DNA from: Thermoplasmatales archaeon
Lineage (GTDB): Archaea; Thermoplasmatota; Thermoplasmata; Methanomassiliicoccales; Methanomethylophilaceae
Assembly (NCBI GenBank): GCA_012520845.1
Contig: JAAYNL010000024.1
Coordinates: 1-64,000, forward strand
Length of the DNA: 64,000 bases
Reading direction: 5' to 3'
A program made the translations under genes and the position numbers. Positions 1-64,000 of this stretch are shown here, one piece after another (the first letter of the stretch is position 1; every line of letters starts with the position of its first letter). The notes beneath the pieces were generated by a model. That model saw only the letters and a program-made list of their open reading frames with translations. It was not told the DNA's origin and made no database searches.

Positions 1-140
1 AAAAAACTAAATATTTGAAAAACAAGGAAAAACGAGCGCTGATCCGTCGGGAACGGCGTGGGGGAACGGGGGAAACTGCTTCAAAACGGCCCTGGCGGGA
101 TCATCTGCCATTTACCGAACAGAGTAGTCGAAGTGAAAAC

Positions 141-148
141 ATATAAAA
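141..148 (+). promoter_or_regulatory. TATA box of tRNA-Val(GAC)
   Basis: The stretch ATATAAAA lies 26 bases upstream of the tRNA 5' end, the usual archaeal TATA-to-start distance. Bases 1-140 contain no convincing gene; the first 50 are AT-rich. Confidence 0.6.
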
Positions 149-173
149 GGAACGAGTGTATCCTCGGGGTTAC

Positions 174-249
174 GGGCCCGTGGTCTAGGGGTTATGACGT
201 CGCCTTGACATGGCGAAGGCCGCCGGTTCAAATCCGGCCGGGCCCACCA
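174..249 (+). tRNA. tRNA-Val (anticodon GAC)
   Basis: The sequence folds as a cloverleaf. GGGCCCG pairs with CGGGCCC in the acceptor stem, a five-base anticodon stem encloses TTGACAT (anticodon GAC), and the T arm carries GGTTCAAATCC. The discriminator base is A and CCA is encoded at 247-249. It reads GUC and GUU valine codons. A nearly identical tRNA-Val(TAC) lies in the opposite orientation at 2272-2347. Confidence 0.95.
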
Positions 250-725
250 TCCTTTACTTACTACATCCTAAAAAGTGGTTGCACCACTCAATCATCCCCC
301 CGGCACTGTCAACGTAAACCGTGCCCGGGGACGTTTTCCTCCGCCACCGACTGGAGCATGGAAGCGGCGGTGAACCTTTCCGGACTTCCTGTTCCCTGCG
401 GCGAGGTTGTCGGCCATGCGGCGGCGGAGTATGTCGTCGATGCGGTCCAGACGGAAGATTGCGCCCATGACGTCGGCGTATGCCCTCCCGTAAAGGACTG
501 TCTCCTCGTGTCGTTGTCCGGCAGGCGGTTTATCAGCGAGAAGTTCGTCTTCTCGTCCTTTACGGGCACCCACCCCCCGTGGCATAAATACATCCGGAGA
601 CATGGAATCATGCCGCTTTTGAGCAACGGGAGCTGTCTCTAGTACACCGACGGGTGGAAGGTACAGATGGCCGTTGGGTCTCGTTAGACCCCCCGAAAAA
701 ATGACGTTGGTGGCGGCAATTCCTT
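250..725. other. Region without an intact gene; possible decayed coding remnant
   Basis: No open frame here looks complete. On the minus strand two overlapping frames (309-626 and 292-603) each carry protein-like stretches. The first contains NFSLINRLPDNDTRRQ, and the second, further downstream, contains YGRAYADVMGAIFRLDRID. Joined by a single frameshift they would give one plausible sequence, so this may be a broken gene; I do not recognise its family. Near the tRNA on the plus strand are two hairpins: AGTGG/CCACT at 274-288, and a GC-rich one at 297-330 with one bulged C. They could help end tRNA transcription or belong to the remnant. Confidence 0.3.
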
Positions 726-1202
726 TTATCCATTCCTTTTCCTCTTCTTTTCGATTTTTTTATACAGCGATGCTTTGGGCCCTATCCCGTTGATGTTGTC
801 GGCCACCGCCCCGGTTACGAAATCATGGACTTGAAGCAGATGTTTGCCACTGCTGCTGGCAACGTCAAACCACTCAATCTCCAGCCCCTCGTCGATCTTT
901 TCCCTGCACAGTTTTTTGAGTTCGTTCGATGCCACCAAAGGCGGTGTGTCGATCAACACGTCGAAGGGTTCATTCGGCGCGCCCACGTCGATCATCTCCG
1001 AAATGGCGTTGACGTAAAAATCCCTGGCTCCCTCGACGGTTTGGAACGATTGGTTGCGCCTCGACCTGTGACGTTCCGAAAACGTGAAATCTTGTTCAGA
1101 CAGTTCGTCGATTATGATTGATGCGTCTTTCAACGTCGCATCTTTGTATTTGTATTCGCCGCCTTTCGCAGGGAACTGATTGAGTGACGATGGACCCGCC
1201 AT
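726..1202 (-). CDS. DUF3800-like protein, probably N-terminally truncated
   Basis: This 158-residue protein resembles the second half of DUF3800 proteins, an RNase H-like family of uncertain function common in mobile regions. The impression rests on the central segment around FDVLIDTPPL and the closing HDFVTGAVADNI followed by a basic tail. The usual DUF3800 N-terminus, with its early YIDESG-type acidic motif, is missing, so this is either a remnant or a divergent short form. The start is the ATG after GGGAAAGC; an in-frame TGA lies just upstream. It ends in TAA. It lies between the possible remnant at 292-626 and the HEAT-repeat gene, inside the segment bounded by two tRNA-Val genes. The family assignment is tentative. 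Confidence 0.45.
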   Translation of the reverse strand: MAGPSSLNQFPAKGGEYKYKDATLKDASIIIDELSEQDFTFSERHRSRRNQSFQTVEGARDFYVNAISEMIDVGAPNEPFDVLIDTPPLVASNELKKLCREKIDEGLEIEWFDVASSSGKHLLQVHDFVTGAVADNINGIGPKASLYKKIEKKRKRNG

Positions 1203-1232
1203 GCTTTCCCATCATAGGCGGCGCTTTCCCGA

Positions 1233-1715
1233 TCAGCCTTCCCGCCCGAGGCCGAAGACCGCGGATTTCCTGACGTAGGCGGATCTGTCGCCCAGCAGCC
1301 CTTCCAAAGCGGAATCCAGCCCGGGATCGGATATGCCGAGTTTTTTCCTCAACCTCCCGGCGGCCCAGGCGGCCATGCCCCTGACGAGCGGGTCGCCGTC
1401 ACCGAGTAGCTGCAAAAGCGTCCCCACGGACCTTTCGTCGTGCAGGCCCGCCCCCGCCGCCTCGCCGATGCCCCAGGCCACGGACTCCCTGACGGACTGG
1501 TCGCCGTCCCCGGCCATGGGGATCAGCAGGTCCAGTATCCTGCGGTCGTGGACCTTGTTCTGCCCCATCTTCGCGATGCACCAGACGGCCTGCGCCTTTT
1601 CCCCAGGGGTGCCCAGGAAAGTCGCCTGGAACAGTTCGTCTATGTCGTCCAGCCTGTCCTTCCCGGCCCTGAGGTCGGCCTCGACCCCGGCGAGCCATTC
1701 GGCGTATTGGGTCAC
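1233..1715 (-). CDS. HEAT-repeat protein
   Basis: The product has 160 residues and is almost wholly helical repeats of the HEAT/PBS-lyase type. Successive units centre on AVWCIAKMG, SVRESVAWGIGEAAG, LVRGMAAWAAGRL and YVRKSAVFGLG. Such proteins are scaffolds or adaptors; some bind cofactor-bearing partners. A GTG start overlaps the TGA of the upstream Cys-rich gene (GTGA), so the two are almost certainly co-translated. The longer open frame upstream of this GTG is a shadow of the Cys-rich gene. No catalytic motif is visible. Being the last gene of a three-gene set next to ramA and the pyl cluster hints at a role around corrinoid methyltransferases, but that is inference. Confidence 0.75.
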   Translation of the reverse strand: MTQYAEWLAGVEADLRAGKDRLDDIDELFQATFLGTPGEKAQAVWCIAKMGQNKVHDRRILDLLIPMAGDGDQSVRESVAWGIGEAAGAGLHDERSVGTLLQLLGDGDPLVRGMAAWAAGRLRKKLGISDPGLDSALEGLLGDRSAYVRKSAVFGLGREG

Positions 1716-1870
1716 CTTTTCGGCAGCTCCTTGTAAAACTCGCAGTCGGCGTATTCCTCCTCGCCGCGGCAATACTCGTAGTCCTCGATTCTCAGGACGT
1801 CCGCCCTGATCCTCTTGCATTTGCAGCTGACGCAACGGCCGTCCGTCGCCCTCCAAAGGCATTTGCCCAT
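1712..1870 (-). CDS. Cys-rich micro-protein (52 residues)
   Basis: This short protein has six cysteines, at positions 4, 13, 16, 18, 33 and 42. The cluster C13-x2-C-x-C18 and the two later cysteines suggest a small zinc- or iron-sulfur-binding fold. It begins MGKCLWRATDGRC and ends EFYKELPKR. The ATG lies four bases after the stop of the DUF6951-like gene, and a GGGGTGA ribosome-binding-like stretch spans that stop. Its own stop overlaps the GTG of the HEAT gene. Tight packing on both sides argues that it is real despite its size. I do not recognise a named family; metal binding is inferred from the cysteines. Confidence 0.7.
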   Translation of the reverse strand: MGKCLWRATDGRCVSCKCKRIRADVLRIEDYEYCRGEEEYADCEFYKELPKR

Positions 1871-1874
1871 GCCA

Positions 1875-2210
1875 TCACCCCGCGTCGATGAATTTGACGC
1901 AGTTCGCGTCTATTATCTTGGATCTCGACTTGGACATCATCCCCGACTCGAGCCACGCGGCGGTGATGATTGCCGCGGGGGTCAGGCAAGTGAGCGTGAT
2001 GGGTTCGCAGTTGAAGGGGTTGAACACCTTGCTGAGGGACCTTTCCGTGATGTCGATCAGGCTCAGCCTGTCGCCGAGCCTGTCGGCGTAACGCCGGACG
2101 CTGTCGCAGTTGGTGGCGATGTGCAGGTCGAATTCGCCGTCGTCCCTGGGGGTGACGGTGATCTTCGTTTTTTTGTCGCAGAATTTCATGTCGACCTCGA
2201 CTACCGCCAT
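1875..2210 (-). CDS. Small Cys-containing protein, DUF6951-like
   Basis: The 111-residue protein contains five cysteines spread along its length (FCDKK, TNCDS, FNCEP, TCLTP, ANCVKF). It resembles a small family annotated DUF6951 in methanogens; I recall the resemblance and cannot verify it here. An N-terminal beta-rich part precedes the helical segment TPAAIITAAWLESG. No signal peptide or membrane segment is seen. It is the first gene of a tight set followed by the Cys-rich micro-protein and the HEAT-repeat protein. A second in-frame ATG seven codons in (MKFCDKK) could be the true start. The spaced Cys pairs suggest metal or sulfur chemistry, but function is unknown. Confidence 0.6.
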   Translation of the reverse strand: MAVVEVDMKFCDKKTKITVTPRDDGEFDLHIATNCDSVRRYADRLGDRLSLIDITERSLSKVFNPFNCEPITLTCLTPAAIITAAWLESGMMSKSRSKIIDANCVKFIDAG

Positions 2211-2271
2211 GGAAACCGGATTGCGGGGGCCCGATTAATAACATTCGGATTCTCCCGCGCGGGCGCGGGGG

Positions 2272-2347
2272 TGGTGGGCCCAGCCGGATTCGAACCGGCG
2301 GGCTTCGCCTTGTAAGGGCGACGTCATAACCGCTAGACCATGGGCCC
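2272..2347 (-). tRNA. tRNA-Val (anticodon TAC)
   Basis: On the minus strand GGGCCCA pairs with TGGGCCC and the anticodon loop reads CTTACAA (anticodon TAC, codons GUA/GUG). The T loop is GGTTCGAATCC and an encoded CCA follows a discriminator A. A TTTAATAA-like promoter lies about 25 bases upstream. It sits downstream of ramA and faces tRNA-Val(GAC). Confidence 0.95.
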
Positions 2348-2418
2348 GTGCCCCCACGATTAAGGAGGGATTATTAAAGAGTTCAGTCCGGCACGTTCCG
2401 CCCCGGCCGCCTGGCCCG

Positions 2419-4023
2419 TCAGGCCGCGGGCCTGAGATTCTTTATCGCCAGCACCTTCTCGGGGCATGCTATCTCGCACCTCCTGCAGGCGGTGCCCATG
2501 CACCTGTCAGTCCTGATGGCGACGCTGCCGCCGTCCTCGGAGATGGCTTCCTCTGGGCATTCCCCGACGCAGGCGCCGCAGGAGACGCATCCCTCCACGC
2601 GCCCGCCGATCCTCACGCCCACGTCCCGGAGTATGGCGAACGTGCCCTTCTCGGAATCGGGCAGGTCCCTGAGGGACGTCTTGGTGTTGTGGGACTCCAC
2701 CGGCTCCTGGAGGTGCGGCAGGCCGCTCAGGTCCAGCATCTCGTTGAACGCGGACATGGGCATGTCGTACATCCAATGGGAGATTTCCACGGAATAGATG
2801 TCCCTGAACACGTCGGACGTCGCCAGCATCACGTGCTTGGACCTCAGGCCGCGGGAAATCTCCCTCAGCTCGTCCAGGGTCATCTCCCCCGTGACCATCT
2901 TCCTGGCCAGCCTGATGGATGTGTTGCCGAACTGCACTATCTCGCTGGCGCCCGGCGTGACCAGGCCGGTCTTCTGGGCCTTGACGGCGTCCACGTAGAG
3001 GCCCGTGGCGCCGGACATGTACGCCTTGGGCACGTCCTGGGTCCAAAGCCCCGCCTCCCTCATCAGCGTGAGGTACCCTGCGCGTATGGCGCCGATCGCC
3101 TTGCCCGCCTCCTCTATGTCCCCGGGGGTGAGCTCGACCCCGTCCTGCAGCTTCAGGGTGCCGCTTTCCGTCTTTATCCTGGCGCCGTCGACGATGCCCG
3201 ACTCCATGCCGCAGGAGATCGCCGCTATCACCCCGGTGCCGGTGATCCCCTTGGCCCGCGCCTTGCCCTTCCTGAGCGTCTCACCCGTGGCCGGGTTGAC
3301 CGTGTCCCCCTCCACGGCGAGCATCGAATCGTCCAAGACCCAGTTGGTCCATCCGCCCCCGTCGATGACTATATCGGAGATCGCCCCCGGGGCGGCGAGC
3401 ATGCCGTCCCTCACCTGCTGCCCCTCCAACGCCGGGCCGGCGGCGGCGGAGCCCGTGTAGATCTGGTCGTCGACCAGGAGGGCCATCTCCGCGTTCGTGC
3501 CGTAATCGATTACGATCCTGACGCCGCCCTCGTCCATCGCCCCGGTCTCCGAAAGCATGGCGACGGCGTCGGCCCCTATCTCGTGGGCGACCGCCGGCGG
3601 GATGATGACCTCGGCGTTGGGGACGTTGAGGCCCATGTCCCGCGCCTTCAAAACGGCGCCGTCCCTCTTCGGCGGCACTATGCCGAGCTCCCTCAGCGTG
3701 GTCTTGCCGGCGTAGGCCAGGTCCCTGATCTCGATGTTCTGGAAAATGGAAAGCTGGAACGGGTTGCCGCTCACGGCCACCCTTACCACCCTGCCGAGGT
3801 CGATGCCGAGTTCCTCGAAAAGTTTCGACACCGTGGCGATCATGAGGCCGTTTGCCACGTCCCCGCCGGAATCCAGGGCGAAATTAACGTGGTCGATGAC
3901 GTTCATCCCGGGGATTGGGTGCCTGGTGGTAATCGCCGTGGCCACCGTTTCCCCGGTGGCGATTTCCACCGCCTGGCATCTGAAACCGCTGGTGCCCAAA
4001 TCTAGCGCTATCCCGTATCCCAT
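2419..4023 (-). CDS. ramA: Corrinoid protein reductive activase (RamA family)
   Basis: RamA uses ATP to reduce the inactive Co(II) corrinoid of methylamine or methanol corrinoid proteins back to Co(I). At 534 residues it is near the usual length (about 540). The N-terminal part has an actin-like ATPase start (ALDLGTSGFRCQAVEI). The C-terminus carries two ferredoxin-type 4Fe-4S motifs, CVSCGACVGECP and CMGTACRRCEIACP. The start is the ATG of MGYGIALDLG; the longer frame upstream is the shadow of pylD. It lies five bases after pylD on the same strand, so it likely forms the end of a pylTSBCD-ramA transcript. This association is logical because pyrrolysine is needed in the methylamine methyltransferases whose corrinoid partners RamA repairs. 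Confidence 0.93.
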   Translation of the reverse strand: MGYGIALDLGTSGFRCQAVEIATGETVATAITTRHPIPGMNVIDHVNFALDSGGDVANGLMIATVSKLFEELGIDLGRVVRVAVSGNPFQLSIFQNIEIRDLAYAGKTTLRELGIVPPKRDGAVLKARDMGLNVPNAEVIIPPAVAHEIGADAVAMLSETGAMDEGGVRIVIDYGTNAEMALLVDDQIYTGSAAAGPALEGQQVRDGMLAAPGAISDIVIDGGGWTNWVLDDSMLAVEGDTVNPATGETLRKGKARAKGITGTGVIAAISCGMESGIVDGARIKTESGTLKLQDGVELTPGDIEEAGKAIGAIRAGYLTLMREAGLWTQDVPKAYMSGATGLYVDAVKAQKTGLVTPGASEIVQFGNTSIRLARKMVTGEMTLDELREISRGLRSKHVMLATSDVFRDIYSVEISHWMYDMPMSAFNEMLDLSGLPHLQEPVESHNTKTSLRDLPDSEKGTFAILRDVGVRIGGRVEGCVSCGACVGECPEEAISEDGGSVAIRTDRCMGTACRRCEIACPEKVLAIKNLRPAA

Positions 4024-4028
4024 TCCGA

Positions 4029-4871
4029 TCACCCGAGTTTGATTTCTTCCCTTATGTGCGAATCCCGCGGGTTGGCGGCGGAAACGACCATCACCGCCAC
4101 GCCCAACCCGAGGATGTCGTGTATTATCTTCTTCGCCTTCGCCTCGCCCTCCCCGTCGAAGGCGTATGGCACGCCCGGGGAGGATATGATCGCGCCCTCC
4201 CTGACGTTCCTCCCCGAGATCTTCCCGGGGGACGCGTTCAGTATCAGCAGGTTCTCCGAGATCGCCGCGGCGAGGTCGAACCTCGGGACGATTCCCGGCA
4301 CGTTGCGGGCGAGCCTCTCGGTCTTCTCGCGCCTTATGTCGACGACCTCGACCCTCGCCCCCTCCTCCAGAAGCATCGTCGAAGCCGTGCCGCCGACCCT
4401 GCCGGCGCCGATGATGAGCACGGTCATGCCTTCCAGGGAACCCCCGGCGGCCAGCCTGAGGGCGGTGACGTAGCCGCGGGCGGTTGACCAGACGTTGTCG
4501 GAAAACACGCCCCTCTTCCTGTCGACGGCGATGAACCTGTCGTCGTCCGCCATGAGGACTATGTCGAACCCGTGGGAGACGGCCTCGGCGACGCCGGCCA
4601 CGTCGCACGCGTCGGTGACGACGGTGTCGATGCCCAAGCTCCTTATGGTCTCCGCCACGGTCTCTGAGAAGCCCCTTATGACCCCCTTCCCCGAGGTTAC
4701 GGGCACCACCGCCACCGACAGGGCGTCGAAGTCGATGTCGGCCTCGGCGACGCCGGCGGCCTCGCAGGCCAGGGCGCGGAGGCCCAGGCCGGTGGTTTCC
4801 TCCAGGTATCCGTCCAAATAGTGTATCTTGGGGAAGAACCCGTCCAGGTTGTCCGCGGTCAGCCTGGTCAT
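4029..4871 (-). CDS. pylD: Pyrrolysine biosynthesis protein PylD
   Basis: PylD catalyses the last step of pyrrolysine synthesis: NAD-dependent oxidation of L-lysine-Ne-3R-methyl-D-ornithine, followed by ring closure. The 280-residue product has a Rossmann nucleotide-binding motif, VLIIGAGRVGG, near residue 155, as in the amino-acid dehydrogenase-like fold of PylD. It starts MTRLTADNLDGFFP. Its ATG overlaps the pylC stop as ATGA, so translation is coupled, and ramA follows five bases later. The position between pylC and ramA supports the assignment. Confidence 0.93.
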   Translation of the reverse strand: MTRLTADNLDGFFPKIHYLDGYLEETTGLGLRALACEAAGVAEADIDFDALSVAVVPVTSGKGVIRGFSETVAETIRSLGIDTVVTDACDVAGVAEAVSHGFDIVLMADDDRFIAVDRKRGVFSDNVWSTARGYVTALRLAAGGSLEGMTVLIIGAGRVGGTASTMLLEEGARVEVVDIRREKTERLARNVPGIVPRFDLAAAISENLLILNASPGKISGRNVREGAIISSPGVPYAFDGEGEAKAKKIIHDILGLGVAVMVVSAANPRDSHIREEIKLG

Positions 4872-6016
4872 GCCGGTCCCCCCGGGCCCTCGTCGATTAT
4901 GCGCGTAATCGATTCCTCGTCCACAATCCTGCGCAGGCAGGCCTTCCTCTTCGCCTCGACCGCTTCCATTGTCGCTCCGCCGTTAATCATCGTGAACCTC
5001 CATTCCCCCGCCCCCCCGACGTAATCCGTGATCATCTCGTCCGCGCCGAACAGGCCCCTTTCCAGCCTGGGGGCGCGGACGTTGGCGAATTCCCCCTCGC
5101 CGCAGGACTCCATCGCGCCGTCCCTTACGACGTAGTGTTCGTAGACCGACGCCCCCGCCCTCGGCTTCCCCCAGGATCCGGCCACCATCTCGCGGAGGAG
5201 GTTTATGCCCGTCGCCGCCAAAACCGCCGCGGGGGTTTGGCTCGGCAGCCTGGCGTCCATCTCGAGGACGCGGAGCCCCTTGGGCGTGTGGACCGCCTCC
5301 AAATCGAGGATGCCGTCGAGACCCAGATGCGCGGATATCGCTAAGCCGATCCCCCTCAGTTCCGTGTCCGATCCGGGGGGCAGTATGCCGGGGCGGCATT
5401 CCACCCTCTTGCAGTCGTAATCCTTCGCGGCTATGATTTCGGTGGTGACGTAGCCCGCGTATTCCTTGCCGTCGCCGATGAATTCCATGGAGACGCAGGT
5501 ACCGTCGACGTATTCCTGCACGACCGGGGTTCCGCCCGAGGATTCCACCCCGGCAATCCCCCTGGCCAATCCCTCCGCGTCCCTGGCGAGGGCGACGCCC
5601 TCGCTGCCGCTGGAGACGGAGGGTTTCACCACGGCGGGAAAACCGCATTCGGGCCACGGGGCTGGCATCGGCACGCCGAGGCGGGACATGACCGCGTTCG
5701 ATTCCGCCTTGGACCGGGAAATTCTGTAGGCGTCGATGTCGAAAAGGAACCGGCCGCCGTAATCCGAGAGCAGACGAGAGAGGCATTCCAGCAAAGCGAG
5801 GTTCTCGCACGTGGGCAGCACCGCGTCGCAGTCGCCCATCAGCGCCAGGGCCTCCCGGGGCGACTCGATCGGATCCAGCACGGCGCATCCGTCCGCGAGC
5901 GAGAAGGCGGGCGCGTCCTCCCTCCTGTCGATGACCAGGGTCTCGTAGCCGGCGCGCCTTGCCAGGTATGCCGCCTCCATCCCCTGCAGGGCGCCGCCGA
6001 CCAGGCAGATCCTCAT
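4868..6016 (-). CDS. pylC: 3-methylornithine--L-lysine ligase PylC
   Basis: PylC ligates (3R)-3-methyl-D-ornithine to L-lysine with ATP, the second step of pyrrolysine synthesis. The 382-residue protein starts MRICLVGGALQGMEAAYLAR, a Rossmann-like pre-ATP-grasp domain. An ATP-grasp core follows, with PAVVKPSVSSGSEG as the glycine-rich ATP loop and LEMDARLPSQTPAAV as the metal-binding strand. The ATG overlaps the pylB stop (ATGA) and its own stop overlaps the pylD ATG. The open frame continues upstream to 6706, but that extension is a shadow of pylB. Confidence 0.95.
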   Translation of the reverse strand: MRICLVGGALQGMEAAYLARRAGYETLVIDRREDAPAFSLADGCAVLDPIESPREALALMGDCDAVLPTCENLALLECLSRLLSDYGGRFLFDIDAYRISRSKAESNAVMSRLGVPMPAPWPECGFPAVVKPSVSSGSEGVALARDAEGLARGIAGVESSGGTPVVQEYVDGTCVSMEFIGDGKEYAGYVTTEIIAAKDYDCKRVECRPGILPPGSDTELRGIGLAISAHLGLDGILDLEAVHTPKGLRVLEMDARLPSQTPAAVLAATGINLLREMVAGSWGKPRAGASVYEHYVVRDGAMESCGEGEFANVRAPRLERGLFGADEMITDYVGGAGEWRFTMINGGATMEAVEAKRKACLRRIVDEESITRIIDEGPGGPA

Positions 6017-7059
6017 AGAGACGCCTTCCTCTCTTTGACGAAACGGGAGTATTCCGCGTTGCTCGCCGCCTTCATGCCCATGGAATCCAGGCATTCGAAG
6101 ACGGCCCGCACGGACCTTTTCCCCGATTCGATGTCCAAATCCTTCTGCGCCACGCCGGCCAGCCCCGCCTTTGGCGGAACTATGGACGTGACTACGTTCG
6201 CCCCGGCGTCCAACCTGGGGCGCAGCCCGCCGAGGCCCTCCACGTCCAGGCTCGCGGGGATGAGCTTGTCCGGGTACGCCAGCCTCAGCACGGCGACGAC
6301 CTTCAGTTCCTCCACGGTCCCGACGGTGCCGGATTCCCACATGGGCGTGCCCTCCTGCGGCACGAAGGTCATCGCGCGCACCTGGTCGCAGCCGGCGCCC
6401 ATGCGCATGACGGAGTCGGCGCGGTCCGCGACGGTGTCGCCGACCCCGGCCATGATCCCGTCCTCGGCCAGGATGCCGTGTTCCACCGCGGATTCCCTGG
6501 CGGCGACCCTGGCGTCGAAGCCCTGGTTCACCCTCAGCCTCCCGAAAAGGGACCTGTTGTACGTTTCCTGATAGCAGGCGTACCAGTCCGCCCCCGCCTC
6601 CGCCAACGCCCCGAAGGCTTCCCGGGGCACCACGCCCGGCGACACCATTATCGGGATGTCGACGGCGGAATCCACGGCGGAAACAATGTCGATGAGTTCG
6701 GAACAACCGTCGGCGTGCATGGCCGGGTCCTCGCCCATCGTCAGATCAACGAGGTTGATGTCGCTGTCCATCAGGCTCCCCGCCAGGGCGACGACCTCCT
6801 CCCTGCCCTTGCGGTACCTGGCTATGGGGTGCTGCCTGCGGTAGTGGCAGAAGGCGCACTCGTTCCCGCAGTACGTGGAGAAATAAACGAAACCGTAAAG
6901 GAAGACCCTGTTCCCGAAATTGGCGTCCCTCAGCTCCCTGGCGGCGGCGAAGAGTTTTGAAACGGATGCCGGGTCTTCCAGCGAAAGGAGCCTCAGGGCG
7001 TCGTCCCCGCCTATTCCCCCGCCCTCGAGGGCCCTGCCGAGGATGCCGTCCACGTCCAT
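6013..7059 (-). CDS. pylB: (3R)-3-methylornithine synthase PylB (radical SAM)
   Basis: PylB rearranges L-lysine to (3R)-3-methyl-D-ornithine, the first step of pyrrolysine synthesis, using S-adenosylmethionine and a 4Fe-4S cluster. In the 348-residue product the cluster ligands are C64, C68 and C71 in STYCGNECAFCHYRR, the canonical CxxxCxxC motif. The rest has the TIM-barrel and BATS-like pattern of the BioB/HydE/PylB group. The gene lies nine bases after pylS and overlaps pylC by ATGA. Each turnover may release 5'-deoxyadenosine; a possible salvage pair (mtnA and aldolase) lies a few kilobases away. Confidence 0.95.
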   Translation of the reverse strand: MDVDGILGRALEGGGIGGDDALRLLSLEDPASVSKLFAAARELRDANFGNRVFLYGFVYFSTYCGNECAFCHYRRQHPIARYRKGREEVVALAGSLMDSDINLVDLTMGEDPAMHADGCSELIDIVSAVDSAVDIPIMVSPGVVPREAFGALAEAGADWYACYQETYNRSLFGRLRVNQGFDARVAARESAVEHGILAEDGIMAGVGDTVADRADSVMRMGAGCDQVRAMTFVPQEGTPMWESGTVGTVEELKVVAVLRLAYPDKLIPASLDVEGLGGLRPRLDAGANVVTSIVPPKAGLAGVAQKDLDIESGKRSVRAVFECLDSMGMKAASNAEYSRFVKERKASL

Positions 7060-7068
7060 GGGGCGGCC

Positions 7069-7890
7069 TCAGTCTATCTTGGCGCCGTTCAGGTAGGAGA
7101 TGCTGCGCCCCATCTTCTTCACGTTGTCCCTGCCCTCGATGGCGGCGAGGAGCCTTTCCAGGCCGAACCCGACGCCGCACCAGGGCTCGTCTATGCCGTG
7201 GGCCGGGTCCAGGAAGTGGGGGCCGACCGCGCCGGAGGCCATCTCCTCGCCGCCCACCTCCACGTCGACGGTGCTCCTGTACACCTCGGACTCCGTCTCG
7301 ACCGTCTCGTACCCGAGGCCGAGGACCCCCATCGTCGCCGCTATCAGCTCGAGGAGCCTCTCGGAGGCGTCGCCCTCCGGCCCCAGCTCGACCAGGTTGA
7401 GCATGGTGAACTCGTCCAGGTGGACGTTGCTCCTGGACTCCTTCCTGAAGCAGGACCCGATCTCGAATATCCTGACTGGGCCGTCGGTGAAGTCCCTGAA
7501 TTTCCTCATCACCATGTAGAGGCTCGGGGCCAGCATGGGCCTGAGGCACCTCTTGTCGCCGACGCGGAAAACCTGCCTTCCCAACGGCGTGCCCTCGCCG
7601 ACGCCCATCTTCTCCAGGGAGGCCATGGAAATCATCGTCGGCGTCCTCACCTCGACGAACCCCATGGACACCAGGGCGTCGGCCAGCTTGGCCTCCAGGG
7701 CGGGCAGCCCGTGCCTCCTGGGTCTTTCCAGCATCTCGCCGAAACGCCGGGCGTTTGCCGCTTCCAGCGCGGAAAACGCCCTGGCGAATTCCCTGTCCCT
7801 CTCCGCGGCGGACACGAACACGACCCCGTCGTGGCTCCCGTCCCCTAATTCCCTGAGCCTTTGGATCTGAGCGTCCGTGAAACCGACCAT
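7069..7890 (-). CDS. pylS: Pyrrolysyl-tRNA synthetase, catalytic domain only
   Basis: This class II synthetase charges tRNA-Pyl with pyrrolysine. It has 273 residues, the size of the Methanomassiliicoccales enzymes that lack the N-terminal tRNA-binding PylSn domain, and no pylSn gene is seen in the window. Motif 2 is seen at FRKESRSNVHLDEF and motif 3 at GFGLERLLA. The substrate-pocket pair in TMLNLVELG (N165 and V167) matches the Asn/Val pair of the Methanomethylophilus-type enzymes rather than the Asn/Cys of Methanosarcina. GGAGGCGG lies eight bases before the ATG. It directly follows tRNA-Pyl and precedes pylB. Confidence 0.96.
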   Translation of the reverse strand: MVGFTDAQIQRLRELGDGSHDGVVFVSAAERDREFARAFSALEAANARRFGEMLERPRRHGLPALEAKLADALVSMGFVEVRTPTMISMASLEKMGVGEGTPLGRQVFRVGDKRCLRPMLAPSLYMVMRKFRDFTDGPVRIFEIGSCFRKESRSNVHLDEFTMLNLVELGPEGDASERLLELIAATMGVLGLGYETVETESEVYRSTVDVEVGGEEMASGAVGPHFLDPAHGIDEPWCGVGFGLERLLAAIEGRDNVKKMGRSISYLNGAKID

Positions 7891-7909
7891 CGAAACCGCC
7901 TCCTGGAGG

Positions 7910-7976
7910 CGAGGGGCCGGGGAATCGAACTCCGCTGGTTAGGTTTTAGAGGCCCACTGGTCCCAGACCGCCCCCC
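7910..7976 (-). tRNA. pylT: tRNA-Pyl (anticodon CTA, reads UAG)
   Basis: The minus strand gives a 67-base molecule with GGGGGGC pairing to GCCCCTC in the acceptor stem. The anticodon is CTA within CCTCTAAAACC, followed by the T-arm stretch GCGGAGTTCGATTCCCC. Unusual traits typical of tRNA-Pyl are present: a very short D loop, a long anticodon stem-loop region, and a minimal variable region. CCA is not encoded (CCT follows the discriminator G). It lies 19 bases upstream of pylS and starts the cluster. Confidence 0.93.
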
Positions 7977-8000
7977 GTCGCCCACGAAGATATTGCTCTT

Positions 8001-8010
8001 AGTATAAATT
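8001..8010 (-). promoter_or_regulatory. Probable TATA box of the pyl cluster
   Basis: On the minus strand AATTTATACT lies about 27 bases upstream of the tRNA-Pyl 5' end, the right distance for transcription to start at the tRNA. The rest of the 8011-8180 gap shows no gene that I can support. Confidence 0.5.
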
Positions 8011-8217
8011 CGTAATCAAATGAAGACACGACAATATTTTCGATGACGCCGCCACATACTCCCCGCGCGTGAAATCGCCGCCCGATTTTTACGTCGACGC
8101 GTTCAGCGATCGACGAACGGCCGGCACGGAACGCCGAGCCCCGCGTCCCCGAGCACACGGCAACGGACAGGGAAAATGCATAAGTTACAAATACGGACCG
8201 TAAATTCCCGATATGCA

Positions 8218-8289
8218 GCAGCCGTGGTCTAGGGGTTATGACCGGAGCTTCCCAAGCTTCTAACCCGGGTTCAAATCCCGGCGGCTGCA
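8218..8289 (+). tRNA. tRNA-Gly (anticodon CCC)
   Basis: GCAGCCG pairs with CGGCTGC in the acceptor stem. The anticodon stem GGAGC/GCTTC encloses TTCCCAA (anticodon CCC, codon GGG) and the T loop is GGTTCAAATCC. CCA is not encoded. A weak TATA-like AT-rich stretch lies near 8180-8193. Confidence 0.93.
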
Positions 8290-8372
8290 CCTTTTTGCCT
8301 TTTACCGCGCGAATTGCGGTCGGGATGGCATTGTTTAAATCGGCCATGGACATATGAGCCCGAGGCGGTGGA

Positions 8373-9407
8373 ATGCTGGAGATAGACTGTTCCAAGGGCG
8401 AGGGGGGCGGCCAGATGGTCCGCACCTCCGTCGCCATGGCGGCGATCACCGGCACGAAGACGCGCCTTTTCAAAATCAGGGAGAACCGCCCAACGAAGGG
8501 GCTCTCCAAACAGCATTGCGCCGCCGTCAAGGCCGTCACCAAGATGACGGGCGCGACGGTCCAGGGCAATTCCCCGGGGTCGAGGGAGCTGACGATAACC
8601 CCGGGCGACGGGATGGATTACGACGTGCACGTCGACATAAGGAGCGCGGGCAGCATCAGCCTCGTCCTCCAGGCGATGATACTCGCCGGGATCAAGCACG
8701 ACAGGACGCATACGATGACGGTGTCCGGCGGGACGAACGTCCTGTGGGCGCCGCCGATCGACTTCTATCCCCAACTCCTGTTCCCGCTCATGGGCAGGAT
8801 GGGGATCGACGCCAGAATGGAAATCCTGGAAAGGGGTTTCTTCCCGGAGGGCGGCGGCAAGGTCCGGGTCACCGTCGAACCCGTCGGCAGGATCAAACCG
8901 TTGAACCTCGACACCCTCGGCCCGCTGAAATCCGTGGGTGGCGTGTGCTTCGTCAAGAACCTGCCGGACCGGGTACCCGAGCAGATAATAGCCGGGGCGA
9001 AGGAGGTCCTGGACCCGGTGCACCGATCCGAGATCGCGCTGGAAAGGTCCTCGAAGGGCAGGTCCAAGGGCGCCGGGCTGTCCCTCGTCGCCACCTACGG
9101 GAACGGCATGCTGGGCGCCAATTCCCTCTCGATGCACAGGGACCCGCCGAAGAACGCGGGCAGGGACGCGGGCAGGGACCTCCTCAGGGAGATGGAATCG
9201 GGCGCGACCCTCGACGTGAACACCGCGGACCAGCTGCTGCCGTACATGGCCATGGCCGACGGCGTCAGTTCCTTCACCGCGCCCAGGATCAGCAGGCACC
9301 TGCTGAGCCAGATGGACACGCTGGAGACGTTCCTGGACGTCAGGTTCGGCGTCGAAAGGAGGGACGGCATCTACCACTTCACCGTCACGCCGGGGGAATG
9401 CGGGTGA
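8373..9407 (+). CDS. rtcA: RNA 3'-terminal phosphate cyclase
   Basis: RtcA converts RNA 3'-phosphate ends to 2',3'-cyclic phosphates with ATP through an enzyme-AMP intermediate. The 344-residue product has the family's opening GEGGGQMVRTSVAMAAITG and the late motif TADQLLPYMA. The segment SRHLLSQMDTLETFL contains H309, which corresponds by position to the adenylated histidine of E. coli RtcA, so the catalytic residue is kept. The start is the ATG of MLEIDCSKGEG. The gene overlaps the next one by about ten bases, suggesting co-transcription with the riboflavin-pathway reductase; no functional link is obvious. Confidence 0.93.
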   Translation: MLEIDCSKGEGGGQMVRTSVAMAAITGTKTRLFKIRENRPTKGLSKQHCAAVKAVTKMTGATVQGNSPGSRELTITPGDGMDYDVHVDIRSAGSISLVLQAMILAGIKHDRTHTMTVSGGTNVLWAPPIDFYPQLLFPLMGRMGIDARMEILERGFFPEGGGKVRVTVEPVGRIKPLNLDTLGPLKSVGGVCFVKNLPDRVPEQIIAGAKEVLDPVHRSEIALERSSKGRSKGAGLSLVATYGNGMLGANSLSMHRDPPKNAGRDAGRDLLREMESGATLDVNTADQLLPYMAMADGVSSFTAPRISRHLLSQMDTLETFLDVRFGVERRDGIYHFTVTPGECG

Positions 9408-10042
9408 GGCCGTTCGTACACGTGAACTGCGCCATGTCCGCCGACGGCAGGATAGCCGGCGTCGAAAGAACCCAGATCAGGATTTCCTCCAAGGAGGACA
9501 TGGATCGCGTGAAGGCTTTGCGGGCCGGGTACGGGTCCATAGCCGTGGGCGTCGGCACGGTGATTTCCGACGACCCCCACCTGACGGTCAAGGGCCTCGG
9601 CCGCGACGAGAACCCCGTGCGCGTGGTGATCGACCCCAACGGCAGGACCCCGGACGGCGCCCTTGTGCTGGACGGCAGGGCGAGGACGGTCATAGCGACG
9701 TCGTCTTCGTGCGCCAGGGAATGGGCAGGCGCCGAGACCGTGAGGTGCGGCGACCCCTTCGACCTGAGTTCCGCCCTGCGGGAGCTGGGTGGGATGGGCA
9801 TCGAAAGCATGCTCGTCGAAGGCGGCGGGAGAACCATCTGGCACTTCTTCGACTCGGGCTTCGTCGACCGCTTCACCGTATTCGTCGGCGGCGTGGTCAT
9901 CGGGGGCACCGGCGCCCCCACGCCCGCGGACGGCCCGGGGTGGGTCGCCGGGAACGGGGTGGAAATGGACCTCGTCGCCGCGGAAACCCTCGGCAACGGC
10001 GCCCTCCTCACCTTCGAGGGGATCAGGAAGGCTCGAGGATGA
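9398..10042 (+). CDS. 2,5-diamino-6-(ribosylamino)-4(3H)-pyrimidinone 5'-phosphate reductase
   Basis: This is the archaeal riboflavin/F420-pathway reductase that converts the ribosyl side chain to ribityl with NAD(P)H. The 214-residue sequence is a RibD C-terminal-type reductase without a deaminase domain. It opens PFVHVNCAMSADGRIAG, with the substrate-binding strand SIAVGVGTVISDDPHLT and the late glycine-rich loop MLVEGGGRTIWHFF. The ATG at 9398 overlaps the end of rtcA; a GTG two codons later is an alternative. Its 3' end overlaps the convergent regulator gene by 20 bases. A CTP-dependent riboflavin kinase lies at 49275-49952. Confidence 0.9.
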   Translation: MRVRPFVHVNCAMSADGRIAGVERTQIRISSKEDMDRVKALRAGYGSIAVGVGTVISDDPHLTVKGLGRDENPVRVVIDPNGRTPDGALVLDGRARTVIATSSSCAREWAGAETVRCGDPFDLSSALRELGGMGIESMLVEGGGRTIWHFFDSGFVDRFTVFVGGVVIGGTGAPTPADGPGWVAGNGVEMDLVAAETLGNGALLTFEGIRKARG

Positions 10043-10778
10043 ACTTGTAGTAGTTGTTCCCGGTGCCGAATATCTCTGCGCTGGTCACCGCGTACGTTTC
10101 CCCGGTGGCCTTGGAGAGCACCCTCTCGAAGACCCCGTGGCTGAATTTGGCGACGGAATCCGTCATGTACTCGAAGTCGTAGTCGTCCCTGACGATTATC
10201 GTCAGCGGCATGAATGTGTAGATGCAGACCTCCCCGAGGCCGTTCCTCTCGTAGAAATCCTGCAGCAGCTCGATCGCCCCCTCCAGGCCTGAGGGTTTGT
10301 GTTTCCCGAACAGGGTATCGCCGAGGAGGCCCCCGATCACCTTCATGGCGGGGCTGATGCTCAGGCCCTTCCCGTCCGAGTTCATGAGGAACGCCCTTAT
10401 CAGGAACTTGTGGAATGTGTCCGGGTTGGAGATGGATTCCGCCAGGAGCCTCTTGCTCTCGGCGATGCCGTCCTTGCAGCAGTCCTTGGAATAGGCGACC
10501 TCTGTGCAGGACCGGGAGAATATCTTCCTCCTGCTGTCCTTCTCGTCGGGGACTGATTTCAGAAGGCCCATGTTCACCAGGGCGTCGAGGTGTATGGAAA
10601 GCGTGGATTGGGCCTTGCCCAGAGCCTCGGAGATCTCGGTGGTGGAGAGGTTCCTGTCCCGCAGCGCCGCCATTATGTCCCTGTGCAGCGGCTCGGATAC
10701 CTGGACCAACCCCGGAACCCCGCCTTCGCACGTGGAGTATATCTCGAATTCGGAATGGGTTCTGGACTTTTTGGACAC
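10023..10778 (-). CDS. ArsR-type transcriptional regulator with C-terminal V4R-like domain
   Basis: The 251-residue protein begins with a winged helix-turn-helix domain (residues about 25-95, with LSTTEISEALGKAQSTLSIHL as the recognition region). The middle contains a cysteine group, SRSCTEVAYSKDCC. The C-terminal half, ending FGTGNNYYKFILEPS, has the length and strand pattern of V4R sensor domains. Methanogen MsvR redox regulators have this ArsR-plus-V4R layout, but the V4R-domain cysteines of MsvR are not obvious here, so the relation is tentative. The start is a GTG with no Shine-Dalgarno sequence. CTTTATTA at 10801-10808 lies about 25 bases upstream, which points to a leaderless transcript. 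It is divergent from the mtnA operon. Confidence 0.7.
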   Translation of the reverse strand: MSKKSRTHSEFEIYSTCEGGVPGLVQVSEPLHRDIMAALRDRNLSTTEISEALGKAQSTLSIHLDALVNMGLLKSVPDEKDSRRKIFSRSCTEVAYSKDCCKDGIAESKRLLAESISNPDTFHKFLIRAFLMNSDGKGLSISPAMKVIGGLLGDTLFGKHKPSGLEGAIELLQDFYERNGLGEVCIYTFMPLTIIVRDDYDFEYMTDSVAKFSHGVFERVLSKATGETYAVTSAEIFGTGNNYYKFILEPS

Positions 10779-10867
10779 AGTTTGACAAATGCCTTTTGGC
10801 GTAATAAAGTTGGCGCATGGGAACGATACAGATTAAACCCCAAAGGCCATGCGGAGGCGGTGAATAA

Positions 10868-11866
10868 TTGAGGACCGAAACAGAGGGCGTGGCCCGGGAA
10901 CGCAGGGCGGTGTGGTTCGAGGACGGCCGGGTTTGGATGATCGACCAGAGGCTACTCCCCTTCGAGCTTGCCTTCGTCTCCTTCGGCGGCCACGCCGAGG
11001 TGGCCGAGGCGATAAGGGACATGGTCGTCAGGGGCGCGCCCTCCATAGGGGCCGCCGCGGCGTACGCCATGTGCCTTGCCGCCCTCAACGGCGAGGACAT
11101 CCGGAAGGCCGCCGGGTTGGTCAAGTCGGCGAGGCCGACGGCCTACGACCTTTTCTACGCCGTGGACTGGATGGTCGGGCGCATCGGGGCCGGCGACGAC
11201 CCCGTCGCGGCGGCGGACGGATACGCCCAGTCGATCATAGACAGGTGCCTGGCGATCGGCAGGCACGGCGGGCCCCTCATCAAGGACGGGGCCAAGGTGA
11301 TGACCCATTGCAACGCCGGCGCGCTGGCGACGGTCGACGTGGGCACCGCCCTGGCGCCGATCAGGCAGGCCCACTCCGCCGGGAAGAGGGTTTTCGTGTA
11401 CGTTTCCGAGACGAGGCCCCGCCTCCAGGGCATGCAGCTGACCGCATGGGAGCTGAAGCAGGAAGGCATAGACTGCGCCATCATCGTCGACGGCGCCTCC
11501 GGCCACTACATGAGGGAAGGCGTCGACCTCGTCATCGTGGGCGCCGACCGCATCGCGGCCAACGGGGACTTCGCCAACAAGATCGGGACGTTCGAGAAGG
11601 CCGTCCTGGCGAAGGAGCTCGGCGTGCCGTTCTACGTGGCGGCCCCCGTCTCCACCTTCGATTTCGACACCGGGGAAGGCGGCGACATAACCATAGAGGA
11701 CCGCGGCGAGGAGGAGGTCACCAGGCTCGGCGGCCGGCCCGTCGCCCCGGAGGGCGTGAGGGCGCTGAACCCTTCCTTCGACGTGACCCCGGCCAGGTAC
11801 GTCACCGGTTTCATAACCGAGAGGGGCGTGCTGAGGCCGGACGAAATACGCAAGGTGGCGGAATGA
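10868..11866 (+). CDS. mtnA: S-methyl-5-thioribose-1-phosphate isomerase family protein
   Basis: MtnA-family enzymes isomerise methylthioribose-1-phosphate, and in archaea also 5-deoxyribose-1-phosphate, to the corresponding ribulose phosphate. The 332-residue sequence keeps the catalytic cysteine in VMTHCNAGALAT, the acidic loop ETRPRLQGMQLTAWEL and the catalytic aspartate in VGADRIAANGDFANKIGT. The start is TTG with GGAGGCGGTG about four to fourteen bases upstream; no in-frame ATG precedes the conserved region. It overlaps the downstream aldolase gene as ATGA, which points to salvage of methylthioadenosine or 5'-deoxyadenosine rather than AMP metabolism, although ribose-1,5-bisphosphate isomerase relatives are similar. 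Confidence 0.87.
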   Translation: MRTETEGVARERRAVWFEDGRVWMIDQRLLPFELAFVSFGGHAEVAEAIRDMVVRGAPSIGAAAAYAMCLAALNGEDIRKAAGLVKSARPTAYDLFYAVDWMVGRIGAGDDPVAAADGYAQSIIDRCLAIGRHGGPLIKDGAKVMTHCNAGALATVDVGTALAPIRQAHSAGKRVFVYVSETRPRLQGMQLTAWELKQEGIDCAIIVDGASGHYMREGVDLVIVGADRIAANGDFANKIGTFEKAVLAKELGVPFYVAAPVSTFDFDTGEGGDITIEDRGEEEVTRLGGRPVAPEGVRALNPSFDVTPARYVTGFITERGVLRPDEIRKVAE

Positions 11867-12468
11867 CGGAAAGGGAAGCGCGCTCCGAGTTGGCCGGGGT
11901 CTGCTCCAGGCTGTACGAGCGGCGCCTGACGTTCTCCGCCGGCGGCAACGTGAGCGTCAGGGTCGGCGACGCGGTCCTGATAACGCCCTCGGGCAGGAAC
12001 AAGGGTTCACTGGCCCCGGGGGACATGGTGCTCGTGGGCATGGACGGCGTGCCGCTCTCCGGGGGCAGGCCGTCGATAGAGACGGGCTTCCACATCGCCC
12101 TTTACAGGAAAAGAAAGGACGTGAACGCCGTGGTCCACTGCCACCCGCCGTGGTCCACCGCCCTGTCGGTGACCGGCGGCAAAATAGAGCCGTACACCCC
12201 CGAGGGGGCGCTGCTCCTCGGCAACGTGGCCGTTATCCCCTATCACATGCCCGGCTCCGGGGCGCTGGTGGAGGCGGTGGCCGCCGCCTCCGGCTCCGAC
12301 GCCATGTTGATGGCCCACCACGGCGCATTGACCCAGGGGTCCGATTTGGAGGAGGCGTACAACAGGATGGAGGAACTGGAGCTGCAGGCGTTCCTGCAGC
12401 ACCTCTGCAAGGGCAGCCCGCCGATGGGCCCGGACGACATCGCCGCCGTCAGGAGGGCGTACCCATGA
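11863..12468 (+). CDS. Class II aldolase (fuculose-phosphate aldolase family)
   Basis: The 201-residue protein belongs to the zinc-dependent class II aldolase/adducin family. It shows the phosphate-binding motif SAGGNVSVR, the substrate loop TPSGRNKG, the zinc ligands in AVVHCHPPWSTAL and the third ligand region in LMAHHGALTQG. Enzymes of this type cleave sugar 1-phosphates to dihydroxyacetone phosphate and an aldehyde. Translational coupling to mtnA by ATGA suggests that the substrate is 5-deoxyribulose-1-phosphate or methylthioribulose-1-phosphate, as in the DHAP shunt. Its stop overlaps the nop5 start. Substrate identity is inferred from context. Confidence 0.85.
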   Translation: MTEREARSELAGVCSRLYERRLTFSAGGNVSVRVGDAVLITPSGRNKGSLAPGDMVLVGMDGVPLSGGRPSIETGFHIALYRKRKDVNAVVHCHPPWSTALSVTGGKIEPYTPEGALLLGNVAVIPYHMPGSGALVEAVAAASGSDAMLMAHHGALTQGSDLEEAYNRMEELELQAFLQHLCKGSPPMGPDDIAAVRRAYP

Positions 12469-13526
12469 TGCTCGTCACGAAATGGTTCGGGGCCTTCCTC
12501 TGCGACGGGCGCAGGGTCGTCGAACACAGGCTGCTGCCCCGGGACCCGGACGCGTTGGCCTCGAAGCTCGCCGAGATGCAGCGCGGGGGCGTGCTCCCGG
12601 AGGAAAAGGAGTTGGCCGAGGGCCGCGAGAGGCTGTCCGTGGCGGAAAGGAGGCAGTTCACCCTGGGCAAGCCCGGGATGTTCGATTCCTCCTTCATAAG
12701 GCCGGAGGACTACGGCTTCGACCAGGCCCTGATGAGGGAGGCGATGATCAGGCTGGCGAAGCTCAGGACCTCCGAGCCGATTCCCAGGGACAGGAGCCTG
12801 GTGCAGGCCATAAGGAGCCTCGACGACGTGATAGAGACGGCAAACCTGATGAGCGAGCGCCTCCACGAGTGGTACGGGATGCATTTCCCCGAACTCGGCG
12901 ACCTCGCCCGGGACAGGCGCTACGCGGAGCTCATATCGAAACACGGCCACAGGGACGCGATACTCGAGGATCTGGGTCTCGACATCGAATCCATCGGCGC
13001 CGATTTCTCCGACGGGGACATGGCCGCCGTGAGGGGTTTGGCAACCACCCTCGTCGGCCTGTACGACGACAGGGACAGGACCGAGGCATACGTCTCCGAA
13101 ATCGTGGATGGCATATGCCCTAACGTGAACGCCCTCGTCGGCGGCCCCATCGCCGCCCGCCTGATATCCCTTGCCGGCGGCCTCGACCGCCTGGCCACGC
13201 TCCCGGCGTCCACCGTGCAGATGCTGGGCGCCGAGAAAGCCATGTTCAGGCACCTCAAGTCGGGGAAAAGGCCGCCGAAGCACGGCATCATCTACCAGCA
13301 CCCGGAGGTGCACAGGTCCCCGCGCTGGCAGCGCGGGAAGATCTCCAGGGCCCTGGCGTGCAAGATCTCGATAGCGTCGCGCATCGACGCCTACGGCGGG
13401 GAATTCCGCGGGGACAAGCTGAACGGGGAATTCATGGCCCGCGTCAGGGAAATCGCCGAGAAATACCCCGATCCCCCGAAAAGACCCGCCAGGGGCAAAA
13501 GGAAAAAAGGGCCCGGGCGCAGATGA
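12465..13526 (+). CDS. nop5: Nop5 (Nop56/58 family), C/D box RNP core protein
   Basis: Nop5 joins L7Ae and fibrillarin in the archaeal C/D box ribonucleoprotein that guides 2'-O-methylation of rRNA and tRNA. The 353-residue product has an N-terminal domain, a central coiled coil (around SLVQAIRSLDDVIETANLMSE) and the NOP RNA-binding domain. That domain includes ALVGGPIAARLISLAGGL and the classic GAEKAMFRHLKSG. A basic tail, KRPARGKRKKGPGRR, is typical. The start overlaps the aldolase stop (ATGA). Fibrillarin, the usual neighbour, is not adjacent here. Confidence 0.95.
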   Translation: MMLVTKWFGAFLCDGRRVVEHRLLPRDPDALASKLAEMQRGGVLPEEKELAEGRERLSVAERRQFTLGKPGMFDSSFIRPEDYGFDQALMREAMIRLAKLRTSEPIPRDRSLVQAIRSLDDVIETANLMSERLHEWYGMHFPELGDLARDRRYAELISKHGHRDAILEDLGLDIESIGADFSDGDMAAVRGLATTLVGLYDDRDRTEAYVSEIVDGICPNVNALVGGPIAARLISLAGGLDRLATLPASTVQMLGAEKAMFRHLKSGKRPPKHGIIYQHPEVHRSPRWQRGKISRALACKISIASRIDAYGGEFRGDKLNGEFMARVREIAEKYPDPPKRPARGKRKKGPGRR

Positions 13527-13617
13527 CGCGTCGTTTTTGATTTTGTCATCATATATGTAATAATATGCTAATAGTTTTTATATCAATATCTGGATTTTCC
13601 TTCGGAGGCAAATCAAT

Positions 13618-14664
13618 ATGGGCAAAATGACGCCAAGAGAAAGACTGGATACCGTCGTCGCCGGGAAACTCCCCGACAGGGTGCCCGTCCACGACGTGTC
13701 CTGCATATCCATGTCCAAGGCCATGGGATATGTCTGGAAGGACCTAAGGTACGACGCCGAGAAATCGGCCAAGGTCGCCATGGAATACAACCGCCTGACG
13801 AAAAGCGACTTCTGCTTCGGGATGCTGGAGACCCCGGCGATGTTCATGGACCTGGGCATGAACATCTCGCAACCCGACGACAATTACGGCAACGTCCTAG
13901 GTTCCTACTTCGCGGAACCCGAGGATGTGGATTCCAAGGGCCTTTACGACCCGTACAACCCCAAGGAATCCGAATGGCTCAGGAAAGGCATCGTCGACAA
14001 AATCATCGCTCTGAGGAAGGTCAACGACACCGGGACGCTGGTAAGCGCGTGGAGCTGAGGGCCGATCACGACGGGGGGTTTCCTCAGGGGCGTGGAAACG
14101 TTCCTGATGGACACGATGATGGAGCCGGAACTGGCCCAGAAGGTGATGGCCAAATCCACGGAACTCGTGGACGGGATCATCAGGGTCGGCAGCGAGAGCG
14201 GCCAATACACCTGGTTGCCCGACCCGACCGCGTCCGGCACGATAATCAACGCCGACACGTTCAACGAATTCTGTTCCAAGCCCCTGTCCAGGATCGTGAA
14301 GGGGTGGAGGCACGACTTCAAGAACCCGATGGTGTACCACGTCTGTGGCGACACGATCCCCGTCATGAAGGAGATGCTCAAGACCGGAATAGACGTGCTG
14401 AGCATCGACCACGCCGTGGACATAGCCGAGGCCAGGAAGGTCGCCGGGAAGAATGCGATCCTGTTCGGCAACGTGCACCCGATTACCACGCTCTGGAACG
14501 GGACGCCCGACGAGGTGAGGAAGGAATCCCTGGACTGCATAGAGAAGGCCGGGGCCGACGGGAGGTTCATACTCTCCGGCGGGTGCGAGGTCACCAGGGA
14601 CACCACTGTGGAAAACGTCCGGGCCATGGTCGAGGTCGGCGAGAAATACAAATACGGGGCGTGA
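13618..14664 (+). pseudogene. MtbA/MtaA-type methylcobamide:CoM methyltransferase with in-frame TGA
   Basis: This UroD-family protein should transfer a methyl group from a corrinoid protein to coenzyme M. Read through, it spans 348 residues. The zinc ligands are seen as H-x-C in VYHVCGDTIP and a distal C in LSGGCEVTRDT. Codon 147 (14056-14058) is TGA, between the stretches TLVSAWS and GPITTGGFLRG, both in the same frame, so this is a point change and not a frameshift. The upstream part has GGAGG before the ATG and a TATA-like TTTTTATATC near 13575. A second in-frame start, GTG at 14092, would make only the C-terminal piece. It could be a recent pseudogene, a sequencing error, or a recoded codon. 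No SECIS-like element was recognised, and only four bases separate it from the next gene. Confidence 0.8.
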
Positions 14665-14668
14665 TGGG

Positions 14669-15205
14669 ATGCACCCGTTCGGAGAGATTACGCTTGGGCT
14701 CGCGGGCCTGTACATCTCCGCCACTCTGATGGTGAACCTGCTCGTGATGATGGGGCACGGCAAGGCAAAGACCGCCGCCCCCCTGAATCTGTTCACGGGG
14801 TTGCTGTCCATCCTCATAGCCCTGCAGGCGTGGCTTGTCCTCGGGAGCCCGATGACGGCGGCGCAGACGATGCTGTTCGGTGTCACCTACCTATGGATAG
14901 GCATAGGGTACTGGACGGAGGAGACGGATTACCGCTCGTTCGGGTTCTACTGCCTGTTCGTGACCATCAACGCGCTGGTGTTCGGGGCGTACACGTTCGC
15001 GAGCGACATGCCCATTCTGGGCGTCAACTGGCTGTTCTGGGCCGCCGCGTGGTTCATGTTCTTCGTGGTCATGGGGCTGGAGAAAAACGACCAGTTCAAG
15101 AACATGCTGATCGTGACGTGGTCCGCCACGATCCTGCTCTGGGTCTGCTCCCTGGGATGGCTCATCGGCTGGTTCGACTTCGCGACGTTCCTCACGTTCC
15201 CCTGA
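14669..15205 (+). CDS. AmiS/UreI-family urea or amide channel
   Basis: The 178-residue protein has about six membrane segments. It matches the AmiS/UreI family in order: an N-terminal GLAGLYISATLMVN helix, APLNLFTGLLSILIA, the signature LFGVTYLWIGIGYW, and FYCLFVTINALV. It closes with a WLFWAAAWFMFF helix. Family members are passive channels for urea or short amides across the cytoplasmic membrane. It starts four bases after the interrupted methyltransferase gene, so it shares that transcript, and aIF5A and agmatinase follow. Urea from agmatinase, or uptake of a small methylated amide, are two possible roles; the sequence does not decide between them. Confidence 0.8.
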   Translation: MHPFGEITLGLAGLYISATLMVNLLVMMGHGKAKTAAPLNLFTGLLSILIALQAWLVLGSPMTAAQTMLFGVTYLWIGIGYWTEETDYRSFGFYCLFVTINALVFGAYTFASDMPILGVNWLFWAAAWFMFFVVMGLEKNDQFKNMLIVTWSATILLWVCSLGWLIGWFDFATFLTFP

Positions 15206-15318
15206 ACGCGGGTCCGCAAACCCCTTTATCCCGGGGGCACCCGGGGCCTTTCTCACCTTACCACGCACGCCCGGCTGGATAATGCTTAATAAATCGGCGT
15301 TCATTAGGGGGCGATAGA

Positions 15319-15338
15319 CGGCCGGAACCGACCGGCCG
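15319..15338 (+). promoter_or_regulatory. Leader hairpin upstream of the aIF5A gene
   Basis: A perfect seven-base stem, CGGCCGG/CCGGCCG, with a six-base loop ends 19 bases before the aIF5A ATG. A TATA-like CTTAATAAA lies near 15285, so the hairpin would be inside the roughly 40-base leader. It may affect translation; the role is unknown. Confidence 0.35.
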
Positions 15339-15357
15339 CACGAAGGTTGCGATCCGT

Positions 15358-15741
15358 ATGGCAGAATGGGAAGCGAAGGAAATCAGGGAACTCAAGGTGG
15401 GCAGGTACGTCAACGTGGACGACGAACCGAGTAAAATCACGTCGATAACCACCTCCAAGCCCGGCAAACACGGTTCGGCCAAGGCCAACATCGAGGCGAT
15501 CGGCATTTTCACCGGCGCGAAGAGGACCTTCGTCGGCCCCGTCAGCTCCAAGGTCCAAGTCCCGATGATCGACAAGAGGAAGGCCCAAGTGCTTTCCGTC
15601 AGCGACACCGAGGTCCAGCTCATGGACCTGGAGACGTACGAGACCCTCCACATCGTCATCAACGAGGACCATACCAGCAACCTCGAGAGCGGCGCGGAGA
15701 TCATGTACCTCGTCGCCATGGGCAGATACAAGCTGATGTGA
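15358..15741 (+). CDS. eif5a: Translation factor aIF5A
   Basis: aIF5A helps the ribosome form difficult peptide bonds and needs a hypusine-type modification on one lysine. The 127-residue protein has the modification loop SKPGKHGSAKAN with K37 as the modified residue, an N-terminal SH3-like domain and a C-terminal OB fold. Its ATG is preceded by a short leader containing a hairpin. The stop is immediately followed by the agmatinase ATG without a gap, which fits the archaeal route in which agmatine supplies the aminobutyl group. Confidence 0.96.
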   Translation: MAEWEAKEIRELKVGRYVNVDDEPSKITSITTSKPGKHGSAKANIEAIGIFTGAKRTFVGPVSSKVQVPMIDKRKAQVLSVSDTEVQLMDLETYETLHIVINEDHTSNLESGAEIMYLVAMGRYKLM

Positions 15742-16593
15742 ATGCCCCCGGGAACGGCCTTCGCCGGCGCGCATTCCGGCTATTCCGAAGCCGAGGCGTG
15801 CATATTCGGCGTGCCCTACGACAGGACCGCCAGTTTCAGGGCCGGCGCCAGGGAGGCGCCCGGCGCGATCAGGAAGGCGTCCTACGCCTTTGAGACGTCC
15901 CATTTCGAGCACGGCCGCCTGAGGGATCTGGCACTCCACGATTACGGCGACTGCGACGATTTCTTCACCCCCGCCGAGATGGCGGACGAGATCCGCTTCG
16001 CCATGGGCCCCGCCATCTCCGCCGGCAAGTTCACAGTGGTCATGGGCGGGGACCATTCCGTGTCCATCCCGGTCATCGGGGCGTACGAGGACGTCTCCGT
16101 GATATCGATAGACGCCCACCTGGACTCCAGGAGGGAGTACATGGGGCTGCCCGACAGCCATGCCTGCGTGATGAGGCGCGCCGCGGACCGCCACGGGCTG
16201 GACAACGTCCACGTCGTCGGCGTGCGCTCCATCTCCGAGGAGGAGTTGGACGACCCGGAGCCCGTGCCGTACACCAGCGCCTACGAGGTGCACGAGAGGG
16301 GCGTCGGCCCCGTCATCGACGGGATCCTGGAATCCCTGGGCAGGGAAAGGGTGTACGTGACCCTGGACATCGACGGCGTGGACCCGGCCTTCGCCCCGGG
16401 CACCGGCACCCCGGAGCCTTTCGGCCTGACGCCGCTGGACGTCAAGAAGATAATCAACGCCGTCGGGGACCGTTTGGTCGGCTTCGACGTCGTGGAGGTC
16501 TGCCCGCCCTACGACCCGACGGGCGCCACTTCCGTGCTGGCCGCCCGCCTCATAAAGGAGGCGCTGGCCGTATTCACAAAGAGTTCTGGGTGA
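15742..16593 (+). CDS. speB: Agmatinase
   Basis: This ureohydrolase releases urea from agmatine or an agmatinyl group to leave putrescine or an aminobutyl moiety. The 283-residue product carries the binuclear manganese ligands in VMGGDHSVS, SIDAHLDSR and LDIDGVDPAFAPG. It begins directly after the aIF5A stop, so the two are co-translated. In archaea an agmatinase-type enzyme can act on deoxyagmatinyl-aIF5A during hypusine formation, and this adjacency supports that role beside polyamine synthesis. The 3' end overlaps the convergent phosphohexomutase gene by 20 bases. Confidence 0.92.
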   Translation: MPPGTAFAGAHSGYSEAEACIFGVPYDRTASFRAGAREAPGAIRKASYAFETSHFEHGRLRDLALHDYGDCDDFFTPAEMADEIRFAMGPAISAGKFTVVMGGDHSVSIPVIGAYEDVSVISIDAHLDSRREYMGLPDSHACVMRRAADRHGLDNVHVVGVRSISEEELDDPEPVPYTSAYEVHERGVGPVIDGILESLGRERVYVTLDIDGVDPAFAPGTGTPEPFGLTPLDVKKIINAVGDRLVGFDVVEVCPPYDPTGATSVLAARLIKEALAVFTKSSG

Positions 16594-17947
16594 CGAAGGC
16601 TTTCGCCTTCTCCACGTACTCGGCGCACTTGGACACGGCCCATTCCTTGTCCTTGGATTCGGTATAGATCCTGAATATCGGCTCCGTGCCCGAGGGCCTC
16701 ATCAGGACCCAGCCTTCCTTGAAGATGAATTTGACCCCGTCCGTGGTGTCCGACTCCCTGTCCGGCTCCAGGGCGAGCATCGCCTCCATGAGGCCGTCCT
16801 TGAGGTGGTCCGGGCAGTCGATCTTCGCCTTCTCCACGTAGTACACAGGCAGCTTCTCGATCTGGGCGTGCAGCGGCCCCTTGACGGCCACGAACTCCAG
16901 CATTTTGGCCAAGGTCATCCCGGCGTCCCTGCAGTACTGCATCTCCGGGAAAATCAGGCCGCCGTTCTCCTCGCCGCCGAACGCGGCGCCTATCTCCATC
17001 ATCTTCCTGGCGACTATGGGCGAACCAACCGCCGTGTAGACGACGTCGCCGTCCTTCCCGCGGACCACCTCCTCCACCACGGAGGACGTGCTGACGGGGG
17101 TGACGACCGTGCCCGGGCCGTCGTCCAGGGCGTAGGAGGCCAAGAGGGCCAGGCTCTTGTCGCCGCTCACGTACTCTCCCTTCCGGGTGACGAAGACGGC
17201 CCTGTCCGCGTCGCCGTCGTGGGCCACGCCGAGGTCCGCTTTGAGGGACTTGGTCAGCCTTATCAGGTCGGAAAGGTTTCCCTCCGTCGGCTCGCTGGGG
17301 TGGCCGGGGAACTCCCCCTGGGGATTGGCGTTGAGCGTGACGGCCCTGACGTTGAGCTTCTTCAGCAGCAACGGCGCCGTCTTGTACGCGGCGCCGTTGG
17401 CCACGTCCAGGGCGACGGTGAGGTTGGCCGCCCTGATCTTGGCGGCGTCAACCTTGGACACGATGGCGTTGACGTAGGACTCCGACGCACCGGACACCTT
17501 CTCGTAGGAGCCGACGGCATCCCACGGGACGCCCGGGGAATCCTCGGCGAAATTCTCCTCGATGCGCTCCTCGTTGGAGCGGTGCATCTCGGTGCCGTCG
17601 GAATCGACGCACTTGATGCCGTTGAACTCCGGCGGGTTGTGGGAAGCGGTAATCATGACGCCCCCGGAAACGCGGTTGTGGGTCTTCACGAAGTACTGCA
17701 GCGCCGGGGTCGGCAGGACGCCCAGGTCCAGGACCCTCTGCCCAGAGGCCATTATCCCCGATGCCACGGCGTACTTGACCATGTCGGCGGACGTCCTGGT
17801 GTCGCTGCCGATTGCGACGTTGCCGGACATGAATCTCCCTATGGCCTTGCCGAGCCTGAGGGCGAACTCGGCGGTTATGCCCTCGTTCACTATGCCGCGG
17901 ACGCCGTTTGTGCCGAACAGCCTTGGTGCCATGTCGCGAAACCCCAC
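16574..17947 (-). CDS. glmM: Phosphoglucosamine/phosphohexose mutase
   Basis: This member of the alpha-D-phosphohexomutase family interconverts sugar 1- and 6-phosphates, most likely glucosamine phosphates. All four signature loops are present: the phosphoserine loop MITASHNPPEFNG (S102), the metal loop HDGDADRAVF, the sugar-binding GGEENGG, and the phosphate-binding RPSGTEPIFR. Substrate preference within the family cannot be read with certainty. The frame begins with GTG (MGFRDMAPRL); an ATG five codons later, preceded by GTGGGG, may be the true start. It follows the LSm gene by seven bases. Confidence 0.87.
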   Translation of the reverse strand: MGFRDMAPRLFGTNGVRGIVNEGITAEFALRLGKAIGRFMSGNVAIGSDTRTSADMVKYAVASGIMASGQRVLDLGVLPTPALQYFVKTHNRVSGGVMITASHNPPEFNGIKCVDSDGTEMHRSNEERIEENFAEDSPGVPWDAVGSYEKVSGASESYVNAIVSKVDAAKIRAANLTVALDVANGAAYKTAPLLLKKLNVRAVTLNANPQGEFPGHPSEPTEGNLSDLIRLTKSLKADLGVAHDGDADRAVFVTRKGEYVSGDKSLALLASYALDDGPGTVVTPVSTSSVVEEVVRGKDGDVVYTAVGSPIVARKMMEIGAAFGGEENGGLIFPEMQYCRDAGMTLAKMLEFVAVKGPLHAQIEKLPVYYVEKAKIDCPDHLKDGLMEAMLALEPDRESDTTDGVKFIFKEGWVLMRPSGTEPIFRIYTESKDKEWAVSKCAEYVEKAKAFVTQNSL

Positions 17948-17954
17948 TGAAACA

Positions 17955-18173
17955 TCAAAGAAGCGTGACCCTGATGATGTTGTTGCCGCGCAGGACCACG
18001 GTCCCGAGCCTGCGCTCCGTACCGTCCGCCAGGGTCTCGGTGGTATCGTCGATCACCATGTTCATGTGGTCGTCGTATCCGCCGAGGCTGCCCTCGAGGA
18101 CCCTTCCGTCCTTGATGAGGAGAGACACTTTCTTGTCGATGGCGTTTTTCAGAACATCCAGGGGCACAGCCAT
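17955..18173 (-). CDS. Archaeal Sm-like protein (LSm)
   Basis: The 72-residue protein is a single Sm fold. Sm1 is seen in KKVSLLIKDGRVLEGSLGGYDDHMN and Sm2 in the closing VLRGNNIIRVTLL. Archaeal LSm proteins form heptameric rings that bind U-rich RNA and take part in tRNA and small RNA metabolism. A CTTTAAG TATA-like box lies about 35 bases upstream near 18210. It is divergent from the ABC exporter genes and shares its strand with glmM. Confidence 0.95.
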   Translation of the reverse strand: MAVPLDVLKNAIDKKVSLLIKDGRVLEGSLGGYDDHMNMVIDDTTETLADGTERRLGTVVLRGNNIIRVTLL

Positions 18174-18251
18174 TTCTATCGGACGCCCAACTGACGAAAC
18201 CGACTTAAAGATTGCGTATGCGGCCGCCGCATCCCACCTACGGGTTTTCCA

Positions 18252-18291
18252 TTAGGTAAAAAAATCCAATAAATAACCATCTAATTACCTA
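18252..18291 (+). promoter_or_regulatory. Promoter of the ABC exporter operon with inverted repeat
   Basis: TTAGGTAA (18252-18259) and TTACCTA (18285-18291) form an inverted repeat around an AATAAATAA TATA-like box at about 18267-18275. The downstream arm ends two bases before the ATG, so the transcript is probably leaderless. A protein bound to both arms would cover promoter and start. Confidence 0.45.
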
Positions 18292-18293
18292 TC

Positions 18294-19205
18294 ATGGCGG
18301 ACATCATCAGGGTGACCGGACTCACCAAGAGCTACGGGGACCTCGTTGCCGTCGATGACGTCTCGTTCTCGGTCGCCGAGAACGCCCTTTTCGCGTTCCT
18401 CGGCCCCAACGGGGCGGGAAAAAGCACGGTCATAAACATGATCTGTACCCTCCTCGAGCCCGACGGGGGCGAAATCGTCGTGGACGGCCTGGTCCTCGGC
18501 GAGGACGACGCCGGGATCCGCGGGAACCTCGGGGTCGTTTTCCAGGAAAGCGTGCTGGACCCTTTGCTTACGGTCCGCGAGAACCTCATGACCCGCGGGT
18601 CCCTCTACGGGCTGAGGGACGAGGAGCTTGAGGAAAGGGTCGCGTGGGCGGCCGCGGCGGCGGGAACGGATGAGTACGTCGACAGGCGTTACGGCAAGCT
18701 GTCCGGGGGGCAGAAGAGGAGGGCGGACATCGCCAGGGCGCTCATAAGCAAGCCCAGGCTGCTGATGCTCGACGAACCCACCACCGGCCTGGACCCGCAG
18801 ACGAGGAAGAACATCTGGAACGCCATCCTCAGGCTCAGGGAGGAGGAGGGGGTGACCGTCTTCCTCACGACCCACTACATGGAGGAGGCGGAGGGCGCCG
18901 ACCACGTGGTCATCATAGACCACGGCAGGATCGCCGCCGAGGGGACGCCGTCGGAACTCAAGGAAAAGTACGCGTCCGACGTGCTCGTGCTGTCGTCGGC
19001 CAACAGCGGGGCGCTGACCGACAGGCTGACGAGGGACGGTGTCGCCCACGAATTCCGTGGCGACAGGGTCAGGATAAGGCTGGGGTGCACCAAGGACGCC
19101 ATCGCCCTGCTGAACCGCTACGAGGACCTGATAGACACCCTCGAGGTGAAGATGGGCACCATGGACGACGCCTTCATCGGCATCACGGGGGACGCGATAC
19201 GTTGA
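18294..19205 (+). CDS. ABC exporter ATP-binding protein (DrrA type)
   Basis: The 303-residue ATPase shows Walker A GPNGAGKST near residue 38, the signature KLSGGQKRRADIA, Walker B LLMLDEPTTGLDP and the switch histidine in LTTHYMEE. The C-terminal extension of about 80 residues is typical of DrrA/CcmA-type exporters for drugs, lipids or polysaccharides. It is the first gene of a three-gene operon with two ABC-2-type permeases. Its stop overlaps the TTG start of the first permease. The substrate is unknown. Confidence 0.93.
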   Translation: MADIIRVTGLTKSYGDLVAVDDVSFSVAENALFAFLGPNGAGKSTVINMICTLLEPDGGEIVVDGLVLGEDDAGIRGNLGVVFQESVLDPLLTVRENLMTRGSLYGLRDEELEERVAWAAAAAGTDEYVDRRYGKLSGGQKRRADIARALISKPRLLMLDEPTTGLDPQTRKNIWNAILRLREEEGVTVFLTTHYMEEAEGADHVVIIDHGRIAAEGTPSELKEKYASDVLVLSSANSGALTDRLTRDGVAHEFRGDRVRIRLGCTKDAIALLNRYEDLIDTLEVKMGTMDDAFIGITGDAIR

Positions 19206-20068
19206 CTGGGGGCGCGCTGCCTTTCATCGTCCGGCGCAACCTCGCCCTTTATTTCAGGGACAGGATGGCCGTGTTCTACTCCATGCTGGGGGCCCTCGTC
19301 GTCCTCGCCCTTTACGCCTTCTTCATCAGGGACGCCTACGTGACCGGGCTCGAGGCCCCGGGAGCGGCCAACGCCACCGACCTCTGGATGATCGGCAGCC
19401 TCATGGCCATAGTGCCGGTCACCACCTCCCTCGGCGCCCTGGGCGCCTTCGTCTCCGACAGGGAACACAAAAGGGCGAACGACTTCGCCGTCTCCCCCGT
19501 CTCGCCGCTGGCGATAACCGGCGGATACCTGCTGTCGACGATGCTCATCGCGACCGCCATGTCCCTCGGCGTCCTGGCGCTGTCCCAGGCGTTCATGCTC
19601 GCCGTCGGCGGGACCACCATGGGCGGCATCCAGTTCGCCAAGGTGCTGGGCGTGCTCGCCATATCCGTGCTGTCGTCCACGTCCATACTGTTCCTGGTCG
19701 TCACCTTCCTGCGCAAGGAGAGCGCCTTCGGCGGCATCTCCACGGCCGTGGGCGTCTTCTCCGGTTTCGTCGTCGGGGCGTACATACCGCTCGGGGACAT
19801 GCCCGGCGGCGTTTCTTCCGCATTCTCCGTCCTCCCCATGAGCAGCTCCGCCTCGCTGTTCAGGGAAATCCTGGCGGCCGACGCTGCCGCCTCCATGTAC
19901 GCCGGCGCCCCGCCCTCGGAGTTGATTGACCACAGGGCGTACGTCGGCTTCGACCTCTACGTCGGCGATTTCATGCTCGAGCCGTGGATGTGCGCCGCCG
20001 TCATCCTTGCCAGCGCCGTCGCCGCCTTCCTGCTGGCCGTCCTCAACCTCAGGAGGGGCCTTGCGTGA
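19202..20068 (+). CDS. ABC-2 type permease, first subunit
   Basis: The 288-residue membrane protein has about six helices and the ABC-2 permease pattern. An N-terminal cytoplasmic segment RRNLALYFRDRMAVFYS precedes the first helix, and the central loop has SDREHKRANDFAVSPVSPLA. A TTG start overlaps the ATPase stop; the open frame extending upstream is a shadow of the ATPase gene. It overlaps the second permease by GTGA. The two permeases are homologous, with the same layout and the shared YVGFDLYVG-type C-terminal motif, so they probably form a heterodimeric channel. Confidence 0.88.
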   Translation: MTGGALPFIVRRNLALYFRDRMAVFYSMLGALVVLALYAFFIRDAYVTGLEAPGAANATDLWMIGSLMAIVPVTTSLGALGAFVSDREHKRANDFAVSPVSPLAITGGYLLSTMLIATAMSLGVLALSQAFMLAVGGTTMGGIQFAKVLGVLAISVLSSTSILFLVVTFLRKESAFGGISTAVGVFSGFVVGAYIPLGDMPGGVSSAFSVLPMSSSASLFREILAADAAASMYAGAPPSELIDHRAYVGFDLYVGDFMLEPWMCAAVILASAVAAFLLAVLNLRRGLA

Positions 20069-20928
20069 TAGCCCGGGAGGTCCTGGAGGACACGTGGGCC
20101 CTGGCGAAGAGGAACCTGAAGGTCTTCTACAGGGACAGGTCCTCGGTGTTCGTCGCCCTCGGCGGCGTCGCCATAATCCTGGTGCTGTACCTCGCGATGC
20201 TGAGGCCGAGCGTCATATCCCAATACGCCGAATTCCCCTCCGCCAGCGTCATGGCGGACGCCTGGGTCATAGGCGGCATGCTATGCATCATACCCGTCAC
20301 GTCCGCCGCCGTGGCCCTGGGCTCGATGGTCAAGGACAGGTACACGGGGGCCGTCAGGGACTTCCGGGCGTCCCCGGCGGGATCCGTCGCCATCACGGGC
20401 GGCTACCTCGTGTCCACCTTCGTCGTCTCCCTGTCGATGACGTCCCTCTTCCTGGCGATAGCGGTCGTCTGGGTCTTGGCGTCCGGGGCGAGCGTCGGCG
20501 CGGCGGAAATCGCCATGGCCGTCGGGCTGATGTTCCCGACCTCCCTGTTTTCCTGCGCCATGATGTATTTCCTGATGCTGTTCGTGAAATCCAGGGCGGC
20601 GTACGACGGGTTCGTGATGCTGGTCAACCTGCTGATGGGTTTCTTCACCGGGACGTACGTCCCCCTCGGCGTCCTCCCCGACGGGGTGAGGGACGCCCTT
20701 TCGCTGTTCCCGTCGACCCAGGCCGGGTCGCTCTACAGGGACGTGCTGGGGTCCGAGGCGCTGAGGTCCACGTTCCCGGCGGAGCGGGTCGCCGCGGAAA
20801 GGGCATACCTCGGGTTCGACCTGTTCGTCGGCGGCTTCCAGATAACGCCCGGGGTCGCCGTGCTGTCCCTGTTCGGGTTCGCGGCGCTGTTCTTCGCGCT
20901 GTCGGCGGCGGTCGCCCGCCGCGTATGA
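20065..20928 (+). CDS. ABC-2 type permease, second subunit
   Basis: This 287-residue protein is a paralogue of the preceding permease. It has the amphipathic start AKRNLKVFYRDRSSVF, the loop VKDRYTGAVRDFRASPAGS, about six membrane helices and a C-terminal YLGFDLFVGG motif. A GTG start overlaps the previous stop. The gene meets scpB end to end with no space between the stops. With its partner and the ATPase it forms a complete exporter. Confidence 0.88.
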   Translation: MIAREVLEDTWALAKRNLKVFYRDRSSVFVALGGVAIILVLYLAMLRPSVISQYAEFPSASVMADAWVIGGMLCIIPVTSAAVALGSMVKDRYTGAVRDFRASPAGSVAITGGYLVSTFVVSLSMTSLFLAIAVVWVLASGASVGAAEIAMAVGLMFPTSLFSCAMMYFLMLFVKSRAAYDGFVMLVNLLMGFFTGTYVPLGVLPDGVRDALSLFPSTQAGSLYRDVLGSEALRSTFPAERVAAERAYLGFDLFVGGFQITPGVAVLSLFGFAALFFALSAAVARRV

Positions 20929-21426
20929 TCACTTGCGCTCGTTTTCCTCGATCCAGCGGCGCACGTCCTCGGGCCTGCCGCCCTCGATGCCGAAGTACTC
21001 GGCGAACTTCCTCGTCGTCGTCAGCTCAAGGGTCTGGCCCTTGGGCTTCCCGTGGACCAGGTCCATCTCGATGAGCTCGCGCACGTCGTCGTAGGCCCTG
21101 GAACCGCGGGCGCGGAACAGGTCCGACTGAAGCGCCGGCTGGTTGTAGGCGATCGTGGAAAGGGTCTTCATCAGAGCCGGGGAGATTTCCATGCGGGAGA
21201 ACTTCTCGGAATACCGGGCGTACTCCTCGCGCAGCTGCATCAGGTACTCCGGGCCTATCTTCAGGATCCGTATGGCGGAGCCCCGTTCCTCGTATTCGGC
21301 CGCCAGCTCCTTCAGCGACGACCTGACCGTCGAGTCGGAGAGCCCGGTCAGTTCCGCTATGTCCCTGACCCTCAGGCCCCCGGACGCGGCAAAGAGGGCC
21401 GCCTCCACCGCGCCTTTGGACTCCAA
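20929..21426 (-). CDS. scpB: Chromosome segregation protein ScpB
   Basis: ScpB is the winged-helix subunit of the SMC-ScpAB complex. The 165-residue protein shows two winged-helix domains: an N-terminal one with LRVRDIAELTGLSDSTVRSSL, and a C-terminal one with TLSTIAYNQPALQSDLFRARG, the conserved ScpB segment. The start is TTG one base after the scpA TAA stop. Gene order smc-scpA-scpB on one strand supports the assignment. The length is slightly below bacterial ScpB. Confidence 0.9.
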   Translation of the reverse strand: MESKGAVEAALFAASGGLRVRDIAELTGLSDSTVRSSLKELAAEYEERGSAIRILKIGPEYLMQLREEYARYSEKFSRMEISPALMKTLSTIAYNQPALQSDLFRARGSRAYDDVRELIEMDLVHGKPKGQTLELTTTRKFAEYFGIEGGRPEDVRRWIEENERK

Positions 21427-21427
21427 C

Positions 21428-22303
21428 TTACATCACCGCCTCGCGGATCGCGGGCGACAGCTCGTCCTCCACCGTGCCGGTGGCCCAGTCCGTCTTGATC
21501 TCCACGTATATCTCGCCGTAAGGCAGCTCGGTCTGCCAGACGTTGATCTTGCCGTCCCTGACGAGGTGCAGGGCCGCGACGAAGACTGTGATGTTCTCCA
21601 TGACGTCGCCGGTGAACAGGTCCGTGAGCATCATGGGCCCGGTGCCCATCTTCTGGATTTTCTCCCAGACCTGCTCCAGCTCCTTCTTGTCGTCCTCCTC
21701 GTGGGCCTTGTTCTCGAACTTCCTCGGCTCCCGGGCCCTGAGTTCCTGCCTGACGCGTTCCCTCTCCTCGTAGACGGCCATCTCCTCCCGGGCCTCGTCG
21801 AAGGCGTCCAGGAGCTCCAGCATGGTAACCGGCCTGACCGGGTCCCTGCGGACCGCCACGGAGAACTCCGCGTGGGGCACGTACAGGGTCTCCTCCTCGG
21901 GCAGGAAGAAATCCGGGTCGAGGTTGAACAGGAAGTCGTCGTAGATCGCCTGGTCCCTCTCGGACTCCTCGAGGGTGCGGTCCGTCTGCATCCTGAGGAT
22001 CCTCCAGGCCATCAGCATCAGCTTGCCGGCCACGATCATGTCGATCCTGCTCTCGCGCACCTTGGCGTTGTAGAGCCTGACGAACTCCCTGATGTCTATC
22101 TCCCACGGATCGAGGTGGTTCTCGAAGACCAGGCTGAATATGGACCGTATGGCCTCGTCCGTCGGGTCGGGCATCCTCTCCGTCTCCTGGCCGAGCAGTA
22201 TGCCCATGTACCTGTCCAGCCTCTCGTTCCCCACGTTGTCGTCGATGAGGGCCCTGTGGAACGTCAGGTGATCCTTCATCCTCTCAATCGTCTCGCAGTT
22301 CAT
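21428..22303 (-). CDS. scpA: Chromosome segregation protein ScpA (kleisin)
   Basis: ScpA bridges the SMC heads. The 291-residue sequence has the family's N-terminal SMC-neck-binding region (SLVFENHLDPWEIDIREFVRLY). A charged linker spans about residues 130-210 (VYEERERVRQELRAREPRK). The C-terminal winged helix (NITVFVAALHLVRDGKINVWQ) binds the SMC cap. The ATG overlaps the smc stop as ATGA. It ends in TAA, one of the few non-TGA stops here. Confidence 0.93.
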   Translation of the reverse strand: MNCETIERMKDHLTFHRALIDDNVGNERLDRYMGILLGQETERMPDPTDEAIRSIFSLVFENHLDPWEIDIREFVRLYNAKVRESRIDMIVAGKLMLMAWRILRMQTDRTLEESERDQAIYDDFLFNLDPDFFLPEEETLYVPHAEFSVAVRRDPVRPVTMLELLDAFDEAREEMAVYEERERVRQELRAREPRKFENKAHEEDDKKELEQVWEKIQKMGTGPMMLTDLFTGDVMENITVFVAALHLVRDGKINVWQTELPYGEIYVEIKTDWATGTVEDELSPAIREAVM

Positions 22304-25300
22304 GTTTCCACCCCATCCCCCGATTGCCTCTGTTGCCTCAATGCCTCTTCCTCGTATTTCGATACCTCGGCGAAGTCCGGCTGCATTATCACCTTGCTCA
22401 CGCCGCTGGGCTGCCTCGTCACCCCTATCAGGTGCTCCGCCCTGGCCAGCGTCACCTTCCTGAGGGAGACCTGTATGAACTGGGTCCTCCCCGCGGATTC
22501 CGCTATCCTCTTGGCGACCATCTCCGCGTTGACCGCGTCCAGGAACATGTCCACCTCGTCCAGGACGTAGAAGGGCGACGGCTGCAGTTCCTGTATGGCG
22601 AATATGAACGCCAGCGCCGTCAGCGACTTCTCGCCGCCGGAGAGGGCGTCGAGCCTGAGCATCTTGCCGTGCTTCGGCTTCGCGTTGATCAGCAGGCCGC
22701 CGGCGAACGGGTCGTCCTCGTCCTCCAGCGCCATGTACGCCTCCCCGCCGTCGGAGAGCTGGGCGTATATCTCCTTGAAGTAGCCGTGCACGCCCTCGTA
22801 GGTCTCCATGAAGAGCCCCTTCTTCTCGGAGTTCAGCGACTCCATGAGGTCCGTGAGCTCCTTGATCTGTATCTCAAGGATGTCGGTCTCGCCCTTGAGG
22901 CGGCCGTGGCGCTCGCTCCTCTCCTCGAAGTCCTCTATCGCGCGGAGGTTGACGTTGCCGATGCGGGCCATGACGGTCTCGCAGGACTTGACGGTGCGGC
23001 GCAGCTCCTCCTCGGAGGGCAGCGGCAGCTCCACCTCTATGGAGATCTCGGCGACCTCCTCCTCGAGCTGGCGTATGTTCTCCTCGTGTATGGCGGTCTG
23101 CGCCTCCAGGGAGGCCTTGAAGCCCTCCTTGGTGACTATCTTCTCGGACATGGCGTCCCTGCGGCTCTCCGCCTTGAACCTGTCCTCGGTGACCTTGTCC
23201 CTCCTGTCCCGGAGGTCCTTTATGCCGGCCTCCATCTCCGCCTCCATCGCCCTGAGGGCCTTCAGCTCAACGGACTTGGCGTCCTTCTCCTCGGACGCCG
23301 CCTGGATCCTCTCGGAGTTGCGGGAGATCTTCTCGCGGGCCTTCCCCTCCTCGGACCGGATGCTCTCCAGCCTCGTCTCGTAACCGGCCATCTCCGCCCT
23401 GAGGGAGGACAGCTCGTTGGATATCTCGGATATCTCGGCCATGAGGTCGTGGTCCCTCTCCCTGGCCACGCGTATGCGCTCCTGCATCTCGGCGGGCGCT
23501 ATCTCGGATATGCGGGCGCGGGTCTCGGTGCGGGCCCCCCTGAGGGCCTCGAGCTCCTCCGACTCCCTGGAAAGGGCGTCCCTGGCCTTGGCCAGCGTGT
23601 CCTTGGCGGCGCCGTACCTGAGCTTGGCCGCGTCGACCTCCGCGGAGATGCGGGATTTCTTGTTCCTGAGTTCGGACAGCTGGGCCTCGTAGCGGCCGAG
23701 CTTCTCCTGGACCTTCTGGCTGCCGGCGGAGGCCTGGCGCATCTGGGCGTCCATCTCCCGGATGTTGTCCCTCAGGGCCCTTATCTGCCCCCTGAGCGCG
23801 TCCAGCGCGTCCCTGGCCGCCCTCAGCTCGGCCCCGACGGAATCGAGCTTGGACTGGGAGGAGGCGCCGAACCTCAGTCCCGGCGCCCTGCCGACGGTGC
23901 CGCCGATCATCGCGCCGGACGCCTCGATCAGCTCGCCGTCCTTGGTGACCAGCCTGACGCCGCCCATCAGGCGGCGCGCCTCGGTCAGCGTGTCCACGAC
24001 GACGGTGTCGCCGAAGACGTACCAGAAGGCCGCCTGGTATTGCGGGTCGAACTCTATCAGGTCGATGGCGAAGCCCACGGCCTCCTCGGCCGCCATTATG
24101 GCCTTGGCCCGCGGCTTGCCGTCGAGCATCTTGTTGAGCGGGAGGAACGTCGCCCTGCCCGCGTTCGTCTTCTTCAGCACGGCCATGGCGTCGGCGGCCA
24201 CCTGGTCGTCCTCGACGACTATGGCCTGCATCCTGCCGCCGGCCGCTATCACCAGCGCCGTCTCGTACTCCGGGTTGACGGACGCCAGCTCCATGATGGT
24301 GCCGTGTATACCCCCGATGGTGCCCTTGTCCCTCATCTCCAACACGGAGAGGACGGCCTCGCTGCCCCGGGACACCCTGTCGGAGACCTTCTTCTCGGCC
24401 AGCAGCTGGTTGTACTCGTCGCTTATGCGCCCTATGGCGCTGATGAGGTCCGCCTCCTGCCTCTCCAGCTCGGCCTCCCTCTTCTTCGCCTGCAGTATCC
24501 TGTCCGTGATTTCCGTGACGTCGGCGGGGCCGGCCTCGGCCTTCGCCTCCTGGATGGACCATTCGCAGTCCTTGATCTCGAAACCGGCGGCCGAGAGCTG
24601 CTCCTCCAGGGAAGCCAGCGCCCTGGATGCGTCCTCCTCCGCCGTCGTCGCCGTGGCCTCCCTGACGCGGGCCTCGTGCTCCGCGGCCTGCTTCGCGTCC
24701 AGGTCCGCCTCTATCCTCTCCAGTTTCTTCTGCAGCTCCAGGTGCTCGCCGCCCTTGCTGCTCATCTCGGCGTTGATCTCGCTTATGTCGTCGCGGACCC
24801 GCTTCTGCTCCGCCTCCCTGGCGGCCAGGTCCTCGGCCCTCGACTCCATGGACGCCCTGCACCCGAGGACGTCGGATTCCGCCTCGGCGGCCTCCTCCGC
24901 CAGCAGCGCGAGGCCGTGCTCCAGCTCGTCGTTCTCCTCGCTGGCCGTCTCGATCCTGTCCTGGAGGGTGGCTACCTCCACGAGCATGTTGTTGATCCTG
25001 TTCTTGAGGTCGGCGTACTCCGGGCCCACCTTGGCCTCTATTTCCGCCTCCACGTCGCGTATCCTGCCCTCGAGCTCCACGATGAGCTCGCGGACCTCCT
25101 CCCTCTTCGACTTGAGGTCGGCGATCTCCCGCTCGTGCTCCAGGATCTTCTCGCCGTTGTACTCCAGCTCGGCCCTGGCGGCCTCCAAGCCCCTGTGGAC
25201 GAGCTGCGCCCTGGCCATCTCGAGGCGGGACTGGGCCTCCAGGTACTTCCTGGCGGAGTCCACGTCCTTCCTCAGCTGCTCGATCTGCGCCTCCAGCTCG

Positions 25301-25908
25301 GTAAGCAGGATGCCGATGCGGTCCAGGTTCGTCTCCGCCTCCAGCCTCTCGGCCTGGGCCTTGGCGATGTCCGCGTCGTAGCTCGCTATGCCGGAGATCC
25401 TGTCGAGGACCCTCCTCCGGTCCACGTTGCTCATCTGGACGATGCCGGTGACGTCGCCCTGCTGCACCATGTTGTACCCGTCGGCGCTTATCCTCGCCCG
25501 GGTGAGCAGGCTGTCGAACTCCGACATGGTGGACCTCTGGTCGTTGACGAAGAAATGGGAGCTGTAGTTCTCGCCGTCCGCGGCGAACTTGACGTGCCTG
25601 GTGAGCTTGACGGTGTCGGAATCCCAGGGCAGCATCCTGTCCTCGTTGTCGAAGACCAGGGAGACCTTGGTGAAGTCGGCGGGCTTCCTCTGCTTGCCGC
25701 CGTCGAAGATAAGGTCGGTGAGCCTGCCGGCCCTCATCGCCTTGGAGCTTTTGGGCCCGAGGACGAAGAGGATGGCGTCGGTTATGTTCGATTTGCCGGA
25801 CCCGTTCGGGCCGGTGATCGCGGTGTAGCCCTCCATCATGGGTATTTCCAATTTACCCCCGAAGGACTTGAAATTCTCCATCTCCACTTTCTTTAGGTAC
25901 AATTCCAC
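22300..25908 (-). CDS. smc: Chromosome segregation protein SMC
   Basis: The 1202-residue protein has the full SMC layout. Walker A is GPNGSGKSN at residues 33-41. Two long coiled coils flank a hinge near residues 520-670 (GTIGGIHGTIMELA to GGVRLVTKDGELIEASGAMIGG). The C-terminal head carries the signature LSGGEKSLTALAF and Walker B FYVLDEVDMFLDAVN. It condenses and organises the chromosome with ScpA and ScpB, whose genes follow with overlapping starts. A TATA-like CATAAATATAATCC lies upstream near 25995-26005, implying a leader of about 60 bases. Confidence 0.97.
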   Translation of the reverse strand: MELYLKKVEMENFKSFGGKLEIPMMEGYTAITGPNGSGKSNITDAILFVLGPKSSKAMRAGRLTDLIFDGGKQRKPADFTKVSLVFDNEDRMLPWDSDTVKLTRHVKFAADGENYSSHFFVNDQRSTMSEFDSLLTRARISADGYNMVQQGDVTGIVQMSNVDRRRVLDRISGIASYDADIAKAQAERLEAETNLDRIGILLTELEAQIEQLRKDVDSARKYLEAQSRLEMARAQLVHRGLEAARAELEYNGEKILEHEREIADLKSKREEVRELIVELEGRIRDVEAEIEAKVGPEYADLKNRINNMLVEVATLQDRIETASEENDELEHGLALLAEEAAEAESDVLGCRASMESRAEDLAAREAEQKRVRDDISEINAEMSSKGGEHLELQKKLERIEADLDAKQAAEHEARVREATATTAEEDASRALASLEEQLSAAGFEIKDCEWSIQEAKAEAGPADVTEITDRILQAKKREAELERQEADLISAIGRISDEYNQLLAEKKVSDRVSRGSEAVLSVLEMRDKGTIGGIHGTIMELASVNPEYETALVIAAGGRMQAIVVEDDQVAADAMAVLKKTNAGRATFLPLNKMLDGKPRAKAIMAAEEAVGFAIDLIEFDPQYQAAFWYVFGDTVVVDTLTEARRLMGGVRLVTKDGELIEASGAMIGGTVGRAPGLRFGASSQSKLDSVGAELRAARDALDALRGQIRALRDNIREMDAQMRQASAGSQKVQEKLGRYEAQLSELRNKKSRISAEVDAAKLRYGAAKDTLAKARDALSRESEELEALRGARTETRARISEIAPAEMQERIRVARERDHDLMAEISEISNELSSLRAEMAGYETRLESIRSEEGKAREKISRNSERIQAASEEKDAKSVELKALRAMEAEMEAGIKDLRDRRDKVTEDRFKAESRRDAMSEKIVTKEGFKASLEAQTAIHEENIRQLEEEVAEISIEVELPLPSEEELRRTVKSCETVMARIGNVNLRAIEDFEERSERHGRLKGETDILEIQIKELTDLMESLNSEKKGLFMETYEGVHGYFKEIYAQLSDGGEAYMALEDEDDPFAGGLLINAKPKHGKMLRLDALSGGEKSLTALAFIFAIQELQPSPFYVLDEVDMFLDAVNAEMVAKRIAESAGRTQFIQVSLRKVTLARAEHLIGVTRQPSGVSKVIMQPDFAEVSKYEEEALRQQRQSGDGVET

Positions 25909-26054
25909 CCCATCCCATCCAGGGGGATCGGGAACGTGAGTTCCGTGCGCATCCCATTGCCCGCTCCCGCGGGCGTTTCACGATAGAGGGGGATTATATT
26001 TATGCATTTCTTACGAAGCCCCGGTTTTCCGTTATATGCCCCGGCGGCGCTGGG

Positions 26055-26834
26055 TCACAGGCCGAGGTACGGGGCGATGTCGGCCACGGAACCGACGACG
26101 TGGGTCGGCTTCCACTCGGAAACGGCCGCGTCCCCCTCCGTCGCCTCGCCGGTGAGCACCAGGAACGACTCGTTCCCGGCCTCGGCGGCCATGCGGATGT
26201 CCGTGTACAGGCGGTCGCCGACCATGACGACGTCCCGGGGGGCGACGCCCATGGCGCCCGCGGCCATCTCCAGCATCAAGGGGTTCGGTTTGCCGACCAC
26301 GGTGGCCTTCGCCCCGGTCATGGACTCGAGCATCCGGATGAACGGCCCGACGTCGATGTCGTAGCCGTCCTCCGCGGGGCACAGGTCGTCCGGGTGCGTC
26401 GCGACGAAGCGGGCGCCCGCCCTCAGCGCCCTGTACGCCGCGTTGATCTTGGCGTAGGTGATCGTCCTGTCGAAGGACAGCAGGACCACGTCCGGGTCGG
26501 TGTCCACGGCGTCGATCCCGGCCTCCCTCGCCTCCGCCTCGAATTCCGGGGTGCCCAAAAGCATCACCCTCGACCCCTTTTCGTGGGAATCGAGGTACCG
26601 GAAGGTGGCCGTGGCCGAGGTGAGGACGTTTTCCTTCGCCGCGGATATGCCCATGCCCCTCAGTTTGCGCAGGTAATGTCCGACGCCGCGGGAGGAGTTG
26701 TTGGTGAGGAACACGTACGGGATCCCCCCGTCGGCCAGGGCGGCGACGAACCCCGCCGCCCCCGGGATCGGCTCGTCGCCCCTGTAGACCGTGCCGTCCA
26801 TGTCCAGGGCGAACGCCCTGGGTCTCAGACCCAC
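26055..26834 (-). CDS. HAD superfamily phosphatase, class IIA (NagD/AraL type)
   Basis: The 259-residue hydrolase has HAD motif I in ALDMDGTVYRGDEP, motif II in VFLTNNSSRG, the motif III lysine in VVGKPNPLM and the closing acidic motif GDRLYTDIRMA. A capping domain lies between motifs II and III, as in NagD, phosphoglycolate-type and glycerol-phosphate phosphatases. A GTG start overlaps the uracil-DNA glycosylase stop by ten bases; the long frame upstream is a shadow. The substrate cannot be read from sequence. Confidence 0.87.
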   Translation of the reverse strand: MGLRPRAFALDMDGTVYRGDEPIPGAAGFVAALADGGIPYVFLTNNSSRGVGHYLRKLRGMGISAAKENVLTSATATFRYLDSHEKGSRVMLLGTPEFEAEAREAGIDAVDTDPDVVLLSFDRTITYAKINAAYRALRAGARFVATHPDDLCPAEDGYDIDVGPFIRMLESMTGAKATVVGKPNPLMLEMAAGAMGVAPRDVVMVGDRLYTDIRMAAEAGNESFLVLTGEATEGDAAVSEWKPTHVVGSVADIAPYLGL

Positions 26835-27352
26835 AGCGCCACCTCCCTGAACGTCTCCCTCAGGCTGTCCCTGGCCTTTCGGTAGTAGATCGTCGCCATG
26901 GGGTGGTACGCGTACATGAACCGCACGTCCTTGCCGCCTATCCTGATCTTGGCGGAGGTGTTGGCGAACCTGGCCATCGACCCCTCCATGCCGGCGACGG
27001 CGGCGCAGGCGGATTTCCCCAGGCCGACGACGAGGTCCCTGCCGGCCAGCTCGGACATCAGGAACGGCCGGCACGCGGCAATCTCCTCCGGGGTGGGGTC
27101 CCTGTTGCCGGGAGGCCTGCATTTCACGGCGTTCGTTATCATCAGTTTCCCCCTGTCGATCCTGGCCTCCGCCAACATCTCGTCCAGGATGGCGCCGGCC
27201 CTGCCCACGAAGGGCAGCCCGGTCAGGTCCTCCCTTTCCCCCGGGGCCTCGCCCACCAGGGCCACCCTGGCGTTCGGGTCGCCGTAAGGCATCACGATCT
27301 TCGTGCGCCCGGCGCCCAGGGGGCAGAGGCTGCAGTCCCTCGGGGGCCTCAT
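26825..27352 (-). CDS. Type-4 uracil-DNA glycosylase
   Basis: Family 4 UDG removes uracil from deaminated DNA. The 175-residue protein has the motif GEAPGEREDLTGLPFVGRAG and the 4Fe-4S cysteines (C7 and C10 in RDCSLCPLG, and two more in AVKCRPPGNR and AACRPF). The late motif AYHPMATIYY also fits. The ATG overlaps the pyrE stop as ATGA and the HAD gene start lies inside its 3' end, so the three are co-translated. Confidence 0.93.
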   Translation of the reverse strand: MRPPRDCSLCPLGAGRTKIVMPYGDPNARVALVGEAPGEREDLTGLPFVGRAGAILDEMLAEARIDRGKLMITNAVKCRPPGNRDPTPEEIAACRPFLMSELAGRDLVVGLGKSACAAVAGMEGSMARFANTSAKIRIGGKDVRFMYAYHPMATIYYRKARDSLRETFREVALWV

Positions 27353-27894
27353 TTCCCCACGCCCGGGATCGATGAGGCCCTCAGCAGCGAATGGAGCTTG
27401 ACGCCGTCCGCCGCCAGCCTCTCCGAGCCCCCGGCCTCCCTGTCGATCGCCGATATGGCCGTGGAGACGTCCAGGCCCGCGTCCCGGAGCCTGCCCACGG
27501 CGTCCACGAGGGATCCCGCGGAGGTCACCACGTCCTCGACGACGAGGACGTCCTCGCCCCGGGAGAACGTCCCCTCGATCAGGCTCCTCGTGCCGTGGTC
27601 CTTCGACTCCTTGCGGACCATCAGGAACGGTATCCCCGTCCTCAGCGACAGCGCCGTCGCCAACGGCACCGAGCCGAGGACCACGCCGGCGATCCTGTCC
27701 GGGCGCAGGCCCTCCCGCTCCATGAGGGCGGCCATCCCCCCGGCCATGAGCTCCAGCACCCTGGGGTCGGTGCTCGCCCTCTTGATGTCTATGTAGTAGT
27801 TGCTCTTCGCGCCGGACGCCAGCGTGAAATCCCCGAAGCGCAGCGCCCCGCACCCCTCCAGCGCGGCTATGAATTCCTTCTCACCATGGCTCAT
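27349..27894 (-). CDS. pyrE: Orotate phosphoribosyltransferase
   Basis: PyrE makes orotidine monophosphate from orotate and PRPP in pyrimidine synthesis. The 181-residue protein has the PRPP-binding loop VLVVEDVVTSAGS, the N-terminal FTLASGAKSNYYIDIKRAS and the catalytic loop KESKDHGTRSLIEG. It is followed by overlapping UDG and HAD phosphatase genes and preceded by carS, with which it overlaps by 14 bases. PRPP synthase is encoded at 55536-56399. Confidence 0.95.
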   Translation of the reverse strand: MSHGEKEFIAALEGCGALRFGDFTLASGAKSNYYIDIKRASTDPRVLELMAGGMAALMEREGLRPDRIAGVVLGSVPLATALSLRTGIPFLMVRKESKDHGTRSLIEGTFSRGEDVLVVEDVVTSAGSLVDAVGRLRDAGLDVSTAISAIDREAGGSERLAADGVKLHSLLRASSIPGVGK

Positions 27895-28447
27895 CCTTCA
27901 ACCCACTCCTGTACCCGATTATGTTGACGGCCCGGTGCAGCAGCGGCACAAGGACCAGCAACGCGATCAGCGAGAGCCACCCGTAACCGTCGACGTATGT
28001 TGCCATGACCCAGTCCCACCTGAACGCCATGGCCAGGAGGAACGCCCCGATGACGAAATCGTACTGGTCGAGTATGGGCGCCTTCCCGCCCCTCTCCACG
28101 CCGAACCGCCTCTTGAGGAAGGACCCGAGGATGTCGCCCAAAAGGGACCCGAAGGACAGGCAGAACAGCACCGACAGCGCGCCGGGCAGGGGGCCGAATC
28201 CCCAGCCGTCCTCCGATCCGGCGAGCATCGAGACCCCGATCATGACGAGGCCGACGGCCACGCCGGAGAGCCCGCCGCCGAAGAACCCGCGCCAGGTCTT
28301 GCCGTCGCCCAGTATCCTTTCCCCGCCCATGCTTTTGCCGAAATCCATGGGCGTGCCGCCGCCGAACACGACCGCGGCCGAATTGGGCAGCAGGGCGGGC
28401 ACGAACACCCAGATGCCCACCAGAACCGTCAACAGGATATCCAGCAT
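27881..28447 (-). CDS. carS: CDP-archaeol synthase
   Basis: CarS transfers CTP to digeranylgeranylglyceryl phosphate to make CDP-archaeol for archaeal phospholipids. The 188-residue membrane protein has about five helices. The family's cytoplasmic loop (GKTWRGFFGGGLSG) is present, as is the segment GSFLKRRFGVERGGKAPILDQYDF, which holds the conserved charged residues. The ATG follows GAAGGA. It is the first gene of the carS-pyrE-UDG-HAD set. The AT-rich stretch at 28500-28660 separates it from the divergent ATPase gene. Confidence 0.92.
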   Translation of the reverse strand: MLDILLTVLVGIWVFVPALLPNSAAVVFGGGTPMDFGKSMGGERILGDGKTWRGFFGGGLSGVAVGLVMIGVSMLAGSEDGWGFGPLPGALSVLFCLSFGSLLGDILGSFLKRRFGVERGGKAPILDQYDFVIGAFLLAMAFRWDWVMATYVDGYGWLSLIALLVLVPLLHRAVNIIGYRSGLKDEPW

Positions 28448-28660
28448 TCCTTCCCCGGTACCCCATGGCTGGTTTCCCGTTTAACGGTTTCCCGGCCGGG
28501 GCTGCTAATAATCCAACCATAGAGTCGGCCTTAAGTGCGTCAACTCTTCGTTCTATAAAATATTCCATATAAAAAATTAAAAAAATTAAAAAAGTTCGTT
28601 GGAAAAAATTCAATATTTTGAAAAAAAACATAGAAACTTTATTTAATGACGAATCGTTGA

Positions 28661-30046
28661 ATGAATATGCTCAGACGGAAAATCTCGAAAGATCTCCAAA
28701 AATGGAATGAAAAGAAACCCAAGGAATGTCTGGTCATCAAAGGTGCGAGACAGGTCGGAAAAACATACATTGTGGAAAAATTCATCGAGGAGAATTTTGA
28801 GTCGCACCTTTCCATCAATTTCGACCTCATGCCGGATGCAAAAAGGATTTTTGAAGGGAACCTCGACGCGGACACCATTTTCGACAAGATTGCGTTGGAA
28901 TTTCCCGGTTTCAACATGGTTCCGGGCAAGACGGCGATATTCTTGGATGAAATCCAATCGTGCCCAGGGGCACGCACCGCCCTCAAATCCTTCGCCATCG
29001 ACGGAAGGTGCAGGGTAATCGCGTCCGGATCGCTTCTCGGCCTGAGCTATGGGAGCGTGCCCTCCTTTCCGGTCGGGTACGAACGGGTAATCGAACTCAG
29101 GTCCCTCGATTTTGAGGAGTTCCTGTGGGGCATGGGCGTCAAGGAAGGCGTTATATCCCACATAAGGGAAAAAATCTCGAAGCTCGAAAGCATCGACCCG
29201 TTCATCCTGGATAAAATGGAGGAGATGTTCCGTCTGTACGCCGTCGTCGGCGGGATGCCCGAGGCGGTGACCACATATTTGGAAACGAGAGATTTGGAAG
29301 AGGTCCGCGGCATCCAGAATAAAATCCTCTCTGGCTACAGGGACGACATCGGAAAATACTCCGATGCAAAGGACAGGGACAGGATTTTTGCCTGTTTTGA
29401 CTCGATTCCAGTGCACCTCAGCGAAGAGAACAAGAAGTTCATGTTTTCCAGAATAGAGGGGGGTTTCGTTCCGGCGTACAATACCTACGAACGCAGCATC
29501 AATTGGCTTTCCGAGGCAGGGGTGATAGAGAAATGCCACAACCTCACGGAGCCGAGGATGCCGTTGAAAAGCAACGTGCGAGAAAACCACTTCAAAATCT
29601 ACATGAGGGACACTGGGCTGCTGGTTTCCATGCTTGGCGGGGAAACGGCGCGCGCCGTGGCCGCGGGGGACTCTAGGACGAACAGGGGGGCGGTACTGGA
29701 AAACCTGGCGGCCGAATGCATATCCAAATGCAACCACAAACCGTACTACTTTTCCAAAGGGTCCCTCGAAGTGGATTTCATCACGACGATGAGGAGAATC
29801 GTGACCGCGTTGGAGGCGAAATCCGGCAACAACACGCGGGCGAAGTCCCTTTCATCCATCAAAGAAAGATATGGCGTGAAAAGGCGGGCTTTGTTTGAGA
29901 AGGGCAATGTGCGGAAAACCGACGATGGAATAGAGCATTACCCGAGATTCGCATTCGCTTTCATAGATTCAATGTATGATGAATTCGACACAAAATTCGA
30001 CCTCGATGGAATAGACGAATTGAACAAACGCGTCGGAGACTTTTGA
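28661..30046 (+). CDS. AAA_14/DUF4143 ATPase (copy 1)
   Basis: The 461-residue protein has an N-terminal AAA domain with Walker A GARQVGKT (residues 28-35) and Walker B AIFLDEIQSCP. Its C-terminal DUF4143 part has RENHFKIYMRDTGLL and the restriction-endonuclease-like ending KGSLEVDFITTM and VTALEAKSG. Such ATPases are abundant in archaea and gut bacteria and their role is unsettled. Base composition is distinctly more AT-rich than its neighbours, suggesting transfer. An AT-rich promoter with ACTTTATTTAATG lies about 25-30 bases upstream. The stop codon falls in the first unit of a 23-bp tandem repeat. Confidence 0.85.
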   Translation: MNMLRRKISKDLQKWNEKKPKECLVIKGARQVGKTYIVEKFIEENFESHLSINFDLMPDAKRIFEGNLDADTIFDKIALEFPGFNMVPGKTAIFLDEIQSCPGARTALKSFAIDGRCRVIASGSLLGLSYGSVPSFPVGYERVIELRSLDFEEFLWGMGVKEGVISHIREKISKLESIDPFILDKMEEMFRLYAVVGGMPEAVTTYLETRDLEEVRGIQNKILSGYRDDIGKYSDAKDRDRIFACFDSIPVHLSEENKKFMFSRIEGGFVPAYNTYERSINWLSEAGVIEKCHNLTEPRMPLKSNVRENHFKIYMRDTGLLVSMLGGETARAVAAGDSRTNRGAVLENLAAECISKCNHKPYYFSKGSLEVDFITTMRRIVTALEAKSGNNTRAKSLSSIKERYGVKRRALFEKGNVRKTDDGIEHYPRFAFAFIDSMYDEFDTKFDLDGIDELNKRVGDF

Positions 30047-30120
30047 GGCAATCCGTCATAGGGATTTGAGGCAATCCGTCATAGGAATTTGAGGCAATCC
30101 GTCATAGGGATTTGAGGCAA
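30042..30120 (+). repeat. Tandem 23-bp repeat, 3.4 copies
   Basis: Units begin at 30042, 30065, 30088 and 30111 and read TTTGAGGCAATCCGTCATAG plus GGA. The second has one substitution and the fourth is only ten bases. The first unit contains the stop of the ATPase gene, and TTTGA recurs at each unit start. It lies between convergent genes. Confidence 0.9.
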
Positions 30121-30153
30121 ATCGCCGGAGGCTTTTGAAACGGTGCCTAAAAA

Positions 30154-32034
30154 TCACATGGAGAAAAACGCCGCGACCTCGGCCTCCGGGTCCTCGGACC
30201 CGCGGGAGTCGTAGCCTTCCAGGGCGGGCGTCCTCCTGTCCAGGACGACGCATGCGCCCCTGTCCCCCTCGGACCTTATCAGCCTGCCCCGGGACTGCCT
30301 CATCTTCCGCGCCGCCGGCTTCGCGGCCACCCGCTCCCAGCCGTCGCCGAACTTGATGTCGAAGTACCTCTCCAGCGCCCTAACCTTGGCCGACATGTAC
30401 GGGTACGGTATGCCGACGATTATCGCCAGCTCGAGGGCCTTGTCCGGGAAGTCGACGCCCTCGCTGACCCGGCCCCCGGAGACGGCGAAGAGCACGGCGC
30501 CGTCGGAGCCGCTGAAAGAGTCGATGGTCTCCATGAGCTCGGCCTGGCCCATGCCCCTCCTCTCCATGTACACCTTCCTGCCGACGGCCTCCGCGAGCCC
30601 CTGGGACAGGAAGAAGTCCATCACCCTGTACGACGGGAAGAACACCGCCGTGTTCCTGTCCGCGGCCTTCGTGAGGCCGACGACGTGGCCCATTATGGCC
30701 GCGACGTTCTCCGGCGTGGGGAACTCGTCGTACTTCGTCGTCGCGTCCGTCGTGTGCAGCGACAGCAGGTTCGCCGGGTCGAAGGGCGACGGGTACACCC
30801 TGCAGTCGGAACCCGAAAGACCCAGCTCGAGCGCGTGGTCCTCCGGTTTGCCCAGGGTGCCGGACATGTGCACCGACCCGGCGCACTCCCTGAACGGGGC
30901 CGCCGCCGGGGCGGGGTCCATGCAGTAGGCCTCGAAGGCGGGGTTCTCGCCGCCCTCGACGAGCTTGACGTAGGTCTCGTCGTCGCAGCCCGTCCAGAAC
31001 ATAAGGAAATCCCCCAGGGACCCGAGGTACGAGCGCGGGAGCTTGCGCATCTCCTTCTTCCTTTCCCTGATCGACTCCCCGACGGCGGCGAGGTTCCTGT
31101 ACATGTTCCGCAGGGTCACCGAGGTGCACCCCAGGGCGTACATCATCTCGTCCTCCAGATGGTACGGCGGCAGCAGGGCGTCGTCCTCGCCATCGGCGAC
31201 GAATTCCCCCGCCGCCTCGGAAAGGCACTTGCCGAAGGCCCCGACCAGGGCGGAGGCCGGGACGCCGTCGTGCACGGACGGGTCGCCCCACTCCGCCGCC
31301 TCCTTGGCGGCGAGGTCGAGCGCCCGCGTGGTGTACCTGGAGGTCATCACGTCCCTCAGGTAGTCGGGGAGGTTGTGGGCCTCGTCGGCCACGACGAACA
31401 TCTCCCCGAGGGGCGACTCGGCCCACCTGACGAAATGCCCCGACACGAGGGGGGACAGCAGGAACGAGTACGGCGCGGCGATCACGTCGGCCATGGGAAT
31501 CAGCGCCTTGGCCGCCTCGTACGGGCACGCGCCGCGGCGCGTGCAGCGGTCTATGAACTCCTCGGGGGTCGGCGTCTCGTCCCTGACGCGGGACGCGATC
31601 TCCGCCGCGTCCTCCATGGCCCTGAGGTAATGCGGGCACGGCCCGCCCTTCCCTTCCTTCTTGAATTCGGAGCACAGCCGGGACAGTTCCTCGGGCGTCC
31701 CGCCGGAGAGCTCCGGATCGTCCGAGATGCGGGGGCACGTGAGCGGGTTCCTGCCCTGGACGGTGATGCCCAACACCGGCCTCTTGCGGGAAATCCTTCG
31801 GAGCTCCAGCATGACCTGGCGCTGCTGGGATTTCGTCCTCGTAAGATAGATTACCTTGGAATTGCGGGGCAATGCCGCGTCGAGCGCGCCGGAAAGGGCG
31901 GCGACGGTCTTGCCCGTGCCCGTCCCGGATTCGACCACGAAGTGGCGGCCCGCGGAAAGCGACTCCGTTATCCCGCGGACGATCTCGGCCTGGTACGGCC
32001 TGTGGGCGTAGGGGAATACCGACGGTTCCGCCAT
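30154..32034 (-). CDS. XPD/Rad3-like DNA helicase
   Basis: The 626-residue superfamily 2 helicase has Walker A ESGTGTGKT near residue 36, the DEAH box VVADEAHN, and the C-terminal motifs VSEGVDFP and RQSRGRLIRSEGDRG. Cysteines for the XPD-type 4Fe-4S domain are visible in LTCPRI, RLCSEF, GPCPHY and DRCTRRGACPYE. XPD unwinds DNA 5' to 3' in repair. The gene ends close to the convergent ATPase copy 1, and the DUF6015-like gene lies eight bases upstream on the same strand. Confidence 0.93.
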   Translation of the reverse strand: MAEPSVFPYAHRPYQAEIVRGITESLSAGRHFVVESGTGTGKTVAALSGALDAALPRNSKVIYLTRTKSQQRQVMLELRRISRKRPVLGITVQGRNPLTCPRISDDPELSGGTPEELSRLCSEFKKEGKGGPCPHYLRAMEDAAEIASRVRDETPTPEEFIDRCTRRGACPYEAAKALIPMADVIAAPYSFLLSPLVSGHFVRWAESPLGEMFVVADEAHNLPDYLRDVMTSRYTTRALDLAAKEAAEWGDPSVHDGVPASALVGAFGKCLSEAAGEFVADGEDDALLPPYHLEDEMMYALGCTSVTLRNMYRNLAAVGESIRERKKEMRKLPRSYLGSLGDFLMFWTGCDDETYVKLVEGGENPAFEAYCMDPAPAAAPFRECAGSVHMSGTLGKPEDHALELGLSGSDCRVYPSPFDPANLLSLHTTDATTKYDEFPTPENVAAIMGHVVGLTKAADRNTAVFFPSYRVMDFFLSQGLAEAVGRKVYMERRGMGQAELMETIDSFSGSDGAVLFAVSGGRVSEGVDFPDKALELAIIVGIPYPYMSAKVRALERYFDIKFGDGWERVAAKPAARKMRQSRGRLIRSEGDRGACVVLDRRTPALEGYDSRGSEDPEAEVAAFFSM

Positions 32035-32042
32035 CGGACCGC

Positions 32043-32444
32043 TTATTCCCCTTCTCCCCCGGGGGCGGACCTCTCCCAGATGCTGTCGTCCATCTCGTAG
32101 ACGGACTCTTCCTCCTCCACCTTTCTAAGGGGTTCGGCGGGGGCCTCGGCCAGGGCGGCGATCCTGTCCCTGCGGAAGAGCCAGTAGTGGACCCTCCATT
32201 CCCTGCCGTCGTAGAGGGTGGTCTCCTCCCTCTCCGTCGTAAGCAGGGAGGCGTCCTCCAGCATGTAGAACATGTTCCTCGTCTCCGGGTCCAGGACGTT
32301 GTCGATTATCCTGTCGTAGTACCCGAAGAAGTTCAGGACGTTCCTGGCGACCTGGGCCGCCTCGTCGCCCTGCATCTCCCCCACGTGCCTCGGGCTGTTG
32401 ACGATCGCCCGGGTGAATTCCTCGTACGTTATCACTCCTTCCAT
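32043..32444 (-). CDS. DUF6015-like protein
   Basis: The 133-residue acidic protein begins MEGVITYEEFTRAIVNSP. It has a helical N-terminal half with ARNVLNFFGYYDRIIDNVLD and a wing-like part, MFYMLEDASLLTTEREETT, which suggests a winged-helix fold. I recall similar proteins annotated DUF6015 in Thermoplasmata; the function is unknown. It lies between serA (five-base gap) and the XPD helicase. It ends in TAA. The long frame upstream of the ATG is a shadow of serA. Confidence 0.65.
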   Translation of the reverse strand: MEGVITYEEFTRAIVNSPRHVGEMQGDEAAQVARNVLNFFGYYDRIIDNVLDPETRNMFYMLEDASLLTTEREETTLYDGREWRVHYWLFRRDRIAALAEAPAEPLRKVEEEESVYEMDDSIWERSAPGGEGE

Positions 32445-32449
32445 TGCGG

Positions 32450-34030
32450 TCACCCCAGATTTACGAACAGTGTCCTCTCGAGGGGGACCTCCCCCCTCAG
32501 CTTCTCCATGACCCCGGCCGGGATCTCCTGGTCCACGCCGAGGACCATCACGGCGTTGCCCATGGGCTCGTCCCTGCCGACGGACATCATCCCTATGTTG
32601 ACGTTCGCGTCGCCGAGGACCTTGCCCACCATCCCTATGACGCCGGGTTTGTCCTTGTACGCCGTGAACAGCATGTTGTCGACTATGGGCATCTCGAACG
32701 AGTAGCCGTCGATGCCCACAAGGCGGGGCGTCTCGGCGAAGACCGTGCCGCGCACGGTGCGCACGCCCTTGCCGGAGCGGACCCTGACCACCAGCGTGGA
32801 GTCGTAGGCGTGGGACTCCTCCTCCTTCGACTCGACCACGGATATCCCCTTGCCCTTGGCGATGCCGGAGGCGTTGACCATGTTGACGTCGTCGCCGACG
32901 ATGTTGCGCAGCATGCCGATGAGGACGTGCACGCCCAGCCTCTTCGTGTCCTTGGAGGCCAGGGCGCCGCGGAAGACTATCTCCAGGCGGTCCACCGGCT
33001 TGTTGCCGTTCAAGCCGTGGGCGATCGTCCCGAGGGCCTCGGCCAGCGGCACGTATGGCGCCGTCTCCGGGTCCAGCTGCCCCTTGGGGGCGTTGATCGC
33101 GTTGGACACCTCGCCGGAGGTCAGGAATTTGACGGCGCTCTCCGCGATCTCGACGGCCACCCTCTCCTGGGCCTCCTGGGTGCTCGCCCCGAGGTGGGGC
33201 GTGGTTATCAGGTTGTCCAATTCGAGCAGGGCCTTCTCCTCCCCGCTCAGCGGCTCGTTGACCCAGACGTCGAAGGCGGCGGCCGCTATCCTCTTCGTCT
33301 TGAGCGCCTCGTAGAGGTCCCTCTCGTTGACTATCCCGCCCCTGGCAACGTTCACCAGCATCGCGGTCGGCTTCATCATCCCGAACTGCTCCTTCGAGAT
33401 CATGTTCCTGGTCTCGGGCAGCAGGGGGGTGTGGATCGTCATTATGTCGGAAACCCGGAGGAGCTCCTCCAGGCTGGTGAGCCTGACGCCCAGGTTCTCC
33501 GCCACCTCCTCGGGCAGGAACGGGTCGTAGCCCACCAGTTTCATGTTGAAGTGCTTCAGGCGCTTGGCCACCTCGCCGCCGACGCGGCCGACGCCTATTA
33601 TCCCGAGGGTCTTGCCGTTGAGCTCGGTGCCCGTGAACTTGCCCCGCTCCCATTTGCCGTCGTGCATCGAGGCGTGGGCCCAGGGGATGTTGCGCACCAT
33701 CGACATTATGAGGGCGCAGGAATGCTCCGCGGCGGAGATTATGTTGGCCGCCGGGGTGTTCATCACCAGTATCCCTTTCTGGGTGGCGGCCTGCACGTCG
33801 ATGTTGTCGACGCCCACGCCGGCCCTGCCGATGACCTTGAGCCGGTCGGCGGCCTCGATCACCTTGGCGGTGACCTTGGTGCCGCTCCTGATTATCAGGC
33901 CGTCGTACCCGCCGATGGCGGCGCACAGGCCCTCCTCGTCCAGCCCGGTCCTCACGTCCACCGGTATGCCGGACTTCTCCAGTATCCTGAGACCCTCCTC
34001 GGAGAGGGGGTCGGAAACGAGTATCCTCAT
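32450..34030 (-). CDS. serA: D-3-phosphoglycerate dehydrogenase
   Basis: SerA oxidises 3-phosphoglycerate to 3-phosphohydroxypyruvate, the first step of serine synthesis. The 526-residue long form has the NAD-binding motif TLGIIGVGRVGGEVAKRL, the catalytic arginine region VNVARGGIVNERDL and the catalytic histidine in TTPHLGAST. It ends with an intervening domain and an ACT domain (LFTAYKDKPGVIGMVGKVLG). The ATG overlaps the stop of the upstream aminotransferase gene, pairing the first two steps of the pathway. Confidence 0.95.
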   Translation of the reverse strand: MRILVSDPLSEEGLRILEKSGIPVDVRTGLDEEGLCAAIGGYDGLIIRSGTKVTAKVIEAADRLKVIGRAGVGVDNIDVQAATQKGILVMNTPAANIISAAEHSCALIMSMVRNIPWAHASMHDGKWERGKFTGTELNGKTLGIIGVGRVGGEVAKRLKHFNMKLVGYDPFLPEEVAENLGVRLTSLEELLRVSDIMTIHTPLLPETRNMISKEQFGMMKPTAMLVNVARGGIVNERDLYEALKTKRIAAAAFDVWVNEPLSGEEKALLELDNLITTPHLGASTQEAQERVAVEIAESAVKFLTSGEVSNAINAPKGQLDPETAPYVPLAEALGTIAHGLNGNKPVDRLEIVFRGALASKDTKRLGVHVLIGMLRNIVGDDVNMVNASGIAKGKGISVVESKEEESHAYDSTLVVRVRSGKGVRTVRGTVFAETPRLVGIDGYSFEMPIVDNMLFTAYKDKPGVIGMVGKVLGDANVNIGMMSVGRDEPMGNAVMVLGVDQEIPAGVMEKLRGEVPLERTLFVNLG

Positions 34031-35097
34031 TTCATTCCCTCCAATATCCCGTCCATGGCGTCGAGCAGGTCCTTGACCCCGCGCACCGTGGCGTCGCCCA
34101 TGTGGCCTATCCTGAACGTCGTTTCCTTGACGTCGCCGTAGCCGCCGGAAATCTCGTAGCCCTTGGCCTTGAGGGCGGTGTGGAACGGTTCGAAGTCCAG
34201 CTTGCCGCGGTTTATCACGCCGATGGTCTTGGACCTGAAACCCTTCTCCGGGAACAGGCCCGACATCCTCCTGTCGGCCCACTTCTCGACGGCCTTGGCC
34301 ATCTCGTCGTGCCTCCTGTAGCGGGCGGGCATCCCCTCCGCCAGGATCCTGTCCAGCTGGAAGTCCAGGGCGTACATCAGGGAGACCGGCGGGGTGGTGA
34401 GCGCGTAGTCCTCGTCGGCGTTCTTCTTGAGCTTGAGGAAATCGGTGTAGAAACCCCTGGCCGGGACCTTCGAGGCCTTGGCGACCATCCTGTCGCTGAC
34501 CAGGGCTATGGCGAGGCCGGGCGGCAGGGCGAGGGCCTTCTGCGTGCCGAAGACCAGGGCGTCCGGGTCCATGCGGCCGATTTCCAGGTCGACGGCGAAC
34601 GCGGAGGTCACGGCGTCGACGATCGTGAGGGCGTCGGGCTTCTGGCGCCTGACCTCCTCGGCCAGGGCGACGCTGTCGCTGAGCACCCCGGTGGAGGACT
34701 CGTTGCTGACCCAGTGGACGGCCTCGACGCCCCTGCCGACCCTGCCCTCGATGTGCTTCGGCTGCATCGGCCTGCCCCACGGGACGTTTATGGCCTCGAC
34801 CTCCTTGTCGTTCAGCCTGGCACATTCGATGAGCCTGTTGCCGAAGGACCCGTTCGTTATGCCGAGGGTCCTGCGGGTGGCGCCGTTCCTTATGGCGCCC
34901 TCAAGCAGAACGGTGGCCGACCCGGACACCAGGAAAACCTCCATGTCCGTGTCCAACGCCTTCCGTATCTTCTCCACGATGCCGCCGTGCAGCTGCTTGT
35001 ATTCCTTGCATCGGTGCGTGATCATGGGTTTCGCCATGGACCGCAGGACGTCCTGCTCGACGTTCACCGGCCCGACCGTGAAAAGCTTCCTGCTCAT
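34027..35097 (-). CDS. Class V aminotransferase (phosphoserine/alanine-glyoxylate type)
   Basis: This 356-residue pyridoxal-phosphate enzyme has the cofactor lysine in VFGTQKALALPPG, the aspartate strand ALTIVDAVTSAFAVD and an N-terminal FTVGPVNVEQDVL. It belongs to the serine-glyoxylate/alanine-glyoxylate group. Overlap with serA suggests that it acts as phosphoserine aminotransferase, as related archaeal enzymes do. The start is the ATG of MSRKLFTVGP, preceded by GAAGG; a TTG three codons earlier is an alternative. A TATA-like CTATTATA lies near 35180-35188. Confidence 0.85.
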   Translation of the reverse strand: MSRKLFTVGPVNVEQDVLRSMAKPMITHRCKEYKQLHGGIVEKIRKALDTDMEVFLVSGSATVLLEGAIRNGATRRTLGITNGSFGNRLIECARLNDKEVEAINVPWGRPMQPKHIEGRVGRGVEAVHWVSNESSTGVLSDSVALAEEVRRQKPDALTIVDAVTSAFAVDLEIGRMDPDALVFGTQKALALPPGLAIALVSDRMVAKASKVPARGFYTDFLKLKKNADEDYALTTPPVSLMYALDFQLDRILAEGMPARYRRHDEMAKAVEKWADRRMSGLFPEKGFRSKTIGVINRGKLDFEPFHTALKAKGYEISGGYGDVKETTFRIGHMGDATVRGVKDLLDAMDGILEGMK

Positions 35098-35224
35098 TGC
35101 CTTCAACCCGTCTCAAAACCCGGGGGCCCGCGGGGGCCTTCGCCTGGGCGTGATTTCCGAACCCGTAATTGCCCGAGCCGTATAATAGTATGCGTGAGCG
35201 CGCGCCCCTTGGGGGGCGGCGCGG

Positions 35225-36400
35225 TCAGAGGTCGGCCAGCGTCCTCTTGATCCTGCCCATGCCCTCTATGATTCTGTCCTCGCTGGTGGCGTACGACAGC
35301 CTGAAGTGCCCCTCCCCCGCGGGGCCGAAGGCCCTGCCCGGGGTCACGGCGACGCAGCCCTTCTGCAGAAGGATCTCCGCCAGCTCCGTGGACGAGATCT
35401 TCGCGTCGTACTTGGGGAACAGGTAGAACGCCCCGTCGGGCAGGGAACACTCCAGCCCGGGGATCTCCGAGATGAGGTCCATGGCCAGGTCCCTCCTTTT
35501 CCTGAACTCGCCGACCATCGATTTCCTGGCGTCCTGGGGGCCGAGGAGGGCCTCCACCGCGGCGGGCTGGGTGAACGACGTGCAGCAGGTTATCGAGTGG
35601 GTCTGCAGCCTGTTTATCGCCTTGACGTCGTCCTCCGGGGCTATGACCCAGCCGAGCCTCCAGCCGGTCATGGCGTACGTCTTGGAGAGGCCGGAGACCG
35701 TCAGGGTGTTCTCGAAGGCGTCGGGGAACGCCGCCATCGAGTAGTGCTTCCCGCTGTAGACTATGTGCTCGTAGATCTCGTCGGAAAGGACGCGGATGCC
35801 CCTGTCGGCGCATATCTCGGATATGGCGGCCAGGGATTCCCTGGGCTGCACGCACCCCGTGGGGTTGGACGGGGAGTTGACTATCATCATCTTCGTCTTG
35901 TGGGTGATTGCCTCCGAAACCCTGTCTGGGTCTATGACGAACCTGTCCTCGGAGGTCGTGTTGACGTACACGGGCGTCGCGCCCGCCAGGCGGACGACCG
36001 CCTCGTAGGAGACCCATGCCGGGTCCGGCAGGAGCACCTCGTCGCCCGGGTCGAGATAACCGAGGGCGATCAGGAATATGGCCTGCTTGGTCGGCGTCAC
36101 CAGGACGTTCGACGGCTTGCAGGGGATCCCGTTGTCCCTGGAGGCGACCTGGGCGATCGCCTTCCTGAGCTCCGGTATCCCGGCGGACGGGGTGTAGTGG
36201 GTGAACCCCCCCTCGAGGGAGTCGACGCACGCCTTGATTATGTTGTCCGGGGTGGTGAAATCCGGCTCCCCCATGGAAAACGACACGATGTCCTTGCCCT
36301 CGGCAACCATCTGGCTGACCAGGTTTGAGATCTTCACCGTGCCCGACGGGGGCACGCCCTGCAGTCTTTTCGATATCATCCCGTCCACCCTACCCGGCAT
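35225..36400 (-). CDS. Class I/II aspartate aminotransferase
   Basis: The 391-residue pyridoxal-phosphate enzyme has the cofactor lysine in VSGLSKTYAMTGWRLGW, the conserved SPSNPTG, the aspartate in VLSDEIYEHIVY and the substrate arginine in GHFRLSYATS. It transfers amino groups between aspartate or a similar donor and 2-oxoglutarate. The frame begins MPGRVDGMISKRL; the second ATG, preceded by GGTGGACGGG, may be the true start. It is separated from the downstream aminotransferase by about 120 bases containing a promoter-like sequence and a GC-rich imperfect hairpin near 35200-35222. Confidence 0.92.
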   Translation of the reverse strand: MPGRVDGMISKRLQGVPPSGTVKISNLVSQMVAEGKDIVSFSMGEPDFTTPDNIIKACVDSLEGGFTHYTPSAGIPELRKAIAQVASRDNGIPCKPSNVLVTPTKQAIFLIALGYLDPGDEVLLPDPAWVSYEAVVRLAGATPVYVNTTSEDRFVIDPDRVSEAITHKTKMMIVNSPSNPTGCVQPRESLAAISEICADRGIRVLSDEIYEHIVYSGKHYSMAAFPDAFENTLTVSGLSKTYAMTGWRLGWVIAPEDDVKAINRLQTHSITCCTSFTQPAAVEALLGPQDARKSMVGEFRKRRDLAMDLISEIPGLECSLPDGAFYLFPKYDAKISSTELAEILLQKGCVAVTPGRAFGPAGEGHFRLSYATSEDRIIEGMGRIKRTLADL

Positions 36401-36485
36401 GGGCCCGCTCCCTCAGCGCCGCCTCCCGCCGAAACCATCCGCCATTAATGGGCCTAATTCGTATAAATCGTTTCCAATGAACGTC

Positions 36486-37559
36486 TCAGGTCATCAGGTC
36501 CCTGAGGTTGCCCGCGTCGACGGCGTCCCTGATTTCCCGGGCGATCCTGGCGCCTGTGCTCATGCCGGGGTGCACCATGTCGGAGTACGGCGAGCCGGAT
36601 ATGAACGGGTTGGTCCCGGCCACGATGCGGGTGGAGATCTCGAACACCTTGAACTTAAGCTGGTCGTTGACGATGGTCTCCAGGCAGAACGGCCCCCACA
36701 TGCCGCCGAACAGCTCGTAGGAGCGTTCGACCGCCCTCTCGGCCATGTCGAAGGCCTTTGGCAGCAGGGACTCCCTGATGACCACCGGGATGTTGCCGGT
36801 GACCACGAAGGTGGGGTTCAGGCCGTATCCCCTGGCGTCGTCGACGGAACCCATCTTGTAGAGCTCGTCGATGTTGCTCTCGTCCCTCCTGTCAATAGAC
36901 ATGAGCTCCAGGGCACCGCCCCTCTTAATCTGGTAGCCGTCCCTCTTGAACGGCGAGTAGAAGAAATGCAGGTAGTACCTGGTGCCCAGGCAGTACTCCT
37001 GTATGGTGTGGGGCTGGGTGTTGTCCACGGCCGTCTTGTAGTCCGGGTAGTCCTTGGCGATGAAGAAGCCGCGGCCGCCCTTGGCGCCGTGGTACTTCAC
37101 CATCACCGGCTCCGCTATCTCCCTGGCATCGGAAATCAGGCGGGGCATCTCGATGCCCGCGGAGGTGAGCCACTCCCTCTCCATGGCCCTGTCCGACTCC
37201 CACTGGAGGACGGCCTTGTTGCCGTAGGCGGGCACGGGGTAGTCCTCGAAGCGCCCCGGCCCCATGTACTCGACGAAGGAACCGTGCGGGATGATGATGG
37301 CGTTCTCGTCGTGGAGCTCGCCGACCCTGGCCTCCATGTCGTCGAAGTCCCTGTACCTGAATATTTTGTCCGGCTTCGCCAGCGGGAACGCGTCGTAGTA
37401 CCTCGTGTCGTGGGAAATCGTGAGGCCCGCGGTCTTGAAGCCGAGTTTCCTGGCCCCGTGGAAAATCTGCAGGGACGAATGGGAGCAGAGGGTGGCAATC
37501 GTCAAACCCTCCAAATCGTACCCGTCGAGGATTTCGTCAATCCTTTTCTTTGGAACCAT
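36486..37559 (-). CDS. purP: Formate-dependent FAICAR synthetase PurP
   Basis: PurP is the archaeal ATP- and formate-dependent enzyme that makes FAICAR from AICAR late in purine synthesis, replacing folate-dependent PurH. The 357-residue ATP-grasp protein begins with IATLCSHSSLQIFHGARKLG. It shows the ATP-binding segment EPVMVKYHGAKGGRGFFIA and the metal-binding FCLETIVNDQLKFKVFEI. TTTAAAT at 37581-37587 lies about 25 bases upstream of the ATG, so the transcript is probably leaderless. The purS-purL-purQ genes are at 49954-53319. Confidence 0.95.
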   Translation of the reverse strand: MVPKKRIDEILDGYDLEGLTIATLCSHSSLQIFHGARKLGFKTAGLTISHDTRYYDAFPLAKPDKIFRYRDFDDMEARVGELHDENAIIIPHGSFVEYMGPGRFEDYPVPAYGNKAVLQWESDRAMEREWLTSAGIEMPRLISDAREIAEPVMVKYHGAKGGRGFFIAKDYPDYKTAVDNTQPHTIQEYCLGTRYYLHFFYSPFKRDGYQIKRGGALELMSIDRRDESNIDELYKMGSVDDARGYGLNPTFVVTGNIPVVIRESLLPKAFDMAERAVERSYELFGGMWGPFCLETIVNDQLKFKVFEISTRIVAGTNPFISGSPYSDMVHPGMSTGARIAREIRDAVDAGNLRDLMT

Positions 37560-37630
37560 ATTGGCTAATTGCTATTGGTGATTTAAACCTTGGCAAGGGC
37601 GGGATCGGTTCATCGACACCCCGAATTCAT

Positions 37631-37710
37631 AATCCATACAATAAAAAATCCACAATCCATACAACAGATATTCCATTATTCATACAATAAAAAATCCACA
37701 ATCCTTACAA
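37631..37710 (+). repeat. Tandem repeat with 23-bp period, four units
   Basis: The core CATACAA (TTACAA in the last copy) recurs at 37635, 37658, 37681 and 37704, exactly every 23 bases. Units 1 and 3 are near-identical over 30 bases (37635-37664 and 37681-37710, one mismatch). It lies between the purP promoter and the ATPase copy 2 gene. Confidence 0.9.
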
Positions 37711-37744
37711 TAACATTATATCTGGATGGCCCCTAAGGATATCC

Positions 37745-39007
37745 ATGAAAGAATATAGGCCGAGGTATGCCGACATCGAGTTGAAACGAGGCCTCGAAGC
37801 CTTCGGCGCCGTGTTGATAGAGGGACCGAAATGGTGCGGCAAGACGACCACGGCCGAACAGGTCGCCAAAAGCGCCGTGTACCTGCAGGACGAGGACAAA
37901 AGGGAAGACTACAGAAGAATGGCGGCGGTCAAACCGTCGTTGTTGCTCCAAGGGGAAAAACCCCTGTTGATAGACGAATGGCAGATGGAGCCCCGGCTAT
38001 GGGATGCCATAAGGTTCGACGTCGACAGGGAATCCGGGGAAGGGCTCTACATACTGACGGGATCGACGGTCGTCGACGAGTCGTCCATAAAGCATTCCGG
38101 CGCGGGGAGGATAAAGAGGATGAGGATGTCGACCATGAGCCTTTTCGAGTCGGGGGACTCCGCGGGGACGGTCGGTTTATCGGATCTGTTCGAAAACATG
38201 GACATCGGGGCCAGGTCCCCCCTCGCCCTGGAGGACCTGGCAAGACTGACGGTCAGGGGAGGGTGGCCGAAAACAATCGGCAAGGACCCCGCCGTCGCCC
38301 GCGAGCTGATCGACGGGTACTGCCAAACCATCCTTGGGTCCGACATAAAAACGGTCGACGGCGTGCAGCGCGACGGATCGAGAATGGGAATGATTATGAA
38401 ATCGCTTTCCAGAAACGTCTCCACGTCCGTTGCCAATACCAAGATACAGGCGGACCTGAACGCGAAGATGGGTACGGAAACCCATATCAACACTGTAAGG
38501 GACTACCTCGGGGCGCTGGACAGACTGTTCGTGACGCAGAACCTGACGGCGTGGAATCCCAGGCTCCGCTCCAAAGCCACGGTAAGGACGAGCGACGTCA
38601 GGCATTTCTGCGACCCGGCGATCGCGGCGTATTTCCTGAACGCCTCGCCCAAGAACCTGATGGACGACCTGAACACCTTCGGCCTGCTGTTCGAGTCCCT
38701 GGCCGTCAGGGACCTGAGGGCGTACTCCAAGCCGCTGGGGGGCGACGTGTTCCATTACCGGGACAGCAACGGCCTGGAAGCGGACGCCATAGTGCTCCTG
38801 CGCGACGGCAGGTGGGGCGCCGTGGAGGTCAAGCTCGGCGCGGGCATGATCGACGACGCTGCCGAGAACCTGAAGAAGCTCGGGGACACCGTGGAATCGG
38901 ACGCCGTCGGCACGCCGTCGTTCCTGGCCGTCGTGACGGGCACCGAATACGCGTACCGCAGGGATGACGGCGTCTACGTCGTGCCGCTGGGATGCCTCAG
39001 GGGCTGA
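37745..39007 (+). CDS. AAA_14/DUF4143 ATPase (copy 2)
   Basis: The 420-residue protein has Walker A GPKWCGKT (residues 27-34) and Walker B PLLIDEWQMEPRL. Its DUF4143 part has RTSDVRHFCDPAIAAYFL, and the nuclease-like ending has FHYRDSNGLEADAIV and WGAVEVKLG. It is a distant relative of copy 1 at 28661, not a recent duplicate. ATTATAT at 37715-37721 lies about 25 bases upstream of the ATG, suggesting a leaderless transcript. The four-unit 23-bp repeat ends 34 bases before the start. No toxin or partner gene is adjacent. Confidence 0.87.
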   Translation: MKEYRPRYADIELKRGLEAFGAVLIEGPKWCGKTTTAEQVAKSAVYLQDEDKREDYRRMAAVKPSLLLQGEKPLLIDEWQMEPRLWDAIRFDVDRESGEGLYILTGSTVVDESSIKHSGAGRIKRMRMSTMSLFESGDSAGTVGLSDLFENMDIGARSPLALEDLARLTVRGGWPKTIGKDPAVARELIDGYCQTILGSDIKTVDGVQRDGSRMGMIMKSLSRNVSTSVANTKIQADLNAKMGTETHINTVRDYLGALDRLFVTQNLTAWNPRLRSKATVRTSDVRHFCDPAIAAYFLNASPKNLMDDLNTFGLLFESLAVRDLRAYSKPLGGDVFHYRDSNGLEADAIVLLRDGRWGAVEVKLGAGMIDDAAENLKKLGDTVESDAVGTPSFLAVVTGTEYAYRRDDGVYVVPLGCLRG

Positions 39008-39087
39008 CCCCGCGCTTAGGCTGACTGTAGCGACAAACGAATATAAACAGTCCCGTGCAATCAGCAACCGTCCCGGGAGGGATACGA

Positions 39088-40404
39088 ATGAAAGGGAACG
39101 AACTAACACCCCACGTAGAGGAACTGAAAAGGGTGCTCGGAAAGAAGGTGAGCGAGGAGGACATAAGGGCCGAACTGGACAATTTCGTGAACAGGTTCGG
39201 CGTGGACGTGGAGAACGCCAAGAAGGCCATAGTTAGGAAACTGGGCGACGAGGGCGTCTCCTTCATCACCGCGGACGCCGTGAAGAAGAAGATCGGCGAC
39301 CTAACGGGCAACGAGCAGAGCGTGGACATCACCGCGAAGGTGGTGTTCGGCGAGAGCAAGGACGTGACGGTCCGCGGGCAGCCCAAGACCATATTCTCGG
39401 GCATACTCGGCGACGACACCGGCACCGCCTCCTTCACCGTCTGGGAAGGGGAAGGCGTGGAGCTGGAGACGGGCGCCGTCTACGAATTCAGGAACGCGTA
39501 CACCAGGCTCTGGAACGAGAGGGTCCAGATAAACGTCGGGAACCGCGGCACCATCGAGGCCAGCAAGGAGAGGATCGAAACGGTGCCGTACTCCGGCGGC
39601 GAGCCCGTCGACGCCAAGATCGGCGACCTCCGGGAGGGGATGGGCAGCGTCAACGTCACCGGCAAGGTGATCGACGTGGAAAGAAGGGAAATCACCGTCC
39701 GCGGCGAGCCGAGGGTGGTGTTCTCCGGGAAGATGGCCGACGACACCGGCAACGTCCAGTTCTCCGCCTGGGAGGACTTCGGCCTCGTCGAGGGCAGGAC
39801 GTACACGGTCAGCAACGCCTACGTCAGGGCGTGGAGGGGCATACCCCAGCTCAACATGGGCGACAGGGCGTCCGTCGAGGAGGCGGACGCCGACTTCGGC
39901 GACGCCGTCGGCGGGCCGACGGAAAGCACCATAAGCGAGATAATCGCCGTCGGGGGCGGGATAGACGTGTCCGTCACCGGCGTGGTCGTCGACGTCAGGC
40001 AGGGCAGCGGCCTCATCCAGAGGTGCCCCGAGTGCAACAGGGCCATCCTCAACGGCGAATGCGTGTCCCACGGCACCGTGGAGCCCGTGCTTGACCTCAG
40101 GCTCAAACTGGTCCTGGACGACGGGACCGGCGCGATGAACGTGCACGTGGGCAGGGAACTGACCGAGAAGCTGACGGGCGTCACCCTCGATGCCGCCGTC
40201 GGCCTGGCCAAGGCCCGCGGCGACCCCGAGGCCGCCTCCAGGGGCATGGCCGGCAAGGTGATCATCAAGCAGATGAAGGCCACCGGCAACGTCCTCAGCG
40301 ACGAGTTCGGGCCGATGATGATCGCCCGGGAGGCGGAGTTCCTGGAGATCGACATAGACGCCGAGGCGAAAAAACTCCTTTCCGAGATGGAGGCGACGAT
40401 ATGA
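39088..40404 (+). CDS. Replication protein A, large subunit
   Basis: RPA binds single-stranded DNA during replication and repair. The 438-residue protein has an N-terminal helical region followed by several OB folds, two of which are clearly homologous (TIFSGILGDDTGTASFTVWE and VVFSGKMADDTGNVQFSAWE). A C-terminal zinc finger has CPECNRAILNGECVSHG. The start is the ATG after GGGAGGGAT. It overlaps the RPA-associated gene by ATGA, the usual archaeal pairing. Confidence 0.94.
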   Translation: MKGNELTPHVEELKRVLGKKVSEEDIRAELDNFVNRFGVDVENAKKAIVRKLGDEGVSFITADAVKKKIGDLTGNEQSVDITAKVVFGESKDVTVRGQPKTIFSGILGDDTGTASFTVWEGEGVELETGAVYEFRNAYTRLWNERVQINVGNRGTIEASKERIETVPYSGGEPVDAKIGDLREGMGSVNVTGKVIDVERREITVRGEPRVVFSGKMADDTGNVQFSAWEDFGLVEGRTYTVSNAYVRAWRGIPQLNMGDRASVEEADADFGDAVGGPTESTISEIIAVGGGIDVSVTGVVVDVRQGSGLIQRCPECNRAILNGECVSHGTVEPVLDLRLKLVLDDGTGAMNVHVGRELTEKLTGVTLDAAVGLAKARGDPEAASRGMAGKVIIKQMKATGNVLSDEFGPMMIAREAEFLEIDIDAEAKKLLSEMEATI

Positions 40405-41297
40405 TCCTCAGGGAAACCGCATGGAGGGTCTTCGCCGGCGAGCTCAACAACTCCACCCTCGAGGAGAGGGGCGCGGAGGAGAAGTCGCCGAACTACGTGA
40501 TCAGCCCCCTGGGCGCCCCCATCAACAGGGTGCTCATCGCCGGGGTCCTCCTGGAGAAGGAGAACCGCGGCACCGACGACGACCCGCTGTGGTCCGGTAG
40601 GATACAGGACGCCTCCGGCAATTTCTTCATAAACGTCGGAAGGTACCAGCCCGCCGCCTCGGTCGCCATGGCCGACCTGGAGACCCCGTCCTACGTCGCG
40701 GTGGTGGGCAAGGTGAGGACCTACGCCAGGGACGACGGGCGCGTCATGGTCACCGTCAGGCCCGAGAGGATCGAGGAGATCGACGAGGAGACCCGCAGGC
40801 TCTGGATGCTCAGCACCGCCCGGGCGACCTGGGAGAGGCTGCTCGACATGAAAAAGGCCATCGGCGGCGCCTCGATCGAGGATCTGGTCGAGGGCGGCAT
40901 GGACAGGGACGGCGCCGAGGCCATCCACTACGCCCTGGAATACTACGGCAACCCCGACTCCACCAGGTACCTGAACATGATACAGAATTCCCTAAGGGCG
41001 CTGCTGCCGGACGAGCAAATCGACCTGGGCCTGCCCGAGAAAATCTACGGCGGGGAGGACGAGATCGTGATCGACGGCCCCGACGAGCGGGGCTCCTCGG
41101 AGGAGGAGAAAGAGATCATCATGAGGCTCATCGGGGAGCTCGAGGGAGGCGGCAAGGACGGCGCCGACAGGGAATCCCTGGAGAGGGAGGCGGCGAAGCA
41201 CGGCATCGCCCCCGTCAGGGTCGAGGAGCTTTCCAACGAGCTGATGGACGAGGGTCAGGTCTACGAACCCAGCCTCGGCTACCTCAAGAGGGTGTGA
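40401..41297 (+). CDS. RPA-associated OB-fold protein (COG3390 type)
   Basis: The 298-residue protein has an N-terminal OB fold (NRVLIAGVLLEKENRG, WSGRIQDASGNFFINVGRYQP) and a helical, strongly acidic C-terminal half ending in a winged-helix-like segment, VEELSNELMDEGQVYEPSLGYL. Proteins of this type partner RPA in euryarchaea and are encoded directly downstream, as here. They probably take part in single-stranded DNA handling. Confidence 0.9.
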   Translation: MILRETAWRVFAGELNNSTLEERGAEEKSPNYVISPLGAPINRVLIAGVLLEKENRGTDDDPLWSGRIQDASGNFFINVGRYQPAASVAMADLETPSYVAVVGKVRTYARDDGRVMVTVRPERIEEIDEETRRLWMLSTARATWERLLDMKKAIGGASIEDLVEGGMDRDGAEAIHYALEYYGNPDSTRYLNMIQNSLRALLPDEQIDLGLPEKIYGGEDEIVIDGPDERGSSEEEKEIIMRLIGELEGGGKDGADRESLEREAAKHGIAPVRVEELSNELMDEGQVYEPSLGYLKRV

Positions 41298-41300
41298 GGC

Positions 41301-41900
41301 TCAGTACCGGGACTCCACGTCCGAGAACTGCGCCTTCGACTCGTATATGAAGTAGGTCACGATCAGCCCGACGCCGATCGAGAAGGCGGCCCCGACGGCC
41401 ATCATGGCCAGGAAGGCCGCCGACCTGAGACCCATCAGCAGATAGACGGGGACGGAGGCGAGATACACGAGGGACGCCGCCGCGCAGAAGGTCCACGCGG
41501 GTTTCCATTTGCCCTTGTTGAGGACGTGGTACAGGCTGACGCCCGCCAACGCCAATGAGATTACGGTGAAAACGGCGCTCACTATGGACATGTCCTTTAT
41601 GTCGCCGTAGGTGAGCCCCCATTCGGCGAACACGTCGGCGACTGCAGGGTCCTCGGGCATGGAAAGCGACATCGGGAGCGACAGCACCGACAGGACGGAC
41701 AGGGCGACGTAAAGGATGAGCAGGATCTTTGCCAGGTCCAGGCGGCCGGATTTCACATTGGCGGCGGCGCTGTAGGGGATTTGGCCGGACGCGTACGCGG
41801 ATCCCTTGTCCACGGCCATGCCGCAGTTGGGGCAGTGGGCGCTGTCAGCGGGCATCTTCCTGCCGCAGTGGACGCAGAACGCTGAATCTTCGCCTTCCAT
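41301..41900 (-). CDS. Zinc-ribbon membrane protein (copy 1)
   Basis: The 199-residue protein starts with a zinc ribbon (FCVHCGRKMP and AHCPNCGMAV). Four hydrophobic helices follow, the first being ILLILYVALSVLSVLSLPMS. It ends VTYFIYESKAQFSDVESRY. The gene at 41937 encodes a paralogue with the same layout and a similar end (VTYCIHRSKAHF). Function is unknown; zinc-ribbon membrane proteins often act in signalling or membrane stress. It is convergent with the RPA operon. Confidence 0.8.
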   Translation of the reverse strand: MEGEDSAFCVHCGRKMPADSAHCPNCGMAVDKGSAYASGQIPYSAAANVKSGRLDLAKILLILYVALSVLSVLSLPMSLSMPEDPAVADVFAEWGLTYGDIKDMSIVSAVFTVISLALAGVSLYHVLNKGKWKPAWTFCAAASLVYLASVPVYLLMGLRSAAFLAMMAVGAAFSIGVGLIVTYFIYESKAQFSDVESRY

Positions 41901-41936
41901 GTGGCTGAATCGGTCGTATTTTATTTAAATATGCAG

Positions 41937-42440
41937 TCAGGAAAGGAAATGCGCCTTGGACCGGTGGATGCAGTAAGTGACCAGCAACCCGACCGCCAGG
42001 AGCATGATGTCCATCGTCACCAGCAGCGTCAGGCTCGCCGCGAGGCAGGAGAGGACGGCAGCCCTGTGGTTCGTACGGGTCATCGTGAAGAACGAGGAAA
42101 CGGCGGCGAGCACCCCGGAAACCAGCAGCTCGACCATGGCGACGGGCAGCAGCTTCCTGAAATCCTCCGCGGTCAGGCCGAACATCTCGTACACGGACGG
42201 GTTCTGCTCGATCATGGAAATCATGGTGTCCCCCATGGTCAGCATCGTCAGCCCGGTGAGCAGCGCCATGCCGGCGTAAACCATGACGGCTATCGACGCG
42301 ACGGTGAGCAGCGTGTCCGACTCCCGGACGACGGGCTGCCGGTAGGCCGGCGGCAGGACGTCCCCGCGGACCGGGAAACCGCACTCGGGGCAATAGGACT
42401 CCCCGTCGGAAAGATTCCTGCCGCACCGTTCGCAGAACAT
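41937..42440 (-). CDS. Zinc-ribbon membrane protein (copy 2)
   Basis: The 167-residue protein begins with the zinc ribbon FCERCGRNLSDGESYCPECG. Four hydrophobic helices follow, including TVASIAVMVYAGMALLTGL and MDIMLLAVGLLVTYC. It matches copy 1 downstream in layout and in its last ten residues, so the two arose by tandem duplication. Function is unknown. Confidence 0.8.
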   Translation of the reverse strand: MFCERCGRNLSDGESYCPECGFPVRGDVLPPAYRQPVVRESDTLLTVASIAVMVYAGMALLTGLTMLTMGDTMISMIEQNPSVYEMFGLTAEDFRKLLPVAMVELLVSGVLAAVSSFFTMTRTNHRAAVLSCLAASLTLLVTMDIMLLAVGLLVTYCIHRSKAHFLS

Positions 42441-42482
42441 GGCCGCGAAATCCGTGCGGGGCTAATTAACTGTTTGTTTGGG

Positions 42483-43301
42483 TCAGCGCCTGCGGAACAC
42501 GGCCGAGCCGTAGCCGACGACGGCGGACCTGTCGTGCTTGAGGGCGTCCCAGGAGTCGGTGTGCGCCAACACGTCCGCGGACTTGGGCGAGAGCGCCTCC
42601 ATCGCCACGGCGATGGGACCGTAGCCGCAGGCGCTTATGCCGTACTCCCGTATCGCGGAATACATCCCGGCCACGTCGAGGCGGGAGACGGCGTCCATGA
42701 CCATGCCGTCCAGCTTCGCCGCCACCTCCTTCGGGACGTAGTGGGACAAGTCCGAGGACGCCAGGACGATCACGTCGTGCCCCTCGCACGCGTCGCGGAC
42801 CGCGGCGGCGAGGCGCTTGGCGGCGGGCATGCTCTGGTCCCTCATTATTATCGGCACGATTCTGGGGTCTGGGTCTATGGTCTGTATGAACGGGACCTGC
42901 ACCTCCACGGAATGCTCCGACCCATGGGCCGCCGGGCTGTTCACGACGGTCTCGGAAAGCTTCCCCAGGATCTCCGTGTGGATTTCGCAGGCGCCCAGCG
43001 GCGTTAGGTACGGGTCACTGCACAGGGCCGCCGGGAACGGGATGCCGCGGTGGTCCGGGCCGATTATGACGTACGCTTCGGGGAGGCCGTCCTCGGCGAT
43101 CGCCTTGAACGTGTGGGCGGCGTTCATGCCCGATGCCATGTAACCGGCGTGGGGCGCCACCGCGCCGACGATTTCCCTGGCGCCGGAGGATTCCCCGGGA
43201 AGGCCGGGGCCCAGCGGGTGCGTGAAACAGGACCTCACGGCCGAGGCTAGGGATTCCCTCCCCTCGGGATAGAAATGGCCGGCCACTGCGGGGTATCGCA
43301 T
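42483..43301 (-). CDS. MEMO1-family protein
   Basis: The 272-residue protein belongs to the MEMO/AmmeMemoRadiSam B family, related to non-haem iron dioxygenases. Metal-site histidines are seen in VAPHAGYMASG, IIGPDHRG and HGSEHSVEVQVPFIQ, with further conserved residues in ASSDLSHYVP. The cellular role is not firmly known. It follows rpsB on the same strand, the standard archaeal neighbourhood, although enolase and mevalonate kinase are missing from this copy of the cluster. Confidence 0.9.
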   Translation of the reverse strand: MRYPAVAGHFYPEGRESLASAVRSCFTHPLGPGLPGESSGAREIVGAVAPHAGYMASGMNAAHTFKAIAEDGLPEAYVIIGPDHRGIPFPAALCSDPYLTPLGACEIHTEILGKLSETVVNSPAAHGSEHSVEVQVPFIQTIDPDPRIVPIIMRDQSMPAAKRLAAAVRDACEGHDVIVLASSDLSHYVPKEVAAKLDGMVMDAVSRLDVAGMYSAIREYGISACGYGPIAVAMEALSPKSADVLAHTDSWDALKHDRSAVVGYGSAVFRRR

Positions 43302-43327
43302 GGCCCTCGATTGGACCAGGGCCTATT

Positions 43328-43939
43328 TCAGAGCTTGGACTCGAAGTCCTCCATGGTCAGGGCGAAATCCTCGTGGTGCTTGAGGTCGCCGCGGGCCATC
43401 AGGACTTCCCTGGTGAGGAGCCAGTACACGCAGGAGAGCGCCACCCTGCCCTTGTTGTTGGTGGGGATGACGAGGTCCACGTTCCTGGTCTCGTTGTTGG
43501 CGTCGCACATGGCGATGATCGGTATGCCGATGCCCAGTGCCTCCTTGAGGGCCTGCCTGTCCGCCGCGGGGTCGGTGCAAAGGATGACCTCGGGCTCCAT
43601 GTACCCGGAGATGGCGGGGTTGGTGAGGGTCCCGGGGACGAAGCGGCCGGCGGAGGCCGGGGCGCCGATGGCCCTGGAGAACTCCCTGGCGGGTTTCTGG
43701 CCATACTGCCTGGAGGAGACGACGAGGATCCTCCTGGGGTCGAAGCGGGCGAGGAACTTGGCGGCGGTCCTTATCCTGTCGTCGGTCTTCTTGACGTCGA
43801 GGACGTAGAGGCCGTCCTGCCTCACCTTGTAGATGAAATCCATCATGTCGGCGCTCTTCTGCTGCGTGCCGATGTGGACGCCGGAGGTGAGGTACACGTC
43901 CTCCTCCACCAAAAGCCCGTAGTTTTCCGCTTCACTCAT
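43328..43939 (-). CDS. rpsB: Small ribosomal subunit protein S2 (uS2)
   Basis: The 203-residue protein is archaeal uS2. It shows [20 protein letters not shown] near the start, [18 protein letters not shown] in the middle, and the conserved PGTLTNP and [20 protein letters not shown] segments. It lies 18 bases after rpoK and just before the MEMO gene on the minus strand. Confidence 0.97.
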
Positions 43940-43957
43940 TTAAGCTAACCCCTGCGA

Positions 43958-44128
43958 TCATTCCCTCTCGACGGTGATGGGCACCATGCCCCTGTCGAAT
44001 TCGAGCATGGCTATCTCCACGGGGTCGGTCATGTTCGCGTCGTAGTCGACCAGCACGGGCGCGCCGTACGAAATCTGCAGCGCCCTGGCACCGACGATCC
44101 TAGCCTTCTCGAACCTCGTGTATTTCAT
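43958..44128 (-). CDS. rpoK: RNA polymerase subunit K
   Basis: This 56-residue protein is the archaeal counterpart of Rpb6 and helps assemble and stabilise RNA polymerase. Reading the minus strand from the ATG gives [20 protein letters not shown], then APVLVDYD, then a region ending in the conserved [18 protein letters not shown]. These are the family hallmarks. It is followed by rpsB with an 18-base gap, the normal archaeal order. Confidence 0.95.
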
Positions 44129-44200
44129 AGATTCACCATGCGGAGTGTTGGCTGATATTAAGCCCTCGATAATAAAGGTTTGCCTTCATTCAAAGTCGGG

Positions 44201-44536
44201 CTACCAAAGGCGCGACGATCTATACTCGAGCAGCCTCGCATTCAAATTCACTTCGTCCACGGGGTGCAAACGTTTGAGTTTCCTGACGAAATCCTTTGGC
44301 TCCAAAATCAAATCGTCGCCAAGCTTCACCCATGATTTCCTGTCGAGGCCGGCGTATTCCCAATAAATCAAGGCGTATCGGTGGGCGTCGCCCCATTTTC
44401 CAGCCTTGGAGGTAATGCCCAAGGCCCGACACCTGCGTCCGTCGTCTTCCAATATGACCACGGGACGGTCTTTTGATTCGTCTTTGTCCTCAAACACCAC
44501 CGTGGCATACCATACTTCCCACGGTAGCTTAGTCAT
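44201..44536 (-). CDS. PemK/MazF-like toxin with TAG stop
   Basis: The 111-residue protein has the MazF/PemK fold signature: an N-terminal strand with VWYATVVFEDKDESKDRPVVIL, then ALGITSKAGKW and DRKSWVKL. These correspond to the beta strands and loops of mRNA-cleaving toxins. It overlaps the upstream Panacea-domain gene by eight bases, an antitoxin-toxin arrangement. It is the only gene in the window ending in TAG. If this were read as pyrrolysine, four more codons (P-D-F-E) would follow before TGA at 44186-44188. Base composition is lower in GC than the neighbours, suggesting acquisition. Toxicity is inferred. Confidence 0.75.
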   Translation of the reverse strand: MTKLPWEVWYATVVFEDKDESKDRPVVILEDDGRRCRALGITSKAGKWGDAHRYALIYWEYAGLDRKSWVKLGDDLILEPKDFVRKLKRLHPVDEVNLNARLLEYRSSRLW

Positions 44537-45065
44537 CGAAATCCCTTGGAAGCACCAGGCGCCCCTTTTCGTCCCTTTTGCTTATTATCCGCCCTTTCGG
44601 TATTTTGGATGGGTCGAACCTCGGCAAGGGTTCTTCCTTGGAGTAGTGCTCCAATATGTCCTCGTATTCTATTTTCCTCTTGATGTTTTCATCGTGCACC
44701 CTGTCCCATGGCCCCCCCGCACAGTGCGACAAATCGACTAGCGCGGAGGTTGAATACCTCCGGTATTCACGTGCAACGTCTACGAGGATTTCCTTCTGTT
44801 CGTCTGAAAACACGTCGATGTCGTATTCGTCATGCTCCTCGATGGCTTTTTTCTCGTAACCGCTGTATCTGCTATACACGGAAACCACAACGGGACCCAG
44901 TTTCCAGGCTTCCATGGGTTCATCGAAGAGCGGTTCCCCAAGACGGACGAGGCTCCAAACCTGGGCAAAATAAACAAGTTTGTTCAACCGCAGATTCGTC
45001 ATTGGATCGTTCGATCCCCCCAGCGCTTCTATGAAGAAACTGGCGACATCCATAGCTTTGGCCAT
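44529..45065 (-). CDS. Panacea-domain (DUF4065, SocA-like) antitoxin
   Basis: The 178-residue protein has the Panacea/DUF4065 pattern. It begins AMDVASFFIEAL, continues MTNLRLNKLVYFAQVWSLV (the conserved LxKLxYF core), then MEAWKLGPVVVSVYSRYSG and LVDLSHCAGGPWDRVHDE. Panacea proteins neutralise diverse toxins. A charged tail of about 25 residues, ISKRDEKGRLVLPRDFDD, follows the core and could be the toxin-contacting part. The start is the ATG preceded by AGGTG; a GTG three codons earlier also exists. It ends in TAA inside the toxin start. Confidence 0.82.
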   Translation of the reverse strand: MAKAMDVASFFIEALGGSNDPMTNLRLNKLVYFAQVWSLVRLGEPLFDEPMEAWKLGPVVVSVYSRYSGYEKKAIEEHDEYDIDVFSDEQKEILVDVAREYRRYSTSALVDLSHCAGGPWDRVHDENIKRKIEYEDILEHYSKEEPLPRFDPSKIPKGRIISKRDEKGRLVLPRDFDD

Positions 45066-45089
45066 CAGACACACCTCGTCCGTTTACGA

Positions 45090-45168
45090 TTAACAGGCAA
45101 TAACCGCCGTATCCATGTTTTTCGCGCATATATATAAGTTGACAAGGAATCCGTATTAAGCCTGTTAA
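45090..45168 (-). promoter_or_regulatory. Toxin-antitoxin promoter with 9-bp inverted arms
   Basis: On the minus strand a TATA box, TTATATATA (45129-45137), precedes the antitoxin gene. Perfect inverted arms TTAACAGGC (45090-45098) and GCCTGTTAA (45160-45168) flank it symmetrically, about 30 bases on either side. This layout fits autoregulation by looping or paired dimers. Confidence 0.5.
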
Positions 45169-45227
45169 AACATTTCGATAAGGGCGTGATGGCCGAACGA
45201 TAAATAACCCCGTGCCGTTTGCGGGCC

Positions 45228-45734
45228 ATGGACGACCTCAGGCTGTGCGCCGCCGCATTCTTCAGGAACAAGGGCAAGGACGTCGTATCCGAGAAGGAGT
45301 TCCTGATGGGCGTCTCCATGGATTTCCGGTGGATGAACCACGGCGACGCGACGAAGCTGCTGGGTCTGTTGAAATCCGAGGGCGTCGTCACGGCCGACGG
45401 GGAATACCTCAGGCCCGGCTTCAAGATCTCCTCGGTGGACGTGCCCGCGGCCTACAGGCCGCCCGAGGGCGTCCTGGCGATGCTTTCCAAACCCGCCCCC
45501 GGGAAGGCCCGGAAACCCGCCGGCCGCGCCAAGGAGGACGTCTTCCCGTCCATGGTCGCGGCCGCGGAAAGCGTGATGCCGAAAAACGAGTTCGTCGCCG
45601 CCTGCAACGCCCTTCAGAGGAAACTGAACGTGGACGTGGTCGCCGCGGCCATGTTCGTCCTGAGGGACGCGGGCGTGGACGTCGAACCCTTCATGGAACG
45701 GGCCCGCGGCCAGCTGCGGGTCACTCCCTCTTGA
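45228..45734 (+). CDS. DUF2240-like protein
   Basis: The 168-residue protein begins MDDLRLCAAAFFRNKGKDVV. It shows a winged-helix-like first half, with FRWMNHGDATKLLGLLKSEGVV and LRPGFKISSVDVPAAYRPP. A Pro/Lys-rich linker follows near residue 90, then a small helical domain, FVAACNALQRKLNVDVVAAAMFVL. It resembles the archaeal DUF2240 family, whose function is unknown. The 3' end overlaps the convergent MBF1 gene by 14 bases. Confidence 0.7.
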   Translation: MDDLRLCAAAFFRNKGKDVVSEKEFLMGVSMDFRWMNHGDATKLLGLLKSEGVVTADGEYLRPGFKISSVDVPAAYRPPEGVLAMLSKPAPGKARKPAGRAKEDVFPSMVAAAESVMPKNEFVAACNALQRKLNVDVVAAAMFVLRDAGVDVEPFMERARGQLRVTPS

Positions 45735-46209
45735 TGAAATCCTCGAGGGTCATGGGGCCCTGGGACTTGGCGGTGACGGCGCCGGACGCCTGCACGGTCT
45801 CCATCAGCGTGATGTCCAGCTCCCTCTCGAGCTTCTTGCGGAGCTTGTCGTCCGGCACCAGCTCGTTGGCCTCTATCCTGGAGATGGTGCCCCTCCTCTC
45901 CCCTATGGAGTCGGAGAACTCGTCGAGGTCCAGCCCCCTCTTCTGGCGGGCCTCCCTCACGACCCTGCCGTAGTCCTCCACCAGGCTGACGGTCTCGGTG
46001 CCGGCGTAGGCGTCCCTGGTGCCCATGCGCCTCCTCCGCCTCTCGAGCCTCTGCTCGATGGCCACGGCGCTGGGGGCGGAACCCGGTGCCCCGCCGGCCT
46101 TGGCGTCCTCGCCGAACTTGGCGCATGCGGCGCAGACGTTGATCTTGGACCTCTCTATGAACACGGGCCGGGTGACCGGGACGTCCTTGCCGCACATCTC
46201 GCATATCAT
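45721..46209 (-). CDS. Multiprotein-bridging factor 1 homologue
   Basis: Archaeal MBF1 links transcription or translation machinery through a helix-turn-helix domain. The 162-residue protein has an N-terminal zinc ribbon (ICEMCGKDV and INVCAACAKFG), a basic linker (EQRLERRRRR) and a Cro/C1-type domain. That domain contains VVREARQKRGLDLDEFSDSIGE and TISRIEANELVPDDKLRKKLE. The start is the ATG of MICEMCGK; the longer frame is unlikely because it lacks conserved features. Confidence 0.92.
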   Translation of the reverse strand: MICEMCGKDVPVTRPVFIERSKINVCAACAKFGEDAKAGGAPGSAPSAVAIEQRLERRRRRMGTRDAYAGTETVSLVEDYGRVVREARQKRGLDLDEFSDSIGERRGTISRIEANELVPDDKLRKKLERELDITLMETVQASGAVTAKSQGPMTLEDFIKRE

Positions 46210-46306
46210 GGGTCCGCCATAAAGCGGGAAGGGTAATAAATATGACGTGCGCATGACTTAGGTTATTATAAGGGTCCGACCATCGGATAGAAAAGGGGGG
46301 TTAGAA

Positions 46307-47518
46307 TTGACGGAATCCTACAACGAAGAGCTCGCTTCCGAACTCAAGGCCAAGATCAGGTCCCTCGAGGAGAGGAACGTCAGGCTCCTTGAGGAGCTGC
46401 AGAACCTGGAGAACGAGAAGCGCTACTCCGAGAGCGAGCTTTTCAGGCTCCAGAAGGACCTCACCAGGATCAGGACGGAGATGGAGAGGCTCAAGAGCCC
46501 CCCGCTCGTCATCGGCACCCTGAGGGACGTCCTCCCCGACAACAAGGTCGTGGTGAAGAGCTCCGCCGGCCCCGACTTCATGGTCTCCGTGTCCGAGTAC
46601 TGCCCGGCCGAGGAGCTGATCCCCGGGTCCAGGGTGTCCCTCAACAAGCAGACCCTCGCGGTCATGGGCGTGCTGCCCACCTCCTTCGACCCCATAGTCA
46701 CCGGCGCCGAGATCGTTGAGAAGCCGGAGGTGACGTACGACGACATCGGCGGCCTGGAAAAGCAGATGCTGGAACTCCGGGAGGCCGTCGAGGACCCCCT
46801 GCTCAGGCCCCACCTCTACGAGAAGGTCGGGATAGAGCCGCCGAAGGGCGTCCTCCTCGTCGGCCCGCCGGGCACCGGCAAGACGCTCATGGCCAAAGCC
46901 GTCGCCAACGCCACCCAGGCCACCTTCATACGCCTGGTCGGCTCGGAATTGGTCCAGAAGTACATCGGCGAGGGCGCCAGGCTGGTCCGCGAGCTGTTCG
47001 ACCTCGCCAAGGACAAGGCGCCCAGCATCATATTCATCGACGAGCTGGACTCCATCGGCGCCAAAAGGCTCGACGTCTCCACCTCCGGGGACAGGGAGGT
47101 CCAGAGGACGCTCATGCAGCTGCTCGCCGAGCTGGACGGCTTCACCCCGACCAGCGACGTCAAGATCATCGGCGCCACCAACAGGCCCGACATCCTCGAC
47201 GACGCCCTGCTCAGGCCGGGCAGGTTCGACCGCATCATAGACATCGGCCTGCCCGACGGCCGCGGCAGGGAGGCCATCTTCGAGATACACGTCTCCAAGA
47301 TGAACATCGACGAGGGCGTGTCCACCAAGAAGCTGGCGGAGCTGACCGAAGGCTCCTCCGGCGCAGAGATCAAGTCCATATGCACCGAGGCGGGCATGCT
47401 CGCCATAAGGGCGGGCAGGGACACCGTCGAGATGGGCGACTTCCTGGACGCCAAGAACAAGGTGCTCGAAGCCGGCAGGAACAAGGTCAAGCAGGCCCCG
47501 GCCCTTATGTTCGGCTGA
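46307..47518 (+). CDS. pan: Proteasome-activating nucleotidase PAN
   Basis: PAN is the hexameric AAA ATPase that unfolds proteins for the archaeal 20S proteasome. The 403-residue product has an N-terminal coiled coil (residues about 10-65), an OB domain and an AAA domain. The latter has Walker A GPPGTGKT (186-193), Walker B SIIFIDELDSIG, the sensor ATNRPDILD and arginine fingers in LLRPGRFDR. The C-terminus, ALMFG, has Phe where the docking HbYX motif usually has Tyr. The start is a TTG after a GGGGGG stretch; no earlier start fits. Confidence 0.96.
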   Translation: MTESYNEELASELKAKIRSLEERNVRLLEELQNLENEKRYSESELFRLQKDLTRIRTEMERLKSPPLVIGTLRDVLPDNKVVVKSSAGPDFMVSVSEYCPAEELIPGSRVSLNKQTLAVMGVLPTSFDPIVTGAEIVEKPEVTYDDIGGLEKQMLELREAVEDPLLRPHLYEKVGIEPPKGVLLVGPPGTGKTLMAKAVANATQATFIRLVGSELVQKYIGEGARLVRELFDLAKDKAPSIIFIDELDSIGAKRLDVSTSGDREVQRTLMQLLAELDGFTPTSDVKIIGATNRPDILDDALLRPGRFDRIIDIGLPDGRGREAIFEIHVSKMNIDEGVSTKKLAELTEGSSGAEIKSICTEAGMLAIRAGRDTVEMGDFLDAKNKVLEAGRNKVKQAPALMFG

Positions 47519-47520
47519 CC

Positions 47521-48285
47521 TCACTCCGGCGCCGGGTCCTCGCCGCCGAAGAGGGAGCGCTCCAGCACCGCGTGCAGATCCTCCAGACCGGTGCCGTCCC
47601 GGGCGGACACCGTGCCGATGCCGCCGAAGACGCCGACGCTCTCCAGCGCCTTGAGCAGTTCCGTACCCACCACCGACTGGGGATCCGACGTCTCCTCCAG
47701 CATGTCGAAGTACAGCGGGTCCGGGTCCCCGAACCAGCGCGTCAGCCTCTCCGCGTCGTCCTCGTCGATCAGGTCGGATTTCGTCACGACGGTGTGGGTC
47801 GGTATGCCCAGCCTGAACTGCACCAGGGTGGAGAGCATCATGCCGGAGACGAACCCGTTGGCGGTCCCGCACAGAAGCGGGTCGGTCAGGTAGGTCAGGA
47901 ACGAGTCCCCCCTGCCCAGCGAATCTATGGTCAGGGACGAGGACTGCCTGAACGCGAACAGTTCCAGCTGCCCCGGCGTGTCGATCAGGGCGTACCTGGA
48001 ACCGTGGTTGGAAAGCTCGTCCTTCAGCTTCCCGATGTTCACCGCCATCAGGTCCGCGGCCACGATCTGGGCGCCGTTGGGGCCCAGGCCGTATGCGTCC
48101 ATGACGTCGTCCAGGGAAACCCACGTCCGTATGTCCACGTCGGGGACGTAGGGCGTGGCGTCGACCCCGGGGTCGAGGTTGACCGTGACGGCCTCGACCC
48201 CGATGGTGCCGAGCCATTCGCCGAACGCGCCCACCAGGGTGCTCTTCCCGCTGCCGGCCGTGCCGACGAAGTAAACGTTCTTCAT
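47521..48285 (-). CDS. GPN-loop GTPase
   Basis: The 254-residue GTPase has Walker A GTAGSGKST, the diagnostic GPN triad in YGLGPNGAQIVAA, switch II in LIDTPGQLELFAF and the guanine-specificity motif VVTKSDLID. Eukaryotic relatives help assemble RNA polymerases; archaeal ones are dimers of unknown role. It is convergent with pan, whose stop lies two bases away. Confidence 0.93.
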   Translation of the reverse strand: MKNVYFVGTAGSGKSTLVGAFGEWLGTIGVEAVTVNLDPGVDATPYVPDVDIRTWVSLDDVMDAYGLGPNGAQIVAADLMAVNIGKLKDELSNHGSRYALIDTPGQLELFAFRQSSSLTIDSLGRGDSFLTYLTDPLLCGTANGFVSGMMLSTLVQFRLGIPTHTVVTKSDLIDEDDAERLTRWFGDPDPLYFDMLEETSDPQSVVGTELLKALESVGVFGGIGTVSARDGTGLEDLHAVLERSLFGGEDPAPE

Positions 48286-48338
48286 GCCCGCCCATGCGTG
48301 AAAACTATTATAACGGTACGCAACGTCGGGTGATTCCG

Positions 48339-48917
48339 ATGGCTGTCGAACAAAGGAACCGGGGGGCGGGTTACGGGGCCCTTATAGCCGTGGCGATTCC
48401 CCTGTTCACGGGCGTCATAGCGGCTTCCGCGCACCCCGAATGGGACATAAGGACGGATCTCGCGTTCGAGATGTGCACCTACGGAAGCGTCGCGTCCGAC
48501 CTGTTCACGCTGGGCATCGCCTTGGCCGCCCTGACGGCCGCGGTCTTCGCCCTCAAACTCGCCTCCAAGATGGAGTGCGCCATGGAGACCGTCAGCGGCG
48601 TGGCGATCCTGATGTCCGGGGTGCTGACGCTCAGCGTCGCGCTGGTCGGGGCGCCCGAGGACATGAAGTCGCCGCTCATTGCGATCTTCGTCACCATCCT
48701 CCTGATCACGATGTCCGCGCTCACGGTATGCAGCTACGTGCGCGGAAAGGTCCTGGCGGGCGGTTTCAGCCTCATGCTGGTGGTGATCGCCCTCAGCTAC
48801 CTGGCCTTCAAGGATGCCGAGTTCGGGATCAACGTGACCCTGGCGTGCTTCGCCTTCACCCTGATAATACAGAACATAAGCATGCTCCTCGGGGACGGGG
48901 AGGTGACGCCCCTATGA
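48339..48917 (+). CDS. Six-helix membrane protein, DUF998-like
   Basis: The 192-residue protein has about six hydrophobic helices, beginning GALIAVAIPLFTGVIAASAH. The acidic/polar segment WDIRTDLAFEMCTYGSVASDLF before the second helix recalls DUF998 proteins. The function is unknown. The start is the ATG of MAVEQRNRG; the open frame extends 15 codons further up without support. It overlaps the next membrane-protein gene by ATGA. Confidence 0.7.
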   Translation: MAVEQRNRGAGYGALIAVAIPLFTGVIAASAHPEWDIRTDLAFEMCTYGSVASDLFTLGIALAALTAAVFALKLASKMECAMETVSGVAILMSGVLTLSVALVGAPEDMKSPLIAIFVTILLITMSALTVCSYVRGKVLAGGFSLMLVVIALSYLAFKDAEFGINVTLACFAFTLIIQNISMLLGDGEVTPL

Positions 48918-49282
48918 TACGCAGGACACCCCGGGAAATCGTGCTGACCCGATGGATGTCCGTCGCCGCGGCCGTCTGGGCCCTGATCGTGGCGGCCTAC
49001 ACCGCGTCCGACGGCAGCGCCACCGTGGCCTCCGTCGCCCTACTGGCGCTGACCGGCGTGGCCATGATCGCCCTGTCTGGGACCATGTTCATCGGGAGCC
49101 CCTGGGGCTGGCGGGCAATCGAGTTCTTTTTCTTCGGCGTCGCCGCCCTGCAGTGTTTCATGATCATCGGCGGGTACGTCCCCCTTTGGGGGTCGGCGCC
49201 CATCGCAGCCGTCGCCGTCGCCTGCGGTCTAGCATGCAGCACCTGGCTGGCGAAGGCGTGGGTATGGAGGAACAGTGTCTGA
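48914..49282 (+). CDS. Small four-helix membrane protein
   Basis: The 122-residue protein has a basic start (MIRRTPREIVLTRW) and four hydrophobic helices, ending WLAKAWVWRNSV. I do not recognise a family. It is translationally coupled to the preceding membrane-protein gene (ATGA overlap), and its 3' end contains the ribosome-binding site and GTG start of the riboflavin kinase. The long frame upstream of its ATG is a shadow. Confidence 0.7.
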   Translation: MIRRTPREIVLTRWMSVAAAVWALIVAAYTASDGSATVASVALLALTGVAMIALSGTMFIGSPWGWRAIEFFFFGVAALQCFMIIGGYVPLWGSAPIAAVAVACGLACSTWLAKAWVWRNSV

Positions 49283-49952
49283 ACCGAGTCGGGAAGCCGA
49301 CCCGAAGCACACCTTCGCCCTGCGCAAGATTGCCTTGCTCGGGGGCATGGACGAGTACGTGAACGTCTCCTCCCGGGAGCTTGGCGACGAGCTTGGCATG
49401 AGCCAGCAGTCGGCCTCGAAGAGGATACTGGAACTGTTGGACAACGGCTACATCGTCAGGAACCTCGGATCCAGGAGGCAGCGCATCAAGATCACCGAGT
49501 CCGGTATCGAGGCCCTCAAGAAGGAATACGGCGAGTACAGGAGGATTTTCGAGATGACCGACCATCTGGTCATAAAGGGCACGGTCTCCACGGGCATGGG
49601 GCAGGGCGGCTACTACATGTGCCAGACGCCCTACGTCAACCAGTTCGAGGACGCGGTTGGGTTCACCCCATTCGAGGGCACCCTGAACGTCAAGGTCGAC
49701 TTGGAGGACATCGGCAAGCTCGACGTCATCCGCGCCTCGTCCGGCAGGATGATCAAGGGGTTCGACGCCGACGGCAGGACCTTCGGCAACGTCATAGCCT
49801 ACAAGGCGAAGCTGAAGAACATCAACTGCGCCATCGTCGTGCCGGAAAGGTCCCACTACAAGGAGACCATCGAACTGGTGTGCCAGTACCACCTCAGGAG
49901 GACCCTGGGGCTGGAGGACGGCGACAAGGTCGAGGTCCGCGTCGAGCTTTGA
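49275..49952 (+). CDS. ribK: CTP-dependent riboflavin kinase with HTH domain
   Basis: Archaeal RibK phosphorylates riboflavin to FMN using CTP. The 225-residue protein joins an N-terminal winged helix (RELGDELGMSQQSASKRILELL), which may sense and regulate, to the kinase domain. That domain has IKGTVSTGMGQGGYYM, FEGTLNVKVDLEDIGKLD and the late ERSHYKETIELV. It starts at GTG after GGAGG, overlapping the previous gene by eight bases. An upstream-pathway reductase is at 9398-10042. Confidence 0.94.
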   Translation: MSEPSREADPKHTFALRKIALLGGMDEYVNVSSRELGDELGMSQQSASKRILELLDNGYIVRNLGSRRQRIKITESGIEALKKEYGEYRRIFEMTDHLVIKGTVSTGMGQGGYYMCQTPYVNQFEDAVGFTPFEGTLNVKVDLEDIGKLDVIRASSGRMIKGFDADGRTFGNVIAYKAKLKNINCAIVVPERSHYKETIELVCQYHLRRTLGLEDGDKVEVRVEL

Positions 49953-49953
49953 G

Positions 49954-50751
49954 TCAGCGGACGTTCCCCACTATCGACCTCAGCACCGCGGCGCCGAGGC
50001 CCTCTTCCGCGTGCGCCTTCCTGTTCCACCCGGGCTCGGAATACCCGGTCATGGCCCTCTGGGGCATCGGCATCATCCCGAGTACGTTCCCGGCCGGGTT
50101 GCACACGGCGGCCACCGCCTCCGGGATCCCGCTGGGGTTCCAAAGTTCCTTGGGCACGTCGCCCTCGGGCTTGGCGTAGACGAAAGGTATCTGGCCGTCG
50201 TCGATGAGCCGCCCGGCGACCTTCTTCGTCTCGAAGACGATGCCGCCGCACATCTGGGCCGTGGGCATGTGGGCGCACTTGGCCCTGGGCACGGCGGACA
50301 GGGCGGCGCACCGGGAATCCAGCACGTCCACGTACGTGTCCCTGCATTCGTAGGCGCCGGTCGGGTTGCATATGAACGCCATGGTCGGCTTCCCGAACGC
50401 GCCGGAAGGGAGCAGGCCCAGTTCCGCCAGGGCCTGGAACCCGTTGTTCACGCCCAGGACGAACTTCCCGGAGTCCACGAACCCCTTCAGCTCCTTCCCG
50501 ATCTGGGTCTTCAGCCTGGCGGCCATTATGGCCCCTGGCCTGACATAGTTGCCGCCGGCCATCCCGCCGGGCAGGGCGAGCACGTCATATTCGCCGAGGT
50601 CCCTGCGCAGGACCGCGGGGCAGTCCCCGGAAAGCTGTTTCAGGTGCACCTTCTCCGCCTCCGCGCCCACGGCGGCGAAGGCGTTGTACAGTTCGTCCGC
50701 CCCGGAGGACCCCTCGATCCTGACGACGCATACCCTGGTTTTCCCGGCCAT
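49954..50751 (-). CDS. purQ: PurQ-like FGAM synthase glutaminase subunit lacking the catalytic triad
   Basis: PurQ normally hydrolyses glutamine to feed ammonia to PurL. This 265-residue protein has the overall class I amidotransferase fold of PurQ (DVLALPGGMAGGNYVRPGAI, FVLGVNNGFQAL, DGQIPFVYA, GMMPMPQRAM). By motif alignment, however, the nucleophilic cysteine is Asn102, the histidine is Gln166 and the glutamate is Gln231. The glutamine-binding SYGDY motif is also altered. It should therefore be inactive as a glutaminase and may only scaffold the complex. The start overlaps the purL stop (TGATG), and purS-purL-purQ is a complete set, so loss by decay of an unused gene is unlikely. Confidence 0.9.
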   Translation of the reverse strand: MAGKTRVCVVRIEGSSGADELYNAFAAVGAEAEKVHLKQLSGDCPAVLRRDLGEYDVLALPGGMAGGNYVRPGAIMAARLKTQIGKELKGFVDSGKFVLGVNNGFQALAELGLLPSGAFGKPTMAFICNPTGAYECRDTYVDVLDSRCAALSAVPRAKCAHMPTAQMCGGIVFETKKVAGRLIDDGQIPFVYAKPEGDVPKELWNPSGIPEAVAAVCNPAGNVLGMMPMPQRAMTGYSEPGWNRKAHAEEGLGAAVLRSIVGNVR

Positions 50752-53075
50752 CAGAGACCACCCCCCATCGCCTCGGCGAGGGGGCGGCTCCACGCCTCCC
50801 TCATCTCCTCGACGCCCAGGTTCACGTAGGCGGCGGGTATCCTCAGGGAGTCGCCGCCCGTTTCCCCGATGGGGACGGCCCTGCCGGACATGAGTTCCCT
50901 GAACGCCGCCGCGTCCTCCCTTTCGACCTCGACCACCCAGCGGGTGTTGCTCTCGGAATAGAGTTTCCTGGGCATCTCAAGGTCGATGTGGGACAGGTCC
51001 AGCTCGGCGCCGATGCCGCCGGATATGCACATTTCCGCCACGGCGACGGCCAGGCCGCCGTCGGAGCAGTCGTGGGCGCTGAGGACCAGGCCGGCGCCGA
51101 TCGCGTCCAGCATCCTCTCCGTCAGGTCCTTTAGGTTCTTCGGGTCCACGCCGGGCACGTCGCCTCCCCTGCCGCCGAACCTGCGGAACAGGAGGGACGC
51201 GCCCATCTCGTCCAGCGTGTCGCCGACGACGTAGAGCAGGTTGCTCTCGCCCTTGATGTCCGCCGAGACGGCTTCCCTGGCGTCTTCGATTATACCGGTG
51301 CCCAGGACCATGGGGGTGGGCAGGACGGCGCAGCCGGCGGTCTCGTTGTACAGGCTGACGTTGCCCGACGGTATCGGCAGGTTGAGGGCGGCGCAGACCT
51401 CGCCCAGGCCCCTCACGGCCTCCCTGAAGACCCCGAGCCTGTCCGGCTTCTGTGGGTTGCCGAAGTTGAGGCAGTCGGTGATCGCGTGGGGCTTGGCGCC
51501 CACGGCGACGAGGTTCCTGCAGGTCTCGTCGACGGCGCCCATGCCCCCGTGGTAGGGGTTGGCGTCCGTGTGCCACGGGTTGCACCCGAGGGCTATGGCC
51601 AGGCCGCGGTGGCTGCCCGGGACCGGCGTCAGGACGGCGGCGTCCCCCGGGCCCTGGCCCCCGACGGGGCCGACGAAGGCGCCGAGCACGCGGCGGCCCC
51701 CGGCGCCGCTGTCGTACTGGGAACAGGCCCATTCCTTCGACGCCACGTTGTAGTCGGAAAGCAGCGCGAGTATGACCTCGCCGTGGCCGGGCAGCTCGGG
51801 GAACTCCTCGTCCGCCTTGGTGGAGACGTCGGGGATGACGTATGGCCTGTTGTAGGCCGGGCCGCCGGTCAGGAAGCGGGTGTCCACGTCGAATATCTTG
51901 ACGCCCTCCCAGAACAGGCGGGTCCTGGGCTCCGCCGTGGTCCTGCCGACGACGGTGGCGGGCACGTCCCACATCTCGCAGATCGCCAGTACCTTGTCCA
52001 CGTTCTCCGGTTTGCAGGTGGCCATCATCCTCTCCTGGGTTTCCGAGATCCAGATTTCCCAGGGGGCGAGGCCGGGGCCCTTCACGGGAACCTTGTCCAG
52101 GTCGAAATCCGCGCCGCAGCCGGCGCCGTAGGCCATCTCGCCTATGACGCAGCTCAGGCCGCCGCCGCCCAGGTCCTTCATCCCGGTCAGGAGGCCCATC
52201 TCGTTAATCTCCAGGCAGGCGTGTATGATCGGTTCCTTGAGCGTGGGGTTGCCCAGCTGCACGGAGCCGCCCGCGTCGTCGTCGGACATCTCCGACAGGT
52301 CGGCCGACGCGAAGGTGACGCCGTGTACGCCGTCCCTGCCGGTAGGCGACCCGATGAGCACGAACACCTCGCCGGGGCCCCCGGCGAAGTTGTTGAGCAG
52401 GCGTCCCTTCTCCAGGAAGCCGACGCAGCCCACGTTGGCGAGGCAGTTCTCCACGTACCTCTCGTCGAAGAAGAACCCGCCGCAGACTATGGGCGCGCCC
52501 ACCCTGTTGGAGTAGTCCCTGAGGCCGCCGACGGCGCCGTCCAACAGGTAGCGGGGGTGCTTGGTGCCCTTGGCCATGGGGCCGTCCCAGTCCGGCGGGC
52601 CGAAGCACAGGGGGTCGACGCCCGCTATGGGCGTCGCGCCCATGCACACCACGTCCCTGATTATGCCGCCGATGCCCGTGCCGGCGCCGCCGTAGGGGTC
52701 CAGCGCGGAGGGGTGGTTGTGGCTTTCGATCCTGAGGGCGTAGGCGTGGTCGTCGTCGAACGCCATGACGCCGGCGTCGCCCCTGGACATGACGTCCGGG
52801 TGGTCGATCGAGAAAACGAACTCGCGGAGGATGTTCTTGGAGCTCTTGTAGCAGCAGTGCTCGCTCCAGGCCTGGGCCAGGGAGTTGAGCTCCACGTCGG
52901 TCGGGTTCCTGCCCTCTTCGCGGAAATACTCGGTTATGCCCTTCATCTCCTCCACGTCGAGGCCCAGGCCCATGGCCTTGGAGATGGAATCAAGTTCGGC
53001 GTCGGTGGCCCCCAGGACCCTGATTTCGTAAATGAGGACGGGGCCGTCGATCCTGGCCGTTAGCTTGGGGTCCAT
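50751..53075 (-). CDS. purL: Phosphoribosylformylglycinamidine synthase subunit PurL
   Basis: PurL makes FGAM from FGAR, ATP and ammonia in purine synthesis. The 774-residue protein is the small-type PurL with duplicated PurM-like halves. It shows WSEHCCYKSSKNIL, IESHNHPSALDPYGGAGTG, the glycine-rich KDLGGGGLSCVIGEMAYG, and HDCSDGGLAVAVAEM near the end. It follows purS by four bases and overlaps purQ. Because the neighbouring PurQ lacks its triad, PurL may draw on free ammonia. Confidence 0.96.
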   Translation of the reverse strand: MDPKLTARIDGPVLIYEIRVLGATDAELDSISKAMGLGLDVEEMKGITEYFREEGRNPTDVELNSLAQAWSEHCCYKSSKNILREFVFSIDHPDVMSRGDAGVMAFDDDHAYALRIESHNHPSALDPYGGAGTGIGGIIRDVVCMGATPIAGVDPLCFGPPDWDGPMAKGTKHPRYLLDGAVGGLRDYSNRVGAPIVCGGFFFDERYVENCLANVGCVGFLEKGRLLNNFAGGPGEVFVLIGSPTGRDGVHGVTFASADLSEMSDDDAGGSVQLGNPTLKEPIIHACLEINEMGLLTGMKDLGGGGLSCVIGEMAYGAGCGADFDLDKVPVKGPGLAPWEIWISETQERMMATCKPENVDKVLAICEMWDVPATVVGRTTAEPRTRLFWEGVKIFDVDTRFLTGGPAYNRPYVIPDVSTKADEEFPELPGHGEVILALLSDYNVASKEWACSQYDSGAGGRRVLGAFVGPVGGQGPGDAAVLTPVPGSHRGLAIALGCNPWHTDANPYHGGMGAVDETCRNLVAVGAKPHAITDCLNFGNPQKPDRLGVFREAVRGLGEVCAALNLPIPSGNVSLYNETAGCAVLPTPMVLGTGIIEDAREAVSADIKGESNLLYVVGDTLDEMGASLLFRRFGGRGGDVPGVDPKNLKDLTERMLDAIGAGLVLSAHDCSDGGLAVAVAEMCISGGIGAELDLSHIDLEMPRKLYSESNTRWVVEVEREDAAAFRELMSGRAVPIGETGGDSLRIPAAYVNLGVEEMREAWSRPLAEAMGGGL

Positions 53076-53079
53076 CGTG

Positions 53080-53319
53080 TCACCTCACGGTAACGGTGCA
53101 CTTCTGTATGACCGGGTTCGCGAAGAACTTCTCGCACATTTCCTTGCCGGCCTTCTTTGCCTCGGCAGGGCCCGCGTCGACCTCCACGAGGAAGGTCTTG
53201 GCGAACCTGACATCCTTGATCCCCTCGAACCCGAGGGCCTCCAATGTCTTCCTGGCGTTGTCCCCCTCGGGGTCCGCCACGCCTTTCTTGAACTCAACAA
53301 GTATCTCGATGAGGGCCAT
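53080..53319 (-). CDS. purS: PurS subunit of FGAM synthase
   Basis: The 79-residue PurS bridges PurL and PurQ. It begins MALIEILVEFKKGVADPEGD and includes the conserved ALGFEGIKDVRFAKTFLVEV. It is the first gene of purS-purL-purQ on the minus strand, with purL four bases downstream. Confidence 0.95.
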   Translation of the reverse strand: MALIEILVEFKKGVADPEGDNARKTLEALGFEGIKDVRFAKTFLVEVDAGPAEAKKAGKEMCEKFFANPVIQKCTVTVR

Positions 53320-53378
53320 CGGCCGTATATCGACCCGTGGTATTTAGATTGGTGCGTGCGCGCGTAAGGGCGGCGGTT

Positions 53379-54140
53379 TCACCCCTTGCGGCCGAAGGCC
53401 AGGTACCCCGTGTGGCCGAGGCCGTCGAAAGCTGGCCTCACGCCGCCGGGGTGGACGACCATCTCCCTGCGGATGTTCTCCATGGCGTGGACGCCGTGGT
53501 AGCCGAGCTCGCGCATCGTCTCGACCGCCTCCTGGAGTTGGTTGGCGTTGGGGACGTAGGCGCAGACGCGCCCGCCGGGCCTGAGGTTGCCGTCCAGGTT
53601 GCGCAGGACGGCGGCAGGAACGGGCACGTCCATCACCAGCACGTCCGCCGGGCCGTCAGGCCGTATCTCGGCGGCATCGCCGAGGATGTAGTGCCAGCGG
53701 CGGTCCAGGCCGGCCCTCCTCAGGTTCCTGAGGGCCCGTTTGGCGTTGGCCTCGTCCAGCTCGATGGTGTACACGCGGCCGGCGTCGCCGACGGCGGCGC
53801 ACAGCGCCGTCGTGAGGCCGCCGGAGCCCGCCCCGACCTCCAGGACGGTTATGCCGGGCCTGACGTCGCAGTGCATCAGTATCGCGGCGGCGTCCTTGGG
53901 CGTTATGACCTGGGCGCCCCTCTCCAGCGATTCCATCAGGTCGACGGTCCCGGGGACGAACACCTTGAAGGTCTTCCCGGCTATGTCGATGGAGGAGCCG
54001 TCCGCGAGGCATTTGAACCTGGACCCGTCCACCGTCCCCAGCGAACGGATCTTGAGCATCCCGTCGGCGATCCTGACCCAGTGCCTCCTGCCGTCGGGGC
54101 CCTCGAGGAACACGAGGTCCCCCTCCTCGAACGGCGGCAT
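53379..54140 (-). CDS. trmI: tRNA (adenine-N1)-methyltransferase TrmI
   Basis: Archaeal TrmI methylates adenine at positions 57/58 in the tRNA T loop. The 253-residue protein has an N-terminal beta domain (FEEGDLVFLEGPDGRRHWV) and a Rossmann methyltransferase domain. The SAM motif is VLEVGAGSGGLTTAL, with acidic Asp/Glu in VYTIELDE and the catalytic-region VLVMDVPVP. The ATG shares a base with the proS stop (TGATG). Confidence 0.92.
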   Translation of the reverse strand: MPPFEEGDLVFLEGPDGRRHWVRIADGMLKIRSLGTVDGSRFKCLADGSSIDIAGKTFKVFVPGTVDLMESLERGAQVITPKDAAAILMHCDVRPGITVLEVGAGSGGLTTALCAAVGDAGRVYTIELDEANAKRALRNLRRAGLDRRWHYILGDAAEIRPDGPADVLVMDVPVPAAVLRNLDGNLRPGGRVCAYVPNANQLQEAVETMRELGYHGVHAMENIRREMVVHPGGVRPAFDGLGHTGYLAFGRKG

Positions 54141-55534
54141 CACATCGTCCTGGCGGCGTACGCCGCGGTCTTCGTCGGTTTGCCGCACACCAGGCACTTC
54201 CCGTCGTACTCCTCGCCGGGGTAGGGGGTGCCGAGCATCTTCAGCTCCGTGGTTTCCTCGAATTCGAGGCCGCATCCCTCGGAACCGCACCATCCGAAAC
54301 GGACGATCGATTCGGGCAGGTCGCCCATGTCCGCGATGTCGACTACCGAGGCCCTCTGGAATTCCCAGGCCTTCTCCCTCATCGACTCGGAGATCGCTTC
54401 CATGAGCAGCTCGACGCCGCCGACGACGCTGTCCGCCGCCATGGTCCCCTTCTCGCCGGTGTCCCTCCTGGCGAAGGTGACGACGCCGTTCTCGATGTCC
54501 CTGGCACCGATCTCCAGCCTGATCGGGACGCCGCGGGCCTCCCAATAATAATACTTGTTGCCGGGCCTCTCGTCCCTCGCGTCGAGCTTGACGCGGATGC
54601 CCGCCTCCCTCAGGACCGCCTCCAGCCCCAGGGCGGCGTCCATTACCTCGTCGGCCCCGCCCTTCTTCGGGATGGGCACGATGACCGCCTGGAACGGCGC
54701 GACGGCCGGCGGCAGCACGATGCCGGAATCGTCGCCGTGGACGCTCACGATCGCGCCGAGGAGGCGCTCGCTCATGCCGTAGGTGGTCTGGTGGACGTGC
54801 CTGTGCTTGCCGTCCGCCCCTTCGTAGGTGATGTCGTACGGTATGGAGAAATTGTCCCTGTAGTGGTGGACCGACCCCAGCTGCAGCGTCCTGCCGTTGG
54901 GCATCACGGTGTCGATGCCCACTGTGTAGTGGGCGCCGGGGAACTTGTCCCAGTCGGTCCTTTTCAACAGGTGGTAGGGGAGGCACAGCCTGCGCATGAC
55001 CCTCTCCAGGATCCCCAGGTCCTCCTCTATCTGCCTCTGGGCGTCCTCCTCGTCCGCGTGGCACGTGTGGGCCTCGAAGAAGTGTATCTCGCGGACGCGG
55101 ATGAATGGCCTGGTCTGCTTCGTCTCGTACCTGAAGGTGTTGACTATCTGGTAGACCTTCAGCGGGAGGTCCTGGTGCGACCTGACCCAAAGGGAGAACA
55201 TGGGGTACATGGCGGTCTCGCTGGTCGGCCTGACTACCAGGCGCACGTCGAGCTCGTTCTCCCCGGCGTGCGTCACCCAGTAGACCTCGGAGTCGAAGCC
55301 CTTGATGTGGTCCGCCTCCTTCTTGAACTCCGTCTCCGGGATCAGCAGCGGGAAGCGGACCTCGTCGTGGCCCGTCGCGTCCATCTCCGCCCGGGTCCCG
55401 GCGTCTATCAGCGACATGATCTTCCAGCCGTAGGGCGTCCAGACGTTCATCCCCTTTATGGGGTACCTCTTGTCCGAGAGGCCGGCGGCCTCCACGGCCT
55501 CCAGGTACCACTCGGCGTAATCCTTCTTGTCCAT
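54140..55534 (-). CDS. proS: Prolyl-tRNA synthetase, archaeal type
   Basis: The 464-residue class II synthetase has motif 2 in VYQIVNTFRYETKQTRPFIRVRE, the conserved RPTSETAMYPMFS, and the anticodon-binding region FQAVIVPIPKKGG. A C-terminal zinc-binding extension carries cysteines in GWCGSEGCGLEFE and GKCLVCGKPT, as in archaeal/eukaryotic ProRS without the editing insertion. It lies one base after prs and overlaps trmI. Confidence 0.96.
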   Translation of the reverse strand: MDKKDYAEWYLEAVEAAGLSDKRYPIKGMNVWTPYGWKIMSLIDAGTRAEMDATGHDEVRFPLLIPETEFKKEADHIKGFDSEVYWVTHAGENELDVRLVVRPTSETAMYPMFSLWVRSHQDLPLKVYQIVNTFRYETKQTRPFIRVREIHFFEAHTCHADEEDAQRQIEEDLGILERVMRRLCLPYHLLKRTDWDKFPGAHYTVGIDTVMPNGRTLQLGSVHHYRDNFSIPYDITYEGADGKHRHVHQTTYGMSERLLGAIVSVHGDDSGIVLPPAVAPFQAVIVPIPKKGGADEVMDAALGLEAVLREAGIRVKLDARDERPGNKYYYWEARGVPIRLEIGARDIENGVVTFARRDTGEKGTMAADSVVGGVELLMEAISESMREKAWEFQRASVVDIADMGDLPESIVRFGWCGSEGCGLEFEETTELKMLGTPYPGEEYDGKCLVCGKPTKTAAYAARTM

Positions 55535-55535
55535 C

Positions 55536-56399
55536 TCAGAGACCGCTCCTGAGGGTGTCGGCGATGATCGGCGCCACGGAGATGTGCGAGACCTCGTTCT
55601 CCAGCGTGTTGCAGCAGAGCACGCCGTCCAGCAGGCTGCCCGTGAGCCTCTCGAGGGCGTTGGAGACGAAGACGCCGTGGGTGCAGGCGACGGTGACGCT
55701 GGCGGCGCCCTCCTCCTTCAGCTGGGAGGTGGCCGCTATGATGGTGCCGCCCGTGGCGATTATGTCGTCCACGATCAGGATGTTCTTGCCGGCGACGTCT
55801 ATCTCCGCCGGCTTCACGCGGACCTCGGTGCCCGAGATGCGCACTTTCTCCAGGTAGTCGTGGGGCTTCCCCATCCTCGTCCCGACGTCGGCCGCCCTCC
55901 CGGCCGCCCCGAGGTCCGGCGCCAGCACTATGTCGATGCCGCCCCTCTCGGAGAAGTAGTCGGCTATCGGACCCGCGGCCCTCAGGTCCCTGGTGGGGCA
56001 GGTGAAGAACCTCAGCACGTCCGGCTTGTGGATGTCCACGGTTATCACCCCGTCCGCGAGCATGTCGAGGCGCTGGGACATCACCTTCGCGCTTTCCGGC
56101 TCCCCGGGCCTGAACACCCTGTCCTGCCTGGCGTACCCGAAGTACGGTATGACGAGGACGATGCTCTTGGCCCCCATCCTCTTGACGGCGTCCTGCAGGA
56201 GGAACATCTCTATGAGGTTGCCGTCCGGGTAGGTGTTCTGCACTATGACGACGTCGTCCTCCAGGGCGGGGCTGTCTATGCGCGTGTAGCACTCCCCGTC
56301 GGGGAACCTCGTCGTGGCGGCCTGCACGTAAGCGCATCCCAGGAGCGAGGCCAGTTCCTTGGCAAGGTCCCTTGAGGAGGATCCCCCGACGACTATCAT
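55536..56399 (-). CDS. prs: Ribose-phosphate pyrophosphokinase
   Basis: PRPP synthase supplies PRPP for nucleotide and histidine synthesis. The 287-residue protein has the ATP-binding IPYFGYARQDRVFRPGEP, VDIHKPDVLRFF and the PRPP loop NILIVDDIIATGGTI. The start chosen is the ATG of MIVVGGSSSRDLA, because the 18-codon extension upstream has no family similarity. It heads the prs-proS-trmI set on the minus strand and is divergent from herA. Confidence 0.95.
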   Translation of the reverse strand: MIVVGGSSSRDLAKELASLLGCAYVQAATTRFPDGECYTRIDSPALEDDVVIVQNTYPDGNLIEMFLLQDAVKRMGAKSIVLVIPYFGYARQDRVFRPGEPESAKVMSQRLDMLADGVITVDIHKPDVLRFFTCPTRDLRAAGPIADYFSERGGIDIVLAPDLGAAGRAADVGTRMGKPHDYLEKVRISGTEVRVKPAEIDVAGKNILIVDDIIATGGTIIAATSQLKEEGAASVTVACTHGVFVSNALERLTGSLLDGVLCCNTLENEVSHISVAPIIADTLRSGL

Positions 56400-56486
56400 G
56401 TCCCCGACAAACGCTTCCGCAATAAAATACCTAGCGCACGCTGGGGAAAACATTTAACCGCCCCCCGCAATGGGTACCCGGGATGC

Positions 56487-58148
56487 ATGATGTCGTTGCA
56501 TGAGGGCGACAGGGAGAGAAACGCGATCACGAGGCCGTCCGACAGGATAATGTCCGGGGGACTGCCCCGTGGCGAGCGGGCGGGCGCCGCCCAGGCGCGC
56601 GACGCCGCCGACGCCGTCGCCGCGGGGGAAGCCATACCTATGCCGCCGGCGCAACCGGTCCCGCCGCCGACCGCCGTTCCGGCGCCCGCCCGGAAACCGC
56701 GGGGCGAGGAGACCGTGGGCGTGATCTACGGCAACGTCGGGACCAATTCGTTCAACTGCGTCGTCACCTCCGCCGGGCTGGAGAAATCCGAGTACGTGGA
56801 GGTCACCCACCACGAATACGGGCCGGTGCTGTGCCAAATCGGCTCCCTGGTCAGGAAGACCAACCTCACGATGCAGAGGGGCCTGGATTTCGACGGCGAC
56901 ACCGACATAGACGAGACCGTCAGCGCCCAGGTCGACGTCGTGGGCTACAGGGACGAGCGCAACCTCCTCCTGGTTCCGAGGACGCCCTTCAAGGCCGGGA
57001 CCGAGGTAAGGAGGGCGGGCGAGACCCTCGTCCGCAGGGTGCTCGGCCTCAACAAGAACACCAAGGCCGGCGGGTACGTGGGGCTGCTCCACGGCCACGA
57101 CCTGCCGGTGTACCTGGACATCAACCAGCTGCTGCAGAGGCACGCCTGCATACTGGCCAAGACCGGCGGCGGCAAGAGCTACATGTCCGGGGACGTCATC
57201 GAGGAGCTGATGAAGAAGGACGTCACCTGCCTCGTGATAGACCCGCACGGCGAGTACGGCGCCATGAGGGAGGTCGGCAAGGGCGGGGACAGGAGATTCG
57301 GCGTCGTGCCCCGCGGGTACGCCGACAAGATCATCGAGTTCTCGGTGATGGGGTCCGACGACGGCCTCATCAAGCCGCTGAGGTTCACCCTCAAGTCCCT
57401 GGAGGCCAGGGAGATACTGGAGCTGACCAGGACCAACGACGTCCGCAGCCACCTCACCAGCCTGAAGAAGGCCATAGACGCCCTCAGGGAGCACCAGGAC
57501 GTGTATTCCGTGCGCGACCTGATCGACGTGCTCTCCGCCGACCCGGACACCAAGAACGTCGTGCTCGTCAACGAGCTGGAGTACCTGGACGAGATCGGCA
57601 TATTCGCCACCCGCGGGAACCGGGTCGACGAGCTGATCGAGGAGGGCAAGACGACGATAATCAACCTCAAGGGGGTGCCCCCGGACATACAGGAGCTCAT
57701 CGTCAGGAGGCTCGGGACGATAATGTTCGAGATGAGGAAGCTGGACCGGGTCCCGCCGATGATGATGGTCGTGGAGGAGGCGCACAACTACTGCCCGCAA
57801 CAAGGCGCCGCCCTGTCCTCCAAGGCGCTCATCACGATAGCCTCGGAGGGGAGGAAGTTCGGCCTCGGCCTCATGGTCATCAGCCAGAGGCCGGCGAAAA
57901 TCGACAAGAACGTGCTCAGCCAGTGCGGCACCCAGATTATACTGAAGGTGACGAACCCCAACGACCTGAAGGCCATAGCGTCGTCCGTGGAGGGGCTGAC
58001 GTCGGGCATGACCGACGACATACAGACGATGCCGATCGGCATCGCCATGATAGTCGGCGCCGGGATCGAGAGCCCGCTGCTGGTGGACGTCAGGCCCAGG
58101 GAAAGCAGGCACGGCGGCGCCGGGGTCAAGGTGATCTCCGATGACTGA
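56487..58148 (+). CDS. herA: HerA helicase with long N-terminal extension
   Basis: HerA is the hexameric ATPase that works with the NurA nuclease in DNA end resection. The 553-residue protein has the HAS-barrel start (ETVGVIYGNVGTNSFNCVV), Walker A AKTGGGKSYM, Walker B MMMVVEEAHNYCPQ and the arginine region VISQRPAKIDKNVLSQ. The first 70 or so residues are an Ala/Pro-rich, probably disordered, extension that ordinary HerA lacks; internal ATGs (such as 56550) are alternative starts. NurA is not adjacent. It overlaps the DUF357 gene by eight bases. Confidence 0.9.
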   Translation: MMSLHEGDRERNAITRPSDRIMSGGLPRGERAGAAQARDAADAVAAGEAIPMPPAQPVPPPTAVPAPARKPRGEETVGVIYGNVGTNSFNCVVTSAGLEKSEYVEVTHHEYGPVLCQIGSLVRKTNLTMQRGLDFDGDTDIDETVSAQVDVVGYRDERNLLLVPRTPFKAGTEVRRAGETLVRRVLGLNKNTKAGGYVGLLHGHDLPVYLDINQLLQRHACILAKTGGGKSYMSGDVIEELMKKDVTCLVIDPHGEYGAMREVGKGGDRRFGVVPRGYADKIIEFSVMGSDDGLIKPLRFTLKSLEAREILELTRTNDVRSHLTSLKKAIDALREHQDVYSVRDLIDVLSADPDTKNVVLVNELEYLDEIGIFATRGNRVDELIEEGKTTIINLKGVPPDIQELIVRRLGTIMFEMRKLDRVPPMMMVVEEAHNYCPQQGAALSSKALITIASEGRKFGLGLMVISQRPAKIDKNVLSQCGTQIILKVTNPNDLKAIASSVEGLTSGMTDDIQTMPIGIAMIVGAGIESPLLVDVRPRESRHGGAGVKVISDD

Positions 58149-58440
58149 CGGGACGACCGTGACCAGGGAAAGGATGGAGAAATACCTGGACACGACCAAA
58201 AGGGCGCTCGACGCCCTGGTCGTCGCCACGCCCGAGAGGTCCTTCGGCCGGAGGCTCTCGGACGACTTCCTCGGCATGGCCCGGTCCTATTACGACGACG
58301 CCCTGCATTTCTTCGCCGGGGGCGACTACGTGACGGCCTTCGCCGCGGTGAACTACGCCCACGGGTGGCTCGACTGCGGGGCCCGCCTGGGACTTTGGGA
58401 CGTGGGCGGGGACGACATGCTTTTCACCCTTTACGAATGA
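58141..58440 (+). CDS. DUF357 protein
   Basis: The 99-residue helical protein matches the archaeal DUF357 family. It has RMEKYLDTTKRALDALVVA followed by DFLGMARSYYDDALHFFAGG and the conserved YVTAFAAVNYAHGWLDCGARLG. The function is unknown. It is translated from within the herA end (eight-base overlap), suggesting a link to DNA repair or simply shared expression. The 3' end overlaps the convergent pantoate kinase gene. Confidence 0.9.
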   Translation: MTDGTTVTRERMEKYLDTTKRALDALVVATPERSFGRRLSDDFLGMARSYYDDALHFFAGGDYVTAFAAVNYAHGWLDCGARLGLWDVGGDDMLFTLYE

Positions 58441-59254
58441 TACGGGCGGGCTCGTCCGTCGAGGACAGCGTTGCGATCCATTCCCCACCCCTTTGGACGG
58501 ATGGGGAGAAAGCGCTGTTGCCGAGCATGCACATTGCCGCCCGGCCGCGCATGCCGTCAAGAAACCCGCTCATTTCCGGGGATTCCACGCCCGCGGCGGC
58601 GGAGAACCCGCGGGACAGGGACATGACCGCGTCCAAGGAGGGGTTTTCCAGGAATTCGTCCACGAGGCCATCGCCGGCGTCCCGGATCCTGCGCAACGTC
58701 GCGGGGTCGCCGAGCACCTCGCCCGTCGGCATCTGGGTCCCGAGTACGGCCAGGGAAAGGACGGGCACCGTCAAGCCGGAATCCACGACCTCCCCCTCGG
58801 GCGGCATCCCCGCCCTGATCCTCACGGGGACGTGGAACCCGGACATTATGGCGGCCACGTCGCCTCGGCCGCCGCCGAGTGCCAGCTCGGCCTCGTTGGC
58901 CGCGGAGTATGCCATGCCTTCATCGAGACCCAGCAGCCCGCACGCGCAGAGCCCGGCGGCTATCGCGCCGGCGGCGGTCATGCCGAAACCCATGCCCACC
59001 GGAAGCTCGTTCACGACGGTGACGTCGGCGCCGGCGCCAGGCATCAGCCTGCCCAGGACGCGCTTGGTTATGGGCGCGTCGTGGGGCGCCCCGTCCATGG
59101 TGACGTCGACCTTCGCGTCCCGCCGGGGCTCCACCGACACGACGGCACCCATGGACAGCCTTATGCCCACCCCCAGCGAGCCCACCGGGCCGCCGGGCCC
59201 GTCCACGGGCCGGAAGAAACAGGTGACGTGCCCGGGGCAACGGGCGGTCGTCAT
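58424..59254 (-). CDS. Pantoate kinase (GHMP family)
   Basis: Archaeal pantoate kinase phosphorylates pantoate before condensation with beta-alanine, the archaeal route to coenzyme A. The 276-residue GHMP kinase has the ATP loop NELPVGMGFGMTAAGAIAAG and a short start ARCPGHVTCFF. The late segment GRGDVAAIMSGF also fits. Overlap with coaBC (ATGA) supports a CoA role. The longer upstream frame is a shadow of coaBC. Confidence 0.88.
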   Translation of the reverse strand: MTTARCPGHVTCFFRPVDGPGGPVGSLGVGIRLSMGAVVSVEPRRDAKVDVTMDGAPHDAPITKRVLGRLMPGAGADVTVVNELPVGMGFGMTAAGAIAAGLCACGLLGLDEGMAYSAANEAELALGGGRGDVAAIMSGFHVPVRIRAGMPPEGEVVDSGLTVPVLSLAVLGTQMPTGEVLGDPATLRRIRDAGDGLVDEFLENPSLDAVMSLSRGFSAAAGVESPEMSGFLDGMRGRAAMCMLGNSAFSPSVQRGGEWIATLSSTDEPARIIRKG

Positions 59255-60441
59255 AGTTTCACGCAATAATCCAGTATGGAGTCGGCCACGTCCTCCTTGG
59301 GCCCGGTTATGTCTTTGGCGGAATCCGCCGTGACGATGATCGCCGAGGACGTGGACTTGCCGGCCACGTCGATGTCGTTGGCGACGACCGCGGCGAGGCC
59401 GTACTCCTTGAGGCGCTGCCTCGCCCTGTCGGTGAGCTTTTCCTTGGTGAGGCCGGACTCGGCCTTGAAGCCTATGACCTTCCCGCACCTCTCGCGGATC
59501 AGCGGCAGGACCTTCGGCACGGGCACCAGGTTGACCTTGAAGGCCTTCCCGCTCGGTATCTTGCCTTCCTTCGGCTTCTCCGGAGAGAAGTCGGCCAGCG
59601 CCGCCGGGACGATGACCACGTCGTGGTCAATGGTCCCGACCATGGAGACGAGGTCGGCCACCGTCTCGAACCTCCTGACGTCCATGTAGTCCGGTATGGG
59701 CACGTCGCCGGCGCCCATCCACAGGGTGACGTCGGCACCCCTCTCGAACGCCCTCTCCGCCACCCTTAGGGCCATCAGACCCGTGGAACGGTTGGTTATC
59801 ATCCTCATCGAGTCGATCGGCTCCTCGCTGCGGCCGCCGATGACGAGTATGCGCCTGCCGACCAGGTCGTCCTTGGAGAGCAGCTTGAACGCCCACGCCA
59901 CGATCTCGTCCCGGGAGGCCACCTTGGCCCTCCCCCCGTCGACGCGGGGGCCGACGACCTTGACGTCCCAGGCCTTCAGCTTGGCGATGTTCTCGGCCAC
60001 CGCCGGGTTCCTGTACATCGCGTCGTGCATCGCCGGGGCGACCATGATCGGCACCCCGGAGCCCATGGCCACCGTGGCCATGGAGGTGACGGGGCCGTCG
60101 TCGATGCCGTTCGCAATCTTGGAAACGGTGTTGGCCGTCGCCGGGTACACCATGAACAGGTCGGCGCCGGAGGAGTCCCCGAGGAAGTCGACGTGCTCCG
60201 CCATGCCGGTCAGCTCGGTGACGCAGGGGTTGCCCGTGGCGAACTCCATGGACTCCGGCGTGACCATCTTCCGCGCCTCCCGGGACAGGACGGCGCTCAC
60301 CTTGGCGCCGTGGCGCACCAGTTCCCTGATGGTTCCGAAGCATTCCGTGGCGGCCACGCTGCCCGTTATGCCCATGACTATGGTCTTGCCCCTGAGCTTG
60401 TTGCTCTTCTCGCAATAGATTTCCTCTGCCGGATGCATCAT
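59251..60441 (-). CDS. coaBC: Phosphopantothenoylcysteine decarboxylase / phosphopantothenate-cysteine ligase
   Basis: This bifunctional enzyme adds cysteine to phosphopantothenate and decarboxylates the product in CoA synthesis. The 396-residue protein has a flavoprotein CoaC half (GITGSVAATECFGTIREL, VYPATANTVSKIANGI, MVAPAMHDAMY) and a CoaB half (ILVIGGRSEEPIDSMRMITN, STGLMALRVAERAFERGA, FKAESGLTKEKL). The start overlaps the tmk stop; two consecutive ATGs are possible. Pantoate kinase follows with an overlap. Confidence 0.95.
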   Translation of the reverse strand: MMHPAEEIYCEKSNKLRGKTIVMGITGSVAATECFGTIRELVRHGAKVSAVLSREARKMVTPESMEFATGNPCVTELTGMAEHVDFLGDSSGADLFMVYPATANTVSKIANGIDDGPVTSMATVAMGSGVPIMVAPAMHDAMYRNPAVAENIAKLKAWDVKVVGPRVDGGRAKVASRDEIVAWAFKLLSKDDLVGRRILVIGGRSEEPIDSMRMITNRSTGLMALRVAERAFERGADVTLWMGAGDVPIPDYMDVRRFETVADLVSMVGTIDHDVVIVPAALADFSPEKPKEGKIPSGKAFKVNLVPVPKVLPLIRERCGKVIGFKAESGLTKEKLTDRARQRLKEYGLAAVVANDIDVAGKSTSSAIIVTADSAKDITGPKEDVADSILDYCVKL

Positions 60442-61019
60442 ATCCCTTCCAATAAGCCCAAAACCAACTTCAAGGCCCGCTCGGCCACCTCCGCCTCCGG
60501 GGCGGTGGCGTCGAGCACGGCGCAGCCCGTCTCGCGGGCGTAATCCAGGTACGCCGACCTGACCTTCTCGAGGTAGCCCGGGTCCTCGAACCTCGTCGCC
60601 TCGCCGCGGAAGCCCACCCTCCCCATGCCCACGGAGACGGGCGCGTCCATGAGTATCGTGAGGTCGGGCTCCACCATCCCGGGGGCGTTTATCCCCCTAA
60701 TCCAGCCGGGGTCCGCCCCGGCGGCCGACTGGTACGCCAGGGAGGAGGCGAAATACCTGTCGCACAGCACGACCTTCCCCTCCCGCACGCGCCCCATCAC
60801 CCAGACGGTGTGTTCCGCCCTGTCCGCCGCGAACAGCAGCGCCTCCGCGAGCGGGCCGAAGCCCTCGGACCTGACCAGGGAGCCTATGGGGCCGGGGGTC
60901 GGCTCGTACGTGGTGACCGCGTCGTAACCCAGGCGCGAAAGCGACTCGGAGACCGCCGTGCACACGGAGGACTTGCCGGTGCCGTCTATCCCCTCGAAGA
61001 CGATGAAGGCTCCTTTCAT
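60438..61019 (-). CDS. tmk: Thymidylate kinase
   Basis: Tmk phosphorylates dTMP to dTDP. The 193-residue P-loop kinase begins MKGAFIVFEGIDGTGKSSV, with the dTMP-binding VVLCDRYFASSLAYQSAAG and the DR motif typical of the family. The start is the ATG of MKGAF; a TTG four codons earlier has less support. It overlaps coaBC by ATGA, though the functions are unrelated. Confidence 0.95.
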   Translation of the reverse strand: MKGAFIVFEGIDGTGKSSVCTAVSESLSRLGYDAVTTYEPTPGPIGSLVRSEGFGPLAEALLFAADRAEHTVWVMGRVREGKVVLCDRYFASSLAYQSAAGADPGWIRGINAPGMVEPDLTILMDAPVSVGMGRVGFRGEATRFEDPGYLEKVRSAYLDYARETGCAVLDATAPEAEVAERALKLVLGLLEGI

Positions 61020-61068
61020 CCGTACGGGCAATCGCTCCAGGGATAAACAATGTTGCGGTGCCGGGAGC

Positions 61069-61467
61069 TCACGGGCGGACGGTTTCCCTGAGCCTCGCGA
61101 TCATCGACGGCAGGGACTGGACGTCCTTCACGTCCTTCTTCGACGCCTTGGAGAGCCTCGCCCTCAGGTCCGCGTCCCAGGGGACGTCCAGCGCCGAAAG
61201 CTGGTTCTTCAGCTCCTCGGCGAGCCTGCCTCCGGTCCTGTCCCAGTCCGTCAGTATTATGGCGCGGGCGCCGGCCTCGTACACCGCCTCCGCCGCCCTT
61301 ATCGGGCCGCCCTGGGACTGCACCTCCACGAACCTCCCGTCGACGCCGAGGGAACGCAGGGCGGCGGTGTCCCTCGGGCCCTCCACCAGCACGATGGCGT
61401 CCGTCGCCCAACGGATCTCCTCGAGGGCGGCCTCCGCCTCCTCGAGGCGCTCCGCGTCAGTCGCCAT
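61069..61467 (-). CDS. Small Toprim-domain protein
   Basis: The 132-residue protein is a lone Toprim domain. It has the acidic motif AIVLVEGPRDTAALRSLG and the DxD motif in AIILTDWDRTGG. Such archaeal proteins resemble small primase-like or RNase M5-like factors; the exact role is not established. It overlaps the DUF167 gene by 11 bases on the same strand and lies about 50 bases upstream of tmk. Confidence 0.87.
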   Translation of the reverse strand: MATDAERLEEAEAALEEIRWATDAIVLVEGPRDTAALRSLGVDGRFVEVQSQGGPIRAAEAVYEAGARAIILTDWDRTGGRLAEELKNQLSALDVPWDADLRARLSKASKKDVKDVQSLPSMIARLRETVRP

Positions 61468-61753
61468 GGGCGGCGAACCTCCCCAGCACCTCTCCCGGGG
61501 GGCCGTGGACGAAGACCGTCTTCTGCCTGGACGTCCTGCCCCTGATTATCTCCGACCTGAACCCGGTAATCGCGGAGACCAGCTCGGAAACCTCGGCGTT
61601 GGCCTTGCCGTCCGCCGGCGGGGCGGCGACCCTGAGTATGATGCGCCGACGCCACGGGTCGTAGCCGTCCATGCCTGGCCTGTCCGAGCCCGGGGACACG
61701 GAGACGTCCACCTCAGTGCCTTCGCCGGAAGGCCTCATGGCTTCTGAAAACAT
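61457..61753 (-). CDS. DUF167 (YggU family) protein
   Basis: The 98-residue protein shows the DUF167 pattern VDVSVSPGSDRPGMDGYD, then the signature ILRVAAPPADGKANAEVSEL and GRTSRQKTVFVHG. The function is unknown. The start chosen is the ATG of MFSEAMRPSG; the open frame continues 14 codons further but is unlike the family. It overlaps the Toprim gene. Confidence 0.88.
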   Translation of the reverse strand: MFSEAMRPSGEGTEVDVSVSPGSDRPGMDGYDPWRRRIILRVAAPPADGKANAEVSELVSAITGFRSEIIRGRTSRQKTVFVHGPPGEVLGRFAAHGD

Positions 61754-61806
61754 GTAAACAAGGTAAGTTGGCTTCGCGTTGCTTTCTTTATCCACATCTC
61801 ATCGTC

Positions 61807-62181
61807 TTATGGAGCGTCAAAAAAAATGATTCGGTCTTGCTCAACCGCCAGATTCCTCAGCTTCCTTGAAACTCCTCTCCATTTTGATTTAGAGATGTCC
61901 GTGAAATCTACTGTGACGTGTTCGTCGTATTCCAGCCTGTCCGCGACAACCTTTAAATCAAACGATTTATAGGTTTTTACCTGGAGCGTTGCCACGGCCA
62001 TAGACTTCTTCCCCATCCTCTTAAAATGTGCTAAGGAATCTAAAACCGTAATCATGTCCCCATCGTATGTAGACAGTAGTCCCGAGTCCGGAGGCCTGAA
62101 CGCCTGAGAAGAAACCTCTCCGCCCTGGATAAATTCGGGGATGATATGCCTTATCAACTCCGTATCGTCACTGATTCCCAT
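61807..62181 (-). CDS. Unknown protein, second gene of a two-gene cassette
   Basis: The 124-residue protein has the segment DDTELIRHIIPEFI near the start and SSQAFRPPDSGLLSTY in the middle. It ends with a strand-rich part, VTVDFTDISKSKWRGVSRKL. The pattern of an early hydrophobic-basic-proline motif, then SSxAFRP, then LS, recalls short proteins found paired with larger unknown proteins in bacterial operons; this is from memory and unverified. It overlaps the upstream gene by 14 bases. Base composition is clearly more AT-rich than the chromosome around it. It ends in TAA. Confidence 0.65.
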   Translation of the reverse strand: MGISDDTELIRHIIPEFIQGGEVSSQAFRPPDSGLLSTYDGDMITVLDSLAHFKRMGKKSMAVATLQVKTYKSFDLKVVADRLEYDEHVTVDFTDISKSKWRGVSRKLRNLAVEQDRIIFFDAP

Positions 62182-63271
62182 GCTCGCCCCCTACATATTC
62201 CATGAGTTTTGCCCAATCATCTGGTTTTTTGAAATCTAATTTAATTTCCCTCGGCGGCTCCGTGAATACAAACAACGTGCCGGTCAAATTTTCAAGACCG
62301 ACCTCCATTATCAAATCGATCCCACCACACCCCCATTCAAATTCCAGATTGCCCTCGGGCGTCGGGAATATGCGCGGGAGTGTTTCGCTGGGCCAATAAA
62401 CAAATGTGTCCAAAAGGGCGGCAAAATCGTTGAGGGCGTTCTTGTCGAACGCGACGCCGCCACCTTCCGCCCATCCCGGCTCGATGAATTGCATTTCGTA
62501 AAGCCTTGCCTGGATGTCTAAGGTGTCAAGAATTGCGAATTCTTCAACCTGTTCGACTTTCGACAGTTTTTTCCCCTTGAAACGTCCAACAGCCTTGACG
62601 AACACTTTCCCTCTGTTCAGTGCGCCCTTGACGAGAGACCCGCTGGCGGATTCGCTGAACGGGAATGTCATCCTGAGGGGTTTGGAGTACCCGCCGTAGG
62701 TCACCTTGAACGATCTGGTGTCACAATCGATTTCGGAAACAGTGCCGTATATTTCGAACATCTCCAAATGTTCCGCGTCCTCGCCGATCAATTTACGCCT
62801 GACTTCGGTATCGTATGTGTACATCTTACCATCCCTTCCAATCAGAAACCTCTCCCCTTCCTTCAATCCGCCGCCGAAGGCGTTGAGATGTGGACCGATT
62901 TTTGAAACGTACCTTTCATTCACCTCCACGTCCATGTTCCCGCCGAGGTATTCCGAGACTATGTCATACGCCTCATAGACGCATTTTTCCTCCTCGGTTT
63001 CCACCAACGTCTTCTGCGGCATTGTTTTTTCGATGCGTATTTCCGCAACGGCGGAACCTGGGGTAATGGCCGACATGGAAAGAAAATAGTCGTCCCTGAA
63101 CCCTCTGCGCACCCTTTTCCTTTCTGGGTTTTTCTCAAGGTAGATTACCGATGCCACGTCCATGACGATTTTATTGAGCACTGAAACGTCCTGCAAAATG
63201 CATAAAGGGATTGACCTGTTGCTGAATCGTTTCCCCTCCATGCGTAACTGCATTCCGTCTGAACCGACCAT
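62168..63271 (-). CDS. Unknown protein, first gene of a two-gene cassette
   Basis: The 367-residue protein appears to have three parts. A helical N-terminus (residues about 20-110) is followed by a central OB- or SH3-like domain (MFEIYGTVSEIDCDTRSFKV, VFVKAVGRFKGKKLSKVEQV). The C-terminal part has LPRIFPTPEGNLEFEWGCGG and IDLIMEVGLENLTGTLFVF. The last part resembles a recurring FPTPEGxxxxEW motif in unknown proteins of small operons. It has no membrane segments or recognisable enzymatic motif. Lower GC than its neighbours suggests recent acquisition. A palindrome and TATA box precede it. Confidence 0.7.
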   Translation of the reverse strand: MVGSDGMQLRMEGKRFSNRSIPLCILQDVSVLNKIVMDVASVIYLEKNPERKRVRRGFRDDYFLSMSAITPGSAVAEIRIEKTMPQKTLVETEEEKCVYEAYDIVSEYLGGNMDVEVNERYVSKIGPHLNAFGGGLKEGERFLIGRDGKMYTYDTEVRRKLIGEDAEHLEMFEIYGTVSEIDCDTRSFKVTYGGYSKPLRMTFPFSESASGSLVKGALNRGKVFVKAVGRFKGKKLSKVEQVEEFAILDTLDIQARLYEMQFIEPGWAEGGGVAFDKNALNDFAALLDTFVYWPSETLPRIFPTPEGNLEFEWGCGGIDLIMEVGLENLTGTLFVFTEPPREIKLDFKKPDDWAKLMEYVGGEHGNQ

Positions 63272-63294
63272 AGTTTCCTCTCCCGCCCGAATCC

Positions 63295-63344
63295 ATAGCC
63301 TCGGCTATAATCTCATTTCTGTCATTAACCTGCACGGATATAAA
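63295..63344 (-). promoter_or_regulatory. Promoter and palindrome of the two-gene cassette
   Basis: TTTTATA on the minus strand (63338-63344) is a TATA box 67 bases before the ATG. The palindrome ATAGCCTCGGCTAT (63295-63308; six-base arms) lies about 30-40 bases downstream of it, at or just after the expected transcription start, where a repressor would act. Confidence 0.45.
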
Positions 63345-63579
63345 ATGCAGTGGTATTACAATTAAATGACCCAGACTAAAAAATCGTCAATGCGCCTCCG
63401 AGCGGCAAGACACGGTGGGCTCGAATTACGAGTATTCGCACTCGCCCTAGTTCCTTATGTTTGATCGTTTCCAAAACCGCTTCTGCCCGAATCGACTAAA
63501 CGTTTGAACGCCGAACCAACCCGCCGTCCCCATCGCGCACCAAGCAACAATGAAATAGCCCCGCCCCGATGGTGCGGCG
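63345..63579. other. Intergenic region without supported gene
   Basis: This stretch between the cassette promoter and the GINS-like gene holds no open frame that I trust and no RNA gene that I recognise. It contains a few short inverted repeats, such as CGAAT/ATTCG near 63430-63447. No clear TATA box for the downstream gene was found. Confidence 0.4.
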
Positions 63580-64000
63580 ATGGATGGAAGCGGGAAGGGG
63601 ATGACGTTCGAGGACCTCACGTCCGTTTACCGGACGGAGCGGGGCTCCACCGGCCTGTCCAGGGTGCGGAGGGACCTCTACCAGGCTATGAGGGCCCTCG
63701 CCGCCGAGGCGTCCAAGAGGCACGAGCGCCTGGCCGCCGAGGACCCCGACTCCATCGTGTCCGACGGCGCCCTGGAAAGGAGGAGGAACACCCTGGACTA
63801 CGTCAAGAGGGTCACCGACATCCGGGTGGACAAGATCCTGAGGGCTTGCATGACCGCGGCCATGGGCGGGGACGACCCGCGGGACCTCCTGACGCCGGAG
63901 GAGCTGGAGTTCTTCGACTCCACGCTCGCGCTGACGAGGAGGATGATCGGCATAGGCTACGGCAGGACGAGGGCGACGACGCTGGACGCCGTGGAGCCCG
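63580..64000 (+). CDS. GINS-like replication protein (partial, cut by window end)
   Basis: The visible 140 residues begin MDGSGKGMTFEDLTSVYRTE. They continue with a helical pattern typical of archaeal GINS (Gins51-type) subunits: an early YRxE-like segment, a long helix LYQAMRALAAEASKRHERL, and VTDIRVDKILRACMTAAMGG resembling the conserved R-x-K-I motif. GINS joins MCM and GAN/Cdc45 in the replicative helicase. A second ATG at 63601, directly after GGGAAGGGG, is an alternative start. The 3' end lies outside the window, so the identity is moderately supported. Confidence 0.65.
   Translation, partial: MDGSGKGMTFEDLTSVYRTERGSTGLSRVRRDLYQAMRALAAEASKRHERLAAEDPDSIVSDGALERRRNTLDYVKRVTDIRVDKILRACMTAAMGGDDPRDLLTPEELEFFDSTLALTRRMIGIGYGRTRATTLDAVEP

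Follow-up and report, generated by a model that had tools for sequence, protein, structure and literature searches.

The in-frame TGA that interrupts an MtaA-like methyltransferase gene in a Methanomethylophilaceae archaeon is best explained as a real and very recent nonsense allele, a reading to which we assign a probability of roughly 0.65. The gene lies in the window analyzed here, a 64,000-nucleotide stretch of contig JAAYNL010000024.1 (assembly GCA_012520845.1), and is one of several MtaA-like paralogs in this organism. On this view, the TGG of the conserved Trp147 would have become TGA by a single G-to-A transition. As UGA serves this genome as its ordinary and most frequent stop codon, translation would end after 146 residues; the sequence thus predicts a truncated product in the cell and, with it, a nonfunctional gene. 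Over half of the protein would be missing from this fragment, along with every zinc ligand, and it is very unlikely to be active for that reason. The mutation would be so recent that the rest of the gene has not yet decayed. The relevant features of the window are as follows.

13618..14664, + strand: frame of an MtaA-like methyltransferase (URO-D superfamily) that contains a single in-frame TGA (translation, Pfam and structure match)
14056..14058, + strand: the in-frame TGA, codon 147; TGG (Trp) in the nearest orthologs
13618..14058, + strand: predicted truncated product of 146 residues, without the zinc ligands
14059..14664, + strand: 3′ part, presumably untranslated or rarely read, with every conserved position intact, H241, C243 and C323 among them
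13604..13608, + strand: GGAGG, probable ribosome-binding site, 9 nt 5′ of the ATG (by eye)
14669..15205, + strand: AmiS/UreI-family membrane protein gene
4029..7890, − strand: pyrrolysine cassette pylD, pylC, pylB and PylS, over the family cut-offs
7908..7976 (limits approximate), − strand: tRNA-Pyl-like sequence with CTA in the anticodon loop (by eye)

Positions 13618 to 14664 translate as 348 codons followed by the terminal TGA. The one stop among them is codon 147, flanked by SAWS before and GPITTGG after. As an earlier note on this DNA had proposed, this is a full-length UroD-family frame broken by a single TGA and free of frameshifts, since it aligns with its homologs from end to end. The Pfam URO-D profile covers the whole frame (E = 7e-48) and the coding signal of the organism's own genome is present in both halves of the interrupted gene, which together indicate that 13618 to 14664 is a real gene. 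Among solved structures, the methylcobalamin:coenzyme M methyltransferase 4ay7 is the closest match (E = 9e-21). In the alignment with this structure the zinc ligands H241-x-C243 and C323, encoded by codons starting at 14338, 14344 and 14584, are all retained, again in agreement with the note, and the stop precedes all three.

The gene resembles MtaA and MtbA of the URO-D superfamily in its full-length fold match and its H-x-C … C zinc ligands, but differs from them in its internal stop and in scoring below the curated cut-offs for MtaA (134 bits against 400), MtbA (128 against 600) and mtaA_cmuA (155 against 235). The name corrinoid:CoM methyltransferase, used in the earlier note, is therefore reasonable for the class, but the scores establish no substrate, and we refer to an MtaA-like protein without an assigned one. 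The genome, a single draft assembly of 1.38 Mb in 27 contigs that is 94% complete, contains eight URO-D matches, and only the gene in the window has a stop inside. A restart at the GTG at 14092 was considered and rejected: a good ribosome-binding site could not be recognized by eye, and a protein begun there would be missing its N-terminal half. The AmiS/UreI-family gene starts 4 bp past the end of the methyltransferase frame. The orthologs examined showed no gene of this family beside them, and the pairing may be specific to the lineage of this archaeon.

Orthologs were drawn from 61 related genomes, then from 102 genomes of the same family, and then from an alignment-query scan of named genomes; a contig scan with the window protein as query gave no match, and the alignment query added one ortholog (L137). 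The nearest orthologs share 63% (L010/L046), 58% (L137), 54% (L126) and 52% (L127) identity with the window protein, the first coming from a goat-rumen metagenome-assembled genome labeled Candidatus Methanomethylophilaceae. In the tree, the window gene pairs with this 63% ortholog (support 100/99). Codon 147 is TGG in all four, which answers the earlier suggestion that the residue in orthologs be compared. More broadly, 30 of the 45 homologs aligned with the window gene have Trp in this column, all encoded by TGG, and the remainder have Glu, Thr, Ile, Gly, Pro or Val; neither TGA nor Cys occurs there in any of the 45. The change from TGG to TGA is a transition, and the gene contains no CGA, the sole other codon that is one C-to-T-type transition away from TGA.

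Flags of one TGA on three family matches (G031, G017 and G124) were not borne out, because tblastn alignments of the corresponding loci (L015, L039 and L129) show no internal stop, and the flagged TGA of L015 and L039 is their terminal codon. A separate observation concerns a paralog in a related genome (L041, G028:C1:25000-27000, and L134), which has an in-frame TAG. It reads IW*ING where its two closest relatives have Gln (IWQING and VWQING); this TAG could be pyrrolysine in a Pyl-using order or another single nonsense change.

Apart from codon 147, the gene shows no decay. None of the 25 columns kept in at least 85% of homologs is changed in it (8 before the stop and 17 after), in line with the earlier view that both halves look constrained. 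With L011 as outgroup, 12 residues before the stop and 18 after it are changed only in the window gene, as compared to 8 and 20, respectively, changed only in the ortholog, so the 3′ part is not evolving faster. No second disabling change was found, and an old pseudogene should have one. The undecayed state of the remainder thus means that the lesion is either very recent or not real. The dN/dS ratio against the nearest ortholog was given no weight and provides no date for the lesion, because synonymous sites are saturated.

A real nonsense allele and an error in the sequence together account very probably for the TGA. The second of these, a sequencing, consensus or assembly error that hides a TGG codon, and hence an intact gene, in the organism, is a possible but distinctly less favored explanation. 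It gains from the perfect preservation of the rest of the gene, from the 27-contig draft state of the genome and from the fact that one wrong base suffices; the TGA is also not confirmed by any other gene copy in the assembly. However, assembly errors more usually take the form of an indel or a chimera than of a substitution in a nonrepetitive stretch, and nothing else near the TGA looks wrong. A recent nonsense allele is favored by the intact orthologs, which carry a sense codon at this position, and by the use of TGA as a normal stop in this genome.

Indeed, the earlier description of the genome as TGA rich is borne out by a 440-kb sample, about a third of the genome, in which 254 confidently called genes end in TGA (214; 84%), TAA (34) or TAG (6). 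When this sample was scanned for stops with coding sequence in the same frame on both sides, codon 147 of the window gene was the only internal TGA. Other same-frame TGA junctions were discarded as borders between adjacent genes, with a start codon a few codons after the stop. As a positive control, the scan recovered the TAG of a gene on contig C7 (GLPVYVAGM*TD, near 59254; L108:18113-19754, G000:C7, near 58113-59754). From what is known of the family, we take this gene to be mttB-like and its TAG to be the expected pyrrolysine position; thus, the method can see recoded stops. The genome also encodes aRF1 with its NIKS, YxCxxxF and GGQ motifs.

These data bear on leaky termination, whereby UGA would be read as Trp by near-cognate tRNA-Trp and some full-length enzyme would be made. 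Trp, the residue in the relatives, is the one that such reading would insert, the 3′ part is intact, and low-level reading of UGA as Trp occurs in some bacteria (PMC7918605). Read-through of in-frame stops does happen at times, and a small amount of full-length product may be made. Nevertheless, the sample of 254 genes and 766 TGG codons contains only this one case, TGA occurs at codon 147 in no relative, and the aRF1 motifs are standard. A single internal TGA in 254 genes gives no reason to prefer read-through, and we regard it as improbable, equally so that a leaky stop of this one gene, read at a level useful to the enzyme, tunes an archaeal methyltransferase. A tRNA-Trp gene was found neither by Rfam across the whole genome, nor by ARAGORN with introns permitted across the sampled part, nor by one sequence pattern; it may be hidden by a long intron or an assembly gap.

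Selenocysteine insertion, which had been raised in the earlier note together with an inactivating mutation and an assembly error, is highly improbable; the other two options are each compatible with one TGG-to-TGA substitution in a gene that is intact elsewhere. In favor of selenocysteine there is the in-frame UGA within a methanogen gene and nothing else. The search for selB, selD and tRNA-Sec that the note had advised found none over the family cut-off in the 94% complete genome; the weak hits of the tRNA-Sec search correspond to ordinary tRNAs. SepSecS likewise had no match in the genome in a search that finds the protein of Methanocaldococcus jannaschii. A SelB-like frame of ∼300 residues is present on contig C8 (L166; G000:C8, near 13407-13748) in this genome without other Sec genes over cut-off; the start of its GTPase domain is degenerate, which counts against selenocysteine. 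In addition, the relatives have Trp rather than Cys, and the 4 bp to the next gene leave no room for a 3′ element. The 101 nt folded here, around and after the stop, gave no better fold than shuffled sequence (z = −0.96). Archaeal Sec use has been placed in Methanococcales and Methanopyrales (PMC3941956), to which later work adds the Asgard archaea (PMC9723677).

Pyrrolysine at codon 147 is not supported by the codon itself, which is TGA. With pylB, pylC, pylD and PylS all over their cut-offs within the window, the organism is pyrrolysine-using, as had been noted, and the tRNA-Pyl-like sequence lies just upstream of pylS; its CTA anticodon loop indicates that it serves UAG. A genome-wide reassignment of UGA to Trp, as in code 4, can be dismissed as still less probable than selenocysteine: the sole internal TGA does fall at a Trp position, but TGA ends 84% of confident genes, which refutes this reading, and Trp positions are TGG. 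Thus, the use of UGA as the main stop, TGG in relatives, Sec machinery absent above cut-off, an aRF1 with standard motifs and the CUA anticodon of tRNA-Pyl together leave selenocysteine, pyrrolysine and Trp reassignment unsupported.

The preferred reading, a recent nonsense allele, places the gene with the single-nonsense pseudogenes and recent loss-of-function alleles of prokaryotes, from which it does not differ in kind: there too, a point mutation creates a normally used stop, the remainder is intact and relatives carry intact orthologs. Like the pyrrolysine-containing methylamine methyltransferases mtmB, mtbB and mttB, it is a methyltransferase gene with an in-frame stop in a methanogen that uses Pyl. 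In those genes, however, the codon is UAG, whereas here it is UGA, in another protein family and kept in no relative. An in-frame UGA is likewise what the gene has in common with archaeal selenoproteins, from which it is set apart by the lack of Sec machinery over cut-off and by Trp instead of Cys in its relatives. The TGA looks like an ordinary point change, by recent mutation or by a sequencing or assembly error, rather than a novel reading of the code.

The finding is of value mainly because it is negative. Since this methanogen already recodes UAG, its in-frame UGA might have been taken for a second recoded stop, yet one transition in a Trp codon accounts for the suspected case. The lineage has probably just lost a methyltransferase paralog, provided that the allele is real.
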